Assembly: GCA_945861245.1 (NCBI GenBank)
Contig: CAMAUE010000003.1
Span: 1-64,000 of the forward strand
Direction of reading: 5' to 3'
From: Singulisphaera sp. GP187
GTDB taxonomy: Bacteria > Planctomycetota > Planctomycetia > Gemmatales > Gemmataceae
Length of the DNA stretch: 64,000 nucleotides
Part shown: piece after piece, positions 1 to 64,000 of the stretch
How positions within the stretch are numbered: position 1 is the first letter of the stretch
How the letters are laid out: each line of letters starts with the position of its first letter
The notes under the pieces: generated by a model
The model's database searches: none
Told to the model about the DNA's origin: nothing
The model's input: the letters and a program-made list of their open reading frames with translations, nothing else
Program-made: the position numbers and the translations under genes

Positions 1-791
1 ATCCAGCCGCTGTAATTGACGCTGCGCAGAATGCGAAAGATCGCGTCGTAGTCGTTCATGCCCTTGCCTGTCTCGCCGTGGCGGAGTTTGTCCGAATAGC
101 CGATCGTGCCATCCGACTGCCGTAACTCGCCGATGGTCGCCCCGTCCACGAGATAGCGATCCGAGGCGTGCATCGTCACCACACGCGATTTGATCTTCTC
201 CAGAAATGCGACGGGATCGAACCCGCCCACGACCGCGTTCGACGGGTCATATTGCACGCCGAAGTAGGGCGAATCGATTCGGCCAAGGATCTCCAGGAAG
301 ATGTCTTCGGGTTGCGCGAACTCGGGGTACTGCCAGTTGCCGTCCTTGTAGTGGTTCTCCATACACAAAATCACATCGCGCGATTCGGCATAGTCGAGTG
401 ATCGGCGGACACCCTCGACGGTGCGCTCGACGCCTTCCTTGCGCGTCATGCCGGGAAAGCGTTGTCCGCTCAAAGTTCGACAATGGCGGATGCCGAGCGC
501 GACGCAGAGGTCGATCGCCGCGAGCTGGCGTTCGACCTGGCGAGCGCGCTCGGCTGCATCGGGATGCGTGAAGTCGGGCGAGAAGCAGAGCATGGAGGAA
601 ATCTGCCCGGTCTCGCGCAGCACGCGGTTGACGGGTTCGACGCCGGCTTTGAAGAAGCCGTCGTAATGCTCGACGCCTTCGCCGCCGAGCGTCGCCGCGG
701 TGCGGAGCCAATCGAGGTAGTCCATCGTGCCGCGATAGAGTTCGTCGAAGTAGCATTTGGGGAAGACGCTGATGCGGGGGTGTGCGTGCAT
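1..791 (-). CDS. Sugar phosphate isomerase/epimerase (xylose isomerase-like TIM barrel), C-terminus cut by window edge
   Basis: Manual minus-strand translation from ATG at 791: MHAHPRISVFPKCYFDELYRGTMDYLDWLRTAATLGGEGVEHYDGFF...MENHYKDGNWQYPEF...GVQYDPSNAVVGGFDPVAFLEKIKSRVVTMHASD. The ORF track misses it because the ORF is open at the window edge. Confidence 0.85.
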   Translation of the reverse strand, partial: MHAHPRISVFPKCYFDELYRGTMDYLDWLRTAATLGGEGVEHYDGFFKAGVEPVNRVLRETGQISSMLCFSPDFTHPDAAERARQVERQLAAIDLCVALGIRHCRTLSGQRFPGMTRKEGVERTVEGVRRSLDYAESRDVILCMENHYKDGNWQYPEFAQPEDIFLEILGRIDSPYFGVQYDPSNAVVGGFDPVAFLEKIKSRVVTMHASDRYLVDGATIGELRQSDGTIGYSDKLRHGETGKGMNDYDAIFRILRSVNYSGW

Positions 792-804
792 TTTTTTGCT
801 CCTC

Positions 805-885
805 GTTTAGCCGCTCGCTTTCGGCGAGCGCGACCTGCATGATGTGTGGCACCTGCTCGCGCTCACCAAAGGCGAGCGGCTAAAC
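805..885. repeat. Family A palindromic repeat (GTTTAGCCGCTCGC..GGCGAGCGCGA // CGCGCTC..GGCGAGCGGCTAAAC)
   Basis: Inverted arms with variable centre; related copies at 4024, 5135, 42201 and 61905. Confidence 0.85.
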
Positions 886-895
886 ATTATTCAAT

Positions 896-1540
896 TTACA
901 ACCCGCGCACCTTGATGTTGCGCAGCCACAGCGGCAGGCCGTGGTCCTGGAAGCCGATGGTGCCGCTGGTCGGTCGGCCTTTGAGCGTCTTGGCATCGAG
1001 CGGCACATCGTTGACGACTTCGCCGTTCAGCGACACGACGACCTTGTTGCCCTTTACGGTGACGAGCATCTTGTTCCATTCGCCGGCGGGTTTGGCTGTG
1101 TTCTTGGTCGGCGGGATGCCGGGGATGATGCCGCCGGAGTCGTGGTCGTTCAGCTTGGCGCCCTTCGGTCTCGACGCGGAATCGTAGAGTTGGACTTCGA
1201 TGCCCTTGGCGACGGGGCTTTTGACATCGCTGACGTGGAAGTAGAACCCGCTGTTGCCGTTCTTGGCGACCTTGTACTCGAATTCGCACTCGAATTCCTT
1301 GTACTGCTCCTTGGCCCAGAGATAGGCGTCATAGCGCTGCCAGCCCGATTCGCCCTTGCGCGGCACGAGGGCGACGACGCCGTCATCGCCGAGAATCCAG
1401 TTGCCTTTGGTGGTCCAGTTCTTGGCCAGGTCCTTGCCTTCGAGCAGATTGACCCAGGCCGCTTTTTCCTAGCCTTGGCTCTCGCTGATCAGCGCGAAGG
1501 CGAGAATCGTAAAACAGGCGAACCAGCGAAAAGCATTCAT
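896..1540 (-). pseudogene. DUF1080 (3-keto-disaccharide hydrolase-like) protein with in-frame TAG directly after the signal peptide
   Basis: From ATG at 1540: MNAFRWFACFTILAFALISESQG*EKAAWVNLLEGKDLAKNWTTKGNWILGDDGVVALVPRKGESGWQRYDAYLWAKEQYKEFECEFEYKVAKNGNSGFYFHVSD... The TAG is at 1469-1471 (complement), in frame. Confidence 0.75.
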
Positions 1541-1628
1541 GTGACACCTCGTGATAAGAGTGATACGGTTTCGGAATGGATGATATTATACGCAGACGCC
1601 AATCACGCGGGATTGTAAAATGTCCCGG

Positions 1629-1676
1629 CTCGCCGTTTAGCGCTCGCATGACGCCGCGCGAGCGCTAAACGGCAAG
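1629..1676. repeat. Palindromic repeat, hybrid of families A and B
   Basis: GCCGTTTAGCGCTCG...CGAGCGCTAAACGGC. Confidence 0.75.
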
Positions 1677-1695
1677 CAAAGGAGACCACACCCCG

Positions 1696-2496
1696 ATGTC
1701 CCACCTCGCACAATTTGGCCGCATCGATACCACGGCCAACGCGGATTACTTCATTCATTTCCTCGATGCCGCCTGTGCGGAAGCGACGTTTCAAGCGTAC
1801 AAGAACCGCATGAACGAGTTGCTCGAACTCAAGCCCGGCTCGCGCGTACTCGACGTCGGGTGTGGCACGGGCGATGACGTTCGCATCATGGCGAAACTCG
1901 TCGCGCCAGGTGGCCAGGCCGTCGGCGTGGACAATAGCCGAGCGATGATCGCCGAGGCCGACAAACGCTCCGTTGGCACAAAGCTGCCGACCGCGTTCCA
2001 AATCGCCGACACGCTGGCCCTGCCTTATGCCGACGGCAGCTTCGATGCGACACGCGCCGACCGCAGCCTGATGCATGTGCCCGATCCCGCACTGGCCATC
2101 GCCGAAATGAAGCGCGTGACGAAACCCGGCGGCAGGGTCGTCGTGTTCGAAGTCGATTTCGGTGCCCTCATGATCGACGCCGATGACCGAGTGCTAGGCC
2201 GCAAGATCATCAATGCGTGGAGCGACAGCGTGCGCAACGGTTGGCTAGGCCGTCGCATCCCGCGCTTGTTTCACGAAGCCGGTCTGAAGGAAGTCGCCGC
2301 CGTCCCGCACACGCTGAGCCTGACGCCGGAGATCGCGCTACTGCTTGTGGGCCAAGCGACCGTCGATTTGGCGGTAAAGAACGGTACGATTACGCCGAAC
2401 GAAGCCGCCGCCTGGCTCGACCACATGGATGCCTTACAGCGAGAAGGTCGCTTCTTCAGCGCGATGACGGGATTTCTGGTGTGGGGAAATGCCTGA
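1696..2496 (+). CDS. Class I SAM-dependent methyltransferase
   Basis: LDVGCGTGDDVRIMAKLVAPGGQAVGVDNS motif I and following Rossmann pattern. Confidence 0.9.
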   Translation: MSHLAQFGRIDTTANADYFIHFLDAACAEATFQAYKNRMNELLELKPGSRVLDVGCGTGDDVRIMAKLVAPGGQAVGVDNSRAMIAEADKRSVGTKLPTAFQIADTLALPYADGSFDATRADRSLMHVPDPALAIAEMKRVTKPGGRVVVFEVDFGALMIDADDRVLGRKIINAWSDSVRNGWLGRRIPRLFHEAGLKEVAAVPHTLSLTPEIALLLVGQATVDLAVKNGTITPNEAAAWLDHMDALQREGRFFSAMTGFLVWGNA

Positions 2497-2520
2497 TGTG
2501 AAAAACAACTTCCCTGCGTC

Positions 2521-2573
2521 GCCGCTTGCGGCTTAGCGCTCACAAAACGCCACGCGATCGCTATGCTGCAAGC
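2521..2573. repeat. Degenerate family B palindromic repeat
   Basis: CGCTTGCGGCTTAGCGCTC left arm with decayed right arm GATCGCTATGCTGCAAGC; lies between convergent genes. Confidence 0.6.
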
Positions 2574-2613
2574 CCCGAATGTAGCCATGGCTCGTTTGCC
2601 GTTCAATGAGAAT

Positions 2614-3993
2614 TCACGCCACCTTCGAGAACACTTCCGACACCTTCACCTCGCGGGCCGTCCATGCCGGGACGATGCTGCCAGCGAACGATGCGATGGA
2701 GCCGATCGCCAGGCCCCAGAAAAGCGACGCCTCAGGGATGCGGAAGACCGGGAAGAACGCGATGCGGAACGGGATGCCGCCCCACTTCAGGTTGAAAAAC
2801 AGGTACGTCGTCAGGGCGGCGGCGAAACCGGCGACCGCGCCGATCAGTATCGCTTCGCCGAGGATGAGCATCATGACTTGATTCGGGCTGTAACCGAGCA
2901 CCTTCATCACCGCCATCTCCATTCTGCGTTCGCGCACCGTGATGCTGATCGCGTTCGCCATCACCAGCGACATGACGACCATCATGCCGGGCACGAGCAG
3001 GTACTTCATTGCCAACAGCAAATCCTTGTAGGCGTCGAGAAACGAGCTGATGCCCGACGATGCGGTCTCGACTTTTACCGATGGGTCTTTGAGATACGGC
3101 GAGTTTTCCAGCAGGTTGCCGACGCGGTCGAACTGTTCACGGTCCGCAACGCGAATCCAGACGAGGTTGAGGTTCTTCTTCGCCAGCGGATGGGCTTCCT
3201 GCTTTTTGTTTTTGTAGTCGTCGAACAGTCGATGGAAATAGTCGTTGTTCATGATGGCGCTCTGGTTGTAGCGCCCATCGGGTAAGGTACCGACGATTTC
3301 GAATTCAACGTTGTCGATGCCCTTGTAGTTGATGCTGGAGACCTTGAAGCGTTCGCCGACGCGTTTGTTGACGGCCTGCATTTTTTCCGAACCCATCAGG
3401 CAGCCACGCAGATTATTCTTGAGGGCGTCAATCAGCTTCGGATCGAGATCGCCAAGGTCGTCCATCATCGGGATGATGTGATCGGGGTTCATCGCGAAGA
3501 AGAAGATCAGGTTCTCCGGCGAGCGTTTGTTTGGGTCGAGCGAGCCGCCGAAAAAGGACCACGACATGAAATCCTTCGGGCCGTAGAATTTGGATTTGCC
3601 ATTTTCTTGCAGGTCGGGAAGGAAACTGGTGGACGAAGGATCGAGATATTTGCCGTAGGCCGATGGGATTTGGCTGGGAATCTGCCAGCGTTCGGTGATG
3701 ATGATTTTGAGATCCTTCGCGCGTTCCCTGGTGGCGAGTTCGATGAAGTAGATGACGGTCCAGATTGTCGTAATCATGAATGCGAGCACGGCAATCGCCA
3801 TCGCGGTGAGAGCGGTGCGCACGAGGTGACGGCGAAGATTCTTGATGCCGAGCAGGAACAGCTTCGGCTTGGCGACGACGTAGGTGGCCCCGGCGAGAAC
3901 GACGGCGAGTCCGATCAACCCAGCCGCGAGATTGACGGGGTCGTTGAGCATCTGGAGGAGGAATCTGCCCAGCCAATCCTGAAGCGGTTGCAT
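2614..3993 (-). CDS. ABC transporter permease, FtsX/MacB-like
   Basis: Start taken at MQPLQDWLGRFLLQML (3993). C-terminal FtsX-like membrane region SLVMANAISITVRERRMEMAVMKVLGYSPNQVMMLILGEAILIGAVAGF. The longer ORF to 4326 runs through a family A repeat. Confidence 0.85.
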   Translation of the reverse strand: MQPLQDWLGRFLLQMLNDPVNLAAGLIGLAVVLAGATYVVAKPKLFLLGIKNLRRHLVRTALTAMAIAVLAFMITTIWTVIYFIELATRERAKDLKIIITERWQIPSQIPSAYGKYLDPSSTSFLPDLQENGKSKFYGPKDFMSWSFFGGSLDPNKRSPENLIFFFAMNPDHIIPMMDDLGDLDPKLIDALKNNLRGCLMGSEKMQAVNKRVGERFKVSSINYKGIDNVEFEIVGTLPDGRYNQSAIMNNDYFHRLFDDYKNKKQEAHPLAKKNLNLVWIRVADREQFDRVGNLLENSPYLKDPSVKVETASSGISSFLDAYKDLLLAMKYLLVPGMMVVMSLVMANAISITVRERRMEMAVMKVLGYSPNQVMMLILGEAILIGAVAGFAAALTTYLFFNLKWGGIPFRIAFFPVFRIPEASLFWGLAIGSIASFAGSIVPAWTAREVKVSEVFSKVA

Positions 3994-4023
3994 GACGTGG
4001 TCTCGTCGTAAACGTTTGAGTCG

Positions 4024-4117
4024 GTTAGCCGCTCGCCTTTGGCGAGCGAGGGCATGACGTTTTTCGGGCGATCGCAAATACGCTGCGTTCGCGCTCGCCA
4101 AAGGCGAGCGGCTAAAC
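4024..4117. repeat. Family A palindromic repeat
   Basis: TTAGCCGCTCGCCTTTGGCGAGCG ... CGCTCGCCAAAGGCGAGCGGCTAAAC. Confidence 0.9.
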
Positions 4118-4139
4118 GGGAATTGCGAAACACCGGCGA

Positions 4140-5096
4140 TCACTCGAAAAACGACTGCTGCAACACTTCCGGGCGCGTGCGACCAAAGGCGAACGCGCGG
4201 CCCGTCGTCAGGTTGCAGAAGACGATTTCCGCGGGGCTGAAGAGCATCGGATCGATCTTGTAGAAGTCGTGATTGTAGCGCGCGAAGATCGACGCGAACG
4301 GCTCGCCATAGTCGGCTGATGCACACGCGGGAACCTTGGGCCCAATTTCGGCGAGTTGCTCGTCAGACGCTTGTACCCAGATCGTGACCCGACCGCCGTA
4401 GAGAATCGCATCATTGGTGCGGCCAATGGCGACGAGTTCGTCCTTCGCAACAGGCGGAAGTGGCGCGGAGCCAAACCCCGAAACGATTTGATTGAGGTCG
4501 AATTTCAACTCGTGCAATTTGTGCAACGCGGTTTCGAGCGAACGAGCGACGACTTGTAGGTTGCCCGCCTGACTCGCGGCGGGGGCGACGAGCAGCGTCA
4601 GCTTGTTCGCGGGAAGTTTCAATTCGGCGGCGAGATATTCGATGACGGCATCGTCGGGCAGCTTGCGTGATTCGAGTGTGCCGACGGCGACTGGCGATTG
4701 TTCTTTGCCTGGGATATGCGCGAAGACCTCTTCCGTCCCGCGTGCCGCTCGCATTGGCCCTGAGCCCATGGCGAAGAACTTGCCGACCGAGACCGCCCAG
4801 CCGGCGTATTGCGATGCCATGCACGCGAGCACCGGATTATCACTGCTCACCGTTACATGCGGGCAGCCGATACCAGCGACATCGCCAGGCACGATTCCGA
4901 CCTCCGCCTGGCCGGCGAGGCAGATTCGCGCCAGCGTCAAGCCGGCTTGAAGCCCGCCCGGCGTCTTGACGCCACAATCGATGATGCGCGCCCCGGATGC
5001 GGTCGTGTGCACCTGCAGCCTCAAAGCCGCGGCACTATTGGAGGCGAAATCGGCGAGCCGCATGGCTCGTTCGTTCAATGTCGGCGTTGTGCTCAC
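4140..5096 (-). CDS. mch: Methenyltetrahydromethanopterin cyclohydrolase
   Basis: Full-length Mch-like sequence (GARIIDCGVKTPGGLQAGLTLARICLAGQAEVGIVPG; NPVLACMASQYAGWAVSVGKFFAMGSGPMRA). Confidence 0.92.
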   Translation of the reverse strand: MSTTPTLNERAMRLADFASNSAAALRLQVHTTASGARIIDCGVKTPGGLQAGLTLARICLAGQAEVGIVPGDVAGIGCPHVTVSSDNPVLACMASQYAGWAVSVGKFFAMGSGPMRAARGTEEVFAHIPGKEQSPVAVGTLESRKLPDDAVIEYLAAELKLPANKLTLLVAPAASQAGNLQVVARSLETALHKLHELKFDLNQIVSGFGSAPLPPVAKDELVAIGRTNDAILYGGRVTIWVQASDEQLAEIGPKVPACASADYGEPFASIFARYNHDFYKIDPMLFSPAEIVFCNLTTGRAFAFGRTRPEVLQQSFFE

Positions 5097-5134
5097 TTCA
5101 ATAATCCTCGGTCGGTGGTCAGTTGTGCCAATTC

Positions 5135-5209
5135 GTTTAGCTGCTCGCCTTCGGCGAGCGCGAGCCCCACAGCACAGATGCCGCGCTCGCCGAAGGCGAG
5201 CGGCTAAAC
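5135..5209. repeat. Family A palindromic repeat
   Basis: GTTTAGCTGCTCGCCTTCGGCGAGCGCGA ... GCGCTCGCCGAAGGCGAGCGGCTAAAC. Confidence 0.9.
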
Positions 5210-5226
5210 GGGCCCTTATTGGTTTA

Positions 5227-6366
5227 TCAGGCCCACAAGGTTCGGGCGAGGTTCGACGCGATTTCTTCGAGGCGGATCGCGCACTGTGCTGGGTTCGGCG
5301 AGGATGCGAACAACGTCAACACCGGGTGGCTGGCAAGGATAGGCGTGCCAGCGTCCGGAATGTCGGCAAAAGCGATGCTGTCGAGATCCGTTCGACGGGC
5401 GAGCGAATTCATCCACGGACCATCGTGCGGAAAGTCGAACGTTTCTTTGGCGTACATCACCGCTTTACCATGACACGTCTTCGGCCATGGCGTGTCCAAT
5501 GTGCGTGTCGAGTCGCCTTCAAAGACATGGCGATGCCAATCGAGCAACGCGATTCCGGTGGCACGTTCGACGATTTCGACCGAAGCCGTGTAGCGTGGAT
5601 TAATCTCGATCGGCCAAGGCGTACCATTTTGCATGATCGCGTCGATGCCGAACAGGCCGCGCAAACGAAAGCGTTCGGCGACGACCTTGACCAGCTTCAG
5701 CCAGCGATCGAGTTCCTGTTGTGTAAGCGAGAGTGGGCCATAGCTGCCAGCATAATGGAAACCGCTGGCGTGCAACCAGGGCGTGCCGATGAGTTGCGCG
5801 GTGACGGCGAGGAGATTCGCCCGTTCCCCCATGCCCAGGCAAAGAGCCGAGACGGGCGTGCCTTCGATCTGTTGTTGCAAGAAATGCGTGCGAGGATTGA
5901 ACCCTTGACGCTGATACGGAACGATACCTATCCCTGCCGCGCTGCGAATCGGCTTGAGGAGCCAGCGTCCCGTAGTCTGGGGTTCACGTGTAACGCGAGG
6001 GTGAGGCTGCCTGGCATCGGCGAGAGCAGCCGTCCAGAGCGATGGGTCACGCACTTCGCACAGCACGTCGGGCGGGTTGCCCCAGATCGGCCTATCGATT
6101 TTCGCGATCAGAGCCGGGTGATTTTCCAACGCACCCGTATAGATCACTGGTGCTGCCGGTGCGTGTTTGAGCAGGTCGAGGAAGGCATGCGGATACTGCT
6201 CGTTCGCAATTGCTCGTGCGTCGGTGTGAAGACGCAGATCCCGATCCGCGAACAGATCGGCACACCACGTCGTCCAGCCCGCGCGTGCCGCCGAGTCCGC
6301 CGCCGCACGCACGCTGGCGCCGATCAGGATCACAGTCGGCGAATGGGTACGGCTAGCATTCGTCAT
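5227..6366 (-). CDS. ATP-grasp domain protein, probably linked to H4MPT-dependent C1 metabolism
   Basis: GRWLLKPIRSAAGIGI ... FGIDAIMQNGTPWPIEINPRYTASVEIVERATG is an ATP-grasp signature; next gene downstream is mch. Confidence 0.8.
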   Translation of the reverse strand: MTNASRTHSPTVILIGASVRAAADSAARAGWTTWCADLFADRDLRLHTDARAIANEQYPHAFLDLLKHAPAAPVIYTGALENHPALIAKIDRPIWGNPPDVLCEVRDPSLWTAALADARQPHPRVTREPQTTGRWLLKPIRSAAGIGIVPYQRQGFNPRTHFLQQQIEGTPVSALCLGMGERANLLAVTAQLIGTPWLHASGFHYAGSYGPLSLTQQELDRWLKLVKVVAERFRLRGLFGIDAIMQNGTPWPIEINPRYTASVEIVERATGIALLDWHRHVFEGDSTRTLDTPWPKTCHGKAVMYAKETFDFPHDGPWMNSLARRTDLDSIAFADIPDAGTPILASHPVLTLFASSPNPAQCAIRLEEIASNLARTLWA

Positions 6367-6725
6367 GGTTTGACATAATCAATGCGAAACGGCTTGTTGG
6401 TAATGAACACGACGACGACATCGCCGTCGGCACTCGCACCGTGCTGCATCGTTTCGCCTTCAGGAAACCAGACGAAACTGCCCGGCCCGTAGCGGCCGAG
6501 ATGCGTGACGAGCGTGCCTTCGAGCACGTACATTCCATGTCCGCACGGATGCGTGTGATCCGGATTGATGACGCCGGCCGGGTAGCGCACGAGCCGAACC
6601 ATCATGCCGGTCTCGGGATCGCTGAAGAGTTCCTTGCGGAAGAGCGCCCGCCCGATAAGCTCGTTGAAGCGTTCCTCCCAGGGCATATTATTAGTGTCGA
6701 TGGCAAGGTAGGGTGAGGTTGGCAT
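6363..6725 (-). CDS. Cupin domain protein
   Basis: RYPAGVINPDHTHPCGHGMYVLEGTLVTHLGRYGPGSFVWFPEGETMQHGASADGD; ATGA overlap with the ATP-grasp start. Confidence 0.88.
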   Translation of the reverse strand: MPTSPYLAIDTNNMPWEERFNELIGRALFRKELFSDPETGMMVRLVRYPAGVINPDHTHPCGHGMYVLEGTLVTHLGRYGPGSFVWFPEGETMQHGASADGDVVVVFITNKPFRIDYVKP

Positions 6726-6748
6726 GGTGAACTTCCAATTCTTGTTTT

Positions 6749-6802
6749 CCGCTTGCGGCTTAGCGCTCGGAATATCCCACGCGAGCGCTAAGCCGCGAGC
6801 GG
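6749..6802. repeat. Family B palindromic repeat (CCGCTTGCGGCTTAGCGCTC // GAGCGCTAAGCCGCAAGCGG)
   Basis: Arms match other family B copies; loop differs. Confidence 0.9.
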
Positions 6803-6806
6803 CCTA

Positions 6807-7997
6807 TCACTTCCCCGCCAGCAGCGCCGGCACGAAGGTTTGCGGGTCGCCGCCGGTGACGTGCACCTTGCCATCGCCATCGACGAACACATCGACTTCA
6901 CTGCGGATGCCGAACTCCGGCAGGTAAATTCCCGGCTCGACCGAGAAGCAGGTACGCAACATGACGCGGCGATCTTCGCGGGTTTCCAGGCTGTCCATGT
7001 TCGCGCCGTTGCCATGAACTTCTTGACCTATCGAATGCCCGGTGCGATGACAGAAATACTCGCCATAGCCGGCCTTCTCGATGACCTGCCGGCAGGCGTG
7101 ATCGACCTCCCAGCCGAGCAACGGCGTTTTTGTCGCGAAGGCCGAACGCACCTTGGCGATGGCGGCGTCACGAGCAGCGGCGACAATGGCGAAAATCTCC
7201 TGATAGCGAGGCGGCACCTCCTTGCCCACAAACGCCGTCCGCGTCAGATCGCTATACACCGACCTCGGCTTCTTGCACTTCGCCCACAAATCAATCAGCA
7301 CGAAGTCGCCCTCGCGAATCGGTGCATCTTCCCCCGCTTTCGGCTCATAATGCGGATCGCCGCTGTTGGGTCCAACGGCGACGATCGGCGCGTGATCCGC
7401 CGCGACGCCGTTGCGTTCAAAGTGGTCGAGGATGACTTGCTGCACCGTGGTCTCGCGGATCGGAATGCCGTCGCGGACCATGTCGGCGATGAACCCGAAC
7501 GCCACGTCGTATGCCGAGCGCGTGTGCTTCGCTGCTTCGAGATGCATGGCCCATTGGTCGTCGTCCCAGCAGGCTTCAAAGCGCTGGATCAGATCGCCCG
7601 AGGGAACGATGTCCACGCCAAAGGATCGCACGAGCTCGACCGTACCGGCATCGACGCGCGAGACGTAAGGATTGGCGTTGCGTGGCACGTACTCCATCGC
7701 CACGCGCGTGACGCCTTGCACCAATGTGCCGACCGATTTTTCTAAATCTTGCCAGCGAAGGTAGATGTCCTTCGATCCAGGCACATGGTCGAGCGCCGCC
7801 GACTCGATACGGTGCACGAGCCGTCGCGGTTCGCCTGTCGCGGGGATGAAGTAGAACCAGCGGCGTGACAACATCTTTGTGCTTGGCATGTCGAGGATTC
7901 GGCGAGCCAGGACATTGAGGCCGCGAAAGTCGTAGAGCAGCCAGCCATCGAGTTTGTCTTCGCGCAACGCGGCCTGGATTTTGCCAAGGTCGAACAT
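6807..7997 (-). CDS. M24 family metallopeptidase (Xaa-Pro aminopeptidase-like)
   Basis: HAPIVAVGPNSGDPHYEP, VLIDLWAKCKK, GYGEYFCHRTGHSIGQEVHGNGANMDSLETREDRRVMLRTCFSVEPGIYLPEFGIRSEVDVFV; start taken at MFDLGKIQAAL (7997). Confidence 0.9.
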   Translation of the reverse strand: MFDLGKIQAALREDKLDGWLLYDFRGLNVLARRILDMPSTKMLSRRWFYFIPATGEPRRLVHRIESAALDHVPGSKDIYLRWQDLEKSVGTLVQGVTRVAMEYVPRNANPYVSRVDAGTVELVRSFGVDIVPSGDLIQRFEACWDDDQWAMHLEAAKHTRSAYDVAFGFIADMVRDGIPIRETTVQQVILDHFERNGVAADHAPIVAVGPNSGDPHYEPKAGEDAPIREGDFVLIDLWAKCKKPRSVYSDLTRTAFVGKEVPPRYQEIFAIVAAARDAAIAKVRSAFATKTPLLGWEVDHACRQVIEKAGYGEYFCHRTGHSIGQEVHGNGANMDSLETREDRRVMLRTCFSVEPGIYLPEFGIRSEVDVFVDGDGKVHVTGGDPQTFVPALLAGK

Positions 7998-8035
7998 GGT
8001 GAATCTCCGATCGTCGATTCTGTATATGCGAAATT

Positions 8036-8092
8036 TCGCTTGCGGCTTGGCGCTCGGATGATTCGTTGAGAGCGCTAAGCCGCAAGCGGCAA
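8036..8092. repeat. Family B palindromic repeat
   Basis: CGCTTGCGGCTTGGCGCTC ... GAGCGCTAAGCCGCAAGCGG. Confidence 0.88.
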
Positions 8093-8223
8093 ATCCAAGG
8101 ATCATGTTATCGACGCGGGAGCAGATCTGCTTGACAGTTTCGCGGAACTGTGGATAATTTGGAATGAAGGGATGTCGCCGGCCCTTTGTCATTTTCTGGA
8201 ATTCGTTCCTCGGGAGGTTCTTC

Positions 8224-9534
8224 ATGCGCTTCGTGTCCAGCAAACATTTCGTCACGTTGTTGCTAGCCGGGTTCGTGGCCGTCTGCCTGGTGCAGGCGCA
8301 GGAACCGTTCAACTTTCCCACTGCTAAAGATCTGGAGCGGGCCTTCAACGACACCTACAAACGCCGAACCGAAATCATGCGAGGCGAAGTGGTCCCAACG
8401 GGCAAGGGCGACGACAAGGTGGCGGAGGCGGCGGCGCAATATTACGTCTTTCGTCTGGCGCACGCCGGGATCAGCTATGATCCGGCCAAGCTCCAAAGAG
8501 AGTTTGAGGGTTTCGCCGATGACGTGGCTCGCGCCAAGAACGATGGCGCCAAGAAATTCGCCAACCAGCTGGCACCGCATTTCGTGAGCAGCATGAAGCA
8601 GCTACTCGATCGCGATATCCGTGCGGAATCGCAGCTCATTATTGTCGGCTCGATGATGCTGCCTGCAATCGCCAGGCTTCGCCAGGAAAAATCGAACGAT
8701 TACCTGATCGAGCTTGTGCAAAGCCCGAAAACCCACGACGCGGTTCGGGTGAACGCCTTGAAAGCGCTGCGTGAATCGATGCCGATTACTCCTGTCGACG
8801 ATGATGCCGACTTCGACTCGAAGAGCCTCGTTGCACGTCTCGACTTCGATGCGAAAAATGTCGCGGCGTTGTCGAATTATATCGAGCAGTCGAGGAACCT
8901 CAAAGGTGTGCCGCCCGAGCATTTCGCGGTCATTCGATTCGTTCGTCGAGAAGCGATCACGTCGCTCGCACAGGCCGGCACACCGGCGGTGGCATCGCTG
9001 ACAAAGAAAGTCATCGTCAAAGCGGCCAAGCGAGAATTTCAGATGGAAGGCCTCGTCGCCCCGACACTGTTACGCATTCTCACGGACAAGCTCGACCCAC
9101 CGCCAAGTCTGCAAGAAAAGCTGGAAGCGGCCCACGGTGTATGTAGTTTCAAGTATCCGAAAATGCCCGATTACAACCCGGATGTCGCGATTTATTTGGT
9201 AGGCCGGACGCTTGAGGACTTGGTAAAGGACTACAATCAAGACCTTACGAGTATCACGGGCGATCCAAAAAAACTTCCGATCATCGGGTACAAGACGGAA
9301 GCGAAGCGTTTTCAAACGGCCTTGGCCAACCTGGCGGAAAGCGCGAAAAACACACCCGCGAAGGCCAACGCCGACAGGCTCGCCAACGCATTCAAGGACA
9401 TATTCAAGACTATGTCGGCCTACGCCCCGACCGATGCCACCAAGTTGAACGACGCCGTGAAAACGATCAACAGCATGCGACCCAAGGACGGACAGATATT
9501 CAAGAACTCCAAGATTTCCGTCAGTTTGCCATAG
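8224..9534 (+). CDS. Secreted protein of unknown function
   Basis: MRFVSSKHFVTLLLAGFVAVCLVQAQEPFNFP signal peptide; long codon-consistent ORF. Confidence 0.75.
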   Translation: MRFVSSKHFVTLLLAGFVAVCLVQAQEPFNFPTAKDLERAFNDTYKRRTEIMRGEVVPTGKGDDKVAEAAAQYYVFRLAHAGISYDPAKLQREFEGFADDVARAKNDGAKKFANQLAPHFVSSMKQLLDRDIRAESQLIIVGSMMLPAIARLRQEKSNDYLIELVQSPKTHDAVRVNALKALRESMPITPVDDDADFDSKSLVARLDFDAKNVAALSNYIEQSRNLKGVPPEHFAVIRFVRREAITSLAQAGTPAVASLTKKVIVKAAKREFQMEGLVAPTLLRILTDKLDPPPSLQEKLEAAHGVCSFKYPKMPDYNPDVAIYLVGRTLEDLVKDYNQDLTSITGDPKKLPIIGYKTEAKRFQTALANLAESAKNTPAKANADRLANAFKDIFKTMSAYAPTDATKLNDAVKTINSMRPKDGQIFKNSKISVSLP

Positions 9535-9586
9535 TGGGGCTGACAAAGGTTGATCGATTGTATTTCGAGCGGATAAATTTGTCCGG

Positions 9587-9646
9587 TCAGAGCCTGAGCG
9601 CGAGCGAAGGGCCGCGTCGTGCTCTTCGCTGGCGCTCAGGCTCTGA
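9587..9646. repeat. Family C palindromic repeat (CAGAGCCTGAGCGC.AGCGAAG // CTTCGCT.GCGCTCAGGCTCTG)
   Basis: Inverted arms around GGCCGCGTCGTGCT; related element at 24200-24259. Confidence 0.85.
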
Positions 9647-9700
9647 AAATGCGGCATTCTCAACCGCCCGCAGTATACGATTAACGCTCGTGGGAGCACT

Positions 9701-9786
9701 CGACAAAAGCACGAGCCGGAAGCGTAAGTGACGGTTTTCAGTTTTCACCAGTCCGTCGCTTACGCTTCCGGCTCGTGCTTTTGTCG
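9701..9786. terminator. Long perfect-arm hairpin (family D repeat) between convergent genes
   Basis: CGACAAAAGCACGAGCCGGAAGCGTAAGTGACGG ... CCGTCGCTTACGCTTCCGGCTCGTGCTTTTGTCG; about 34-nt arms. Terminator role is inferred. Confidence 0.75.
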
Positions 9787-9833
9787 GTGGCGTCTACCTC
9801 CACACGGCATTGTGCCGCCGACGGCTAAACAAA

Positions 9834-10595
9834 TTATCGCGGGCCGCCGGGCAGGATTACGATCATCACGAATTCCGGGCGATATGGCATCGGCCCGAGA
9901 TCGTCATCATCGGGTCCCTTCTTTTTTCCTTTTACTGGCGGTGCTACTTTGGCGAGGTAAACCTCAACCGTCTGATCCACTTTCAGCGAGTCGGCTTCCA
10001 CTGGAAAGCCTGGCAGCCCGGTCTTGTCGCGGCGTTCTTCGAGTTCCTTCTTCGTCCACTTCTTTTCGAAACCCTGATCGTCAAACTCGATCGGCGGAAT
10101 AATCGACCGATATTTCACCATGTCGACAGAGCGGAGTTCGAGTTCTCGCTTTGAATAGAGCTGCGTTTGCCGCTTGGCAATCTCGCCTTGGAATGCGCCC
10201 GCGTCGCGTTGGTAATTCTGCAACGCTGTGAATCGAGCTTTGAAATCTTTTGTGGTTTGGGCGGTATACTGTTGTTTGGCCAATTCGGCTTGCCGCTTGA
10301 CCTTCCAGGAATTGAAATCGTACACCTTCTTTTGATCGATTTCTTGAATTTCGACGAAGAGCTCTCGGCTCTCGCCGATGCGTTTGATCTTTGTGACCAT
10401 CTTCTGCCCGAAGACGAGCTTTTCGATGGCCTTCTTCGGTTCGTCTTTTTTCTTTTCGTCGTCCTTTTTGTCTGCCTTCTTTTCTTCCTTTTTCTCCTCT
10501 TTCTTTTCGTCTTGGGCATTCGACGCCGGCATCAGGAGAATGAGCACGGCAAGGAAACCGAGAACTGCGCCGATGGATCTTTTCATGACAGTCAC
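9834..10595 (-). CDS. Secreted Lys/Glu-rich protein of unknown function
   Basis: MKRSIGAVLGFLAVLILLMPASNAQDEKKEEKKEEKKADKKDDEKKKDEPKK; signal peptide and charged low-complexity segment. Confidence 0.75.
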   Translation of the reverse strand: MTVMKRSIGAVLGFLAVLILLMPASNAQDEKKEEKKEEKKADKKDDEKKKDEPKKAIEKLVFGQKMVTKIKRIGESRELFVEIQEIDQKKVYDFNSWKVKRQAELAKQQYTAQTTKDFKARFTALQNYQRDAGAFQGEIAKRQTQLYSKRELELRSVDMVKYRSIIPPIEFDDQGFEKKWTKKELEERRDKTGLPGFPVEADSLKVDQTVEVYLAKVAPPVKGKKKGPDDDDLGPMPYRPEFVMIVILPGGPR

Positions 10596-10713
10596 CCGCG
10601 AAAAAGAATTTCTTCCCTCATATCAAATAGTGTAACGTTCCCATTTGCGAAACACAACGGGATCGATAGATTTTTTTCGCGAATGATACGGCACGCGGAA
10701 AAAGATGCGACGC

Positions 10714-11469
10714 TCAGGCTGCGTGCAGGAGTTGAGCGGCGTTGCTTTGATAGGCCTGGATGATCTCCCTCGCTGGGCCCACGGCTTGAATGCGTCCGTG
10801 ATGCAGCCAGATGATGGTCGTGCAGAATTCCTTGAGGAAAGCAAGATCGTGGCCAACCATGACGACGATCTTCGCGGTCTGGAGCAGGTTCCGCATCCGG
10901 GCCTCTGCTTTCTTCTGGAAAAGCATGTCGCCGGTCGAGAATACCTCATCGATCAGCAATATCTCCGGTCGCCGGGACGTCGAGAGAGCGAAGGCGAGCC
11001 GCATTACCATGCCGGTCGAATAGCAACGGAGCGGCAGATTCAGGAATTCGCCTAGCTCGGTGAAATCGGCGATGTCTTGGAGTTTCGATTTGATCGTTGC
11101 TGGCGTCTCGCCGTGAAGGTAGGAGCGGATGTGAACATTCCGCCAACCGGTGGCATTGAAGTCGAAGCCGAGAGTGATATCGAATAGAGAGCAAACCGCT
11201 CCGTTCACGTCGCGCTGGCCGCCACTGATCGGATACACGCCTGCGATCGTGCGAAGCAGGGTGCTTTTGCCCGCTCCATTCAAGCCGATGATGCCGACGC
11301 GTTCGCCGTCGTGGATATCAAAACTGAGGTCGGCCAGCGCCCTGACCGATTGCACTGCCGTCTTCTTTTTCCTGAGTAGGCCGCGAAGAACGAACTCCTT
11401 GAAAGTAATGGCGTGATTCTCGCGAATCGGATACTCAAGGTCCACGTTTGAAAACTGAATATACGACAT
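10714..11469 (-). CDS. ABC transporter ATP-binding protein, polysaccharide export (Wzt/TagH-like)
   Basis: GLNGAGKSTLLRTIAGVYPISGG Walker A, CYSTGMVMRLAFALSTSRRPEILLIDEVFSTGD signature and Walker B. Confidence 0.92.
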   Translation of the reverse strand: MSYIQFSNVDLEYPIRENHAITFKEFVLRGLLRKKKTAVQSVRALADLSFDIHDGERVGIIGLNGAGKSTLLRTIAGVYPISGGQRDVNGAVCSLFDITLGFDFNATGWRNVHIRSYLHGETPATIKSKLQDIADFTELGEFLNLPLRCYSTGMVMRLAFALSTSRRPEILLIDEVFSTGDMLFQKKAEARMRNLLQTAKIVVMVGHDLAFLKEFCTTIIWLHHGRIQAVGPAREIIQAYQSNAAQLLHAA

Positions 11470-11501
11470 TCACGAACTCCAAAACCTAAACCCGAATTAT
11501 T

Positions 11502-11638
11502 CACCACAGAGACACAGAGAATACAGAGGAATGCAATAGCGATCAAGAGTCCCAGCGAATTATCGGCCTGGGAAAATGACGCCTAGTGCATTTTGCTTAT
11601 CTTGATTTTCCCTGTGTCCTCTGAGCCTCTGTGGTTAA
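11502..11638. repeat. Family E palindromic repeat (CACCACAGAGACACAGAG // CTGTGTCCTCTGAGCCTCTGTGGTTA)
   Basis: Imperfect inverted arms at 11502-11531 and 11608-11637. Confidence 0.8.
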
Positions 11639-11663
11639 GTTTCTTCTCAATGAATCACCTGGG

Positions 11664-12470
11664 CTATACCCAAAACACCAAATTTCGTTCGAGCTTGCGA
11701 AGCAGGACAAGTGCAATTGTGGCGACGACCCCCAGGAACGCGAGGCTCATGCCGTATTGTTGCATCGATGGCAACGTTCCGTCAACGATTGGGACGCGAA
11801 CCAGCGCGATGATGGATGTCAGTGGGTTCCATTCCAATACGAACGTCACGTGACCTCGGCTGCCTGCAAAGGAGGTTGCCGAGTAGAGAATCGGAGTCGC
11901 GTAAAAGAGGACCTGCAGACCAATCTCCAATAAATGGCTCGTGTCGGGAAAATGGGTAAAGGCGAACCCGCTCACGATCGCAAGGCACCAACTAAGCAGG
12001 AACAATATCATGATGGCCGGGATCAGGCTAAGCATCGCGACCGGATCGATGCCCTTGAAAAAACCAGTGACGCTGATGGCCATTCCCAGGGCGATGAGGG
12101 AATGAAAACCGGTTCCGAGTGCGGTGCGCAAAGGGAAAATCGCCAGCGGGATTTGTTGTTGCCGAATGTATGCAGCGCCGGCCGTGAAGGTATTACAGCC
12201 GACGACGAGTGATTCGGTAAAGAACTGCCAAACAGTCATGCCGACGATCAGATGCGGGGCGTATTCCGCAAGGGAGAGATTGAAGAGCTTGCCGAAAACA
12301 ACGCAGAAGACCGCCGTCATTGCCATGGGGCGCAGCAACGACCAGCCTATTCCGAAAAACGAATTGCGATAGCGGTTGTCGAGATCTAGTCGAACCAACG
12401 CGGACCAAAAATAGCGCAGATCCCAAATCTGTTGTAAATAGGAAAACCTGCCAACCAAGGACGTTGCCAT
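11664..12470 (-). CDS. ABC-2 type permease, polysaccharide export (Wzm/TagG-like)
   Basis: DLRYFWSALVRLDLDNRYRNSFFGIGWSLLRPMAMTAVFCVVFGKLF; start chosen at MATSLVGRFSYL; upstream alternative at 12554. Confidence 0.9.
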   Translation of the reverse strand: MATSLVGRFSYLQQIWDLRYFWSALVRLDLDNRYRNSFFGIGWSLLRPMAMTAVFCVVFGKLFNLSLAEYAPHLIVGMTVWQFFTESLVVGCNTFTAGAAYIRQQQIPLAIFPLRTALGTGFHSLIALGMAISVTGFFKGIDPVAMLSLIPAIMILFLLSWCLAIVSGFAFTHFPDTSHLLEIGLQVLFYATPILYSATSFAGSRGHVTFVLEWNPLTSIIALVRVPIVDGTLPSMQQYGMSLAFLGVVATIALVLLRKLERNLVFWV

Positions 12471-12686
12471 CGATTCGATCCTTCTTCTCGTAGGGATTCC
12501 GTCCGGAATCGCGTCGCGTGGGGCGGTTTTAGCACGAATGCGTGCGAGATGCAAGTCGGACTAGACCCACTTGCGGAGCATGATTGGCCCAGGCCGTGGC
12601 TCCCATTTAGCCCATTTTGTTTTTTGGGAACGATCTGCAAGCCCCCTAGCGCACATCCTTCCTTTGATTTCGTCCTGAGCGGCGAA

Positions 12687-13406
12687 TTACTTGACGCAAC
12701 TTTGTCGGCGTGTGCGATTGTTCATTAGCCAGATTGCCACGTCTACCTGCGGATGAATCAACGCGGCATGGTTCACGGGCATTTGAATAAGTTGGGCGTT
12801 TGGCATTCGCCGTGCTAGCAGATGGCCCGCGCTCGACGGCACGAGGCGATCGTTGGCTGCCGCCATGACAATCGTCGGAGTCTGAATATCTGCCAAACGA
12901 GATCGAAGGTCTAACTCGCGCATCATCCGCACACGATGGCCAAGCACGCTCATCGGCACATCATCGACACGACTCCACCATTCGTTACGTTCCGTCTCCG
13001 TTATTTCCTGCGTGAAGAAAAAGGTGCCACGCAAGCCGCGCGTCCAGGCGGGAGTCGGCATCGCAGGCAGAAACACGGAGAGATCAGCGGCGAGATGAAT
13101 GATTGCACGGCGCGGATAGTAGGCGAACGTATTGATCAGAACGAGCTTAGCCACAAGGTCGAGCCGTCGCAGCGCCAGTGTCAGCGCGACACCGCCACCG
13201 AACGATTCCGCGAGTACGATCGCCGGGCCATTTCCAGCTCGTTCGATTTCGCCGACGGCAAAAGCCGCGAGGCTTTGATAGGTAGACGTCTGATCTTGCG
13301 GATAAGCAACACAGTGCACGTCGAAACAATCGAACAGCCTCGGTTGACGGTGCAGCAGTCGGCCCGTGCCATCGAGTCCCGGAAGGTAGACGAGCGTTTG
13401 GGGCAT
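12687..13406 (-). CDS. Alpha/beta hydrolase
   Basis: LVYLPGLDGTGRLL, ESFGGGVALTLALRR nucleophile elbow, PTIVMAAANDRLVP, C-terminal NHAALIHPQ. Confidence 0.85.
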   Translation of the reverse strand: MPQTLVYLPGLDGTGRLLHRQPRLFDCFDVHCVAYPQDQTSTYQSLAAFAVGEIERAGNGPAIVLAESFGGGVALTLALRRLDLVAKLVLINTFAYYPRRAIIHLAADLSVFLPAMPTPAWTRGLRGTFFFTQEITETERNEWWSRVDDVPMSVLGHRVRMMRELDLRSRLADIQTPTIVMAAANDRLVPSSAGHLLARRMPNAQLIQMPVNHAALIHPQVDVAIWLMNNRTRRQSCVK

Positions 13407-13423
13407 GGGGGGAACCTTTCGTT

Positions 13424-13455
13424 GTTTAGCCATTCGCTATCGGCGAACGGCTAAT
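13424..13455. repeat. Short single-hairpin relative of family A
   Basis: GTTTAGCCATTCGCTATCGGCGAACGGCTAAT. Confidence 0.6.
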
Positions 13456-13507
13456 CGTAGGCGAAATTTGTACGTTGAATGGAAACCTTCATCGCCGGGA
13501 GTATTCG

Positions 13508-16500
13508 ATGAAACGCATCATTCTACTTGCTATCGCATTAACCGCGAATTCCCTATTTGCACAACCCGCGAAGGTCGCCGATGGCACCGCGGAGGGAACC
13601 AAGGCGATCGCGAAATTCAAAGTACCCGCGGGTTTCAAGGTCGATCTCTGGACCGCCGAGCCGATGCTCGGTAACCCCGTCGCGTTTTGCATCGACGAGA
13701 AGGGCCGAATCTTCGTCGCGGAATCGTATCGCTTCAATCGCGGGACCGAGGAATACCGCCATCGACCATTCTTTCTCGACGGCGATCTCGCCAACACCAG
13801 CGTGGACGATCGGCTCGCGATGTACAAGAAGTTCGAGGCCAAATTTCCCGATGGCATGAAATATTTCACCAAGTATGCCGACAAGATCCGCCTGCTCGAA
13901 GATCGCGCGGGCCAGGGCAAGGCCGACTTCTCCAGCATCTTCGCCGACGGCTTCAACGACCCGCTCGACGGCCTCGCCGCCGGCGTGCTGGCGAAGGACG
14001 GCGACGTTTATTTCACCTGCATCCCCAAGCTTTGGAAACTCCGCGATACCAAGAATACGGGAAAAGCCGATCAGAAAATAGCCCTACACCACGGATTCGG
14101 CCCGCAGACCGCTTTCCTCGGCCATGATCTGCACGGTCTCGCCTTCGGCCCCGATGGCAAGCTCTATTTCTCCGTCGGCGATCGCGGCTACCACGTCAAA
14201 AACCACGAGGGCCGCACGCTGTCCGGCCCTCGCAACGGCGCCGTCTTTCGCTGCGATCCCGACGGTGCCAACCTCGAAGTCGTCCATACCGGCTTGCGCA
14301 ATCCGCAAGAGCTTGCGTTCGACCAGTTCGGCAACCTGTTCGCCGCCGACAATAACTGCGACAAAGGCGACCATTCGCGTCTCGTCTACATCGTCGAAGG
14401 CGGGCATAGCGGCTGGAACATGGCGTATCAGACCATCGAAACGCCCGGCTTTCGGCCACTCGGGCAAGGCGAAAAGCCGAGCTATCTCACCGGCCCCTGG
14501 CATGCCGAAAAGCTGTGGCACATGCAACATCCCGGCCAGGCGGCGTATATCCTGCCAGCCGTTGGCAAGCTCGGCGCCGGGCCGGGCGGCTTCGCCTTCA
14601 CCAGCGGACTCGGTTGGCCGAAACGCTATCACGATTCGTTTTTCATGTGCAACTTCACCGGAAACGGCGGCATCGATTCGTTCCGCGTCGTGCCCAAAGG
14701 CGCCGCCTATGACCTGGTAGATTATCACACGTTCATCAACCCCGTCAGCGCCACCGATGTCGAGTTTGGCTACGACGGCAAAATGTACCTCAGCGACTGG
14801 GTCCAGTTCGTCTGGGACGGCGGCGGCGTCGGCAAGGGCCGCATCTTTTCCGCCTACGATCCCAAGACCACGGGCGACGCCACCATCCGCGACATGGGCA
14901 AGCTCATGAAAGTCGGCTTCAAAAAACAGGACGACAAAGCGTTACTGGCACTACTCGCGCATCCCGATCAGCGTGTGCGATTGCGGGCACAGTACGAACT
15001 TGCCGAACGCTGGCCGAAGGTCGGCTGGCTGTACGGCATCGCGACTGCCAGAGAAAACGGTTCCAAGGAGATCGTTCCCCGGCTTCACGCCATCTGGGCG
15101 ATCGGCCAAATGGCGCGAAAACATCCTGGGGCAATTATTTCTCTTATTAGCTACCCGAAACTGCTGGACGACCCTCAAGCCGAAATTCGTGGCCAGGCCG
15201 TCAAGGTACTGGGCGATATCGGCTGGAAGGAAAACACCTGGCCCGGTCTCGCGATGCAATCCCAGTTACTCGCGCTGATCGAAGATCCTCATCCGCGCGT
15301 GCGATTCTTCGCGATGCAGTCCGCCGGCAAGCTGGAACTCAAAGAGGCCTTGCCGCGCATCCTGGCTCAGGTGCAAATCAACAAGGACGAGGACACCTAT
15401 CTGCGCCATGCCGCGGTGACAGCGATTGGACGCATCGGCGAAATCGATGCAGTGCTAGAGCAGATCAAACTCGGCGAGGAAGGCAAGACGTGGGGGCCGC
15501 TCTCGAATGAAAGCAAACGAGCGCTCCATCTTGCCGCTGTGCTCGTGCTGCGAAATCTCAACGATAAACGCATCGCGCGGTTTCTCAACGATGGCGATGA
15601 CCTCGTCGTGACGGAGGCGGCTCGCGCGATCAACGACCTGCCGATTTCCGATGCGATGCCCGCCCTCGCCAAACTCGCGCCGCGCTATGCTCCGCGCAAG
15701 CAGCAGCCCGATTCAGCGCTGTGGCGACGTATCATCAACGCGAACTATCGGCTCGGCCAGGCGGAGCACGTGACGACCTTGCTCGATGTCGCGCAGAGCA
15801 CAGCCGTGCCCGACGAGATGCGATTTGAATCGCTGGCCTGTGTGCATCAATGGAGCGACCCGGGCAACCGCGATCGCGTCAACGGCTATTGGCGACCGCT
15901 GCCCGCGCGTGACGTGCTCCTCGTCCGAGCCAAGCTTCAGGAACGCCTGCCCGCGCTACTGACATCGGCGTCATCCAAGATGCAGGCGGAATTGACGAAG
16001 ATGATCGCGACCTTCACGCTCAACATTGACGAGCAAACGATCATCGCCTGGATCGACGATGAAAAACGCCCCGTCGAAACCCGTCTGGCAGCGATGGATC
16101 TCGTGGCATCCCGTTATGGCAAGAGTCTCGAATCGGTGTTGACGAAGGCCTATGCTTCGGGCAACGCCGGACTGCGATCGCATGCCCGCGAACACATGAT
16201 CCAGATCGATCCGAAGAAAGCAAACCAATGGTTGGACGACGCCTGGATGTCAGGCTCAATCCGCGAGAAGCAGCACCTCGTTCGCATGCTGGCACGACGC
16301 AGCGAACCGCAACTCCGCAAACGATTGGCGACGATTTTTGCCGCCTTCGAGAAAGGCGTCACGCCGACCGAACTGCACCTCGATATCATCGAGGCCGCCA
16401 AGTCGGCAGATGCGCCACTCTGGACCAAATTTGAAGAGACGCGCAAGCTCGCGCGAACGCCTGAAGCGAGGCTCAAAGTCTACGATGTCACCCTCAAAGG

Positions 16501-16924
16501 CGGCGACGCGGCGCGGGGCCGACAGATTTTTGTGTCGCACGCCGTCGCCCAATGCGTGCGCTGTCACAAGGCCGAAGGGCAGGGCGGCGACGCTGGGCCG
16601 GACCTTTCGGTATGGGCGCCGAAAGCGAAGGGTGATCGCGGGCATTTGCTGGAATCGCTGCTTTACCCGAGTCGCAAGTTCACGCCCGGCTTCGGCGCAG
16701 TCTCCTTGACGATGCTCGATGGCCGAGTGTTGACAGGAACGGTGAAATTGGAGGATAAAGAAAAAATCGTATTAGCCGACGCGGCCGGAAAAACGCAAAC
16801 GATCACCGTGAAGGAGATCGACGAACGCGCCAACGGCATCTCGCCAATGCCGGAGGTGGGCCCGGTCTTGTCGATGGAAGAGATTCGCGATTTGGTCGAA
16901 TATTTGGCGACGCTCAAGGAATAG
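13508..16924 (+). CDS. PVC-type heme-binding CxxCH / membrane-bound dehydrogenase domain protein with HEAT repeats and C-terminal cytochrome c
   Basis: FKVDLWTAEPMLGNPVAFCIDEKGRIFVAESYRFNRG N-terminal dehydrogenase-like propeller; C-terminal SHAVAQCVRCHKAEGQGGDAGPDLS haem c motif. Confidence 0.92.
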   Translation: MKRIILLAIALTANSLFAQPAKVADGTAEGTKAIAKFKVPAGFKVDLWTAEPMLGNPVAFCIDEKGRIFVAESYRFNRGTEEYRHRPFFLDGDLANTSVDDRLAMYKKFEAKFPDGMKYFTKYADKIRLLEDRAGQGKADFSSIFADGFNDPLDGLAAGVLAKDGDVYFTCIPKLWKLRDTKNTGKADQKIALHHGFGPQTAFLGHDLHGLAFGPDGKLYFSVGDRGYHVKNHEGRTLSGPRNGAVFRCDPDGANLEVVHTGLRNPQELAFDQFGNLFAADNNCDKGDHSRLVYIVEGGHSGWNMAYQTIETPGFRPLGQGEKPSYLTGPWHAEKLWHMQHPGQAAYILPAVGKLGAGPGGFAFTSGLGWPKRYHDSFFMCNFTGNGGIDSFRVVPKGAAYDLVDYHTFINPVSATDVEFGYDGKMYLSDWVQFVWDGGGVGKGRIFSAYDPKTTGDATIRDMGKLMKVGFKKQDDKALLALLAHPDQRVRLRAQYELAERWPKVGWLYGIATARENGSKEIVPRLHAIWAIGQMARKHPGAIISLISYPKLLDDPQAEIRGQAVKVLGDIGWKENTWPGLAMQSQLLALIEDPHPRVRFFAMQSAGKLELKEALPRILAQVQINKDEDTYLRHAAVTAIGRIGEIDAVLEQIKLGEEGKTWGPLSNESKRALHLAAVLVLRNLNDKRIARFLNDGDDLVVTEAARAINDLPISDAMPALAKLAPRYAPRKQQPDSALWRRIINANYRLGQAEHVTTLLDVAQSTAVPDEMRFESLACVHQWSDPGNRDRVNGYWRPLPARDVLLVRAKLQERLPALLTSASSKMQAELTKMIATFTLNIDEQTIIAWIDDEKRPVETRLAAMDLVASRYGKSLESVLTKAYASGNAGLRSHAREHMIQIDPKKANQWLDDAWMSGSIREKQHLVRMLARRSEPQLRKRLATIFAAFEKGVTPTELHLDIIEAAKSADAPLWTKFEETRKLARTPEARLKVYDVTLKGGDAARGRQIFVSHAVAQCVRCHKAEGQGGDAGPDLSVWAPKAKGDRGHLLESLLYPSRKFTPGFGAVSLTMLDGRVLTGTVKLEDKEKIVLADAAGKTQTITVKEIDERANGISPMPEVGPVLSMEEIRDLVEYLATLKE

Positions 16925-16969
16925 AGCCTCACGCAGTCGGGTGAAGGGACGAACTAATCAAAAGCGCAC

Positions 16970-17107
16970 TAACCACAGAGGCACAGAGGCACAGAGAACA
17001 CAGAGGAAATACGTAGAATTGTGATTTGCAAGCCTCACGATTCCGCTTACAAATTCCGTCCACCATTCTTCGTGTTTTCTCTGTGTCCTCTGTGCCTCCG
17101 TGGTTCA
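16970..17107. repeat. Family E palindromic repeat
   Basis: AACCACAGAGGCACAGAGGCACAGAGAACACAGAGG ... TTTTCTCTGTGTCCTCTGTGCCTCCGTGGTT. Confidence 0.88.
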
Positions 17108-17117
17108 AATTTGGTTG

Positions 17118-17270
17118 TCACGCCGCGCGGCGGATTTCGGCGTCCTCGATGGCGCGAAGTTCGGCGAGGGCGTTGCTTTCGCCGACGTGATCGCCGCATT
17201 TTTGGAAAAATGCCGCGATTTCGCGACACCAGCGCACGGCATCGGTGGTTTGGCCGCCTTTGCCATTCAA
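17118..17270 (-). CDS. Possible 50-aa small protein (TTG start)
   Basis: Manual translation: MNGKGGQTTDAVRWCREIAAFFQKCGDHVGESNALAELRAIEDAEIRRAA*. Not in the supplied track (under 60 aa, non-ATG start). Confidence 0.3.
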   Translation of the reverse strand: MNGKGGQTTDAVRWCREIAAFFQKCGDHVGESNALAELRAIEDAEIRRAA

Positions 17271-17335
17271 CGTTACCCCATTGTTGAACTAAAGTGACGA
17301 AGGGGTGCATGACAGAACTTGCGGAGAACTACAAT

Positions 17336-17414
17336 AAACCACGGATAACACCGAAAACAGGGATGGGAAAATACTGTGAAGGCAATCTTCCCTATCCGTG
17401 CGATCCGTGGCTAA
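17336..17414. repeat. Family F palindromic repeat (CCACGGAT // ATCCGTGG)
   Basis: ACCACGGATAACACCGAAAACAGGGAT ... CCCTATCCGTGCGATCCGTGGCT. Confidence 0.65.
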
Positions 17415-17461
17415 ATTCCTACAAGTGCTGTCGTGTACCTGTGATGAAGGCAAGGAATGCA

Positions 17462-18244
17462 ATGACGGAACCGATGAAAAAACCGCCGATCGCCGAGTCG
17501 CCGTTGAGCGTCGTGCTGATGGCACGCGCGCTTGACTCAGATACGTCTGTATCGCTTCGCGCCTGGAAGTCGCACCTGGACGGGATGAGACGTCCCTACG
17601 AATTATTTCTTATTCAGGAAAGCAGACCGGAGATCATGCCGGAGCCGAGTGATTCGGATGTGCGTGTTTTTTCTTGCTCGCACACCGATGGATTTCGCAT
17701 CGCGATCAACGATGCGATTCAGGCGGCGCAGCATCCGCTGTTGGTGTTGTGCCCGTGTGACAGGCAGTATTCGCCTGTCGATCTCGCGAAACTTCTCGGC
17801 GCAATCGACAAGGTTGATCTCGTCGCCGGTTATCGGCTCGGAGGCCAGGCGCCCCCGTTGCGGGTATTGCTCGATCTGGCGATCAACGTAATTTGCCGCA
17901 TCCTTGTCGGTTTACCGATGACGCAACGACTGACTTGGCTGGGCGGTCACGGTTGGGACCGACGCTGGATCGCGCGGTGGATATTTGGCGTGCGTGTCAC
18001 CGATCCGGAATGTGCGTTCTTGTTAGCACGGCGAGGCATCTTCAAGCGGATTCCGATCCAATCTGGTGGTCCGTTTCTGGTCACGGAGATACTCGCGAAG
18101 GCCAATCATCTGACGTGCCTTTTGGCCGAGGTGCCCGTGACTTGGAATCCGCCCAGCCATCCGCTCCACGATGCGATTTCGTTCGGCAGGGACGCGCAGA
18201 AGGTCTTCCTCGCGCCGGATTTCGGGCCATATCCCATAAGCTAA
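17462..18244 (+). CDS. Glycosyltransferase family 2-like protein
   Basis: LSVVLMARALDSDTSVSLRAWKSHLDGMRRPYELFLIQES ... LLVLCPCDRQYSPVDLAKLLGAIDKVDLVAGYRLG; start chosen downstream of the family F repeat. Confidence 0.7.
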   Translation: MTEPMKKPPIAESPLSVVLMARALDSDTSVSLRAWKSHLDGMRRPYELFLIQESRPEIMPEPSDSDVRVFSCSHTDGFRIAINDAIQAAQHPLLVLCPCDRQYSPVDLAKLLGAIDKVDLVAGYRLGGQAPPLRVLLDLAINVICRILVGLPMTQRLTWLGGHGWDRRWIARWIFGVRVTDPECAFLLARRGIFKRIPIQSGGPFLVTEILAKANHLTCLLAEVPVTWNPPSHPLHDAISFGRDAQKVFLAPDFGPYPIS

Positions 18245-18277
18245 ATCCAGCGTGCTTTACTGTAGGAAATATCCAAG

Positions 18278-18686
18278 AAGCCCATGGGTGAGGTCCTTCG
18301 AACCCCATTGGCACCAACTTAAGGAACTCAGGCCAGGCAATCAAATTTGAACCACAGAGGACACAGAGAAAATGTGCGGAATAGTGAATTCAGTGGTTTC
18401 AATAATCAACTTAGCCACGGATTGAACACGGATGAAACACGGATAAGAGGCAGAGTAGGAGCGAAAAACCAGGATATTTCACCATTATTTCCTTTCCGTG
18501 TTTCATCCGTGGCTAATTCTGGGAACTACTGGAATTGGAATTCTCACGATTTTGCGTGCCTTGTTCCTCTCCCATTCTTCGTATTTTCTCTGTGTCTTCT
18601 GTGCCTCTGTGGTTCAATTGTGTTTTTCCGATGCGAGTTCTTTAAGTTGATGCCCATGGGGTTCGGAGTACCTCACCCCTGGGCTT
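18278..18686. repeat. Three-tier nested inverted repeat
   Basis: Outer arms 18278-18329/18635-18686, middle family E arms 18347-18374/18583-18617, inner family F arms 18412-18446/18493-18515. Confidence 0.88.
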
Positions 18687-18729
18687 GGTTGAAAATCCAG
18701 ACGATTCGTTGGCATAGGTGAAAGCAATC

Positions 18730-21552
18730 ATGACGCGATATTTGATCGGCATTGACCTCGGAACAACGAACAGCGCGGTGGCGTATATCGATCTGGCGAG
18801 CGGGAAGTTCGGCGTTGGCGGCGCACCGGCGATTCACCCGTTCGCGATTTCGCAGCTTGTCGCTCCCGCGGAGTCCGCGCCGCGGCCGCTGTTGCCGTCG
18901 TTTCTGTATCTTCCGGGTAGCCACGATCTACCGGCCGGCGCGACGGCCTTGCCCTGGAATCCGGCATCTCCCTACGCGGTCGGCGAATTTGCACGCAATC
19001 ATGGCGCCAAGGTTCCGGGTCGGCTAGTCACGTCGGCCAAGTCATGGTTGTGCCATGCGGGTGTCGATCGCTCGGCCCCGCTGCTGCCGTGGAGTGCGCC
19101 GCCGGATGTTGTACGCATCTCGCCTGTTGAAGCCTCCATGCGTTATTTGCGTCACATCGTCGAGGCGTGGAATCACACGATGGCGGCGAAGCACGCGGAG
19201 TACCGCTTCGAGAAACAGGCGGTTGTCCTCACCGTGCCCGCATCGTTCGATGATGTCGCACGCACGCTCACCGTCGAGGCGGCACGGAAGGCGGGTATCG
19301 AAAATCTCACGCTGCTCGAAGAACCGCAAGCCGCGTTCTACTGCTGGCTCGCGACGCACAGCCCGCAGGAAGCCGCTCGGCTCAAGCCGGGCGATCACTG
19401 TCTCGTCGTGGACGTCGGCGGCGGGACGACCGATTTCAGCCTCATCCAGGCCGGCGAGCATCAGGGCGGGTTGACGTTCTTGCGCCAGGCCGTCGGCGAT
19501 CATCTCCTGCTCGGCGGCGATAACATGGACCTCGCCCTGGCCAAGTTCATCGAAACGAAACTGCCCGCCGCCGGGAAACTCGATGCGGCTCAGTACAGCC
19601 TGCTCACGCAAGCCTGTCGGCAAGGTAAGGAAACGCTGCTCGGCGCCACGCCGCCGGACCGACATTCGGTCACCGTGATGGGGCGAGGCCGATCGGTCAT
19701 CGGCGGTTCGCTGAATGCGACACTGACGCCTGACGAGGTGCGCAAGATCATCCTCGACGGCTTTTTCCCAAGCGTCGAGAAAAACGCTGAGCCGACGCGC
19801 GGCGCACGCACCGGCCTGCACGAGATGGGCCTGCCCTATGTCAACGATCCAGCGATCACGCGGCATCTGGCCAGCTTCCTCAAGAAGCATCTCTCTGCAA
19901 CCGGCGAGACGATTGCTCCGAACGCCATCCTCTTCAACGGCGGCGTCTTCACAGCCGGCGCGTTGCGCGAGCGTATCGTACAGGTGCTGCATCACTGGTT
20001 TGATGGGCAACAGAAAAATTGGCAGCCGCTCGTGCTGACCAACCCATCGCTCGACCTCGCCGTCGCTTTGGGAGCGGCTTACTTCGGCTGGCTGAAGCAT
20101 ACCGGCGGGCGACGCATCGGCGGCGGTATGGCGCGGTCGTACTATCTCGGCATCAACGCCGAGGCCAAGAGCGAAACGAAAACGACCGTACTTTGCGTTG
20201 TGCCTCAGCATCTTGAGGAAGGCCAGGAGATCGATCTCGCCAAGCCGGAGTTGGAACTATCGCTGGGCCAACCGGTGATGTTTCCGCTTTTCTCGTCAAC
20301 CGTGCGCGCTTCGGACAAGGCCGGCGATTTACTCGATGTCGCGCCGTCGCAACTCTTGCACATGCCGCCGTTGCACACGGTGCTTCGTGGCGGCAAGCGC
20401 AGCGGCACGAAGAGCGTGCCCGTCACCCTCTCGGCACGCTGTACGGAGATCGGCACGCTCGAGCTTTTCTGTGTCGCGAAGGACGGTCACAACCGCTGGC
20501 GGCTTGAGTTCAACACCCGCGACATCGTCCGGGATGAGGACGACGGCGAGAACAACGAAAAAGCAAGCGCTCCGACCGATGTCTGGCCCGAGGAGTTGGT
20601 GCAAGCTGCCGCCGAGCGAATTCGCGCGGTTTATTCGGGGAACGCCGAATCATCGGATCCGAAGCAGTTGACGAAAGAGCTTGAAGTCGCACTGGATGCC
20701 GGGCGCGACAAATGGCCGACCGGGCTGTGCCGACGCATGTGGGAGTTCTTGATCGCCGCCGCCGATCACCGCAAGGCCTCACCGGCGCATCTATCACGCT
20801 GGTACAACCTTGTCGGCTTCACGTTGCGACCGGGATTCGGCGATGGCATGGACAAGTTTCGCGTTGAGCAACTGTGGAAGCTGTTGCATTCCGCGCCGAA
20901 GGGCGCGAAAGCGGGCCTCATTCAGCCCGAAGGCGGGGCCGACTTCTGGATCATGTGGCGCCGCGTCGCCGGCGGGTTGACGACCGGTTTGCAGACGACG
21001 CTCTTCAATCGCTTGCGCCCGGTGCTGTTGCCGAAAAGCAGCGGCCCGAAACCGTCGGCGAATGAATTCACGGAGATGTGGCGCGCCGCCGCGGCGCTCG
21101 AACGACTTGACCTGAAGTCGAAAGAGCAACTCGGCGAAGCAGCGTTGAAAAGCTGCCGGCGCAGTCCCACGTCGCCGCATGCATTCTTTGCGCTGACTCG
21201 CCTCGGCGCTCGGGTGTTGCTCTATGGGCCGCTGAATGCGGTGCTGCACCCGCAGGTCGTGCAAAAGTGGATCGACGCCCTACTGCCGTTCGAGCCTGGC
21301 CATCAAAGCGAGCGCATCGCATTTTCGTTTTGCCTGGCACAACTCGCGCGACGCAGCGGCCAGCGGGCGATCGACATTGACGACGCGCATCAAGAACAGG
21401 TGTTGGCCGCGCTTCGAGCGCAGCATGCGCCGGCGCATTGGATTCGCATGGTGGAGGAGGTCGTCGAACTGGATGCGGACGAACAGAGTCAAATGTTCGG
21501 CGAGGCATTGCCCATTGGTTTGCGGTTGATCAAAACAGAGGCAACAGAGTAA
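18730..21552 (+). CDS. Hsp70 family protein with long C-terminal extension
   Basis: MTRYLIGIDLGTTNSAVAYIDL; LVVDVGGGTTDFSLIQAG; NAILFNGGVFTAGALRERI. Confidence 0.9.
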   Translation: MTRYLIGIDLGTTNSAVAYIDLASGKFGVGGAPAIHPFAISQLVAPAESAPRPLLPSFLYLPGSHDLPAGATALPWNPASPYAVGEFARNHGAKVPGRLVTSAKSWLCHAGVDRSAPLLPWSAPPDVVRISPVEASMRYLRHIVEAWNHTMAAKHAEYRFEKQAVVLTVPASFDDVARTLTVEAARKAGIENLTLLEEPQAAFYCWLATHSPQEAARLKPGDHCLVVDVGGGTTDFSLIQAGEHQGGLTFLRQAVGDHLLLGGDNMDLALAKFIETKLPAAGKLDAAQYSLLTQACRQGKETLLGATPPDRHSVTVMGRGRSVIGGSLNATLTPDEVRKIILDGFFPSVEKNAEPTRGARTGLHEMGLPYVNDPAITRHLASFLKKHLSATGETIAPNAILFNGGVFTAGALRERIVQVLHHWFDGQQKNWQPLVLTNPSLDLAVALGAAYFGWLKHTGGRRIGGGMARSYYLGINAEAKSETKTTVLCVVPQHLEEGQEIDLAKPELELSLGQPVMFPLFSSTVRASDKAGDLLDVAPSQLLHMPPLHTVLRGGKRSGTKSVPVTLSARCTEIGTLELFCVAKDGHNRWRLEFNTRDIVRDEDDGENNEKASAPTDVWPEELVQAAAERIRAVYSGNAESSDPKQLTKELEVALDAGRDKWPTGLCRRMWEFLIAAADHRKASPAHLSRWYNLVGFTLRPGFGDGMDKFRVEQLWKLLHSAPKGAKAGLIQPEGGADFWIMWRRVAGGLTTGLQTTLFNRLRPVLLPKSSGPKPSANEFTEMWRAAAALERLDLKSKEQLGEAALKSCRRSPTSPHAFFALTRLGARVLLYGPLNAVLHPQVVQKWIDALLPFEPGHQSERIAFSFCLAQLARRSGQRAIDIDDAHQEQVLAALRAQHAPAHWIRMVEEVVELDADEQSQMFGEALPIGLRLIKTEATE

Positions 21553-21562
21553 GGACCCCGCC

Positions 21563-22465
21563 ATGGACCCCGCTTGCTTGACCTTCCAACTCACCGACGC
21601 GGAGCGCCGCCATGTCAACGAGCATGGCTACCTCGTGATACCCGATGCGCTGGACCGGGCGATGCTCGATCGCTTGATCGCTGCGGTCGATCGAGTCGAT
21701 GCTCGCGAACGCACACCGACGTTTGGCAGCGAGCGCCTTCTGTCGTTCGCGAACATTCTGCCCGAGGATGCCGCGTTTGTCGATTTGATGGATTGGCCTC
21801 GCGTATTCCCGAAAGTCTGGGGTATTCTCGGCTGGAACATCTACGCCTATCACACGCACCTCGACGTGACGCCGCGCTTGGCGCAACCGCCGGCCAATCC
21901 GGTCGCCTGGCATCAAGACAGCATGCGCGTCAACGAAGAACTCGAGTTTCACCCCCGGCCACGCTTGTCGCTCAAGGTCGGCTACTACCTCACCGACACG
22001 TCAGGCCCCAACTGGGGCAACACGCTGCTGCTGCCTGATTCGCACTTGCAGGACGAACTCGACACGCCGAACGACGGCGTTAGCAGTCCCGCAGGTGCTG
22101 TGCCATTGCGCGTGTCGGCGGGCTCGGCCCTCGTCCTCGACCGTCGGCTATGGCATTCGCGCAGCCCGAACTTCGGGCCGCATACACGCAAGGTGATCTG
22201 GATGGGTTACGCCTATCGCTGGATGCGTCCGAAAGACGAAATGACCGTCGCGAACCTGATCCCCGCTGCCGACCCGATCCGCCAGCAACTCCTCGGCATC
22301 GGCTCGGCGAACAGCGCCTACGACCCCGAAGACCGCGACGTCCCCCTGCGAACCTGGCTCGAGGAACATCTCCCCAACGACGCCCGCTGGTCCACCCACC
22401 ACAACAAACCTCAAGCCCGTCCGCCCCTCTACGGCACCCGTGGCAAAAACACGGGACGGCGATGA
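21563..22465 (+). CDS. Phytanoyl-CoA dioxygenase family protein
   Basis: HVNEHGYLVIPDALDRAMLDRLIAAVDRV; WHQDSMRVNEELE; SALVLDRRLWHSRSPNFGPHTRKVIWMGYAYRWM. Confidence 0.88.
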   Translation: MDPACLTFQLTDAERRHVNEHGYLVIPDALDRAMLDRLIAAVDRVDARERTPTFGSERLLSFANILPEDAAFVDLMDWPRVFPKVWGILGWNIYAYHTHLDVTPRLAQPPANPVAWHQDSMRVNEELEFHPRPRLSLKVGYYLTDTSGPNWGNTLLLPDSHLQDELDTPNDGVSSPAGAVPLRVSAGSALVLDRRLWHSRSPNFGPHTRKVIWMGYAYRWMRPKDEMTVANLIPAADPIRQQLLGIGSANSAYDPEDRDVPLRTWLEEHLPNDARWSTHHNKPQARPPLYGTRGKNTGRR

Positions 22466-22771
22466 CCGCTGGCTCGATCGACGAACATTCCCCGTTTACC
22501 CTGGTTCCAAAGCTCCGATTTGGGAACCCACCGTCTCGAAACGCCGTCTTGAGAAGTCTGAAATCGCCCGAATCCGATCAAGCGAAATCTAGTTGCTTGA
22601 CAGCCCGTTCTCAGACGGAAGTTTGACAACGAGGAAATAAACAACACACCACCGGAACCTCGCATCCACATCTGCGTTTAATGGGTGACAGGATATTTCG
22701 CAATGGGCATGACAAGTTCATTCCCAAGCTGATACAATGGAAGTGGTTTGCATTCATCCAGGGGGGCCTTC

Positions 22772-24190
22772 ATGTTTACGCTTACCGATAATACTAAAGT
22801 TCCGACCTGCCAGGGCACAACCCGGCGGGATTTCCTCAAAATCGGCAGTCTCGCCCTTGGCGGGTTGACGTTGCCACAGTTGCTCGCGGCTCGCGCTCAA
22901 GGGGATGCTCGCACTCGACAGCTGGTGAAGGATAAGTCGGTTGTGTTTTTGTTTTTGCAGGGTGGCCCTTCGCAGATCGAATTGTTCGATCCAAAGATGT
23001 CGGCCCCGGCGGAGATTCGCAGCCTCACCGGCGAAGTGCAGACGCGCATTCCTGGCGTCACATTCGGCGGCAACTTCTCGCGGCTCGCCAACATGGCGGA
23101 CAAGATTTCAATCGTGCGGTCGTTCGCCACGGGCAACGCCGACCACCAGAATTACATGACCACGGCGAGCGGCGACAATCCGACCCGCGCTCCGATGGGT
23201 TCACTCTATGCCCGCGTCGCCGGCGCGAACAACAACCGCACCGGTATCCCGACGAACGTGCTCGTGCCCCCGGAAGCCGTCATCCAGAACTTCCGCTTTC
23301 CGCAAAACTTTGAAACGCAATCGCTGCAAAAGCTCGTGCAGTCGAGTCAAAATCTCGGTGCGAGCTACAGCTTCTTCGACCCGTCGGGCGGCGGCGAACT
23401 GCGCCAAAACCTCGACCTGCGCATCTCGCGCGATCGCCTGACCGACCGCCGAGCGCTGCTGCAACAGCTCGACACGTTCCGCCGTGCCGCCGATGCGACG
23501 CATGCCTTCGACAACATTGGCGTTTACGAACAACAGGCGTACGAGCTACTTCTCCGCGGCGTTGCTGAGGCGTTCGACGTCTCACGCGAAGATCCGCGTT
23601 TGCTCGCACGCTACGACACGAGCGGTCTGTTCAGCCTGGCCGACGTGCATCGCTGGGGTGACATGAGGCGCTCGTCGAACCTGCTCGGCAAACAGATGCT
23701 CCTCGCGCGTCGGCTTTGCGAGGCCGGCTGCGGCTTCGTCACCGTCATGGACGCCGGCTGGGACATGCACTCCAACAGCAACGGTCCGCGCAACCTCGGC
23801 GGCATGATGTGGCTTGGCACGCAGGTTGACCATGCCGTCTCCGCGTTCCTCGAAGATGTCGAAGCTCGCGGCCTGAGCGACAAGATTCTGCTCGTCGTCA
23901 CCGGCGAAATGGGCCGCACGCCACGTATCAACAACAACGGTGGCCGCGATCACTGGGCGACGCTCGCTCCGCTGCTGGTTGCCGGTGGCGGTTTGCGCAT
24001 GGGCCAAGTGATCGGCCAATCGGACCGCCAGGCCGGTGCTCCCGCAACCGAACGCTACACGCCGCAACATCTGTTGGCGACGATCATGCAGACGGTGTTC
24101 GACACCGCCGAGGTCCGCTTGCAATCGAGCTTGCCGCGCGATGTCGAGCGAGCCGTCACGAGCGGCACGCCGATTCGCGAGTTGGTGTAA
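22772..24190 (+). CDS. DUF1501 domain protein (Tat-exported)
   Basis: TTRRDFLKIGSLALGGLTLPQLLAA Tat signal; VFLFLQGGPSQIELFDPK; GEMGRTPRINNNGGRDHWATLAPLLVAGGGLRMGQVIGQSD. Confidence 0.93.
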   Translation: MFTLTDNTKVPTCQGTTRRDFLKIGSLALGGLTLPQLLAARAQGDARTRQLVKDKSVVFLFLQGGPSQIELFDPKMSAPAEIRSLTGEVQTRIPGVTFGGNFSRLANMADKISIVRSFATGNADHQNYMTTASGDNPTRAPMGSLYARVAGANNNRTGIPTNVLVPPEAVIQNFRFPQNFETQSLQKLVQSSQNLGASYSFFDPSGGGELRQNLDLRISRDRLTDRRALLQQLDTFRRAADATHAFDNIGVYEQQAYELLLRGVAEAFDVSREDPRLLARYDTSGLFSLADVHRWGDMRRSSNLLGKQMLLARRLCEAGCGFVTVMDAGWDMHSNSNGPRNLGGMMWLGTQVDHAVSAFLEDVEARGLSDKILLVVTGEMGRTPRINNNGGRDHWATLAPLLVAGGGLRMGQVIGQSDRQAGAPATERYTPQHLLATIMQTVFDTAEVRLQSSLPRDVERAVTSGTPIRELV

Positions 24191-24199
24191 TCGATGTTC

Positions 24200-24259
24200 G
24201 TCCGAGCCTGAGCGCCAGCGAAGGGCACAAGCGGCCCATCTCTGTCGCTCGGGCTCGGA
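24200..24259. repeat. Family C palindromic repeat
   Basis: GTCCGAGCCTGAGCGCCAGCGA ... TCGCTCGGGCTCGGAT. Confidence 0.75.
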
Positions 24260-24283
24260 TCGATTCGGTAGGGAAGATGTGAC

Positions 24284-24763
24284 ATGCCAGCCACCATAAC
24301 CGAGCCGCTTGACGTTCTCTATGAATTGGACGAAACCGCATGGCTGGAAACCATGTCGGCTTTAGCAGCGGAAGGTCGTCTCGCGGAAATGGACTTCGCC
24401 AACCTGCGTGAGTACCTAGCCGACATGGCAAAACGTGATCGCCGCGAAGTGTTCAGTCGGCTTCGGCTACTGCTCGCCCACCTTCTGAAGTGGGAGTACC
24501 AAGCAGATCATCGCACTGGCACTTGGCGTAGTACGATCTTAACCCAGCGATCGGACCTTCAAAAAATTCTCGATAGCGAAACGCTCCACAACCATGCAAC
24601 CATTGTGCTTGGTTATGCGTATTCCGAAGCACGCAAACAGGCCGCTGCCGAGACGGAGTTACCTCGCGACACCTTTCCATCGAGTTGCCCGTGGGACCTG
24701 GAAACTGTGCTGACGGATGATGATGACGCCGACTTAATACGCGCTTCCCTTAGCCGAGCGTGA
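24284..24763 (+). CDS. DUF29 family protein, copy 1
   Basis: LYELDETAWLETMSALAAEGRLAEMDFANLREYLADMAKRDRREVFSRLRLLLAHLLKWEYQ. Confidence 0.8.
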   Translation: MPATITEPLDVLYELDETAWLETMSALAAEGRLAEMDFANLREYLADMAKRDRREVFSRLRLLLAHLLKWEYQADHRTGTWRSTILTQRSDLQKILDSETLHNHATIVLGYAYSEARKQAAAETELPRDTFPSSCPWDLETVLTDDDDADLIRASLSRA

Positions 24764-24793
24764 ATTGGTTCGGGCGACGAGACTCACACGAAC

Positions 24794-25234
24794 ATGACCA
24801 CCACCGAACTGGTGCCTTTGCGGCTGCTATACGAGCAAGACGAAACAGCCTGGTTGGAAACCATGTGGGCTTTAGCAGCGGAAGGTTGTTTCGCGGAAAT
24901 GGACTTCACGAACCTGAGCGAGTACCTTGCAGACATGGCCAAACGCGATCGCCGTGAAGTTAAGAATCGGCTGGTTCTTCTGCAGCATCTTCTGAAATGG
25001 GAATGCCAACCGAATCACCGTTCCGGATCATGGAAGGCGACGATTATGGAACAGCGCCGAATGCTGGAAGATATGCTTGATAGTGGGACGCTACATAATC
25101 ACGCAGAAGCGATACTCGCGAAGACCTACGATCGTGCGCGAGAAGAGGCAGCGGCCGAGACGGAGTTGCCGTTGGATAGTTTTCCGCAAAGTTGCCCGTG
25201 GGACCTGGAATCGTTGCTCACGGCCAGACGGTGA
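24794..25234 (+). CDS. DUF29 family protein, copy 2 (tandem paralogue)
   Basis: LYEQDETAWLETMWALAAEGCFAEMDFTNLSEYLADMAKRDRREVKNRLVLLQHLLKWECQ; near-identical N-terminal half to copy 1. Confidence 0.8.
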   Translation: MTTTELVPLRLLYEQDETAWLETMWALAAEGCFAEMDFTNLSEYLADMAKRDRREVKNRLVLLQHLLKWECQPNHRSGSWKATIMEQRRMLEDMLDSGTLHNHAEAILAKTYDRAREEAAAETELPLDSFPQSCPWDLESLLTARR

Positions 25235-25345
25235 AATTCGATAGGCCAAATTTGCACTATCCTTCGCCCCACTTGAATACCTCCCGCCGCCAGTTTGTTG
25301 ACCAAAAAATCATACCGCTACTTCAGCAGTTTCCATGAGGCATCA

Positions 25346-27820
25346 ATGAACCTGCGAGCCATTCTAATTGCCGTTATGGTTTTTTCGACAACGGGGTGGA
25401 ACGTCCGCCCGGTTGCCGGGGGCGATGTCGTGACGCCGCAGCGCATCTCCGCCATGCCAACTCGGTTCACGCTGAGCGGCCGCGACGCTTGGCGACAGCT
25501 TGTCGTCACGGGCGACATCGCCAACAAACTTCCGCGTGATCTGACCGGGGCCGTCGGCTACGATGCCCAGCCGGAAAATATTGTCGCCATCGATAAGACC
25601 GGATTGGTCACGCCGCTCACCGAAGGTAAGGCCACCATCACGATCACCGCGAAAGGGGCGGCGCCGGTAAAGATCGACGTCGAAGTCGCCAATCTCGTTA
25701 ACGAGCCGACTGTCAATTTTGCCAATCAGATCGTGCCCATCCTCACAAAGTTCGCCTGTAACTCTGGCGGATGCCATGGCAAAGCATCGGGGCAGAATAA
25801 CTTCAAGCTCTCGCTACTCGGTTTTGAACCCGAAGAGGACTACGAATACCTCGTCAAAGAAGCACGCGGCGGCCGACGCATCGTGACGACCGCGCCGGAC
25901 CACAGCATGTTGCTAACGAAAGCGACGGGCGCCATGGCGCACGGCGGCGGCAAAAAGTTCGCGGCGGATTCGCCGTACTATCGCCTGATCCGCCGCTGGA
26001 TCGAGCAGGGCACGCCGTACGGCCATGCGAACGATCCCGTCGTCACCCGCATCGAGGTCATGCCTCGCGAACGAATCATGGATCGGCGATCCTCCCAGCA
26101 ACTCGCCGTCATCGCTCATTTGAGCGATGGCAGCACGCTCGACGTCACACGCATGACCCAGTTCGAAACCAACGAGAAGGATATCGCTGAGCCCACCGAC
26201 ACGGGACTCGTACGGACTGGCAATACGCCCGGCGTTGTCGCGGTAATGGCGAGGTTTCAGGCCCACGTCGATACCTTCCGCGCCGTTGTGCCTCTTGGTG
26301 AGACGGTTGCCAAGCTGCCCAAGGCCAACAATTTCGTTGACGAATTGGTCTTCAAGCAACTAAAGACGCTCGGGCTTCCGCCATCAGAATTGGTGGACGA
26401 CGGGACGTTTCTGCGCCGCGTGACGATTGACATCGCCGGCCGACTGCCGACGCAGAAAGAGACCGAGGATTTTCTCGCCAACAAAGATCCCGAACGGCAC
26501 GCCAAGCTGGTTGATTTACTTCTGGAAAGTAAGGACTATGCCGACTATTTCGCGGCCAAGTGGAGTTCGATCCTTCGCAATCGCCGGAAGACGATCAACG
26601 ACGCGCCGCAGCCGACCTTCTCCTTCCACGCCTGGATTCGCGAGTGCCTGGAAAAGAACCTGCCCTACGATCAATTCGTTCGCCAAGTGCTGACGGCAAC
26701 GGGCGAGGAAGTCAAGACACCGCCGGTGCAGTGGTATCGCGAGGTCAAGGACGCACCTTCGCAACTCGAAGACATGGCGCAGCTTTTCCTCGGTCAGCGC
26801 ATCGGCTGCGCGAAGTGCCATCACCATCCGTTCGAGAAATGGAACACGGACGATTATTGGGGCCTGGCAGCTTTCTTCTCGCGTGTCGCAATCAAGGAAG
26901 CGAAGAAGGGCAAAAAGAAGGGCGACCCGGGCGATGCCTTCATGGTCATGATTAAGCCGGGCAAAGCCGAGGCGGCCAATCCGAAAACCAAGCAATCGAT
27001 CAAGCCGCGTGGGCTGGGCGGCAAAGACGTGATTCTCGCCGCGGACGAAGATCCACGCCAGAAACTCGTTGACTGGATGGTCGAGAAAGACAACCCGTTC
27101 TTCGCGGCTACGCTTGCAAATCGCTATTGGAAGCATTTCTTCAGTCGAGGCCTGGTTGAACCCGAAGACGATCTGCGCGTGACCAATCCCGCCACGAATC
27201 CCGAACTGCTCGACGCGCTCGCCAGGCATTTCATGACCAGAAAATTCGACATGAAAAGCCTGGTGCGGGTCATCTGTACGTCGAACACCTATCGGCTTAA
27301 CTCGATTCCTAACACGCACAACGCTGACGATCGCCAAAATTTCTCGCGATTCATCCCGCGTCGGCTCCACGCCGAGGTGCTGCATGACGCGATCGACCAA
27401 GTGACGTTGAGCAAGCCGGCATTCAAGGGCGTGCCCGCCGGCACACGGGCAGTGCAGTTGCCTGACAATATGTTCGAGTCGTATTTCTTGAGCGTTTTCG
27501 GCCGGCCTGACTTCGCCAGCGCATGCGAGTGCGAACGCAGTTCGGATACGAACCTGGCGCAGTGCTTGTTGCTGTACAACTCGGCCGATCTCATGAAGAA
27601 GGTAGCGGGGCAACGCGTCAAGAATATCCTTGGCGACAAACGGTCCCATGCGGAGCGTCTGAAGGAACTCTACATCATCACGTTTTCACGCCAGCCCACG
27701 GTCGACGAGTTGGCCAGAATGACAGCGTATATCGAAGCTCGACCCACCGCGACCGCATCCGCCTACGAAGATGTTGTCTGGGCACTATTGAATACGAAAG
27801 AGTTCTTGTTCAATCATTGA
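25346..27820 (+). CDS. DUF1549 and DUF1553 domain protein with N-terminal Ig-like region and cysteine motif
   Basis: KFACNSGGCHGKASGQNNFKLSLLGF; FVDELVFKQLKTLGLPPSELVDDGTFLRRVTIDIAGRLPT; LVDWMVEKDNPFFAATLANRYWKHFFSRGLVEPEDDLR. Confidence 0.92.
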   Translation: MNLRAILIAVMVFSTTGWNVRPVAGGDVVTPQRISAMPTRFTLSGRDAWRQLVVTGDIANKLPRDLTGAVGYDAQPENIVAIDKTGLVTPLTEGKATITITAKGAAPVKIDVEVANLVNEPTVNFANQIVPILTKFACNSGGCHGKASGQNNFKLSLLGFEPEEDYEYLVKEARGGRRIVTTAPDHSMLLTKATGAMAHGGGKKFAADSPYYRLIRRWIEQGTPYGHANDPVVTRIEVMPRERIMDRRSSQQLAVIAHLSDGSTLDVTRMTQFETNEKDIAEPTDTGLVRTGNTPGVVAVMARFQAHVDTFRAVVPLGETVAKLPKANNFVDELVFKQLKTLGLPPSELVDDGTFLRRVTIDIAGRLPTQKETEDFLANKDPERHAKLVDLLLESKDYADYFAAKWSSILRNRRKTINDAPQPTFSFHAWIRECLEKNLPYDQFVRQVLTATGEEVKTPPVQWYREVKDAPSQLEDMAQLFLGQRIGCAKCHHHPFEKWNTDDYWGLAAFFSRVAIKEAKKGKKKGDPGDAFMVMIKPGKAEAANPKTKQSIKPRGLGGKDVILAADEDPRQKLVDWMVEKDNPFFAATLANRYWKHFFSRGLVEPEDDLRVTNPATNPELLDALARHFMTRKFDMKSLVRVICTSNTYRLNSIPNTHNADDRQNFSRFIPRRLHAEVLHDAIDQVTLSKPAFKGVPAGTRAVQLPDNMFESYFLSVFGRPDFASACECERSSDTNLAQCLLLYNSADLMKKVAGQRVKNILGDKRSHAERLKELYIITFSRQPTVDELARMTAYIEARPTATASAYEDVVWALLNTKEFLFNH

Positions 27821-27873
27821 GGTCGGTTGCCATGTTACCCCCTTCGTCGGCGCGAGGTCAACATGGCGTGTTA

Positions 27874-30522
27874 CTAACGCGTCGAGCCGAAGAACACCGC
27901 GTTGTAGAAGAAGCGCTGCAGCGTCGGCGAATAGGCGCGATACGTCGGGTCGTCAGCGAAGGCGATGATGTGTCCTTTCCCGAGCGATTGGTACAAGACC
28001 AACGGCTTGCCGGGCAGGGCCTTCAGCGTTTCCGGCCAGCAGTAGCCGCTGACGAGCGGGTTCTTGTCGTCAGCAAAGGTCACGAGATTTTTTCCCGCGG
28101 TCTGTTTCAACGGTGTGAAGATGTTGTTGCCGTTGAAGTAAAGCACGGGGTTTTTGCTCGATCCCCACGTGACGAAGTGATCGTCGTCAACGGTGGCCTT
28201 GAGGAAGACGCCGGGCACTTCGAGCAACTGAACGCCGTCGGCCTTGTCTTTGTCGTCATTTTTCTCGCCATTCACTTTGCGTTTTTCGAGCTTGCTGGCG
28301 ATTAGGTTGACCTTGTCGCTGGATGCCCATTTCGCCGCTCCGCCAACGAGGACCAACGTCCCGCCGCCGTGGACCCAGTCTTTCAGGCGGCGAACGGTGT
28401 CTTCGCCAGGTGCGTCGGCGCCGGTGTAGTTTCCGTTCGGCACTACGCAGACGTCGAACTTGGTCCAATCGACCGCCGGCAGCGAACGCCCCGCAACACG
28501 TATCACGGGATAACGCCAAACCTGATCGAAAAGATACCACGAATGCCCCACCGCGTAAGTAGCCGGGCGATCGAACATCAACAGAATCCGCGGCGGCTTG
28601 ACCCAGTGCACATTCGGCCCGCCGAGGCTTGCGCCTTCATCGACGAACGCATTGTTCACGGAATGCGCCGTGATGCCATGCTTCTTCGCGGCGGCATCGA
28701 CGGCGTCGTGCAGGCCTTGCCCGTTCTCCGCGACCCGCAGCAGCAACGACCCGCGTGGGAAACTCACGCCGTTGACGCGCGTTGGCTCAGCGAACACATG
28801 AACGCGCAACCCAGCATTCAACCAGCCGCAGAGTGCGGGCAACACGTTGTCGTCGTCGCCATCGACGAGGTAACCGACCCGTGCCTGCTTCCCGGCCCCG
28901 ATGAGTTTTCGCTCGACCGTGTCGTCCGTGATCGGTCGGCTCGCGATTTCGGTCTTCTCCTGGATCGCCAGGCAGGGCACATCAAATGCGAGCGGCAACG
29001 ACCATGCCGTCGAATCGTAGATCTCGTCCGGCAAGCCGCGCTTAACGCGTTCCTCTTGTCGTTTGATGTAGTCGGCGCCCATGTCCTGATGGCGTTCGAG
29101 CAGCGTCAATGCGAGGCGTGAAGCAGGCTGATTGAGCGGAACCAGGTAGCTGCCGGCCGGCACGTCGTGTATCTGTGCCTTCTCGCTAATCGTATCCGCG
29201 GCGTTGACCTTCGCGCTCGCCGTGACGCGATGCACGTCAATGCCGTTCTTGCGCAGCATGTTCGCCAACGCCGCAGCGCGGGCTGGCCGCTTGCCTTCGA
29301 GCAGCACGAACGCGCGGATCGGCCCGGTTTCGCCGAGCTTGACGCTATCAGCGTTGTTGCGATAGTAGTCGAGTAACAGTTGTTGACGATTCTTGGCAGC
29401 GGCTTCGAGCGTCGCCAGGCCGCTGATGTAATGATGCCTGACGCCATCGTGATAGTAGAGCTTTGTCTCGTCGTTCTTGCGAATGACGCGCCCGCGCACG
29501 CCGGCTTGCTCCCAAAGGATGCCGATCGCGCCGTGCATGATCGGCCAAGTCGAGCCGTACTGCGGGCCGAACGAATCGAACATTTCGCGCGTGGTGTAGG
29601 CGAATCTCTGGCGATCGAAATGCTCGGCGTGCACGCGGCCGATCTTCAGATGCCAATCCTTTTGCCGCTTGAGCGTGTGCGGGTTGTATGGCTCCGTCGA
29701 GGGATCGAAGAAGAATGTACTGTTCGCGCCCATCTCGTGGGCATCGACAAAAATTTGCGGCTTCCAACGCAGAAAGGCGGCAACACGGGCGACCGATTCT
29801 TGCTGCGTTTGTAAGTACCAATCGCGATTCATGTCGAAGAGGTAGTGGTTTGACCGGCCACCCGGCCAACGCTCGATACGATCGGCGGCGAGCGGGTTGT
29901 CCTGGTCGAAGTTGCCACGCAATTCACGATGAAAGCCGACGAAGCGGTCACGGCCATCCGGGTTTTGCAACGGATCGATGATGACGATCAGCTTGTCGAG
30001 CATCTCGCGCGTCTCGGCTCGTTTGTCGGCGAGCAGGTGATACGCGGTCATCAGGGCAGCGTCGGACGGCGACGTCTCGTTACCATGCACGCAGTACGCG
30101 AGGAAGACGACGGCCGGCGCCTTGTCGGCGATCGCTGTCGCTTGTGGTTCGGAAGTAATGCGCGGATCACTGAGTGCGAGGTTCTGTTTGCGCAGCGATT
30201 CGAGTTGCTTGAGATTGTCCGGTGAGGTGATGATGAGATTGTAGAGCGCCTTACCCTGATAGCTTTTGCCATACTGCACAAGCTGGCATCGATCTGGCGC
30301 CGCCTTGGCGAGAGCGTGAACGTAGCGCTCGATCTCGGCGTGGCTCGATATCTCCGCGCCCCAGCGATGGCCGACGGCCTCGGCAAGCGTCGGAATCTTC
30401 GGATCGGCCTGCACGTCGGGATGCGGCAGCAGCCAGGCGGGGTCTTGGCGATTGTCCTGAGCGTTTGCAAGCGGCGCGATGAGAGCGATGACGATGAACG
30501 TGCAAATGAAGTGACGAATCAT
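27874..30522 (-). CDS. M14 family zinc carboxypeptidase, secreted
   Basis: VVFLAYCVHGNETSPSDAALMTAYHLL (HxxE), NPDGRDRFV, QIFVDAHEMGANSTFFF. Confidence 0.88.
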   Translation of the reverse strand: MIRHFICTFIVIALIAPLANAQDNRQDPAWLLPHPDVQADPKIPTLAEAVGHRWGAEISSHAEIERYVHALAKAAPDRCQLVQYGKSYQGKALYNLIITSPDNLKQLESLRKQNLALSDPRITSEPQATAIADKAPAVVFLAYCVHGNETSPSDAALMTAYHLLADKRAETREMLDKLIVIIDPLQNPDGRDRFVGFHRELRGNFDQDNPLAADRIERWPGGRSNHYLFDMNRDWYLQTQQESVARVAAFLRWKPQIFVDAHEMGANSTFFFDPSTEPYNPHTLKRQKDWHLKIGRVHAEHFDRQRFAYTTREMFDSFGPQYGSTWPIMHGAIGILWEQAGVRGRVIRKNDETKLYYHDGVRHHYISGLATLEAAAKNRQQLLLDYYRNNADSVKLGETGPIRAFVLLEGKRPARAAALANMLRKNGIDVHRVTASAKVNAADTISEKAQIHDVPAGSYLVPLNQPASRLALTLLERHQDMGADYIKRQEERVKRGLPDEIYDSTAWSLPLAFDVPCLAIQEKTEIASRPITDDTVERKLIGAGKQARVGYLVDGDDDNVLPALCGWLNAGLRVHVFAEPTRVNGVSFPRGSLLLRVAENGQGLHDAVDAAAKKHGITAHSVNNAFVDEGASLGGPNVHWVKPPRILLMFDRPATYAVGHSWYLFDQVWRYPVIRVAGRSLPAVDWTKFDVCVVPNGNYTGADAPGEDTVRRLKDWVHGGGTLVLVGGAAKWASSDKVNLIASKLEKRKVNGEKNDDKDKADGVQLLEVPGVFLKATVDDDHFVTWGSSKNPVLYFNGNNIFTPLKQTAGKNLVTFADDKNPLVSGYCWPETLKALPGKPLVLYQSLGKGHIIAFADDPTYRAYSPTLQRFFYNAVFFGSTR

Positions 30523-30548
30523 GGGGTGTGCCTCGGTGTTTCACGAAT

Positions 30549-30605
30549 TGCCGCTTGCGGCTTAGCGCTCGCAAGGCGCTAGCTGAGCGCTAAGCCGCAA
30601 GCGAC
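30549..30605. repeat. Family B palindromic repeat
   Basis: GCCGCTTGCGGCTTAGCGCTCGC ... TGAGCGCTAAGCCGCAAGCG. Confidence 0.9.
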
Positions 30606-30629
30606 AACTCGTGATTCCAAATTTCAAAT

Positions 30630-33257
30630 CTACTTATTCGCGCCCGCTTGAACGATGCCATTGAACAATAACTTGAACGTCCCGTGCGGTTGCGCGCGGA
30701 ACAATATCTGTGGGCCGTACATTACGAATCGCCCGCGGCCGACGTTCGTTTCAAAGACCGCGACGCCGCCTTCGAGCCGCTCCTGGCCCCAGGCCCAGCC
30801 GCTGCGCAACGGTTCCTTCGTGTCGAACCAGGCGACACGCCGAACCTCGCTCGAGGCGGCTTTGTCGGACAATCGAAACGTCGGGCTGTTCGCGAACATC
30901 ACGTCGGCGGCCTCCGGCATGCCCCACGCCAACGGCTGGGTGTTGTCGATGCGCACGCGCAGAACCGATGTAGGCACGTAGTATTTCGCGGCGGTCGGTG
31001 GCACACCATTGACGGCGAGATGATCGGCGATTGGCAAGCCGAACGAAACGCCGAGGTTTGCCGCACTGCTGCCGATCGCGAGCACCGTGCCGCCGGCGTT
31101 CAGAAATTCACGCAGCGCCGGAGCCGTGCTGCTCACGCTCGCGCCATCGACGAAGATCAGCACGTCGAACTTCGCGCGGAGGTTGCCCTGGTCCAACTCC
31201 GGCGTGAACACGACCTCGAACGGGAACTCGAAACGCTCCAGCAACCAGCGTGTCCATCCCGATGGCATCGAGCCGCCGACACGATCCCAGAGACCAAGGC
31301 GCACCGGTTGCAGCTTGACTGCTTTCCTGCCGGGCAATTCCGACGTGCCGATGAAGCTCGTGCCGAGTTCCGCCGCGATCTTTTGCAGACGAGCAATCGT
31401 GTTTTCCGAGCGTGGAATGTAAAATAGGCCAGGACCGGAGGTCGTGTCCTTGCCTTCAAACGGTTCGTTCAAGCGGCGCACTTCGTCGCCCATTTTGAGC
31501 AAGCGGTTGACGGCGAGGAAGCTGTCGTTGGTCCGCGTATTGAGGAAGAAGCCGACTGCCCCCTCGACATTGACGACGTTACCCAGCGGCGGTGGAATCT
31601 CGCCGCTCAACGCCTCGAATGGGCCATCGAACGCCTCGATGATGCGGTCAAACTTCACGCCCATCTGGTACGCCAGGGTCCAGCCGGCCATATCATAGGG
31701 CGGCGTCGGCGGAGCGCCGGGAAAAGCGAAATCGTTGGGATGATCCTGTGGCTCGAACATGTCAAGCACATGCGCGCGAAACGGCTGGGCCGATTTCACG
31801 ATGTACGAACCCCGGCCATACTTCTTCCCGGCTATCTCGAAGTCGGCCTTCGCGCGATGCACCGTCACGCCGGTGCCGATGAGCGTGTTGATGAATTTCG
31901 TCGCGGTCAGGAAGTCATGTTGGGCGGTGGGGATGACGTAGCCGCGCGGATCGCGCTTGGCTGGGTCGCGGAAGTAGCGTGTGAATTCCTTGGCACCGGC
32001 GAGGCCTTTGGTCGCTCGCGCACCGGCCTTGGCGGCCTCGACCATTTTCGGCGTCACCGTCCAGGTGTCGGTGTTGCCTGCTTCGATTGCGCGATTACCC
32101 ATGAGCCAAATGTTGTACAGCAGGTGTTCGCGATTGCGCGAGGCGTAATCGAGCACCGCCTTGTTCGCCGTCACGGAATAATCGACGGACTGTCGAAAGT
32201 GCCACTTTCGCGGCGTCACTGGCAGAAGGAAATCGCCTTTGGGCAGGAGCAACGCCGGCTTGAACGGTACCGACATCGGCGTCGGATGGCCGATCGTTTC
32301 GCTCAACAGGCCGATCATGTTGTGGTAGTATGTCGTCGTCCGCAGGCCGCCGTTGTACCACGACGAAAAGTTTGCGCCGGAGCGACAGGTCACACCTGGC
32401 TTGCCCTCGGCAATGAACCGCTCCATCATGGCGGAACCGACGCGCTCGACGCCGTTCGTCACCAGCGGATCGATGTTGTAATTGACCGGATCGCGAAACG
32501 GCGGAATGAACATCACCGTCCCCGCGGGACTCGACTGATGGTGGTTGTACATGATCTGTGGATACCACTCGCGATACAGCACGCGATTCATGTTCTTCGT
32601 TTCCGCCTGCGTATTCGCATAAAAATCGCGGTTATTGTCATGGCCGACGTACTTCTGATAAAGCCTCGGCAGCCCCGCATAGGTACGTCGCGCCTCGTCC
32701 TTTTCCTTCATGTACCAATCGACGACGAGGTCCATGCCATCGGGATTAGCGTGCACGCAGAGGATGATGACATCGTCGAGGATGCGGAGGGTCTCGGTAT
32801 CGTTGGAACTGAGGAATTGATAGATCGTCTCCATCATCATCTGGGCACAGAGCGTTTCGGTGGCGTGCAGACCGGCGTCGAGCCAAACCACCGCTTTGCC
32901 TTCGAGCGCGAGCTTGCGGGCCTCGGCCTGCGTAACGCCATCCGCTCGCGCGAGCTTGGCGGCGATCGCGCGATAGCGGTCGAGGTTCTTGTGGTTTGTC
33001 GGCGAGGTCAGGATGCCCATGAGTTGGTCGCGGCCTTCCTCCGTGACGCCGATCTTGGTGAGCTTGAAGCGATCGGATTCTTTCGCGAGCTGCGTCAGGT
33101 AGGCCGAGTATTGCTTGTAATTCGCGAGTTGATAGTCATCGCCAATGTTGAAGCCGAGAAACTGCTTCGGCGTCGTGATCGGAATCGGCTGGGCATGCGC
33201 AACCTGCGCTGCGGACAAGAGAATGACTGCGAGAAAAAAACGTGCGACATGCGGCAT
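30630..33257 (-). CDS. M14 family zinc carboxypeptidase, secreted, paralogue of the downstream gene
   Basis: VVWLDAGLHATETLCAQMMMETIYQFL (HxxE), NPDGMDLVVDWYM, PQIMYNHHQSSPAGTVMF. Confidence 0.88.
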   Translation of the reverse strand: MPHVARFFLAVILLSAAQVAHAQPIPITTPKQFLGFNIGDDYQLANYKQYSAYLTQLAKESDRFKLTKIGVTEEGRDQLMGILTSPTNHKNLDRYRAIAAKLARADGVTQAEARKLALEGKAVVWLDAGLHATETLCAQMMMETIYQFLSSNDTETLRILDDVIILCVHANPDGMDLVVDWYMKEKDEARRTYAGLPRLYQKYVGHDNNRDFYANTQAETKNMNRVLYREWYPQIMYNHHQSSPAGTVMFIPPFRDPVNYNIDPLVTNGVERVGSAMMERFIAEGKPGVTCRSGANFSSWYNGGLRTTTYYHNMIGLLSETIGHPTPMSVPFKPALLLPKGDFLLPVTPRKWHFRQSVDYSVTANKAVLDYASRNREHLLYNIWLMGNRAIEAGNTDTWTVTPKMVEAAKAGARATKGLAGAKEFTRYFRDPAKRDPRGYVIPTAQHDFLTATKFINTLIGTGVTVHRAKADFEIAGKKYGRGSYIVKSAQPFRAHVLDMFEPQDHPNDFAFPGAPPTPPYDMAGWTLAYQMGVKFDRIIEAFDGPFEALSGEIPPPLGNVVNVEGAVGFFLNTRTNDSFLAVNRLLKMGDEVRRLNEPFEGKDTTSGPGLFYIPRSENTIARLQKIAAELGTSFIGTSELPGRKAVKLQPVRLGLWDRVGGSMPSGWTRWLLERFEFPFEVVFTPELDQGNLRAKFDVLIFVDGASVSSTAPALREFLNAGGTVLAIGSSAANLGVSFGLPIADHLAVNGVPPTAAKYYVPTSVLRVRIDNTQPLAWGMPEAADVMFANSPTFRLSDKAASSEVRRVAWFDTKEPLRSGWAWGQERLEGGVAVFETNVGRGRFVMYGPQILFRAQPHGTFKLLFNGIVQAGANK

Positions 33258-33393
33258 GGCGGGAACTCCAGCGATAGCTCAACGTGCGACCAAGAGAAGT
33301 ATATCGCCGCTCGATGCATCGACCAACGGACCGCGTCGGCGAAATCTGGTACAATCACTAGACCCCCAACACGCGTTTCGCGGAGACCTCTCC

Positions 33394-34782
33394 ATGCTGT
33401 TTTCAGGACGTATCGGCAAAGGCTTCAGTCGTCGCGAGTTCCTCCAGGTTGGCGGAGCGACTGCGCTTGGGCTGACTTTGCCGGAATTGCTTCGCTTGAA
33501 AGCCAGCAACTCCCTCACCCCCAACCCCTCTCCCGGGGGGCGAGGGGAGCAATCGCCCGGCTCGGCTCGCGCGGTCATCTTTCTTTGGCTCTGGGGCGGG
33601 CCATCGCAACTTGACACGTGGGATCCAAAGCCAAACGCATCCGCGGAGTATCGTGGGCCTTTCTCATCGATTAACACACGGGTCGTCGGCACGCGCATTG
33701 GCGAGCTTTTTCCGCAGATTGCCGAGTGGACCGATCGACTGTCGATCATCCGCTCGCTGCATTCCACGTCCAACGATCACGGCGTCGCCGGCACGGTTGG
33801 GCTTACGGGCAGCTCAACGGGAAGCGTCAATCTGGGTGGGGCATCGGCGGCGGGCAGCGTCAGGCCGTGTATCGGCTCCGTTGTCGCTCGGGCCAAGGGG
33901 TTCCGCTCGGAGCTGCCGCCGTTCATGGTCGTTGGCGGGCGTTTGCATCAGGGCAAACGCGCGATCGCTGGTGAAGGTGGAGGCACGCTCGGCGCCCTCT
34001 ACGATCCGTTCCGCCTCGTCTATGATCCCGAGCGCGGCACGCAGATTCCCGCCCTGCAACTACCGGACAATCTTTCGCCAGCCCGCTTACAAAATCGCCA
34101 GCAGTTGTTGCAAATGCTATCGCGTGGCCGCTCGCTCGATACCGGCAGTCAACGCACGATCGACGACTATCGGGCTCAGGCTTTGGCGCTATTGACATCG
34201 CCGGATGCGAGCCGAATGTTCGATCTCTCGCGTGAACGTCCCGAATTGGCGGATCTCTATGGCCGCACGCGGTTTGGCCAATCGTGCTTGCTCGCTCGGC
34301 GATTGGTCGAGCATGGCGTGCCGTTCGTGCAGGTCAACTGGAGCGATCACGTCGAAGCCGAGGAGGACGCAGGCGACGGCGGTTGGGACAATCACTATCG
34401 CAATTTTCAGCTCATGCAAGACCGCCAGGCCCCGTGGTTGGATCAGACGCTGCCGGCACTGCTCACGGACCTGCAAGAACGCGGCATGCTGCAATCGACG
34501 CTCGTCGTCGCCATCGGCGAGTTTGGCCGTACGCCAAGAATCAACGACAAAGCGGGCCGTGATCATTGGGAACATTGCTACAGTGCGTTGATCGCCGGCG
34601 GCGGTGTCCGAGGCGGACAGGTCATCGGCGAGAGCGATGCCCGAGCAGAACGCCCTCGCTTGCGCCCTGTCACACCGGCGGACTTGGCGGCGTCGATCAT
34701 GCATGCAGTCGGCGTCACCAGCGAGCAATCCGCGACGCTCGGCATCAACATGGGCGGGCAGGTAATCTCTGAGTTGTTTTGA
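33394..34782 (+). CDS. DUF1501 domain protein (Tat-exported) carrying an in-frame palindromic repeat insert
   Basis: SRREFLQVGGATALGLTLPELLRLKASNSLTPNPSPGGRGEQSPGSARAVIFLWLWGGPSQLDTWDPKP. Confidence 0.92.
   Translation: MLFSGRIGKGFSRREFLQVGGATALGLTLPELLRLKASNSLTPNPSPGGRGEQSPGSARAVIFLWLWGGPSQLDTWDPKPNASAEYRGPFSSINTRVVGTRIGELFPQIAEWTDRLSIIRSLHSTSNDHGVAGTVGLTGSSTGSVNLGGASAAGSVRPCIGSVVARAKGFRSELPPFMVVGGRLHQGKRAIAGEGGGTLGALYDPFRLVYDPERGTQIPALQLPDNLSPARLQNRQQLLQMLSRGRSLDTGSQRTIDDYRAQALALLTSPDASRMFDLSRERPELADLYGRTRFGQSCLLARRLVEHGVPFVQVNWSDHVEAEEDAGDGGWDNHYRNFQLMQDRQAPWLDQTLPALLTDLQERGMLQSTLVVAIGEFGRTPRINDKAGRDHWEHCYSALIAGGGVRGGQVIGESDARAERPRLRPVTPADLAASIMHAVGVTSEQSATLGINMGGQVISELF
33512..33550. repeat. 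Intragenic palindromic repeat encoding LTPNPSPGGRGE
   Basis: CCCTCACCCCCAACCCCTCTCCCGGGGGGCGAGGGGAGC with CCCCTC/GAGGGG arms. Confidence 0.85.
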
Positions 34783-34798
34783 AGGGAGACGCAGAGCT

Positions 34799-35041
34799 AT
34801 GACGACACTGGACATCCAACAAGTTGCCGGTCACCTGACCGAGATTCTCGACAAACTTCCTCCGGGCGAGGAAGTCATCGTGACTCGCAATGACCAGCCG
34901 ATTGCGACGATTCGAGCAGCCGAGCCAGCTCAGCGAAAGCACCGACGAGCACCACAGTTTGGCACCATGCGAGGCTCCATTCTGTACATCGCGCCGGATT
35001 TCGACGAAATACCAGAGGGTTTCGAGGAATACCTGCCATGA
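34799..35041 (+). CDS. Type II antitoxin, Phd/YefM-like
   Basis: MTTLDIQQVAGHLTEILDKLPPGEEVIVTRNDQPIATIRAAEP; PIN toxin directly downstream. Confidence 0.8.
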   Translation: MTTLDIQQVAGHLTEILDKLPPGEEVIVTRNDQPIATIRAAEPAQRKHRRAPQFGTMRGSILYIAPDFDEIPEGFEEYLP

Positions 35042-35048
35042 GTTATTG

Positions 35049-35423
35049 ATGGACACCCATACGCTCTTGTGGTCCGTTGAACAACCGGCAACGATTAGCG
35101 TACCAGCAATGGCAGTTCTCCAAGATCCAAATAATGATCGGTACGTAAGCGCCGCCACCGTCTGGGAACTGGCGATCAAGGTCGGTCTTGGCAAGCTAAA
35201 ATTGTCGAAGCCTTACCGGGCGTGGATCGAAGAAGCGATTTATGATCTCGCAATGGAAATATTGCCAGTCACCATCGAATATGCAGATTTCCAGGCCACG
35301 CTGCCTCCGCACCACAGGGATCCGTTTGACCGAATGATGATCTCGCAATCGCTCGTTGACAGCATTCCGATTGTCAGTATCGATGCAGTATTCGATTTGT
35401 ATGGCGTTGCTCGCATTTGGTGA
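35049..35423 (+). CDS. PIN domain toxin (VapC-like)
   Basis: MDTHTLLWSVEQPATIS...YVSAATVWELAIKVGLGKLKL...LPPHHRDPFDRMMISQSLVDSIPIVSIDAVFDLYGVARIW. Confidence 0.88.
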   Translation: MDTHTLLWSVEQPATISVPAMAVLQDPNNDRYVSAATVWELAIKVGLGKLKLSKPYRAWIEEAIYDLAMEILPVTIEYADFQATLPPHHRDPFDRMMISQSLVDSIPIVSIDAVFDLYGVARIW

Positions 35424-35441
35424 GATTTTGAGGATTGACGA

Positions 35442-36569
35442 ATGACCACCCCCACCGAAATCTACTCCCCCGGGCTTGAAGGCGTTATCGCCGGCGAAAC
35501 GGCGATCTCGACCATCGCCACCGGACTGCAGTATCGCGGCTATCCGGTCGGCGAATTGTGCGAGCGCTCTACGTTCGACGAAGTTGCCTATCTCTTGCTG
35601 CACGGCGATCTGCCGACGCGCACGCAGCTTGGCGAATTCAACGCTCGGCTCGCATCGGCACAGAAGTTGCCTGAAGTTCTGAGCGAGCTACTTCGCAAGT
35701 TGCCGAAAAACGCCGTGCCGATGGATGTCGTGCGAACGGGTGTCAGTATCCTGGCGAGCTACGACGCTGACCTGCACGACAACAGCAAGGCGGCGAATCT
35801 TCGCAAAGCCGAACGATTACTCGCTCAGATCCCGCTGATCATCACGGAGGCGTTTCGCGCGACCAAAGGCCTTCCCGTGATCGCGCCGAAGCCGAATCTT
35901 GGTTTTGCGGCGAACATGCTGTACATGCTGCGCGGCACGGCCCCGGATGCGTTCGACACGAAGGCGTTTGACGTTTCGCTGATCCTCTATGCCGAGCACG
36001 AGTTCAACGCTTCGACGTTTACCGCGCGCGTCGTCTGCTCGACGGAGTCGGACCTGCATTCGAGCGTCACGGCGGCGATCGGAGCGCTCAAAGGCCCGCT
36101 GCATGGTGGGGCGAATGAGAAAGTGATGGACCTGCTTCTGGCGACGGGCGGACCGGACATGGCCGAGGCGTGGATTCGCTCGGCATTGGCGAGCAAGGCA
36201 AAGGTCATGGGCTTCGGGCATCGCGTTTACAAGGCCGGCGATGTGCGTGCGCGAATTTTGAAGGAATACGCGAAACAGGCTTCCGAGCGTGCAGGCACAC
36301 AGCAGTGGGAGATCGCGGCGGAGACTATCGAAAAGGTGATGGAGGCCGAGAAGAAACTGTACCCGAACCTTGATTGGCCCGCCGGTCGGCTGTATCATGC
36401 GATGGGGCTTGAGGTGCCGTTGTACACGCCGTTTTTTGTGGCATCGCGCATTACCGGTTGGTCGGCCCACGTAATAGAACAACTGGAGCACAATCGCATC
36501 ATTCGCCCGCGCAGTCGATTCATCGGGCCTGCGGAGAAGCCGGTGACGCCGATCAACGAGCGTGGATAA
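35442..36569 (+). CDS. Citrate synthase / 2-methylcitrate synthase family
   Basis: LEGVIAGETAISTIATGLQYRGYPVGELCERSTFDEVAYLLLHGDLPT; LYAEHEFNASTFTARVVCSTESDLHSSVTAAIGALKGPLHGGANEKVM. Confidence 0.93.
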   Translation: MTTPTEIYSPGLEGVIAGETAISTIATGLQYRGYPVGELCERSTFDEVAYLLLHGDLPTRTQLGEFNARLASAQKLPEVLSELLRKLPKNAVPMDVVRTGVSILASYDADLHDNSKAANLRKAERLLAQIPLIITEAFRATKGLPVIAPKPNLGFAANMLYMLRGTAPDAFDTKAFDVSLILYAEHEFNASTFTARVVCSTESDLHSSVTAAIGALKGPLHGGANEKVMDLLLATGGPDMAEAWIRSALASKAKVMGFGHRVYKAGDVRARILKEYAKQASERAGTQQWEIAAETIEKVMEAEKKLYPNLDWPAGRLYHAMGLEVPLYTPFFVASRITGWSAHVIEQLEHNRIIRPRSRFIGPAEKPVTPINERG

Positions 36570-36634
36570 CCAGGAAAAACCTCGCTTCCGGTCGGAGGCG
36601 GGCAGATGTCGCAATATTCAAGTGGGAGCTAACA

Positions 36635-37369
36635 ATGATCCCGTATCGTCTGTCACTTGGCGTGGGAGCGTTCTTTATCGCCGCCGTACTCGGTTGTGGT
36701 GCCGATCCGGGTGATAAGTTGTCAACAACGACGACGGTCCCACTGAAAGAAGAGAAGCAGCTTGCCGAGGAGACCAAGAAGGTCAAGCTCGGCAAAAACA
36801 TTACGCTGGAGATTCAGGGCAAGAAAAAGCGAGTCCTCGTCGAGGCGGAGGTTTGTTTGCGTGAAGGCATATTGGAGCAATTGCTCACGCGCAAACGGAC
36901 CAAGGAGCATGAGGCCGCTTTGGCAGCCGACATCGACGTTCGCGATCTGCATCTCGCCTTGACGCTCGCCGGCGCTGATGCCGGGAAGACTGTGCAGTTC
37001 AGGCCAAAGCTTGTCGCGCCGTCAGGTACGGCAGTCAAAGTATTCCTGGAGTACAAAAAGGACGGGAAGGTGTTGCGCGTCCCAGCTCAGGAATGGATTC
37101 GCAATATCAAAACGAAGAAAGACTTTCACGCCGACTGGGTGTTCGCGGGCAGCATTTTCATTCCCGATCCGCTCGATAAGACGAAAAAGCCCTACTACGG
37201 CGCCAACGATGGCGACGTGATTACCGTGGTCAACTTCGAGTCAGCATGCCTCGACGTGCCATTCCTGAGCACGAAGGACAACGACGACCTCTTCTTTGAG
37301 GCCCATACCGCGCGAATACCGCCGTTGAAGACGCCCGTCACGGTGATCTTGGAACCGCAGACGAAGTAA
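36635..37369 (+). CDS. Lipoprotein of unknown function
   Basis: MIPYRLSLGVGAFFIAAVLGCGADPGDKLS lipobox. Confidence 0.7.
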   Translation: MIPYRLSLGVGAFFIAAVLGCGADPGDKLSTTTTVPLKEEKQLAEETKKVKLGKNITLEIQGKKKRVLVEAEVCLREGILEQLLTRKRTKEHEAALAADIDVRDLHLALTLAGADAGKTVQFRPKLVAPSGTAVKVFLEYKKDGKVLRVPAQEWIRNIKTKKDFHADWVFAGSIFIPDPLDKTKKPYYGANDGDVITVVNFESACLDVPFLSTKDNDDLFFEAHTARIPPLKTPVTVILEPQTK

Positions 37370-37405
37370 ATTTAGATTCGATCTAATGTATGCTTTGAAC
37401 GGCTA

Positions 37406-37500
37406 GATTTGTCCGATCCATTGTATGGTGGCACAAACATTCTTGTCTGTGTTTGCGGTTTACACAGACAAGAATGTCTGTGCCACCAATGCGACAAATC
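37406..37500. repeat. Family G palindromic repeat (GGTGGCACAAACATTCTTGTCTGTG // CACAGACAAGAATGTCTGTGCCACC) with outer GATTTGTC/GACAAATC arms
   Basis: About 25-nt inner arms with one mismatch, plus outer 8-nt arms. Confidence 0.9.
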
Positions 37501-37536
37501 CAACCGTGTGAAGTATAGTACGAGGCTCCGCGTTGT

Positions 37537-37686
37537 ATGGTTTTCGATGTCCGTAGGCTCCCTTCGGTCATCGATCGGCTTATGGCGTTGCTGGACGATC
37601 TGGAAGAGCGTTTCCAAACAGACCTGCTTATCCCATTCATCGCGACGGCGCGTTCGTTGAAGGAAGTGCGGAACCATCTGAGTTGA
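37537..37686 (+). CDS. Possible 49-aa small protein
   Basis: Manual translation: MVFDVRRLPSVIDRLMALLDDLEERFQTDLLIPFIATARSLKEVRNHLS*; below the track's 60-aa cut-off. Confidence 0.35.
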   Translation: MVFDVRRLPSVIDRLMALLDDLEERFQTDLLIPFIATARSLKEVRNHLS

Positions 37687-37842
37687 CCTCGCCCGATGCG
37701 CGAAACAATCCTCTTCTCCCGAGCATCCGACAACGTCGGAACCGATAATTAATTCCGGTCGATCCCTATTTCTCCTGTCCATTCCTCGCTAAACTAAGAT
37801 AACCGGCGACAATCATTCCCGACTTCAAATCACGGTGCCGAC

Positions 37843-39234
37843 ATGGCGACCATCAGCTTCACGTGCCCCCATTGCGAGAAGGTTCTGCGCTCCACTCAGC
37901 GACCTCCCGCGGGACGCAAGGTCAAATGCCCCGCGTGCAACGAGGGCTTCGTTCCCGAACTGGATAATGACGAAGCCGCCGGCATCCAGGAGGAGCCTCG
38001 CCTGAAATCCAAGGCCAAAGCCGTTGACGACGACGTCGATGCCGAAGAGGTGGACGTTGACGAGGTCGATGACGACGAGAAACCTCGCAAGAAAAAGAAA
38101 AGCAATCGCGACGACGATGACGAAGACGATGGTGGCGCCCGAAAGAAGAAGAAAGGTAAAAAGAAAGCCGGCGCGAACAAGATGCTCATCTACGGCGGTA
38201 TCGCGCTGGTCGGCATTGGCGGGCTGTTCATCTGCGTCCTTCTGGGCGTTGGTGCGTTCGTTTGGCCAGGATTTCTGCGTTCAAATAATTCGGCATTGCT
38301 CGCCTTCGTCGCTCCCGACGCCAACATGGTAATGCACGCCGATCTCAAGCAAACGCGTACGAAAATGGAACCCCTCGAGAAGATGTTTCGTGAACAGGGC
38401 ATAGGCAAGAATCCAGGTCAACCTGAAAACAACGCCATGATCGACCTGATGAAGAACGCCGACAAGCTTGTCGTCTCCAGCAACACGGCCAAATCCAAGG
38501 ATTCGGCAACAACCGTGATACAGGCCCCTGCTGCGGAAATCGAAAAATTCAAGAAATCGCCTGGCATGGGCGCGCCACTTACCATCGGCGGTCATGCCAA
38601 TGTCTATAAGCAGGCAGGCGGTGGAGGAATACTGCCCCGGTTCGTGGCCTTCCCCGCCGCGGACATCGTCGTCTTCGCCGATCAGCCAGAGGCCGAATTC
38701 ATCCGCATTCTCGATCGCGGCAAGAAGGGCGTGCAGCAAAACGCCGCCATTGATCTTGGCAAATCCGCGAGTGGTTCGCTCGTCTGGGTCGCTGTGATAT
38801 TTGACGCCGATATGCGCAAAAACATGAAGCAGTCGCTACAACAATTCGGCAAAGCCTCGAAAAAAATGGAGGCCGCCGTGCCCGCGGTCGATGGTTGCAA
38901 AGGCGTCGTGATCTCATTTGAAGCTACGAACAAGCAGGACCTTAAAATCGCCGCCTCGCTCACCTGCAAAGATGCAGGCGATGCCGCGAAGATGAAAGAC
39001 GGCCTTGATGACGGCTTCAATCAACTGCGCGGCTTTCTTGCTATTATGCAGAACGCAGGCGGAATGATGCCTGGCCAGGCGGAGTTCCCAAAGGGCATCA
39101 TTCAGGATCTGAACTCCACGGCCTTCCAGGTTCAAGGATCCAACGCTTCCGCGACGCTGACGATTACCTCGCAATCCCTGCAGGAGCTAGGTCGATTCGG
39201 CGAGAAGAAGGGCGGCATGGGCTTCTTTCCGTAA
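37843..39234 (+). CDS. Zinc-ribbon (CxxC..CxxC) membrane protein with highly charged linker
   Basis: [83 protein letters not shown]; then TM segment [28 protein letters not shown]. Confidence 0.8.
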
Positions 39235-39296
39235 GCAAATATCGCGTTGCTTGTTCGCCGATTTCGCCACCAACCTGTTACTTTCGATTGGTTTCC

Positions 39297-39773
39297 ATGT
39301 CCGAGCTTACCCACTTCGATGAAACCGGCGCGAGCCGTATGGTGGACACCAGCGCCAAGCCGGAGACGTTGCGCGAAGCCCGCGCCAGCGCGTTGGTGCG
39401 CATGCAGCCGGCGACCTTAACGCTCATCCGCGACCGTGGTCACGCTAAAGGCAATGTGCTTGAAGTCGCGCGCCTCGCGGGTATCATGGCCGCGAAACGC
39501 ACAGGTGAACTAATCCCGCTCTGCCACCCGCTGCCGATCACGTCCGCGAAGATTGATTTCCGTTTCGACGGCGACGCCATCCTGCGCATCGAGGCGACGG
39601 TGCGCGTCTTCGGCCGCACCGGCGTGGAGATGGAAGCGCTGACCGCCGCCAGCGTCGCCGCCTTGACCGTGTACGACATGTGCAAAGCGGTGGATCGGGC
39701 TATGACGATTGAAGCGATTCGTTTGGAAGAAAAACTCGGCGGCAAGAGCGGACACTTCACGAGAGCCGATTGA
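39297..39773 (+). CDS. moaC: Cyclic pyranopterin monophosphate synthase MoaC
   Basis: [73 protein letters not shown]. Confidence 0.95.
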
Positions 39774-39814
39774 CAGCACTTTCCAACCTTTCTAAAATTC
39801 AGATAGATTTGAAA

Positions 39815-39990
39815 GTTCAATAGTTCCCATATAGCCCGCCATTGATGGCAGGTTTTTGGTGATCCCGCCGTAACTGGCGAGCGATATGAATTTGCCCGCC
39901 GATGGGTTATGTCTCGACGGCTTCTGCGGTTCGTAAGTGAAAGGAGTCCCCCTTCGCGGAAGAGGCGGGCAAGCCTTGTGAACGGTTCCG
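39815..39990 (+). ncRNA. Candidate structured RNA (about 175 nt) between moaC and polyprenyl synthetase; 6S-like size, family unassigned
   Basis: Long-range GTTC(39823-39826)/GAAC(39980-39983) and GCCCGCC(39834-39840)/GGCGGGC(39964-39970), inner CTTCTGCG(39921-39928)/CGCGGAAG(39955-39962). Confidence 0.35.
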
Positions 39991-40007
39991 CCGCTCGAGG
40001 CATTGCC

Positions 40008-41009
40008 ATGAGTCTTCTCACTGCTCCACCCGCGAATCGCATAATGGCCACGCAGCTATTCACGCCGATCGCTCGCGATCTCGTTGCCGTCGAACGAATC
40101 CTGCACGACGCACTCGAATCATCCCGTCCCGGCGTCGATCAGCTCATCGCCCATCTCGGCCATTACAAGGGCAAACGCCTTCGCCCAGCGCTATTGCTGC
40201 TGACGGCCCGTGCATGCGGCGGCGTCGAATCGGCGCACCATACGCTCGGCGCCGTCGTCGAGATGATCCATACCGCGACGCTCGTCCACGACGACGTGCT
40301 CGATTCCGCCAGCATCCGCCGACATGTGCCCACCGTCAACTCGCTTTGGGGCAACCAGGCGAGCATCCTGCTGGGCGATTATCTCTTCACCCAGGCCTTT
40401 CATCTTTCAGCCACGCTGGATGACGTGCGCGCGTGCCGAATCATCGGCGCGGCCACGAATCGGCTTTGTGAAGGCGAACTGCATCAGATCACCTGCCGTG
40501 GCCGACTCGACCTGAGTGAGGATGAATACTACGACATCATCGACGCGAAGACGGCGGAGTTGACGGCGTGCTGCTGCAAACTCGGCGCGATGTACGCCGG
40601 CATGCCAGACGATGTCATCGCGAATCTGACGGCGTATGGCCAATCGCTCGGCCTGGCGTTTCAGATTGCCGATGATTTACTTGACATCGAAGGCGTGGAG
40701 GCCAAGGCCGGGAAATCGCTGGGCACTGACCTGGAACAGCAAAAGCTGACGTTGCCGTTGATTTGGCTGTTGGAGAACGCGCCGAAAGAACAGCGCGACC
40801 GCGTGCGTTCGATCCTGACCGCCGCAGGCAACCACAAACGCGAGGCGTTGCTGCCCGAACTGCGTTCCGCCGGCGCGCTCGACTTCGCTCGCCGTGAAGC
40901 CGAATCGCACGCCGCCGCCGCCTGTGCGAAATTGGAGTGTCTGCCCGAATCGCCCGAACGCGCGATCCTGGCGTTGCTGGCCGAGCAGGCGGTTCATCGT
41001 GATCATTAA
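40008..41009 (+). CDS. Polyprenyl synthetase (trans-isoprenyl diphosphate synthase)
   Basis: YKGKRLRPALLLLTARA; EMIHTATLVHDDVLDSASIRRHVPTVNSLWGNQASILLGDYLF; GLAFQIADDLLDIEG. Start could also be 40044. Confidence 0.93.
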   Translation: MSLLTAPPANRIMATQLFTPIARDLVAVERILHDALESSRPGVDQLIAHLGHYKGKRLRPALLLLTARACGGVESAHHTLGAVVEMIHTATLVHDDVLDSASIRRHVPTVNSLWGNQASILLGDYLFTQAFHLSATLDDVRACRIIGAATNRLCEGELHQITCRGRLDLSEDEYYDIIDAKTAELTACCCKLGAMYAGMPDDVIANLTAYGQSLGLAFQIADDLLDIEGVEAKAGKSLGTDLEQQKLTLPLIWLLENAPKEQRDRVRSILTAAGNHKREALLPELRSAGALDFARREAESHAAAACAKLECLPESPERAILALLAEQAVHRDH

Positions 41010-41014
41010 TGATT

Positions 41015-41095
41015 TCAGAGATACGCACGAAGTAAGTGGTTAGAGCACGCCGCGATTTGCAAGCTCCAACCACTTACTTCGTGCGTGGCTCTGAC
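41015..41095. terminator. Long hairpin between convergent genes
   Basis: TCAGAG..CGCACGAAGTAAGTGGTTagAGC ... GCTccAACCACTTACTTCGTGCG..CTCTGA; a bidirectional terminator role is inferred. Confidence 0.75.
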
Positions 41096-41105
41096 ATCAA
41101 ACGAA

Positions 41106-42191
41106 TCACTGCCCGCGCGAGGCCGAACCGTTACGGGACGCGGCAATCGGCGCACCCGGCGGGAGCGGACGGCCCGCGACATCGACGTTGCGCTCGTACA
41201 AATGGTCGCGCAGAGCACGGAAGACCTCGAAGCTGTCGGGATAAACCCAGAACGTGACCACGGTGATGTTGCCATCGAGCGAGTCCACCAAACTGCGGAA
41301 TCTCGATTTCTCCGCAAGAGCCTGCGGCAGCGTCTCGCCTCGCTCGGCGTGCATCGGCTCGACGACCCATTCGGATAGACCGTAGCGGAAGCCGTTAGGG
41401 GCGGGATCGCCGACATCGAGCGCGGTGCGTTCGCGCTCGTAGACATAGCGGAGACGATACGGGCCAATCGGCGATGTCGTGCGCGCGACGCGGTACGTGG
41501 TTTTCAATTCCTGCACGATGTCGTCCGTTGTCGATTTCACCTCACGCATTAACGCCGGCAGGTCGATGTAGCTGACTTTACCGCCACGGCATTCGAAGAA
41601 GACTTCGTCGCTATGCACCGTTCGGCTCACCGGCGCATGATATTTCAGCGACTTGATCTTCGCCGGTCCCGCTTGGATCGTCTTGATTTCGCTCAGCAAT
41701 GACTTGGTTCGCTTCTGAACATCGTCGATCGAAACGCCGACCTGACTAACCTGCGTGCCGTCGGCGGCGTTCTTGGCGATGAGGTCGTCACGCTCCTTTT
41801 CCAAATCTCCACGCTGTCGAAGGAGCGAGGTCAACTGCGATGCGGTTGATGCCTGGGTGTCCTCCTCGGCTTGGATGTCTTTGAGTTGCGTGAGTAAACG
41901 CGTCTTCACGTTGTCGAGATCGCGTTGCGCGAACACCAGGCGAGCGTGCAGCGGATCGTCGGTGATTTTCGGCGGATCGACGGCCTTGCTGATCGGCGCC
42001 GGTTCGTTTTCGATATATTGCATCGACGCATGGTACGAACGAGCGCCGACCCAGGCGACCAGAATGAGCCGAATGATGATGCCCACGACATTGGTCACGA
42101 GGTCGAGAAACGCATCGAAGCTGAAGTGAATCGCTTCGTTTTTCGCGGGTCGTCTGCGGCGTAGCATAGAATTATTGACCTTGGGATTCAA
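41106..42191 (-). CDS. Single-TM, possibly TolR/ExbD-like protein with coiled-coil (unknown function)
   Basis: N-terminal FDAFLDLVTNVVGIIIRLILVAWVGARSY; coiled-coil region after the TM; third gene after a MotA/TolQ/ExbB gene. Confidence 0.65.
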   Translation of the reverse strand: MNPKVNNSMLRRRRPAKNEAIHFSFDAFLDLVTNVVGIIIRLILVAWVGARSYHASMQYIENEPAPISKAVDPPKITDDPLHARLVFAQRDLDNVKTRLLTQLKDIQAEEDTQASTASQLTSLLRQRGDLEKERDDLIAKNAADGTQVSQVGVSIDDVQKRTKSLLSEIKTIQAGPAKIKSLKYHAPVSRTVHSDEVFFECRGGKVSYIDLPALMREVKSTTDDIVQELKTTYRVARTTSPIGPYRLRYVYERERTALDVGDPAPNGFRYGLSEWVVEPMHAERGETLPQALAEKSRFRSLVDSLDGNITVVTFWVYPDSFEVFRALRDHLYERNVDVAGRPLPPGAPIAASRNGSASRGQ

Positions 42192-42200
42192 CGATTAGCC

Positions 42201-42275
42201 GTTTAGCCGCTCGCCACTGGCGAGCGCGAATTGCGATCGCTACATGTCGCGCTCGCCAAAGGCGAGCGGCTAAAC
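42201..42275. repeat. Family A palindromic repeat
   Basis: GTTTAGCCGCTCGCCACTGGCGAGCGCGA ... GCGCTCGCCAAAGGCGAGCGGCTAAAC. Confidence 0.9.
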
Positions 42276-42281
42276 GGGCTG

Positions 42282-43997
42282 TTAATCCTGCACATTCTCT
42301 TTCGTCATCGGCACGCGCAGCGGTTCCAGGATTGGGTAGGCACGCAGGAAAGTCTGCACGCCTTCGGTGGAAACCTGGAAGCGGATGACGGGACGATACG
42401 GCGGCTCGTCGGGGCGTACCGAGGCCTGGCGTCGCGCGATCAGGTTGGCGACGTGCTTGAGCAGTGCCGTATCGGTCGCGGTGTCGTCTGCGTTTTTCCA
42501 ACGAAACTGCGTGCCGCCTGGGAAGACGGTGATGTGTTCGGCATAGCTATCGAGCGTGATCACGAAATCCTTGTCGCCGATGATTCGACCCAGCGGCGGC
42601 ACCGGCGCGGGCTTTTCTTTCGGCTCGGCGCCGCCGAATTCTGGCGCAGACCGATCGAGGGGCGAGCCGTTCTTGCTCGGCGGATTCGGCGACGTGCTGC
42701 CACCATTGCCGGATTCCGGCGGTTTGATCGGCAACAGCGGGCGATCGGGATTGTTCGACGCAATCGGCTGCCCGAAGGAGGCCTCGGTGGACGGCATCTT
42801 ACCAACCGGCACAAACGACGGACGCTGCACTGGGATGCCCGTATCGACTCTTGGATACGCAGGACCTTGGCCGTTTGGCAGACTCGGTGCCAAAGGCGAA
42901 ACTGAAGAAACGGGCGACCTGACGCCAAATGTCGGATTCGGGGTCTCGATGCCGGCGGCAATCGATGCTAGCGAACCACCCGCGCCGAGCGGGCTGCTGC
43001 CGGCGATGGTGGACCCACTTGGCGGCGGGAGCGTGCCTGGCGTTCGTGGGTGGATCTGTTCGCGCGGCTTCATCGCAACGCCCGGCGGGGATTGTGGGCG
43101 TCCCTTCGCGAAATCGAAGGTCCACTCGGCGTCGATTAACTCATAGCCAAAGTCGATTTGGTAGCCACGCAACACTGCTTGGGCTTTGTAGTAGCTCGTG
43201 ATACCATCGGGGCGCACCAGAAATAACACGTATGGGCCGGTCTTTTCTTTCAATTCCGCTCGGCCCTTGTCTTTCTCGACAGGTTGGGGCACGAGTTTGC
43301 CGGCCCGTGTTTCGATGGCCTCGCGAATGGATTCCATCGTGAAACCGAAGTCAAGGCGTTCATGACCATCGGGTTGAAATATGACGCCGCTGGCGACGCA
43401 TTCGACGTAGATCGGCTTGCGGAATTCGCCCTGTCTACCTCGATAGGGAATGAGCGAGTAGACTGCTTGTTCTTCTGTTTTGAGCGCGCGAAGTTGACGC
43501 AGCGTGACTTCGAGATCGGCCAATTCCTTGGCGGCTTCGAGCAACTCGGTATTGGTGGCCGTCGCCTTGTTGGTGGACTTCGTTATGCCCGAGCGCTGGC
43601 TTTCGATCGCCAGTCGCAGTTCGCCGATTTTTGCGGATTCGGCAGCGATTTTGGCTTCTGCTTCGATATGTTGCGCTCGGATGACTTCGAGCGTTTGCCC
43701 CGACTGCGCAATCTTTCGGCGTTCGGCTTCGGTCCGCTCGGCGAGTTTCGCGTGCTCGGTCATCAGGCTGCGACGCAGTTTTTCCTTGGCTTGTTCCCAT
43801 TCCGCTTTGCGGGCGTCTTCGTCGGCTGTCGAGCGTTTTTCTTTTTTGGAAAGCAGTTCGGCTGCGTGATGTTGAGCCGCGATCTTGGCTCGGCGATCCA
43901 TGATAAAGAGCAACAGCAAGAGCGATCCCATCGCGCAGAGAAGGACTGCGAGAAACGGGAACGTCGAGACCTGTAGTTTGCTTCGCGGTCGTCTCAT
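42282..43997 (-). CDS. Single-TM, possibly MotB/TolR-like protein with long coiled-coil and Pro/Gly-rich region (unknown function)
   Basis: MRRPRSKLQVSTFPFLAVLLCAMGSLLLLLFIMDRRAKIAA followed by a charged coiled-coil; gene after a MotA/TolQ/ExbB gene. Confidence 0.65.
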   Translation of the reverse strand: MRRPRSKLQVSTFPFLAVLLCAMGSLLLLLFIMDRRAKIAAQHHAAELLSKKEKRSTADEDARKAEWEQAKEKLRRSLMTEHAKLAERTEAERRKIAQSGQTLEVIRAQHIEAEAKIAAESAKIGELRLAIESQRSGITKSTNKATATNTELLEAAKELADLEVTLRQLRALKTEEQAVYSLIPYRGRQGEFRKPIYVECVASGVIFQPDGHERLDFGFTMESIREAIETRAGKLVPQPVEKDKGRAELKEKTGPYVLFLVRPDGITSYYKAQAVLRGYQIDFGYELIDAEWTFDFAKGRPQSPPGVAMKPREQIHPRTPGTLPPPSGSTIAGSSPLGAGGSLASIAAGIETPNPTFGVRSPVSSVSPLAPSLPNGQGPAYPRVDTGIPVQRPSFVPVGKMPSTEASFGQPIASNNPDRPLLPIKPPESGNGGSTSPNPPSKNGSPLDRSAPEFGGAEPKEKPAPVPPLGRIIGDKDFVITLDSYAEHITVFPGGTQFRWKNADDTATDTALLKHVANLIARRQASVRPDEPPYRPVIRFQVSTEGVQTFLRAYPILEPLRVPMTKENVQD

Positions 43998-44018
43998 GCC
44001 GTTGCCTTGGGAGTTCGA

Positions 44019-45356
44019 CTACCTATACACTTGGAAATCAGCCCGCATCGCCGCTTCACGCGAATGGGAGGTAAGACGAATCTGTGGCTGCGGCGCACTC
44101 GTGCTGACGCGCGTCGTCAACAAATGGATGGCACCGGTCAGGCTCGTCACTGCTTGTTCGAATACCTGCGAACTGGCGAGGACGTTGAGGTTTTGCGACA
44201 GCGTTTCTTGCAAACGAATCAACTGCCCTTCGTTCGACTGCACTTTCGACATCATCTCGACCGACAAACCGATGGCATCCGTGAGACGCGCCAAGGCAAC
44301 CTGATGATCGCGGCTGCCTTCCTTCATTACGCTCGTGAGTCGGGCCAATCCTTCGAGCAGGCCGTTGTGCCGTTCGAGCAGTTTCTTTTCGAGATCCATG
44401 ACGCGCTGGGCATAGCGGATCAGGGAGCCTTCGAGCGCCTGTTGCATCGCCAAGGCCCACTTTTCCTCGCTGTTCGGCGATGTCAGTTCCTGCCAGCGTT
44501 CTTCGGCTTTCTCCATGCTGGCGGCCCATATCGTCGCCTGCTTCTCGATTAGCTCTTGCGCGGTGACAGCCAGCGCGCTCGAATCGGAGAGGTCGCTGGC
44601 AGTGCGGAGGAAGCGATGGGCCAACTCGGCATCGACATAGTGATCGACGCGCTCAAGCTGGTTCTGCTCCATTTTTTCGACGAGATAGCTGAAGAACATC
44701 GCCACCAGCGTGACGGATAGGGCGAGTGCGGTTGCGTCGAACGCTTTCGTCAGACCGTTGGTGATGGAGCTTGTGTCGTTCGCCATCTTCTCCGGATCGA
44801 TGCCGCCGATCGCCTCGGTGATGCCAAGAACTGTGCCGAGGAAACCGAGGATCGGCATCGCCCAGATGAGAAAGCGCGTGAGAGCGTAGCTGCCGTCGAG
44901 GGCCATGGCGTCGTTATCAGCCAGGGTGCGCATCTGATCGTCGAGGCCATGCGTCGAGCTGCGATTGGATACGTAGCTGAGGACGTTCGTGACACGTCGC
45001 CCGATCAGCGATCGGCCGGCGTGAGTGCCTTGCAGTTCAAGTGCTTGCTGAAGCTGCTTGACCTGGCCGATGGGGATTGGTTTGCCGCTCCATTCGGGAA
45101 GCAGCGATTGTGATTGGGCATACTGTTCGCGCATTGCGCCGAACAACTTTGCCGCGAAGGCGCCGAGACAGCAGAAGAACAGCACGACGACGACCTGCTC
45201 GGCAAGATGGGCAACATAGCGCTGCACGATCTCGTTTTGCCACGGGCCATTTTGGATGAAATACAATGCGCCAAGACCCATCGGCACGCCCATGACGAAC
45301 GCGGTCCACGTAACATAGGACTGTTGCCGATTATCGTTATTCGCTCGCTCGCTCAT
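44019..45356 (-). CDS. MotA/TolQ/ExbB proton channel family protein
   Basis: YALTRFLIWAMPILGFLGTVLGITEAIGGI ... ITNGLTKAFDATALALSVTLVAMFFSYLVEKMEQNQLERVD. Confidence 0.88.
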   Translation of the reverse strand: MSERANNDNRQQSYVTWTAFVMGVPMGLGALYFIQNGPWQNEIVQRYVAHLAEQVVVVLFFCCLGAFAAKLFGAMREQYAQSQSLLPEWSGKPIPIGQVKQLQQALELQGTHAGRSLIGRRVTNVLSYVSNRSSTHGLDDQMRTLADNDAMALDGSYALTRFLIWAMPILGFLGTVLGITEAIGGIDPEKMANDTSSITNGLTKAFDATALALSVTLVAMFFSYLVEKMEQNQLERVDHYVDAELAHRFLRTASDLSDSSALAVTAQELIEKQATIWAASMEKAEERWQELTSPNSEEKWALAMQQALEGSLIRYAQRVMDLEKKLLERHNGLLEGLARLTSVMKEGSRDHQVALARLTDAIGLSVEMMSKVQSNEGQLIRLQETLSQNLNVLASSQVFEQAVTSLTGAIHLLTTRVSTSAPQPQIRLTSHSREAAMRADFQVYR

Positions 45357-45476
45357 GCGTAACGCTCCCAGAAATAGGATTTGCGCATCAATTCACCATC
45401 GTCATTATCGACGCAACAATGGTAGGAACATCACGATTTTGCAGGTTGTGCGGCGAACTTTCAGAATTGGACTATG

Positions 45477-45499
45477 TAGTTACATAAGATAGGTAACTA
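45477..45499. promoter_or_regulatory. Perfect 7-nt inverted repeat in a divergent promoter region (possible operator)
   Basis: TAGTTAC-ATAAGATAG-GTAACTA between the divergent ExbB-like gene and pyrE. Confidence 0.4.
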
Positions 45500-45512
45500 A
45501 GCTTCTCGCATT

Positions 45513-45557
45513 TGCCGCTTGCGGCTTAGCGCTCAACGTATCCAACGCGGCGCTAAA
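45513..45557. repeat. Family B repeat with shortened right arm
   Basis: TGCCGCTTGCGGCTTAGCGCTC ... GCGGCGCTAAAT. Confidence 0.65.
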
Positions 45558-45585
45558 TGAAATCGATACCGACAGGAAACCTGCC

Positions 45586-46143
45586 ATGCCAACCCCCTAC
45601 CCAAAACTTCTCGATGCCTTCAAAACCCGCGCGTTCTCTTTCGGCGATTTCACGCTCGCATCGGGCAAGAAAAGCAGCTACTACGTCAACAGCAAGAAGG
45701 CGATCTTCAACAGCGAAGTCGTCAACCTGCTCAGCGATGCGATGTGGGACATGACGAAGGACCTCAGCATCGACGCCGCCGGCGGACTCGAAGTCGGTGC
45801 GATCTCATTGGCTGCGGTGCTGGCCCAACGCTTCGCGATGCAGGGCAAGCCGCTTGAAGGTTTCTTCGTCCGCAAGCAGGCGAAATCGCATGGCAGTCAG
45901 GAGCGAGTCGAAGGCGTGCTCAAGCCCGGCATGCGCGTCGCCGTCCTCGATGACGTGCTGACCACGGGCGGTTCGATGTTGCAAGCGATCGCGGAGATCG
46001 AGAAGGTCGGGGCGATCGTTGTCGCGGCCGTCTGCATCGTCGATCGTCTCGAAGGTGCGCGTGAGGCACTTGGGAAGTACGCGTTTCTGCCGATCTTCAC
46101 GATCCGCGACTTCGGCATCGAACCGCCGCCTCCCCCCGTTTAG
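45586..46143 (+). CDS. pyrE: Orotate phosphoribosyltransferase
   Basis: FTLASGKKSSYYVNSKKAIFN; VAVLDDVLTTGGSMLQAI PRPP motif. Confidence 0.92.
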   Translation: MPTPYPKLLDAFKTRAFSFGDFTLASGKKSSYYVNSKKAIFNSEVVNLLSDAMWDMTKDLSIDAAGGLEVGAISLAAVLAQRFAMQGKPLEGFFVRKQAKSHGSQERVEGVLKPGMRVAVLDDVLTTGGSMLQAIAEIEKVGAIVVAAVCIVDRLEGAREALGKYAFLPIFTIRDFGIEPPPPPV

Positions 46144-46202
46144 CGCCCGCTACGTGCGTTCCGAAACGGCAGGGACTTTGCGAGCGCTAAGCCGCAAGCG
46201 GA
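46138..46202. repeat. Partial family B repeat overlapping the pyrE stop codon
   Basis: GTTTAGCGC left remnant; intact right arm GCGAGCGCTAAGCCGCAAGCGGA. Confidence 0.7.
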
Positions 46203-46284
46203 GAATCGAATTCTTTTTCTTTTTTGATGGCATTCGCAGTTTGACCGTGTTACGGTTTTCTCAATCACCACGGAAGTGGACCCA

Positions 46285-46953
46285 ATGATGGACACCCCAA
46301 CCACAACACCGACCAAGCCGAGCGCGACGCCGACAATCCTGTTGACGTGGTCGCCCGCGGTGCAGCTGGCGGTCGGGGCCATCGTGCTGGCGTCTCTGTT
46401 CTTTCTGCTGGGCCGCTGGTCGCTCGGCGGCGCGAATGCCGACCCGGCTCCAGTCACGCACACCGACAAACTCGGCCCGATGCTCGATCTCAATCGCGCG
46501 ACCAAAGCGGAACTTCGCCTCTTGCCTGGCCTGGGTGATACGTTGTCGCAGCGCGTCGTCGAGCATCGCCAACGGGTCGGCGCGTTTCGCAGCATCGATG
46601 ATCTTCGCCAGGTTTCTGGCATCGGTTCAAAGACGCTCGAACGATTGCGGCCGTACCTGTTCGTCGTGCCTCGCGAAAGCTTCGTAGCGTTCGATGACGA
46701 AAGTGAAGCGATGCCGATCGAACCGACAAAACCGACCGGCAAAGGCAAGCAGCCGAGCGAATCGATCGACGTCAATTTCGCCAGCCAGGCCGATCTACAA
46801 AAGCTGCCCGGCATCGGCCCTAAGCTCTCGCAACGCATCCTCGACGAACGAGCGAAGGCAGCGTTCAAGAATGTCGATGAGTTGCGTCGAGTGTCAGGCA
46901 TCGGGCCGAAGACGCTGGAGAAGATCAAACCGTTTGTGGCGGTCGGGAAATGA
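46285..46953 (+). CDS. ComEA-like protein with two helix-hairpin-helix domains
   Basis: LDLNRATKAELRLLPGLGDTLSQRVVEHRQRVGAFRSIDDLRQVSGIGSKTLERLRPYL and IDVNFASQADLQKLPGIGPKLSQRILDERAKAAFKNVDELRRVSGIGPKTLEKIKPFV. Confidence 0.92.
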   Translation: MMDTPTTTPTKPSATPTILLTWSPAVQLAVGAIVLASLFFLLGRWSLGGANADPAPVTHTDKLGPMLDLNRATKAELRLLPGLGDTLSQRVVEHRQRVGAFRSIDDLRQVSGIGSKTLERLRPYLFVVPRESFVAFDDESEAMPIEPTKPTGKGKQPSESIDVNFASQADLQKLPGIGPKLSQRILDERAKAAFKNVDELRRVSGIGPKTLEKIKPFVAVGK

Positions 46954-47378
46954 AGAAGCGTCGCACGATCCTGATCGGGCTTCTTACCACGGTGTTGCTC
47001 ACGCTCGCCTGCTGGTTCGAGCCGACGCATTGCGTGCGAGGCAAGCTGCGCGGCGAAGCGTTTTTCGACGATCGGCCGACATCCTATTGGCGAGGCATCG
47101 TTGTCGAAGCATTCGATATCGATTGGGCGACGTTTCCACGCTTTACATGGTGGGATCGCGTCCGATTTCGCATGGGCTGGGACCAGGGCGATCGGACATT
47201 ATTGCAGCTTGCGCAATCGCTGGACGCAGATTCCGTCGCCGTGCTCGAGGAACTATCGCGTGACACCAATCCGAAGGTGGCGGCGTTCGCAAGCGATTTG
47301 CTGGAGTTGAATCGTTGCCAAGAAGCGCGCGTGTATCCTGACTGGATCTTGCTGTTGAAGAAGCACAACATGCGCTGA
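46950..47378 (+). CDS. Hypothetical membrane-anchored protein
   Basis: MKKRRTILIGLLTTVLLTLACWFEPTHCVRGKLRGEAFFDDRPTSYWRGIV; ATGA overlap with the HhH gene. Confidence 0.7.
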   Translation: MKKRRTILIGLLTTVLLTLACWFEPTHCVRGKLRGEAFFDDRPTSYWRGIVVEAFDIDWATFPRFTWWDRVRFRMGWDQGDRTLLQLAQSLDADSVAVLEELSRDTNPKVAAFASDLLELNRCQEARVYPDWILLLKKHNMR

Positions 47379-47444
47379 TGAAGTTCCGATAGCGATCATC
47401 GAGAGTCGCGAGTATGATAGAAAGAAACCTGAAGGAGCACAAAG

Positions 47445-47681
47445 GTGGAACCACTCATCGAACGCATCACCATGAATCCCGCCGTATTGGCCGGCAAGCC
47501 GACGATTCGCGGCATGCGCATCAGTGTGGAGCACGTCTTGACGGCACTCGGAAGCGACGTGCCTGTCGAGGATATTCTTGCTGATTATCCCGATTTGGAG
47601 AAGGCGGACATCTCGGCCTGCCTCTTGTATGCGGCTCAGATGGTTGGTGATGAACGTGTCTACTTCGTCGGTGCACAATGA
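47445..47681 (+). CDS. DUF433 antitoxin
   Basis: RITMNPAVLAGKPTIRGMRISVEHVLTALGSDVPVEDILADYPDLEKADISACLLYA. Confidence 0.9.
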   Translation: MEPLIERITMNPAVLAGKPTIRGMRISVEHVLTALGSDVPVEDILADYPDLEKADISACLLYAAQMVGDERVYFVGAQ

Positions 47682-48034
47682 CGATTTTGAAGGTGCTCGT
47701 CGATGTCAGCGCCGGAGATGCGATCGTTGAATGGCTGCGCGAAAGCGGGCATGACGTCGCAGCCGTTCGTTACCGTGATCCGCGAATGGACGATTCCGAT
47801 ATCCTTGCCTGGGCCGTTCAAGAAGGTCGCCTTGTCATCACGATGGATAAAGATTTCGGCGAATTAGTCTACCATTCCGGCCAAGAGCACTCAGGTGTGT
47901 TGTTGTTCCGGCTTGAATCAGCGCCGCGGGCGACGAAGCTCTAGATTATGAAAGATGTCCTGGATCGACACGGTGCCGAAATTGGTGCTGGCTTCGCCGT
48001 GTATCAAAAAGGCCGGCTGCGAATTCGTGTATGA
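47678..48034 (+). pseudogene. DUF5615 PIN-like toxin interrupted by an in-frame TAG at 47942-47944
   Basis: MTILKVLVDVSAGDAIVEWLRESGHDVAAVRYRDPRMDDSDILAWAVQEGRLVITMDKDFGELVYHSGQEHSGVLLFRLESAPRATKL*IMKDVLDRHGAEIGAGFAVYQKGRLRIRV*; both parts in one frame. Confidence 0.75.
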
Positions 48035-48045
48035 AAGGGATTCCA

Positions 48046-49455
48046 ATGCCCCCACCTCTCTCTCGTCGCGAATTCCTCTGGCAATCCGGCGGCGGCCTAG
48101 GCGGGATTGCCCTGGCGTCGTTGCTGAATGGCGATGCGTCGCTGGCACAAGAACACGGCGGCGTGCATCATCGCGCAAAAGCGAAGCGCGTCGTGCAGCT
48201 CTTCATGTCCGGCGCGGCCAGCCAGTGCGATACGTTTGACTATAAGCCGATGCTCATTCAACGTAACGGTCAGGCGTTCGACCCCGGCGGGCGCGTCGAG
48301 CTTTTCCAGTCCAACCCGGGCCATGTGATGGCGTCGCCGTGGCGTTGGCGGCAACATGGGCAATCGGGCAAGTGGATCAGCGATCTGCTACCTCACATCG
48401 CAAGCTGCGTCGACGACATCGCCTTCATCCCGTCGATGGTGGCACGCTCCAACGTGCACGGTCCGGCAACGTTCATGCAGAACACCGGCTTCGTCCTGCC
48501 CGGCTTTCCCGCCATGGGGGCGTGGATCAACTACGGCCTGGGCAGCATTACCGATAACCTCCCCGCCTTCGTCGTCATCCCCGACTCACGCGGCTATGCC
48601 CCGAACGGCCCCGCCAACTGGAGTGCCGCGTTCTTGCCCGCCAGCCATCAGGGCACGACGATTCGGCCCAGCGACCGCAACCCGATCTTCGACCTCTTCC
48701 CCGGTCCCAACAACTACATCACACCCCAAAGCGAGCGTGACGGCCTGCAACTCCTACAAGAAATGAATCGCCGACACAGCGAAACCCGCCCTGGCGACAC
48801 CCGGCTCGAAGGCCGCATTCAGACCTACGAACTCGCGGCACGCCTGCAACTCAGCGCGCCGGAAGTGCTCGACATCGCCCGTGAGACGCGCGAGACGCAA
48901 CGGCTGTACGGCCTCGACGAACCGATCACTGCCGAGTTTGGCCGCAACTGCCTGATCGCTCGGCGATTGCTCGAACGTGGCGTGCGCTTTGTGCAAATCT
49001 GGTCGGGTGCGGACAACGGCTTCCCTCGCCGTAACTGGGATTCGCACGAGCAGCTCCAGCGCGACCACGGCGACATGGGCACCAGCATGGATCGGCCGAC
49101 GGCGGCACTCATCAAGGATCTGAAGCGCCGTGGCTTGCTCGACGACACGATCGTGATGTGGACGACGGAGTTCGGTCGCATGCCGTGCAGCCAGGGCAGT
49201 CTGGGCCGCGATCACAATCCGTTCACGTTTACGACATGGATGGCAGGCGGCGGCATCAAAGGCGGCGTGACGTATGGCGCCAGCGACGAGTGGTCGTTCC
49301 GCGCCGCCGAGGATCCGACGTATTGCTACGACGTGCATGCCACAATGCTGCACCTGCTCGGCATCGACCATACCCGGCTAACGTATCGCCACAACGGCAT
49401 CGATCGCCGCCTGACCGACGTGCACGGGCATGTGATCGAGCAGATCGTGGCGTGA
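48046..49455 (+). CDS. DUF1501 domain protein
   Basis: MPPPLSRREFLWQSGGGLGGIALASLL; VVQLFMSGAASQCDTFDYKP; TEFGRMPCSQGSLGRDHNPFTFTTWMAGGGIKGGVTYGASDE. Alternative start 48031. Confidence 0.92.
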   Translation: MPPPLSRREFLWQSGGGLGGIALASLLNGDASLAQEHGGVHHRAKAKRVVQLFMSGAASQCDTFDYKPMLIQRNGQAFDPGGRVELFQSNPGHVMASPWRWRQHGQSGKWISDLLPHIASCVDDIAFIPSMVARSNVHGPATFMQNTGFVLPGFPAMGAWINYGLGSITDNLPAFVVIPDSRGYAPNGPANWSAAFLPASHQGTTIRPSDRNPIFDLFPGPNNYITPQSERDGLQLLQEMNRRHSETRPGDTRLEGRIQTYELAARLQLSAPEVLDIARETRETQRLYGLDEPITAEFGRNCLIARRLLERGVRFVQIWSGADNGFPRRNWDSHEQLQRDHGDMGTSMDRPTAALIKDLKRRGLLDDTIVMWTTEFGRMPCSQGSLGRDHNPFTFTTWMAGGGIKGGVTYGASDEWSFRAAEDPTYCYDVHATMLHLLGIDHTRLTYRHNGIDRRLTDVHGHVIEQIVA

Positions 49456-49463
49456 TCGCATCC

Positions 49464-49519
49464 TCCGCTTGCGGCTTAGCGCTCGGATGATTGCGTGCGA
49501 GCGCTTAGCCGTAAGCGGA
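49464..49519. repeat. Family B palindromic repeat
   Basis: TCCGCTTGCGGCTTAGCGCTCG ... CGAGCGCTTAGCCGTAAGCGGA. Confidence 0.88.
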
Positions 49520-49531
49520 AAACAGGGAGGT

Positions 49532-50713
49532 CTAACACTCCGCAGTCAGCCGCCCGATCAGCATCGCGGTGCGTTCCGCATTCAGGTGTAGCGGGTTGAT
49601 GATGAGCGTGCCCTGTGCCAACTTCATGTGCCCGACTTGTACCGAGGGTTTGCCCTGCCGTAGCGATCGGCATACGTCGAAGGCGTTCTTGCCGCTGGTC
49701 AACGTGATCTCCAGCATTGGATAGGTTTGTCCATCGCTTGGCAACAACTGACAACGCACCGGTGCATTGGTGAGGGAGGCAGCGATTTCCTTGAGCATCC
49801 GTTCCATGTCGGCTAACTCGCGATCGTAGATGCCGCTCGTGAATAGCTTGAGCGCGGTCAATAACGCTGCGATTTGTTCCTTGGATACTTTGAGCGCCCG
49901 CCCGATGCCGTGGCGCGGGATGCCGGCCAGTTTCGATTTGTCGATCAGGTCGGCGGGCGGATCCCAGAGTTCAAAGTGATCGTCCATGTCAAGCATCTGT
50001 AGCAGGGCAGAACCGATGAGGTCGCGCCGGCCACACAGGATACCCGTCGATTGCGGCCCACGGATCGCCTTGCCGCCGCTGTAGACGACGAGGTCGGCGC
50101 CCGTGGCGATGATATCGCGCAGATTCGAGCGAGGCGGCAACTCTCCGGCAGCGTCGACCAACACCGGCAAGTTGCGGGCATGAGCACGCTTGACAAGCTC
50201 GGCCAACGGCGGGGCGGCGTTTACGTCGTACACGTGCAGCACGCCCGCGGTTTTGGGGCCGAATGCGGTTTCGAACTCCCATGCCTCGGCTCGGCGGACA
50301 CCCGCGCCGGCGACGATTTCGTGAAAGCCGACCTCGACAAACCGCACGCCGGCCGCGCGCACGGCGTGATCGTAGCCGTTGCGATGCTCGCGAGCGACGA
50401 CGAATTCGTGCGGCATCGTTTCGGTGAATGGCAGCTGCTCCATCCGGCCGATGTCGCACCGCGTGAGAATCGCCGCTGCGCCAAGCATCAATCCCGCGGC
50501 GGCGCCGTTCGTGACGATACCCGCCTCGGCACCCGTCGCCTCGGCGATGACGCGGGACGCCGCTGCTTGCAGCTGATCGAGCGGCACCGAGTCGCTGGCT
50601 GCGGCGCAGAATGCGTCGAGCACCGCCCGTGGCATCGGTGCTCCGCCCAGGCGAGTCACCGACCCGGAGACATTGATGATTGGCTCGATTCCCCACTCAC
50701 GGAATATGCTCAT
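49532..50713 (-). CDS. PLP-dependent SelA-like / aminotransferase class V-fold protein
   Basis: PIINVSGSVTRLGGAPMPRAVLDAF; EAGIVTNGAAAGLMLGAAAILT; GADLVVYSGGKAIRGPQSTGILCGRRDLI. Confidence 0.85.
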   Translation of the reverse strand: MSIFREWGIEPIINVSGSVTRLGGAPMPRAVLDAFCAAASDSVPLDQLQAAASRVIAEATGAEAGIVTNGAAAGLMLGAAAILTRCDIGRMEQLPFTETMPHEFVVAREHRNGYDHAVRAAGVRFVEVGFHEIVAGAGVRRAEAWEFETAFGPKTAGVLHVYDVNAAPPLAELVKRAHARNLPVLVDAAGELPPRSNLRDIIATGADLVVYSGGKAIRGPQSTGILCGRRDLIGSALLQMLDMDDHFELWDPPADLIDKSKLAGIPRHGIGRALKVSKEQIAALLTALKLFTSGIYDRELADMERMLKEIAASLTNAPVRCQLLPSDGQTYPMLEITLTSGKNAFDVCRSLRQGKPSVQVGHMKLAQGTLIINPLHLNAERTAMLIGRLTAEC

Positions 50714-50938
50714 TGTTTACCTCGAATGTTTCGTTTGCAATCCATTCCTGAAGAAATAACGGGAAAATTACGACTTTCCGCGGAATTGGGTGCAAATTCC
50801 TCTCGCCGGATGCCGCATAGGAAGGTATGATACACGCGCGGAAAAAAAAAATCACTGTCCGGCGCAAGGTTTTGGCAAACCAGGCGTTATTTTGGTAGAA
50901 ACAGCGAAAATCCGCAGCCTCGCCCCAGGTGTTTAGCC

Positions 50939-51319
50939 ATGAGACTTGCAATAACCATAATGTTGGCAATATGTTGCGCGATCGCGTGGCCCGCTGCCGA
51001 TGCGCGGGCGCAAGGGCCATCGACCGTGGCGGTTGGCTTCCGGAATCGGACCGATTACAATCTTCTCGTAAAAGGCTATACAGTTGTCAACGGCGTTCAA
51101 CGGTCGGGACCAAGTATGGCGATGAAGAAAATCGACGGAATGGCTTTTGACACGAGCGTCCCATCCGGTACGCGATATTACACCGTCTACGACGCCAACA
51201 ATCCGCAGCGTGTCTACCTGCGTGAGTTCCCTGTTTTTGTGCAAAATCGCGATCTGTTCATCAACATTATGCCCTCACAGACAGACCCCAAAGCTGTGGT
51301 TTTCACGCTGAGTAAGTAA
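50939..51319 (+). CDS. Small secreted protein of unknown function
   Basis: MRLAITIMLAICCAIAWPAADARAQGPSTVAVGFRNRTDYNLLVKGYTVVNG; signal peptide. Confidence 0.65.
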   Translation: MRLAITIMLAICCAIAWPAADARAQGPSTVAVGFRNRTDYNLLVKGYTVVNGVQRSGPSMAMKKIDGMAFDTSVPSGTRYYTVYDANNPQRVYLREFPVFVQNRDLFINIMPSQTDPKAVVFTLSK

Positions 51320-51324
51320 CGCAC

Positions 51325-51370
51325 ATCAGAGCCGGATAAAATACACCGTCGCTCATGCTTTCGGCTCTGA
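51325..51370. terminator. Short hairpin after the small secreted protein gene
   Basis: TCAGAGCCGGA ... TTCGGCTCTGA. Confidence 0.5.
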
Positions 51371-51464
51371 CGTTGGTCGAGAACATTTCTCAAATCTGCC
51401 GGCGCGAAATATAATCTCGCTTCCGTCGAAAGCCCACGAACCTACTTCCTTTCAAGGACTGCAC

Positions 51465-52013
51465 ATGATGTCCGAGACTTGGATCACTGTCGCGACTTTT
51501 CACGACACGGTTGCGGCTGTCGTCGCCAGGAATTTCCTCGACGATGAAGGCATTCCCTCCATTTTGCTTGATGAAGCAACCGTAGGCATAGGCTGGATGC
51601 TTGCCAATGCGATCGGCGGCATCAAACTGCAGGTTGCGCCGCATCATTTTGAACGCGCGGAATTGCTGCTCACGCAGATTCGTGAAGCTCAAGCCGAACA
51701 GGAATCGGACGCCCGCGAGCCCGACGCACATGCCTTCGCTTCAGCTGAAATCGCGGAGGACCTCCAGGCTGAGCACGAGGACAGGCAGCCGATCAACGAT
51801 TTGGCCGACAAACTCTTCCGCAGTACCGTGTTCGGCTATATCATTTGGCCATTGCAGGCCTACGCACTTTTTCTGATGTTGCAGATTGCCGCCAGTGAAG
51901 GAAAAGTCAGCCCGAATCGGCGCTGGAAGATTTGGCTGTCGGTCATTCTGAACGTGCCAATCCTGATGATGGTGCTCGTGCCGTTGCTGTGTTTGCAAGC
52001 CTGGCTGCGCTGA
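51465..52013 (+). CDS. DUF2007-like N-terminal domain protein with C-terminal membrane segments
   Basis: WITVATFHDTVAAVVARNFLDDEGIPSILLDEATVGIGWMLANAIGGIKLQVAPHHFERAELLL. Confidence 0.75.
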   Translation: MMSETWITVATFHDTVAAVVARNFLDDEGIPSILLDEATVGIGWMLANAIGGIKLQVAPHHFERAELLLTQIREAQAEQESDAREPDAHAFASAEIAEDLQAEHEDRQPINDLADKLFRSTVFGYIIWPLQAYALFLMLQIAASEGKVSPNRRWKIWLSVILNVPILMMVLVPLLCLQAWLR

Positions 52014-52047
52014 TGTGGATTGCATCGTCCCGCGTGGACCTGTCTCC

Positions 52048-52101
52048 CGCTTGCGGTTTAGCGCTCGCGCGTGTTGCGCCGAGTGCTAATCCGCAAGCGG
52101 C
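52048..52101. repeat. Family B palindromic repeat
   Basis: CCGCTTGCGGTTTAGCGCTCG ... CGAGTGCTAATCCGCAAGCGG; between convergent genes. Confidence 0.85.
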
Positions 52102-52107
52102 AAAACT

Positions 52108-53106
52108 CTAACACCACATCCGTTTGTCAACGACGTTCAGCAACCTCTCGCCTTTCACGAATCCCCGCAGATTCGCTAACAGCGTCTCCAGATGTCGCTC
52201 CGGCACACGCGGCGAGGCAGCGGCGCAGTGCGGCGTCAGGATCACGTTTTCCATGTTCCACATCGGATGCCCCGCAGGCAACGGCTCCGTTTCGAGCACA
52301 TCCAACCCGGCCCCAGCGATCTCGCCCGCTTGCAATGCTGCTGTCAGGTCCGCGAGATCGACGATCACGCCGCGACCGACGTTGATGAGGTACGCGCTCT
52401 TCTTCATTTTCCGAATGCGTTCGCGATTGAAGAGTTTGAACGTCTCCGGCGTATGCGGGGCGGCGATGACGACGAAATCGCATTGGCCCAGCATCTCCGC
52501 GAGGTGGCTGGGTCGATAGATCGCACACCCGACCGGCGCGTCCTCGGCACGCGGATCGACGCTCAGAACACGCATGCCGAATGCGATACCGCGCTCGGCG
52601 ACGGCGATGCCAATTCCGCCCAAACCGACGATGCCGAGCGTGCAATCGCCGAGCGTGATGGCGGCGCAATCCGAAGGATGCACCTCGCCCGGTCCGCCGT
52701 AGCCGGGCAACTCGCCCGCATCGCGGCCGAGCATCCGCCATTCGCCGCGCAACTGTTGACGCAGATAGATATGAAAGTTCTTGGCGAAACAGATGATGTA
52801 TCCGAACACATGATCGGCAATGACATCGCTGAAAATACCACGCATATTCGTCACGATCACGGGCGATGCGACGAGGTCGGGATAGAGATATTTCTCCATG
52901 CTCGCGGTCGGCGATTGGACCCAGCGCAATCGTTTGGCCGCCTTGAGGAGACGCGGCGTCAGGTAGCCGAACAGCGCGTCGGCATCGGCGATCTCCGCCT
53001 CGGCGATGTCGTCATTCGCCGCATTGACGACGCGCATTGGGTGGGCAGCGTCGACGATTTTCGTCAGGCGCTCGTCGGAAACGGGTGGTGAAATGACCAG
53101 CTTCAT
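52108..53106 (-). CDS. D-2-hydroxyacid dehydrogenase
   Basis: LGIVGLGGIGIAVAERGIAFGMRVLSVDPR; KSAYLINVGRGVIVDLADLTAALQAGEIAGAGLDVLETEPLPAGHPMWNMENVILTPHCA. Confidence 0.93.
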   Translation of the reverse strand: MKLVISPPVSDERLTKIVDAAHPMRVVNAANDDIAEAEIADADALFGYLTPRLLKAAKRLRWVQSPTASMEKYLYPDLVASPVIVTNMRGIFSDVIADHVFGYIICFAKNFHIYLRQQLRGEWRMLGRDAGELPGYGGPGEVHPSDCAAITLGDCTLGIVGLGGIGIAVAERGIAFGMRVLSVDPRAEDAPVGCAIYRPSHLAEMLGQCDFVVIAAPHTPETFKLFNRERIRKMKKSAYLINVGRGVIVDLADLTAALQAGEIAGAGLDVLETEPLPAGHPMWNMENVILTPHCAAASPRVPERHLETLLANLRGFVKGERLLNVVDKRMWC

Positions 53107-53146
53107 CGTACGATCTCCGTAGGGAATACCGAGTGTGATCTTCCTT

Positions 53147-53210
53147 GATTTCCGCTTGCGGCTTAGCGCTCAAGTGGGACGTTCCGAGCGCTAAGCCGCA
53201 AGCGGAAATC
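53147..53210. repeat. Family B palindromic repeat with perfect 25-nt arms
   Basis: GATTTCCGCTTGCGGCTTAGCGCTC ... GAGCGCTAAGCCGCAAGCGGAAATC. Confidence 0.95.
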
Positions 53211-53227
53211 AATCGTGGACCAACATC

Positions 53228-54874
53228 ATGACGCCGTCCGCGTTTGTCGTCCTGGAACCGCTATCGTCCTCGCGCTCGCGCTCGCGCTTCTTCCTGCTGG
53301 CGTGGCTCCACGCCTTCGCGCGCCGCCTGCCGTTCTGGGCGCTCGTGGTCGTCATCCTCGTCTCGAACATCGGCGGCACCGCGTTCAACTTTATTTACAA
53401 CACCCAGCTCATTGTCGAACGCATTCTCACACCCAGCCAAAAAATAGGATTTTGGGACCACGCCGTCCCCATATACAACGCCGTCGCCTGGCCCACCTGC
53501 GTCGCGGCGATATTCTACGTTCTTTGGCCGCTGATGCGCTGCCTGGGCCAACTGCGGCGCGGCGAAATCGTCGAGCCGGCCTTCCTCGAGTTCTGCCAGC
53601 GCCGGCTCGTGAACTTCCCGATCTTCCTACTACTCCTCAACCTGATCGGCATGCTCCCCGGCGCCTTCATCTTTCCGTGGGTCATCACTGCCAAGGGTGG
53701 GACCGAACAAGCCGATGACATCTGGCTTCATTTCACGATCTCCTTTTTCATCTCCGCGGTTTTCACAACCGCCCAAACCTTCTTTCTCATGCAGGGATTT
53801 CTCACCGCCTATCTCTATCCCGACTTTTTCAAGGTCACCCGTCCCGAGGCCGTGCCGGGAGTCATCAAGATCCCGTTCACGCTCCGCCTTGTGATGCTGT
53901 GGACTGCCATCGTTTTGATGCCGCTCATCGGGCTGCTCACGGTCGCCCTGACTATCGATAGAAATAATCCCAAGCACCAGATGTTCGCAGTCGGCGTCGG
54001 CGTCGCCAGCGCCATCTCCGGCGCCGCGATCTTTTGGCTCGTCGGCCGCGATCTGTGGGGATGGATCCAGCTGCAAACCGAAGCGACCGGTCAGATCGCC
54101 GCGGGCAACTTCGACATCCGCATCGACCAGCCGCGGCCGGACGAATGGGGCCGACTGACGAACCACTTCAACGACATGGCGACATCACTCAGCCAGGCGT
54201 GGGACTCGCACGAAACGCTCGGCCAGCTGGTCAGCCCGCAGGTACGCGATCAGATTTTGCACAACAACCACGGCTTCGATGTGTCGATGCAGGAGGTCAC
54301 GGTGATGTTTGTCGATATTCGCGGCTTCACGACGCGTTGCGCCAGCGAATCGCCTCAGCGTATCGGTGAGCTGCTTAATCGTTTTCTCACGCTGGCCGTC
54401 CGTGCGATCGAAGGCAACGGCGGATACGTCAACAAGTTTCTCGGCGATGGCGTGATGGCGCTGTTCGGCGCCACTCAACCGCATCCCGATTACGCCGACT
54501 TTGCGCTTGCGTCCGCACGCGAGCTATTAACCCGGCTGCGCGAACTGAACGTCGAGTTGGTCGGGCAAGGGCAGGCGCCGCTCGTGGTTGGCATCGGCAT
54601 CCACACCGGCACGACGCTCGTCGGCTGCTTCGGTGCGACCGTTGTCGGTGAGGAGGGCCAACCGCTCATTCGCCGCGAATTCACCGCCATTGGCGAGACC
54701 GTCAACCTCTGCCAACGTATCGAACAGCTCACCAAAAAGGTCGGCGGCCCAATCCTTATCAGCGAGGCGACCCGCACATGCCTTCGAGAAATCTGGACGT
54801 TGGAAACCGTCGGCCCGCAGGAACTGCCCGGTTCGCCGACGCCAATGCTGGTTCATCGCGTGGTAGCGGAATAA
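53228..54874 (+). CDS. Membrane adenylate/guanylate cyclase with HAMP-like domain
   Basis: Several N-terminal TM segments; QTEATGQIAAGNFDIRIDQPRPDEWGRLTNHFNDMATSL; VTVMFVDIRGFTTRCASESPQRIGELLNRFLTLAVRAIEGNGGYVNKFLGDGVMALFG. Confidence 0.92.
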   Translation: MTPSAFVVLEPLSSSRSRSRFFLLAWLHAFARRLPFWALVVVILVSNIGGTAFNFIYNTQLIVERILTPSQKIGFWDHAVPIYNAVAWPTCVAAIFYVLWPLMRCLGQLRRGEIVEPAFLEFCQRRLVNFPIFLLLLNLIGMLPGAFIFPWVITAKGGTEQADDIWLHFTISFFISAVFTTAQTFFLMQGFLTAYLYPDFFKVTRPEAVPGVIKIPFTLRLVMLWTAIVLMPLIGLLTVALTIDRNNPKHQMFAVGVGVASAISGAAIFWLVGRDLWGWIQLQTEATGQIAAGNFDIRIDQPRPDEWGRLTNHFNDMATSLSQAWDSHETLGQLVSPQVRDQILHNNHGFDVSMQEVTVMFVDIRGFTTRCASESPQRIGELLNRFLTLAVRAIEGNGGYVNKFLGDGVMALFGATQPHPDYADFALASARELLTRLRELNVELVGQGQAPLVVGIGIHTGTTLVGCFGATVVGEEGQPLIRREFTAIGETVNLCQRIEQLTKKVGGPILISEATRTCLREIWTLETVGPQELPGSPTPMLVHRVVAE

Positions 54875-54891
54875 ACTGACCTAGGAATTCC

Positions 54892-54948
54892 GCCGCTTGC
54901 GGCTTAGCGTTCACAAAGCGCCGCTCGAGCGCTAAGCCGCAAGCGGCA
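54892..54948. repeat. Family B palindromic repeat
   Basis: GCCGCTTGCGGCTTAGCGTTC ... CGAGCGCTAAGCCGCAAGCGGC. Confidence 0.9.
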
Positions 54949-55015
54949 ATGCTGAAACTGATATGTATTTTGTATGATCCTTAGACGACCCCCACCCCTA
55001 TCCGGAGAACCTCTC

Positions 55016-56278
55016 ATGAACCGCTTTTTGGCAATCGTGCTCATCGCCATCGTCGCGCCGGCTGTGACCGCGCAGGACTTCTTCCTCAAGAAAGGCGATG
55101 TCGTCGTCATGATGGGCGACAGCATCACCGAGCAACGGCTCTACTCCAACTACGTCGAAATCTGGAGCCAAACGCGCTTCCCGTCGCACAACCTCGTCTT
55201 TCGCAACGTCGGCATCGGCGGTGATCGCTCGACCGGCGGCAACGGCCGCTTCAAACGCGATGTCCTCACCCACAAGCCGACCGTCCTCACCGTCGATTTC
55301 GGCATGAACGACGGCAACTACAACCTCAAGGCGTTCGACGAGAAATCGTTCGCCACCTACATCAAGGGACTGCAAGGCATCGCCGATCAGGCCAATGCCG
55401 CCAAGATTCGCGTCGCCTGGATCACGCCGCAACCGGTCGAGCATAATCCGGGCGACGCCAAAGAAGCATACAACATTACGCTCGAAAAGTTCTCCGCGGG
55501 CGTCGGCGACATCGCCAAGAAGAACGAAGGCCTGTTCGTTGACCAGTTCCATCCGTACTGGGCCGTCGTCGACAAGGCACGAAAAGCCGGCGAGAAAGGC
55601 CGTATCACCGGCGGCGACGCCGTGCACCCTGGACCCGCTGGCCAAGCCATGATGGCGGCGGCGATCATGAAGGGCATGAACTTTCCGCGAACCGTGTCGA
55701 GCGTCACAGTCGATGCTGCCGGTGGCTCGGGCAAGCCAGATACGAAGAACTGCACAATCGACTCGTTCAACACCGAAGGCGGCATCATTGCGTTTCAACG
55801 CAAAGACGCCGCTTTGCCGTTTTTCCCCGATGCCGCCAAGAGCATCCTGAAACACACGCCGCTTTTGGAAGAAATGAACGACTACGGTTTGAAGGTCACC
55901 GGTCTCAAAGCAGGCAAGTATGACGTGAAACTCGGCGGCAAAACGGTTGCCTCTTACAGCGATGCCGAACTCGCCAAGGGCGTCAACCTTGCCGGGCCTG
56001 CGTTGAAAGTCGGCCCGGTTGCCGATCAGGTCAACGCCATCGCCAAGGCGATCACCGACAAGACCAACTACTACTACGGCCAAATCTACGGCCCGTTGGT
56101 GCTGCAACGCAACATCGCCAAGAATCCTGATTTCAAAGATGTGGCGAAGGAGGACCTCGCCAAGCGGCGCGATGCCCTGATCGCCGAGCGCATGAAAAAG
56201 ATGCCGGAACTCGATGCGGCAATTCACAAGACGTTGGAGCCGCGACCACATCTTGTCGAAATCGTGGCCGCCAAGTAA
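55016..56278 (+). CDS. Secreted SGNH/GDSL-type hydrolase
   Basis: MNRFLAIVLIAIVAPAVTAQDFFLKKGDVVVMMGDSITEQRLYSNYVEIW; NVGIGGDRS; DFGMNDGNY; DAVHPGPAGQAMMA. Confidence 0.9.
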   Translation: MNRFLAIVLIAIVAPAVTAQDFFLKKGDVVVMMGDSITEQRLYSNYVEIWSQTRFPSHNLVFRNVGIGGDRSTGGNGRFKRDVLTHKPTVLTVDFGMNDGNYNLKAFDEKSFATYIKGLQGIADQANAAKIRVAWITPQPVEHNPGDAKEAYNITLEKFSAGVGDIAKKNEGLFVDQFHPYWAVVDKARKAGEKGRITGGDAVHPGPAGQAMMAAAIMKGMNFPRTVSSVTVDAAGGSGKPDTKNCTIDSFNTEGGIIAFQRKDAALPFFPDAAKSILKHTPLLEEMNDYGLKVTGLKAGKYDVKLGGKTVASYSDAELAKGVNLAGPALKVGPVADQVNAIAKAITDKTNYYYGQIYGPLVLQRNIAKNPDFKDVAKEDLAKRRDALIAERMKKMPELDAAIHKTLEPRPHLVEIVAAK

Positions 56279-56377
56279 ATCGAATCGAATCGCTTAGCTG
56301 TGACGCGCAGCGGAGCATGCCATTTCGCGCTAGGCAGCGCGTCGCGGATTAACGAACGATCGCATTTCGGAGTCGCC

Positions 56378-59300
56378 ATGGACGATCCAGAGAAGGACGA
56401 AGTACGCGAAAAGACCGAAGCGCAAAGGCACTTCGATGCCGCGGACGAATTGCGCCTCGAGGGCAAGCTGGATCGTGCGATCGCAGAGTGCGAGGCAGCG
56501 ATTCGGCTCGATCCGAATTATGCGCGTGCGTACGGGTGCCGTGGTGCTGCGTTCCGCGCCAAGGGCGATCTCGAACAAGCCTTGGTCGACTTTACGACGG
56601 CGTTGAATCTTGATCCCAGCTTCGTCTGGGGTTTTGTCGAACGCGGCATGCTTTATCGTCAGATAGACAGGCTCGATGCGGCCATGGCGGATATTAGCGA
56701 TGCCCTGTCGCTGGAAGACGGTTACGCCCGCGCCTGGGGAGCCCGGGGCCTCATCCACGGGCAGCGTCAGGACCATGATCTCGCGATCGCCGACTTCGAT
56801 CGGGCGCTCGACCTCGATCCCGACTACCACCTTATCTACCTCTATCGCGCACGGGCTCGACGCTTTCTACAGCAATACGATCTCGCGATGGGCGATCTCA
56901 ATGAATTGATTCGACAGGACGAAATATTGGCCGACGCCTACGCCGAGCGCGGCGCCGTCTACCGTCGGCTTGGCGAGTTGGACATGGCGATTGGCGATTT
57001 GTGTGAGTCGGTCGAAATAGAACCAGACCCGTGGGTCTACTCGGAACTGGGCAGTGCCTACGGTCGAAAAGGCGATTCAGCGCAGGCGGAAGCGAGCTTT
57101 TCCAAGGCGCTCGAACTCGATCCGAAATTCGTACGAGCGATGGCCGAGCGTGGCGTGCTACGGCGTCGCGCGGGGCGCTGGCAGGAAGCGATTGCCGATC
57201 TCGATAGCGCAATCACCCTTGAGCCTGACGCCTGGAAGCTGGCGGAGCGTGGCTGCGCTCATGCCGGCGCCGACCAGTACCAGGCTGCGTTGGTGGATTA
57301 CAACGCTGCGCTCGAATTGGAACCGAACTACTCCTTCGCACTGGCAAGACGCGGAATGGCGTATCGCGAACTCGATGACTATGACCAGGCGATTCGCGAC
57401 CTGACTCGAGCGTTGAAGGTGGGGCCGGCCAGCGACTGGATTTATGCGGAACGTGGATCGGCGTTTCGGCTCAAAGGCATGCTCGATTTTGCCATTGACG
57501 ATCTCACAGAGGCGGTCGAGCGCGATCCCGATTATTCCTGGGCCTGGGCGGAACGCGGGGCGTCGCATCGGCTCAAGGGGCAGCTCGATGAGGCCGTCGC
57601 CGACTTGAGCCGTGCTATCAAGCTTTCGCCGACCTATACCTGGGCGATTGGGCAACGCGGCATCGCGCATCGCCATGCAGGCGACCATGCCAAGGCGATC
57701 GCCGACTTGTCGCACGCTTTGGAGTTGGGCGGGGAGCGAATGTGGGTGCTGTCGCAGCGCGGCGTCGCCTATCGTGAGGCAGGCGAATACGCCGCCGGTG
57801 TCGCCGATCTCTCCGCCTCGCTGGTGATCGAGGAATCGACCTGGGCGTTCGTCGAGCGGGCGATCTGCTATCGCAATCTCGAACAGTACGACCTTGCGAT
57901 TGCCGATTGTTCCAAAGCGATCGAGCGCGCACCGAAGCACGCGACGGCCTGGGCGCAACGCGGCTACGCCTTTGCCGAGAAAGGCGATGCGGATCAGGCG
58001 ATCGCCGACTTTACCGAGGCGTTGAAACTCGACGCCGGCATCGGCTGGGCGTTTGATCAGCGAGCGCTTGCGTATCGAAAGAAAAACCTGCTGGATCTCG
58101 CCTTGGCCGACTTTTCCGAATCGTTGCGATTGTTCCCGAACGACGCCTGGAGTTGGGCGCAGCGCGGCGTCACACATCGGACGGCTGGGGCCTATAATCT
58201 CGCGATTGTCGACCTGACCAAGGCCATCGAACTCGCGCGCGATGAATCGTGGATTTACGCTGCCCGCGGTCTGACGAATCGGCTGGCGAATTCGCTGGTG
58301 GATGCCATCGGCGATTTCACTCGGGCACTGGAAATGGATTCCGACTATGTCTACGCTTTGGGCCAGCGCGCCATCGCCTACCGCATTCAAGGAAGTTGCC
58401 AGCTCGCGCTTGCCGACCTGAACAAAGCAATCGGATTAGGCGGCAAGCAGGATTGGCTTTATGACGCCCGTGGGCGAACGCTTCGATTGATCGGACAGCA
58501 CGAGGCGGCCATCGCCGACCTGACGGTTTCATTGGAAATCACCGGCGACTCGGCATGGACGTTGACGGAGCGTGGCCAGGCCTACCGCATGCTCGGCAAG
58601 TACGCCGAGGCCGTCGCCGATTTCACGCGATCGTTGGAACTGGAGCCCGATGAGTCGCTGGCGTGGGCGGAGCGCGGCGTTTCGCAATATCACCTGAAGC
58701 AGTACGATGCGGCCATTGCCGACCTCACTAGAGCATTGGCGATCAATCCGAATTACACCTGGGCACGGAGCCAGCGCGGGCTTGCCTATCGGGTGTATGG
58801 AAAGCACGATTACGCCATCGCCGATTTGACGGCAGCATTGGAGGCACACCCAAGCGATGCCTGGGTCTTGGCTCAACGTGGCATCGCCTACCGCGAGAAG
58901 AAAGAACTTGCCAAGGCCGTCAGCGAGCTTTCCCGCGCGATCGAACTCGGCAAAAACGAATCATGGGTGCTGGGCGAACGTGGCTTCGCCTATCGGCTTA
59001 ATAAGCAATGGGACGAGGCGATCGTCGATTTCAACGCGCAGATCGAAGGCAATCCCGCCAGTGGCTGGGCACATGCCCAGCGGGCGGTATCCTACCGCGA
59101 GAAGAAAGACCAGGCCAAGGCCATCAACGATTACACTCGTGCGATGGAATTGGGGATGCGCGAAGGATGGGTCGTCGGTGAACGCGGACTCTGCTATCGG
59201 CTTATCAAACAATACGACGACGCCATCGCCGATCTGAACGCCCATATCCAGGTCGACCCGGACAGCGGTTGGGCATTCGCTCAGCGCGGCATTGCCTACC

Positions 59301-60406
59301 GAGAGAAGGGTGAGTTCGCCCAAGCGGTTTCGGACCTCACGCACGCAATCGAACTTGGCAAGAATGAAGCCTGGGTTTTTGGTGCACGTGGCCTTGCCTA
59401 TCGTCGATCCGATCAGTTCGACCACGCCATCGCCGATTTCACGGCACAGATAGCGATCGACCCGGACGACAGCTGGCCGTACGGATATCGCGGCGAGACA
59501 CATATCGCGAAAAAACTGTACGCGGAAGCTGTCGCTGACCTGACCCGGGCGAATGAACTGAGCAATAACGACGCCTGGTTTCGCAGTCAACTTGCCTATG
59601 CGCTTCGCTTGAACAACCAGTATGACGCAGCCATCGCCGCGTTCGCCGCGTTTCTTGAGATCGGCACCGACAAAATCTGGGGGCTCGCGCAACGCGGAAT
59701 CGCCCATCGGCAGAAAGGCGACTACCCGGTTGCAATAGCGGATTTGACGACAGCTATCGAACTCGGCCAAGTGAAAGCCTGGGTGTATGGCGAACGCGGA
59801 ATGACCTATTACTTTGCTAAACAATACGAAAATGCGATAGCCGATTTCACGACGGCGATCGATATGGACCGTAGCCTTGGCTGGCTTCACAGACAACGTG
59901 CGCGAACCTGGGCGCATCGCCGCTACTACTCCAAAGCGCTCGCTGATATCGACGAGGCCATGAAGGTCGAGCCGAAGAACCAGGCGGAATATCTGGCGAT
60001 TCGAGCTGATTTTCACGAGAGATTCGACCGAATTGCTCTCGCGCGGCGAGATATGGATGCGGCGTTCCTTCTCGCTCCCGATGACGCTCATGTCAATAAT
60101 CTCATCGCCTGGCTAACTGCGACCAGTCCGTCGCCAGACTTTCGAGATGGTGCCGGTGCACTAAGGCACGCTACCAAGGCGTGCGAGAAAACGAACTGGC
60201 AGGACCATGACTACATCGACTCTCTTGCCGCCGCGTGCGCCGAGGTTGGCGATTTCGCCAGGGCGCTTGAACTGCAAATGAAAGCGATGGAAGGCGCTTC
60301 GGCAAATCAGATAGCCGACTTCGCTTCAAGGCTCGGGCTCTACCGAGCCAATACGCCATTCCGTCGCGTCGCGGAGACGCCGCTGGATGATGCCGATGTC
60401 GGCTAA
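56378..60406 (+). CDS. Giant tetratricopeptide repeat protein
   Basis: Continuous 34-residue TPR units (e.g. AYRIQGSCQLALADLNKAIGLGGKQDWLYDARGRTLRLIGQHEAAIADLTVSLEI) along almost the whole length. Confidence 0.93.
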   Translation: MDDPEKDEVREKTEAQRHFDAADELRLEGKLDRAIAECEAAIRLDPNYARAYGCRGAAFRAKGDLEQALVDFTTALNLDPSFVWGFVERGMLYRQIDRLDAAMADISDALSLEDGYARAWGARGLIHGQRQDHDLAIADFDRALDLDPDYHLIYLYRARARRFLQQYDLAMGDLNELIRQDEILADAYAERGAVYRRLGELDMAIGDLCESVEIEPDPWVYSELGSAYGRKGDSAQAEASFSKALELDPKFVRAMAERGVLRRRAGRWQEAIADLDSAITLEPDAWKLAERGCAHAGADQYQAALVDYNAALELEPNYSFALARRGMAYRELDDYDQAIRDLTRALKVGPASDWIYAERGSAFRLKGMLDFAIDDLTEAVERDPDYSWAWAERGASHRLKGQLDEAVADLSRAIKLSPTYTWAIGQRGIAHRHAGDHAKAIADLSHALELGGERMWVLSQRGVAYREAGEYAAGVADLSASLVIEESTWAFVERAICYRNLEQYDLAIADCSKAIERAPKHATAWAQRGYAFAEKGDADQAIADFTEALKLDAGIGWAFDQRALAYRKKNLLDLALADFSESLRLFPNDAWSWAQRGVTHRTAGAYNLAIVDLTKAIELARDESWIYAARGLTNRLANSLVDAIGDFTRALEMDSDYVYALGQRAIAYRIQGSCQLALADLNKAIGLGGKQDWLYDARGRTLRLIGQHEAAIADLTVSLEITGDSAWTLTERGQAYRMLGKYAEAVADFTRSLELEPDESLAWAERGVSQYHLKQYDAAIADLTRALAINPNYTWARSQRGLAYRVYGKHDYAIADLTAALEAHPSDAWVLAQRGIAYREKKELAKAVSELSRAIELGKNESWVLGERGFAYRLNKQWDEAIVDFNAQIEGNPASGWAHAQRAVSYREKKDQAKAINDYTRAMELGMREGWVVGERGLCYRLIKQYDDAIADLNAHIQVDPDSGWAFAQRGIAYREKGEFAQAVSDLTHAIELGKNEAWVFGARGLAYRRSDQFDHAIADFTAQIAIDPDDSWPYGYRGETHIAKKLYAEAVADLTRANELSNNDAWFRSQLAYALRLNNQYDAAIAAFAAFLEIGTDKIWGLAQRGIAHRQKGDYPVAIADLTTAIELGQVKAWVYGERGMTYYFAKQYENAIADFTTAIDMDRSLGWLHRQRARTWAHRRYYSKALADIDEAMKVEPKNQAEYLAIRADFHERFDRIALARRDMDAAFLLAPDDAHVNNLIAWLTATSPSPDFRDGAGALRHATKACEKTNWQDHDYIDSLAAACAEVGDFARALELQMKAMEGASANQIADFASRLGLYRANTPFRRVAETPLDDADVG

Positions 60407-60593
60407 CCCGGGGCGTGAAGCGGAGGGTGGCGGTGACGACATCGCGTTCCGCTTCGCGCTGCGGTAAAATGGAAAGCGGGCCGAGTGCGGCTGGCCGACG
60501 CGCACTTGCTCCGCTACAGTGTCAGCAGGAGCCGACGGCGCATCAAACGCCGGGCCAAGGATTCGTCCCTCAACTCATCACGGATATTGCGAC

Positions 60594-61880
<1,287 letters not shown>

Positions 61881-61904
61881 CAACAGTCAAATAATGTTGA
61901 TTCC

Positions 61905-61985
61905 GTTTAGCCGCTCGCCTTTGGCGAGCGCGAACTCCGTGCCGCACGCTACCTGTTCGCGCTCGCCCAAGGCGAGCGGCTAAAC
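61905..61985. repeat. Family A palindromic repeat
   Basis: GTTTAGCCGCTCGCCTTTGGCGAGCGCGA ... TCGCGCTCGCCCAAGGCGAGCGGCTAAAC. Confidence 0.9.
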
Positions 61986-62015
61986 AAAAACAAAAATGCC
62001 ACAAGAGGCACCACC

Positions 62016-64000
62016 ATGGCCAGCGATTCGGTGAAGGAAAAGAAAAAACTCGGCAATGCCATACCCAAGCTCAATCGCGCTAAACGGCCTGAAGGCATGA
62101 CGCTCGAAGAATGGCAGATCGCCCTGCGAAAAGATCATGGCCGCAAGCAGAACTTCCACATCCAGAACGTCGGTGACGCGCCGATCTTCTCCGAGTTCAC
62201 CGTTCGCAATCCGCAGAGTCATGGCTCGTATCGCGTTGTCATTCGCGGGGCCAAGCTCGGCGACAACTCCTGCACGTGCGGTGATTTCCTGACTAACACG
62301 CTCGGAACTTGCAAACACATCGAATACACACTGGCGCATCTCGAAAACAATCGCGGCGGATGCAAATCGCTTGGCGAAGGCCGATCCGCCAATTACAGCG
62401 AAATTTATCTCCGCTACGGCAACCAGCGCGAGGTAATATTCTGCCCCGGCACGGATTGTTCGCGCGAGTTGGATGGTGTTGCACGCGAATACTTTTCGGC
62501 CGAGGGTGTACTCCACGCGGAGGCCGCCGAGAAGTTCGACGAATTCCTCGATCGCGCTCGCACCTTCGAGCACGAGCTGCGCGTGCAGGACGATGTCGCG
62601 CCGTCACTAGCCGAGAAACGCGACGTTCTTGAGCGCGAGGAAATCCTGAATCGCGAATATCCGTGCGGAGCGAAGAGCGCGACTCTGAAGAAGCTGCTCA
62701 AGGTTCCACTGTTCGACTACCAGGCGGAAGGCGCTCTCTTCGCCGCCCGCGCGGGTCGCTGTCTGATTGGCGATGAGATGGGCCTGGGCAAAACGATCCA
62801 GGCGATCGCCGCCATCGAGTTGATGGCCCGCCATTTCGGCGTCGAACGTGTGCTCGTCGTCTGCCCGACTTCGCTCAAGCACCAATGGCAACGCGAAATC
62901 GAACGGTTCAGCGATCACGCTTCGCAGATCATCAACGGCGGCCAGGCCGTGCGCGCCGCTCAATTCCGCGAGACGACCGCCATCAAGATCATGAACTATG
63001 ACACGATCCACGCCGACCTCGACCGCATCGGCGATTGGGCGCCCGATCTCGTCATTCTCGACGAAGCCCAGCGCATCAAAAACTGGAACACGCGCGTCGC
63101 CCGCAGCGTGAAGAAGATCGACTGCCCCTACGCCGTCGTGTTGACCGGCACGCCGTTGGAAAATCGGCTCGAAGAGCTGATTTCCATCGTGCAATTCGTC
63201 GATCGCAATCGGCTCGGACCGACCTTCCGATTGCTCGAAAATCATCAGGACCGCGACGAAGCAGGCAAGGTCATCGGCTACAAGAACCTCGGCCAAATCG
63301 GCAAGACGCTCGAACCAGTTCTGCTCCGCCGGCGCAAGGCCGAGGTGCTCGATCAGCTTCCCGAACGGCTCGACAAGAACCTGTTCGTTCCAATGTCCGA
63401 ATTGCAAATGCAGCAACACGACGAAGGCAAACTCATCGTTGCTCGCATCGTGCAGAAATGGCGACGCTATCAGTACCTGTCCGAGATCGACAAACAAAAA
63501 CTGATGGCCGCGATGCAGGGCATGCGCATGTCATGCGATAGCTCGTACCTGCTCGATCCTACCACCAACGAAGGCTTCAAGGTTGGCGAGGCGACCTCGC
63601 AACTTGAAGAGATGTTTGCCGAGGAACCGGTCAAAGTCGTAATCTTCAGCCAATGGCTGCGCATGCACGAATTGCTGGTGAAACAGTTCATCGACAAGTG
63701 CTGGGGCCACGTGTTCTTCCACGGCGGCGTGCCGAGCGCGAAACGCCAGGACCTTGTCGACAAGTTCCGCAACGATCCCGAGTGCCGACTGTTCCTGGCG
63801 ACCGACGCCGGCTCGGTTGGGTTGAACCTGCAGTTCGCGTCGGTCGTGCTCAACATGGACCTGCCGTGGAACCCTGCCGTGCTCGAACAACGCATTGGCC
63901 GAGTGTATCGGCTCGGACAGGAGCGGAAGGTACAGGTCGTCAATTTTGTCGCGCGGGGATCGATCGAGGAAGGGATGTTGTCGGTCCTCAAGTTCAAGAA
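62016..64000 (+). CDS. SNF2-family DEAD/H helicase with SWIM-type zinc finger, C-terminus cut by window edge
   Basis: Manual translation from ATG at 62016: CTCGDFLTNTLGTCKHIEYTLAHLE (CxCx(n)CxH); LIGDEMGLGKTIQAIAAIELMAR; DLVILDEAQRIKNW; LATDAGSVGLNLQFASVVLNMDLPWNPAVLEQRIGRVYRLGQ. Confidence 0.92.
   Translation, partial: MASDSVKEKKKLGNAIPKLNRAKRPEGMTLEEWQIALRKDHGRKQNFHIQNVGDAPIFSEFTVRNPQSHGSYRVVIRGAKLGDNSCTCGDFLTNTLGTCKHIEYTLAHLENNRGGCKSLGEGRSANYSEIYLRYGNQREVIFCPGTDCSRELDGVAREYFSAEGVLHAEAAEKFDEFLDRARTFEHELRVQDDVAPSLAEKRDVLEREEILNREYPCGAKSATLKKLLKVPLFDYQAEGALFAARAGRCLIGDEMGLGKTIQAIAAIELMARHFGVERVLVVCPTSLKHQWQREIERFSDHASQIINGGQAVRAAQFRETTAIKIMNYDTIHADLDRIGDWAPDLVILDEAQRIKNWNTRVARSVKKIDCPYAVVLTGTPLENRLEELISIVQFVDRNRLGPTFRLLENHQDRDEAGKVIGYKNLGQIGKTLEPVLLRRRKAEVLDQLPERLDKNLFVPMSELQMQQHDEGKLIVARIVQKWRRYQYLSEIDKQKLMAAMQGMRMSCDSSYLLDPTTNEGFKVGEATSQLEEMFAEEPVKVVIFSQWLRMHELLVKQFIDKCWGHVFFHGGVPSAKRQDLVDKFRNDPECRLFLATDAGSVGLNLQFASVVLNMDLPWNPAVLEQRIGRVYRLGQERKVQVVNFVARGSIEEGMLSVLKFK

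Follow-up and report, generated by a model that had tools for sequence, protein, structure and literature searches.

A nested palindrome ahead of a planctomycete Hsp70-like gene as a probable pile of mobile elements on a REP-like hairpin

In the REP/BIME-RAYT system, or 'REPtron', palindromes of 20-40 nt occur in hundreds of copies, both singly and as inverted pairs, and bracket the gene of a Y1/HUH transposase. Described REP tags read GTAG or CGTC (PMC3733652), and class 3, which is rich in Planctomycetes, carries a CnGA foot (PMC6006769). REP palindromes are in turn the landing sites of a number of insertion sequences, such as IS1397, ISKpn1, IS621, ISPpu9, ISPpu10 and others, with members of the IS4 family among them (PMC1525189). 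Elements of that family carry a YREK transposase motif; their target duplications measure 7-13 bp over the whole family and 10-12 bp in the IS231 subgroup, whose ends bear the signature CAT(7)AA(2)TAA, while IS1634 has long, variable duplications and the ISH3 family has CRGT ends and duplications of 4-5 bp (PMC2266710).

The window, by which we mean the whole 64-kb stretch of Singulisphaera sp. DNA that was analysed and whose gene content suggests a planctomycete host, contains at 18278-18686 a palindrome that is its longest inverted repeat within 700 bp. The inverted arms, at 18278-18360 and 18604-18686, are 81% identical over 83 nt; two inner pairs of arms lie at 18353-18382/18574-18603 and at 18411-18432/18495-18516, and all three pairs are strictly nested. 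The predicted RNA fold has an energy of -198.9 kcal/mol, compared with a mean of -114.7 for shuffled sequences (z = -15.1), and none of 100 shuffles folds as well. The palindrome ends 43 nt upstream of the ATG of an Hsp70-like gene (18730-21552, 940 aa), which was found in 53 of the 57 genomes searched. The flanking genes are co-directional, the upstream one (17294-18244) being by inspection a putative glycosyltransferase-like ORF that is collinear in the sister species. Promoter and terminator scans of the palindrome returned none, and a search against Rfam gave only chance matches to plant microRNAs, far under the cut-off.

The earlier note on this DNA had described a nested palindrome composed of three repeat families, with outer arms of 52 nt. 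The strict nesting stands and lies well beyond chance, but we count four families rather than three, because the 52-nt outer arm, although present, is a fusion of two of these families: the stretch 18278-18305 is one half of a hairpin that we call R, and from 18306 onward lies the terminal inverted repeat of a miniature element, E2. A genome-wide search finds the outer, middle and inner parts each separately from one another. In what follows, G000 denotes this genome and G005 that of its sister species, and G000-G006 are the seven genomes of the genus; the parts of the palindrome, the two flanking genes and the solo palindrome at 16971-17105 are given on the plus strand unless stated otherwise.

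The left half of R consists of the stem AAGCCCA and a 20-bp target copy, GGGTGAGGTCCTTCGAACCC (18286-18305); the R core is matched at 18285. The right half (18659-18686, minus strand) consists of a second target copy (18659-18678), which is inverted relative to the left one and agrees with it at 18/20 positions, and the stem TGGGCTT. The intact hairpin reads AAGCCCA-GGGGTGAGGTACTCCGAACCCC-TGGGCTT. It stands alone, as a 36-bp hairpin, at L060 and L061; at L056-L059 two copies face each other across a loop of 10-20 nt, and inverted pairs of this kind, which resemble BIME dimers, are also found at L199 and L202-L204. Allowing up to three mismatches, the R core has 238 dispersed copies in G000, 421 in G005, and between 9 and 180 in each of the five remaining congeners; a single other genus of the family has 12, and another 49 relatives have none. 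The core covers 0.09% of the genome. Its backward sequence, used as a control, has no match in any of G000-G006.

In G006, an ORF of 176 aa that resembles a Y1 transposase has an R doublet ahead of it and an R behind it, and a 66% homologue in G005 has R on both sides. The HxH motif and the tyrosine are conserved in all 12 aligned homologues. Because of this anatomy and this association with a transposase, we regard R as a REP-like, putatively RAYT-associated hairpin, whose family most likely owes its spread to a HUH transposase of RAYT-like type. In its size, its hundreds of copies, its single and inverted-pair forms, and its bracketing of a Y1/HUH gene in two genomes, R is much like the REPtron palindromes. 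It differs in its foot, since the tag before the stem is CAAG rather than GTAG, CGTC (PMC3733652) or CnGA (PMC6006769), and in the protein that it flanks, which scores below the curated cut-offs for RAYT (NF047646, 22.9 bits versus 80) and for Y1_Tnp (PF01797, 21.3 versus 23). On account of the tag and the sub-threshold scores, we set R apart from the GTAG, CGTC and CnGA groups. Homologues of the Y1 protein elsewhere, including the one of G000, have hairpins other than R on either side, and most of these hairpins likewise start with CAAG. Along the same lines, the RAYT-like genes of several genera (L258-L269) are each flanked by a hairpin of their own, mostly CAAG-initial.

Between the two halves of R lies E2 (18306-18658, boundaries computed along with its flanks), which is 353 bp long in the window, and about 205-225 bp long where it lacks the inner element E3. 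Its ends are CATTGGCACCAACTTAAG...TTTAAGTTGATGCCCATG, of the general form CAT(A/T)GGCACCAACTTAAG. Having terminal inverted repeats and many copies, and being too short to encode a transposase, E2 is a MITE. We measured the flanks of 43 copies in G000 and G005, which do not represent 43 independent events because many are orthologous between the two genomes. Direct duplications of 20 bp flank 31 of the 43 copies (with matches of 16-20/20 or 18-20/21), and inverted flanks are found at 10, the window copy among them. Nearly all copies sit in R, small as its share of the genome is; at two sites that are not R the 20-bp duplication is found again (L164, 19/20; L037, by eye). E2 ends of the type seen in G000 and G005 are enriched in those two genomes only. 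At one locus in G001 (L279, G001:C96:338-376), the neighbour of an E2-type end is another REP-like hairpin, GGGCCTCGCTTTGCTCGACCC; since that hairpin is not R, targeting by elements of the E2 type is not confined to R.

Insertion of E2 into R is supported by orthologous sites. At three loci whose flanks match closely, R stands by itself in G000 but has E2 inside it in G005 (L057/L149, L059/L174 and L060/L188). At L059/L174, one species has an R doublet where the other has R, E2 and an inverted R. The window copy does not exhibit the textbook duplication, because its two 20-bp flanks are inverted rather than direct; most simply, we infer, one of them was turned around when a template switch or slippage took place in the palindrome. 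Like the REP-targeting insertion sequences (PMC1525189), then, E2 uses REP palindromes as landing sites. Unlike them, it is a MITE that is itself host to further elements, and its duplication spans the REP loop together with 3 bp of each side of the stem.

When the E2-type end was searched for throughout the family, it led to a 1441-bp contig from another genus (G361:C537, L312) with perfectly matching ends on both sides. The 442-aa ORF between these ends encodes a transposase of the IS4 family (NF033592, 181.8 bits versus a cut-off of 115; DDE_Tnp_1, 1.6e-19), in which the motif Y(2)R(3)E(6)K reads YRARWQIELLFKRWK, and the E2-type end fits the IS231 signature. Of the distinct 20-mers that flank such ends in several genera, 33 of 36 have the form GG...CC, a preference that peaks sharply at 20 bp. 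The assemblies are fragmented at repeats and some copies are broken at contig ends; in G366, two contig ends (L344/L353) carry 20-mers that are exact reverse complements, as the left and right flanks of a single insertion should be, and a second pair (L315/L349) lies in repeated sequence and constitutes weaker evidence. More distant relatives in G351, 35% identical, have a 10-bp duplication in several copies by inspection. Mobilisation of the elements in this species is judged from relatives, because no IS4-family transposase of this kind was found in the assemblies G000-G006, and no Y1 gene adjoining R was found in G000. A search for an autonomous E2 relative within the genus returned none, and the singletons L277 and L278 are truncated copies of E2.

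IS231A prefers GGG-N5-CCC targets, and so shares the G...C frame seen here, in addition to the likeness of ends and transposase motif. Conversely, the duplication of 20 bp in both E2 and the G366 insertion exceeds the 10-12 bp of IS231 and the 7-13 bp of the family (PMC2266710), and the target in this genus is a REP stem-loop. Two other assignments for E2 were considered and rejected. Elements of the IS1202 type make duplications of more than 15 bp (PMC10132070), but their ends are TGT where those of E2 are CAT, and the partner that we found belongs to the IS4 family. As for IS1634, its duplications vary where those of E2 have a constant length, and the transposase scores far better with the IS4 model than with the IS1634 model.

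Judged from sequence comparison, E2 and the elements that share its ends would constitute a new lineage of the IS4 family whose target, strictly 20 bp long and of the form GG-N16-CC, lies in this genus mostly in REP hairpins. What is recognised in GG...CC could be the sequence rather than the structure, and both the mobility of the elements and their recognition of stem-loops are putative. We see roughly even odds for a more specific scenario, in which an IS4 lineage would have widened its target cut from 10 bp, about one turn of DNA, to 20 bp, or two turns, and would recognise GG(G)-N14-(C)CC stem-loops. RAYT-made REP hairpins would then serve as landing pads, and each inserted palindrome as the next pad, so as to produce self-building nests of up to five tiers.

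The innermost element, E3 (18391-18531), is a 141-bp MITE with ends CAGTGGTTTC and GGGAACTACTG and arms of ACGGAT type, TTAGCCACGGATTGAACACGGAT.... Copies of E2 that lack it read GTGAATTGGAATTC at the insertion point, which is the empty site. The window reads GTGAATT, then the 141 bp from CAGTGG to CTACTG, and then GAATTGG. That is, the target GAATT is duplicated at 18386-18390 and 18532-18536, with a match of 5/5; other copies of E3 have duplications matching at 4/5 and 3/5. Relatives of E3 stand alone or sit in other nests, and a plasmid search for E3 gave no matches. The CAGT ends and the 5-bp duplication in the window recall the ISH3 family, for which a signature of four letters is a weak one; unlike that family, E3 has no autonomous relative or transposase that we could find.

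The CACAGAG-armed hairpin repeat, HRE, lies within E2 and is split by E3, its arms beginning at 18350 and ending at 18614. All the E2 copies inspected from G000 and G005 contain HRE, and so do related elements of G006 (L158) and G020 (L122, L322), whereas HRE is not visible in an element with the same ends from another genus (G400, L316). It also occurs alone at many sites in the genome, for example as an independent palindrome at 16971-17105 of the window. Among 296 genomes of the phylum, 43 contain HRE, with no control matches; a plasmid search returned two partial matches, in Anabaena cylindrica and Gemmatirosa, and a literature search for the CACAGAG sequence found nothing relevant. HRE is either one ancient insertion into E2 or part of E2 itself. 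When the solo HRE at 16971-17105 is compared with its G005 orthologue, 8 nt differ, and they do so in the two arms together, which looks as though the arms had been kept matched.

The earlier note had staked its account on these families nesting elsewhere, and they do. At L205 (G005:C41:12000-13700, 420-1170) there are five tiers: R, E2, a CACAGAG pair, an ACGAAAG-armed palindrome and, innermost, an AGGAAGG-armed palindrome. At L051 and L148, an ACGGAT palindrome lies within an ACGGAA palindrome, which lies within a CACAGAG-ended element. The short tandem arm units CACAGAG, CACGGAT, CACGGAA and ACGAAAG look like one design class.

We conclude, with a probability of about 0.86, that the palindrome is a stack of non-autonomous mobile elements piled up by successive insertions. 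The sequence of events would be as follows. A CAAG-tagged REP-like hairpin, R, would have settled in the gap between the two co-directional genes. E2, already carrying HRE and bearing IS4-family terminal repeats of the IS231 type, would then have inserted into the stem-loop of R, presumably moved by an enzyme of that family, duplicating the 20-bp GGG-N14-CCC target, of which one copy was, perhaps by template switching or slippage, inverted. Next, E3 would have inserted into E2 and duplicated GAATT, and the stack would have been present in the common ancestor of G000 and G005 and inherited since. Of the stepwise insertion proposed in the earlier note, the entry of E2 into R is thus borne out by 20-bp duplications and by empty and filled orthologous sites, and that of E3 into E2 by the GAATT duplication and the empty site in other E2 copies; for the CACAGAG pair, the copies examined reveal no insertion event of its own into E2. 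At this very locus, too, R probably preceded E2; no orthologous locus without R was found, since the gene order ahead of the Hsp70-like gene is no longer conserved beyond G005.

The same note had offered a composite element as an alternative, and a version of it can be stated in which the whole 409-bp palindrome transposes as a unit, for example by means of a RAYT acting on the bounding inverted REPs. Indeed, the outermost sequences are inverted halves of a REP, an arrangement that a RAYT would recognise, and the 10 E2 copies with inverted R flanks share it. The full stack, however, was found once per genome, here and at the same locus in G005 (97% identical); being at one locus common to both genomes, it has been inherited and has not moved as a unit. 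Moreover, none of the other E2 copies examined in G000 and G005 contains E3, R is found many times without E2, and E2 is found at non-R sites with a 20-bp duplication of its own. We therefore consider transposition of the whole as very improbable, and retain successive insertion.

It is also conceivable that the palindrome is a selected RNA element in the leader of the Hsp70-like mRNA, such as a thermosensor or a stability element. The very stable predicted fold close ahead of the start codon and the 97% conservation in G005 accord with such a role, as does the presence in G006 (L093, about 1317-1451) of an unrelated CACAGAG palindrome upstream of the orthologous Hsp70-like gene. But three other congeners have no such sequence in the 500 nt upstream, or are unreadable there, the stack resembles its G005 counterpart no more closely than the adjacent gene does (97.8%), and no Rfam family matches. 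A selected role would thus be a long shot. Our default reading is that the stack is mobile DNA tolerated between genes, which may affect the mRNA leader; its folding in the Hsp70-like leader is a prediction.

Least probable of all, if only slightly, is that the arms arose in place, through inverted duplication or a template switch and without transposition: the matched arms of the solo HRE and the inverted target copies of some E2 insertions are what such a process would leave, yet members of these families are also found at unrelated loci, where there are target duplications and orthologous sites that are empty, and the process survives only as a secondary one.

Stacking by successive insertion explains a striking palindrome as stepwise transposition with an order of events, and brings three mobile systems into one account, in which RAYT-associated REPs are the targets, an IS4-derived MITE is the insert, and widespread hairpin repeats with tandem arms are the passengers. 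A fixed duplication of 20 bp, outside the published range of 7-13 bp, offers a way to test how target stagger is linked to the geometry of the transpososome, and CAAG-tagged REPs are here described with transposases of their own.

The window also contains other palindromes of REP-like form. A second family, GTTTAGCCGCTCGCC...GGCGAGCGGCTAAAC, is found at 805-885, 4022-4118, 5134-5210, 42199-42277 and 61897-61993, and a third, CCGCTTGCGGCTTAGCGCTC, at 30541-30614, 53145-53212 and 45510-46206.
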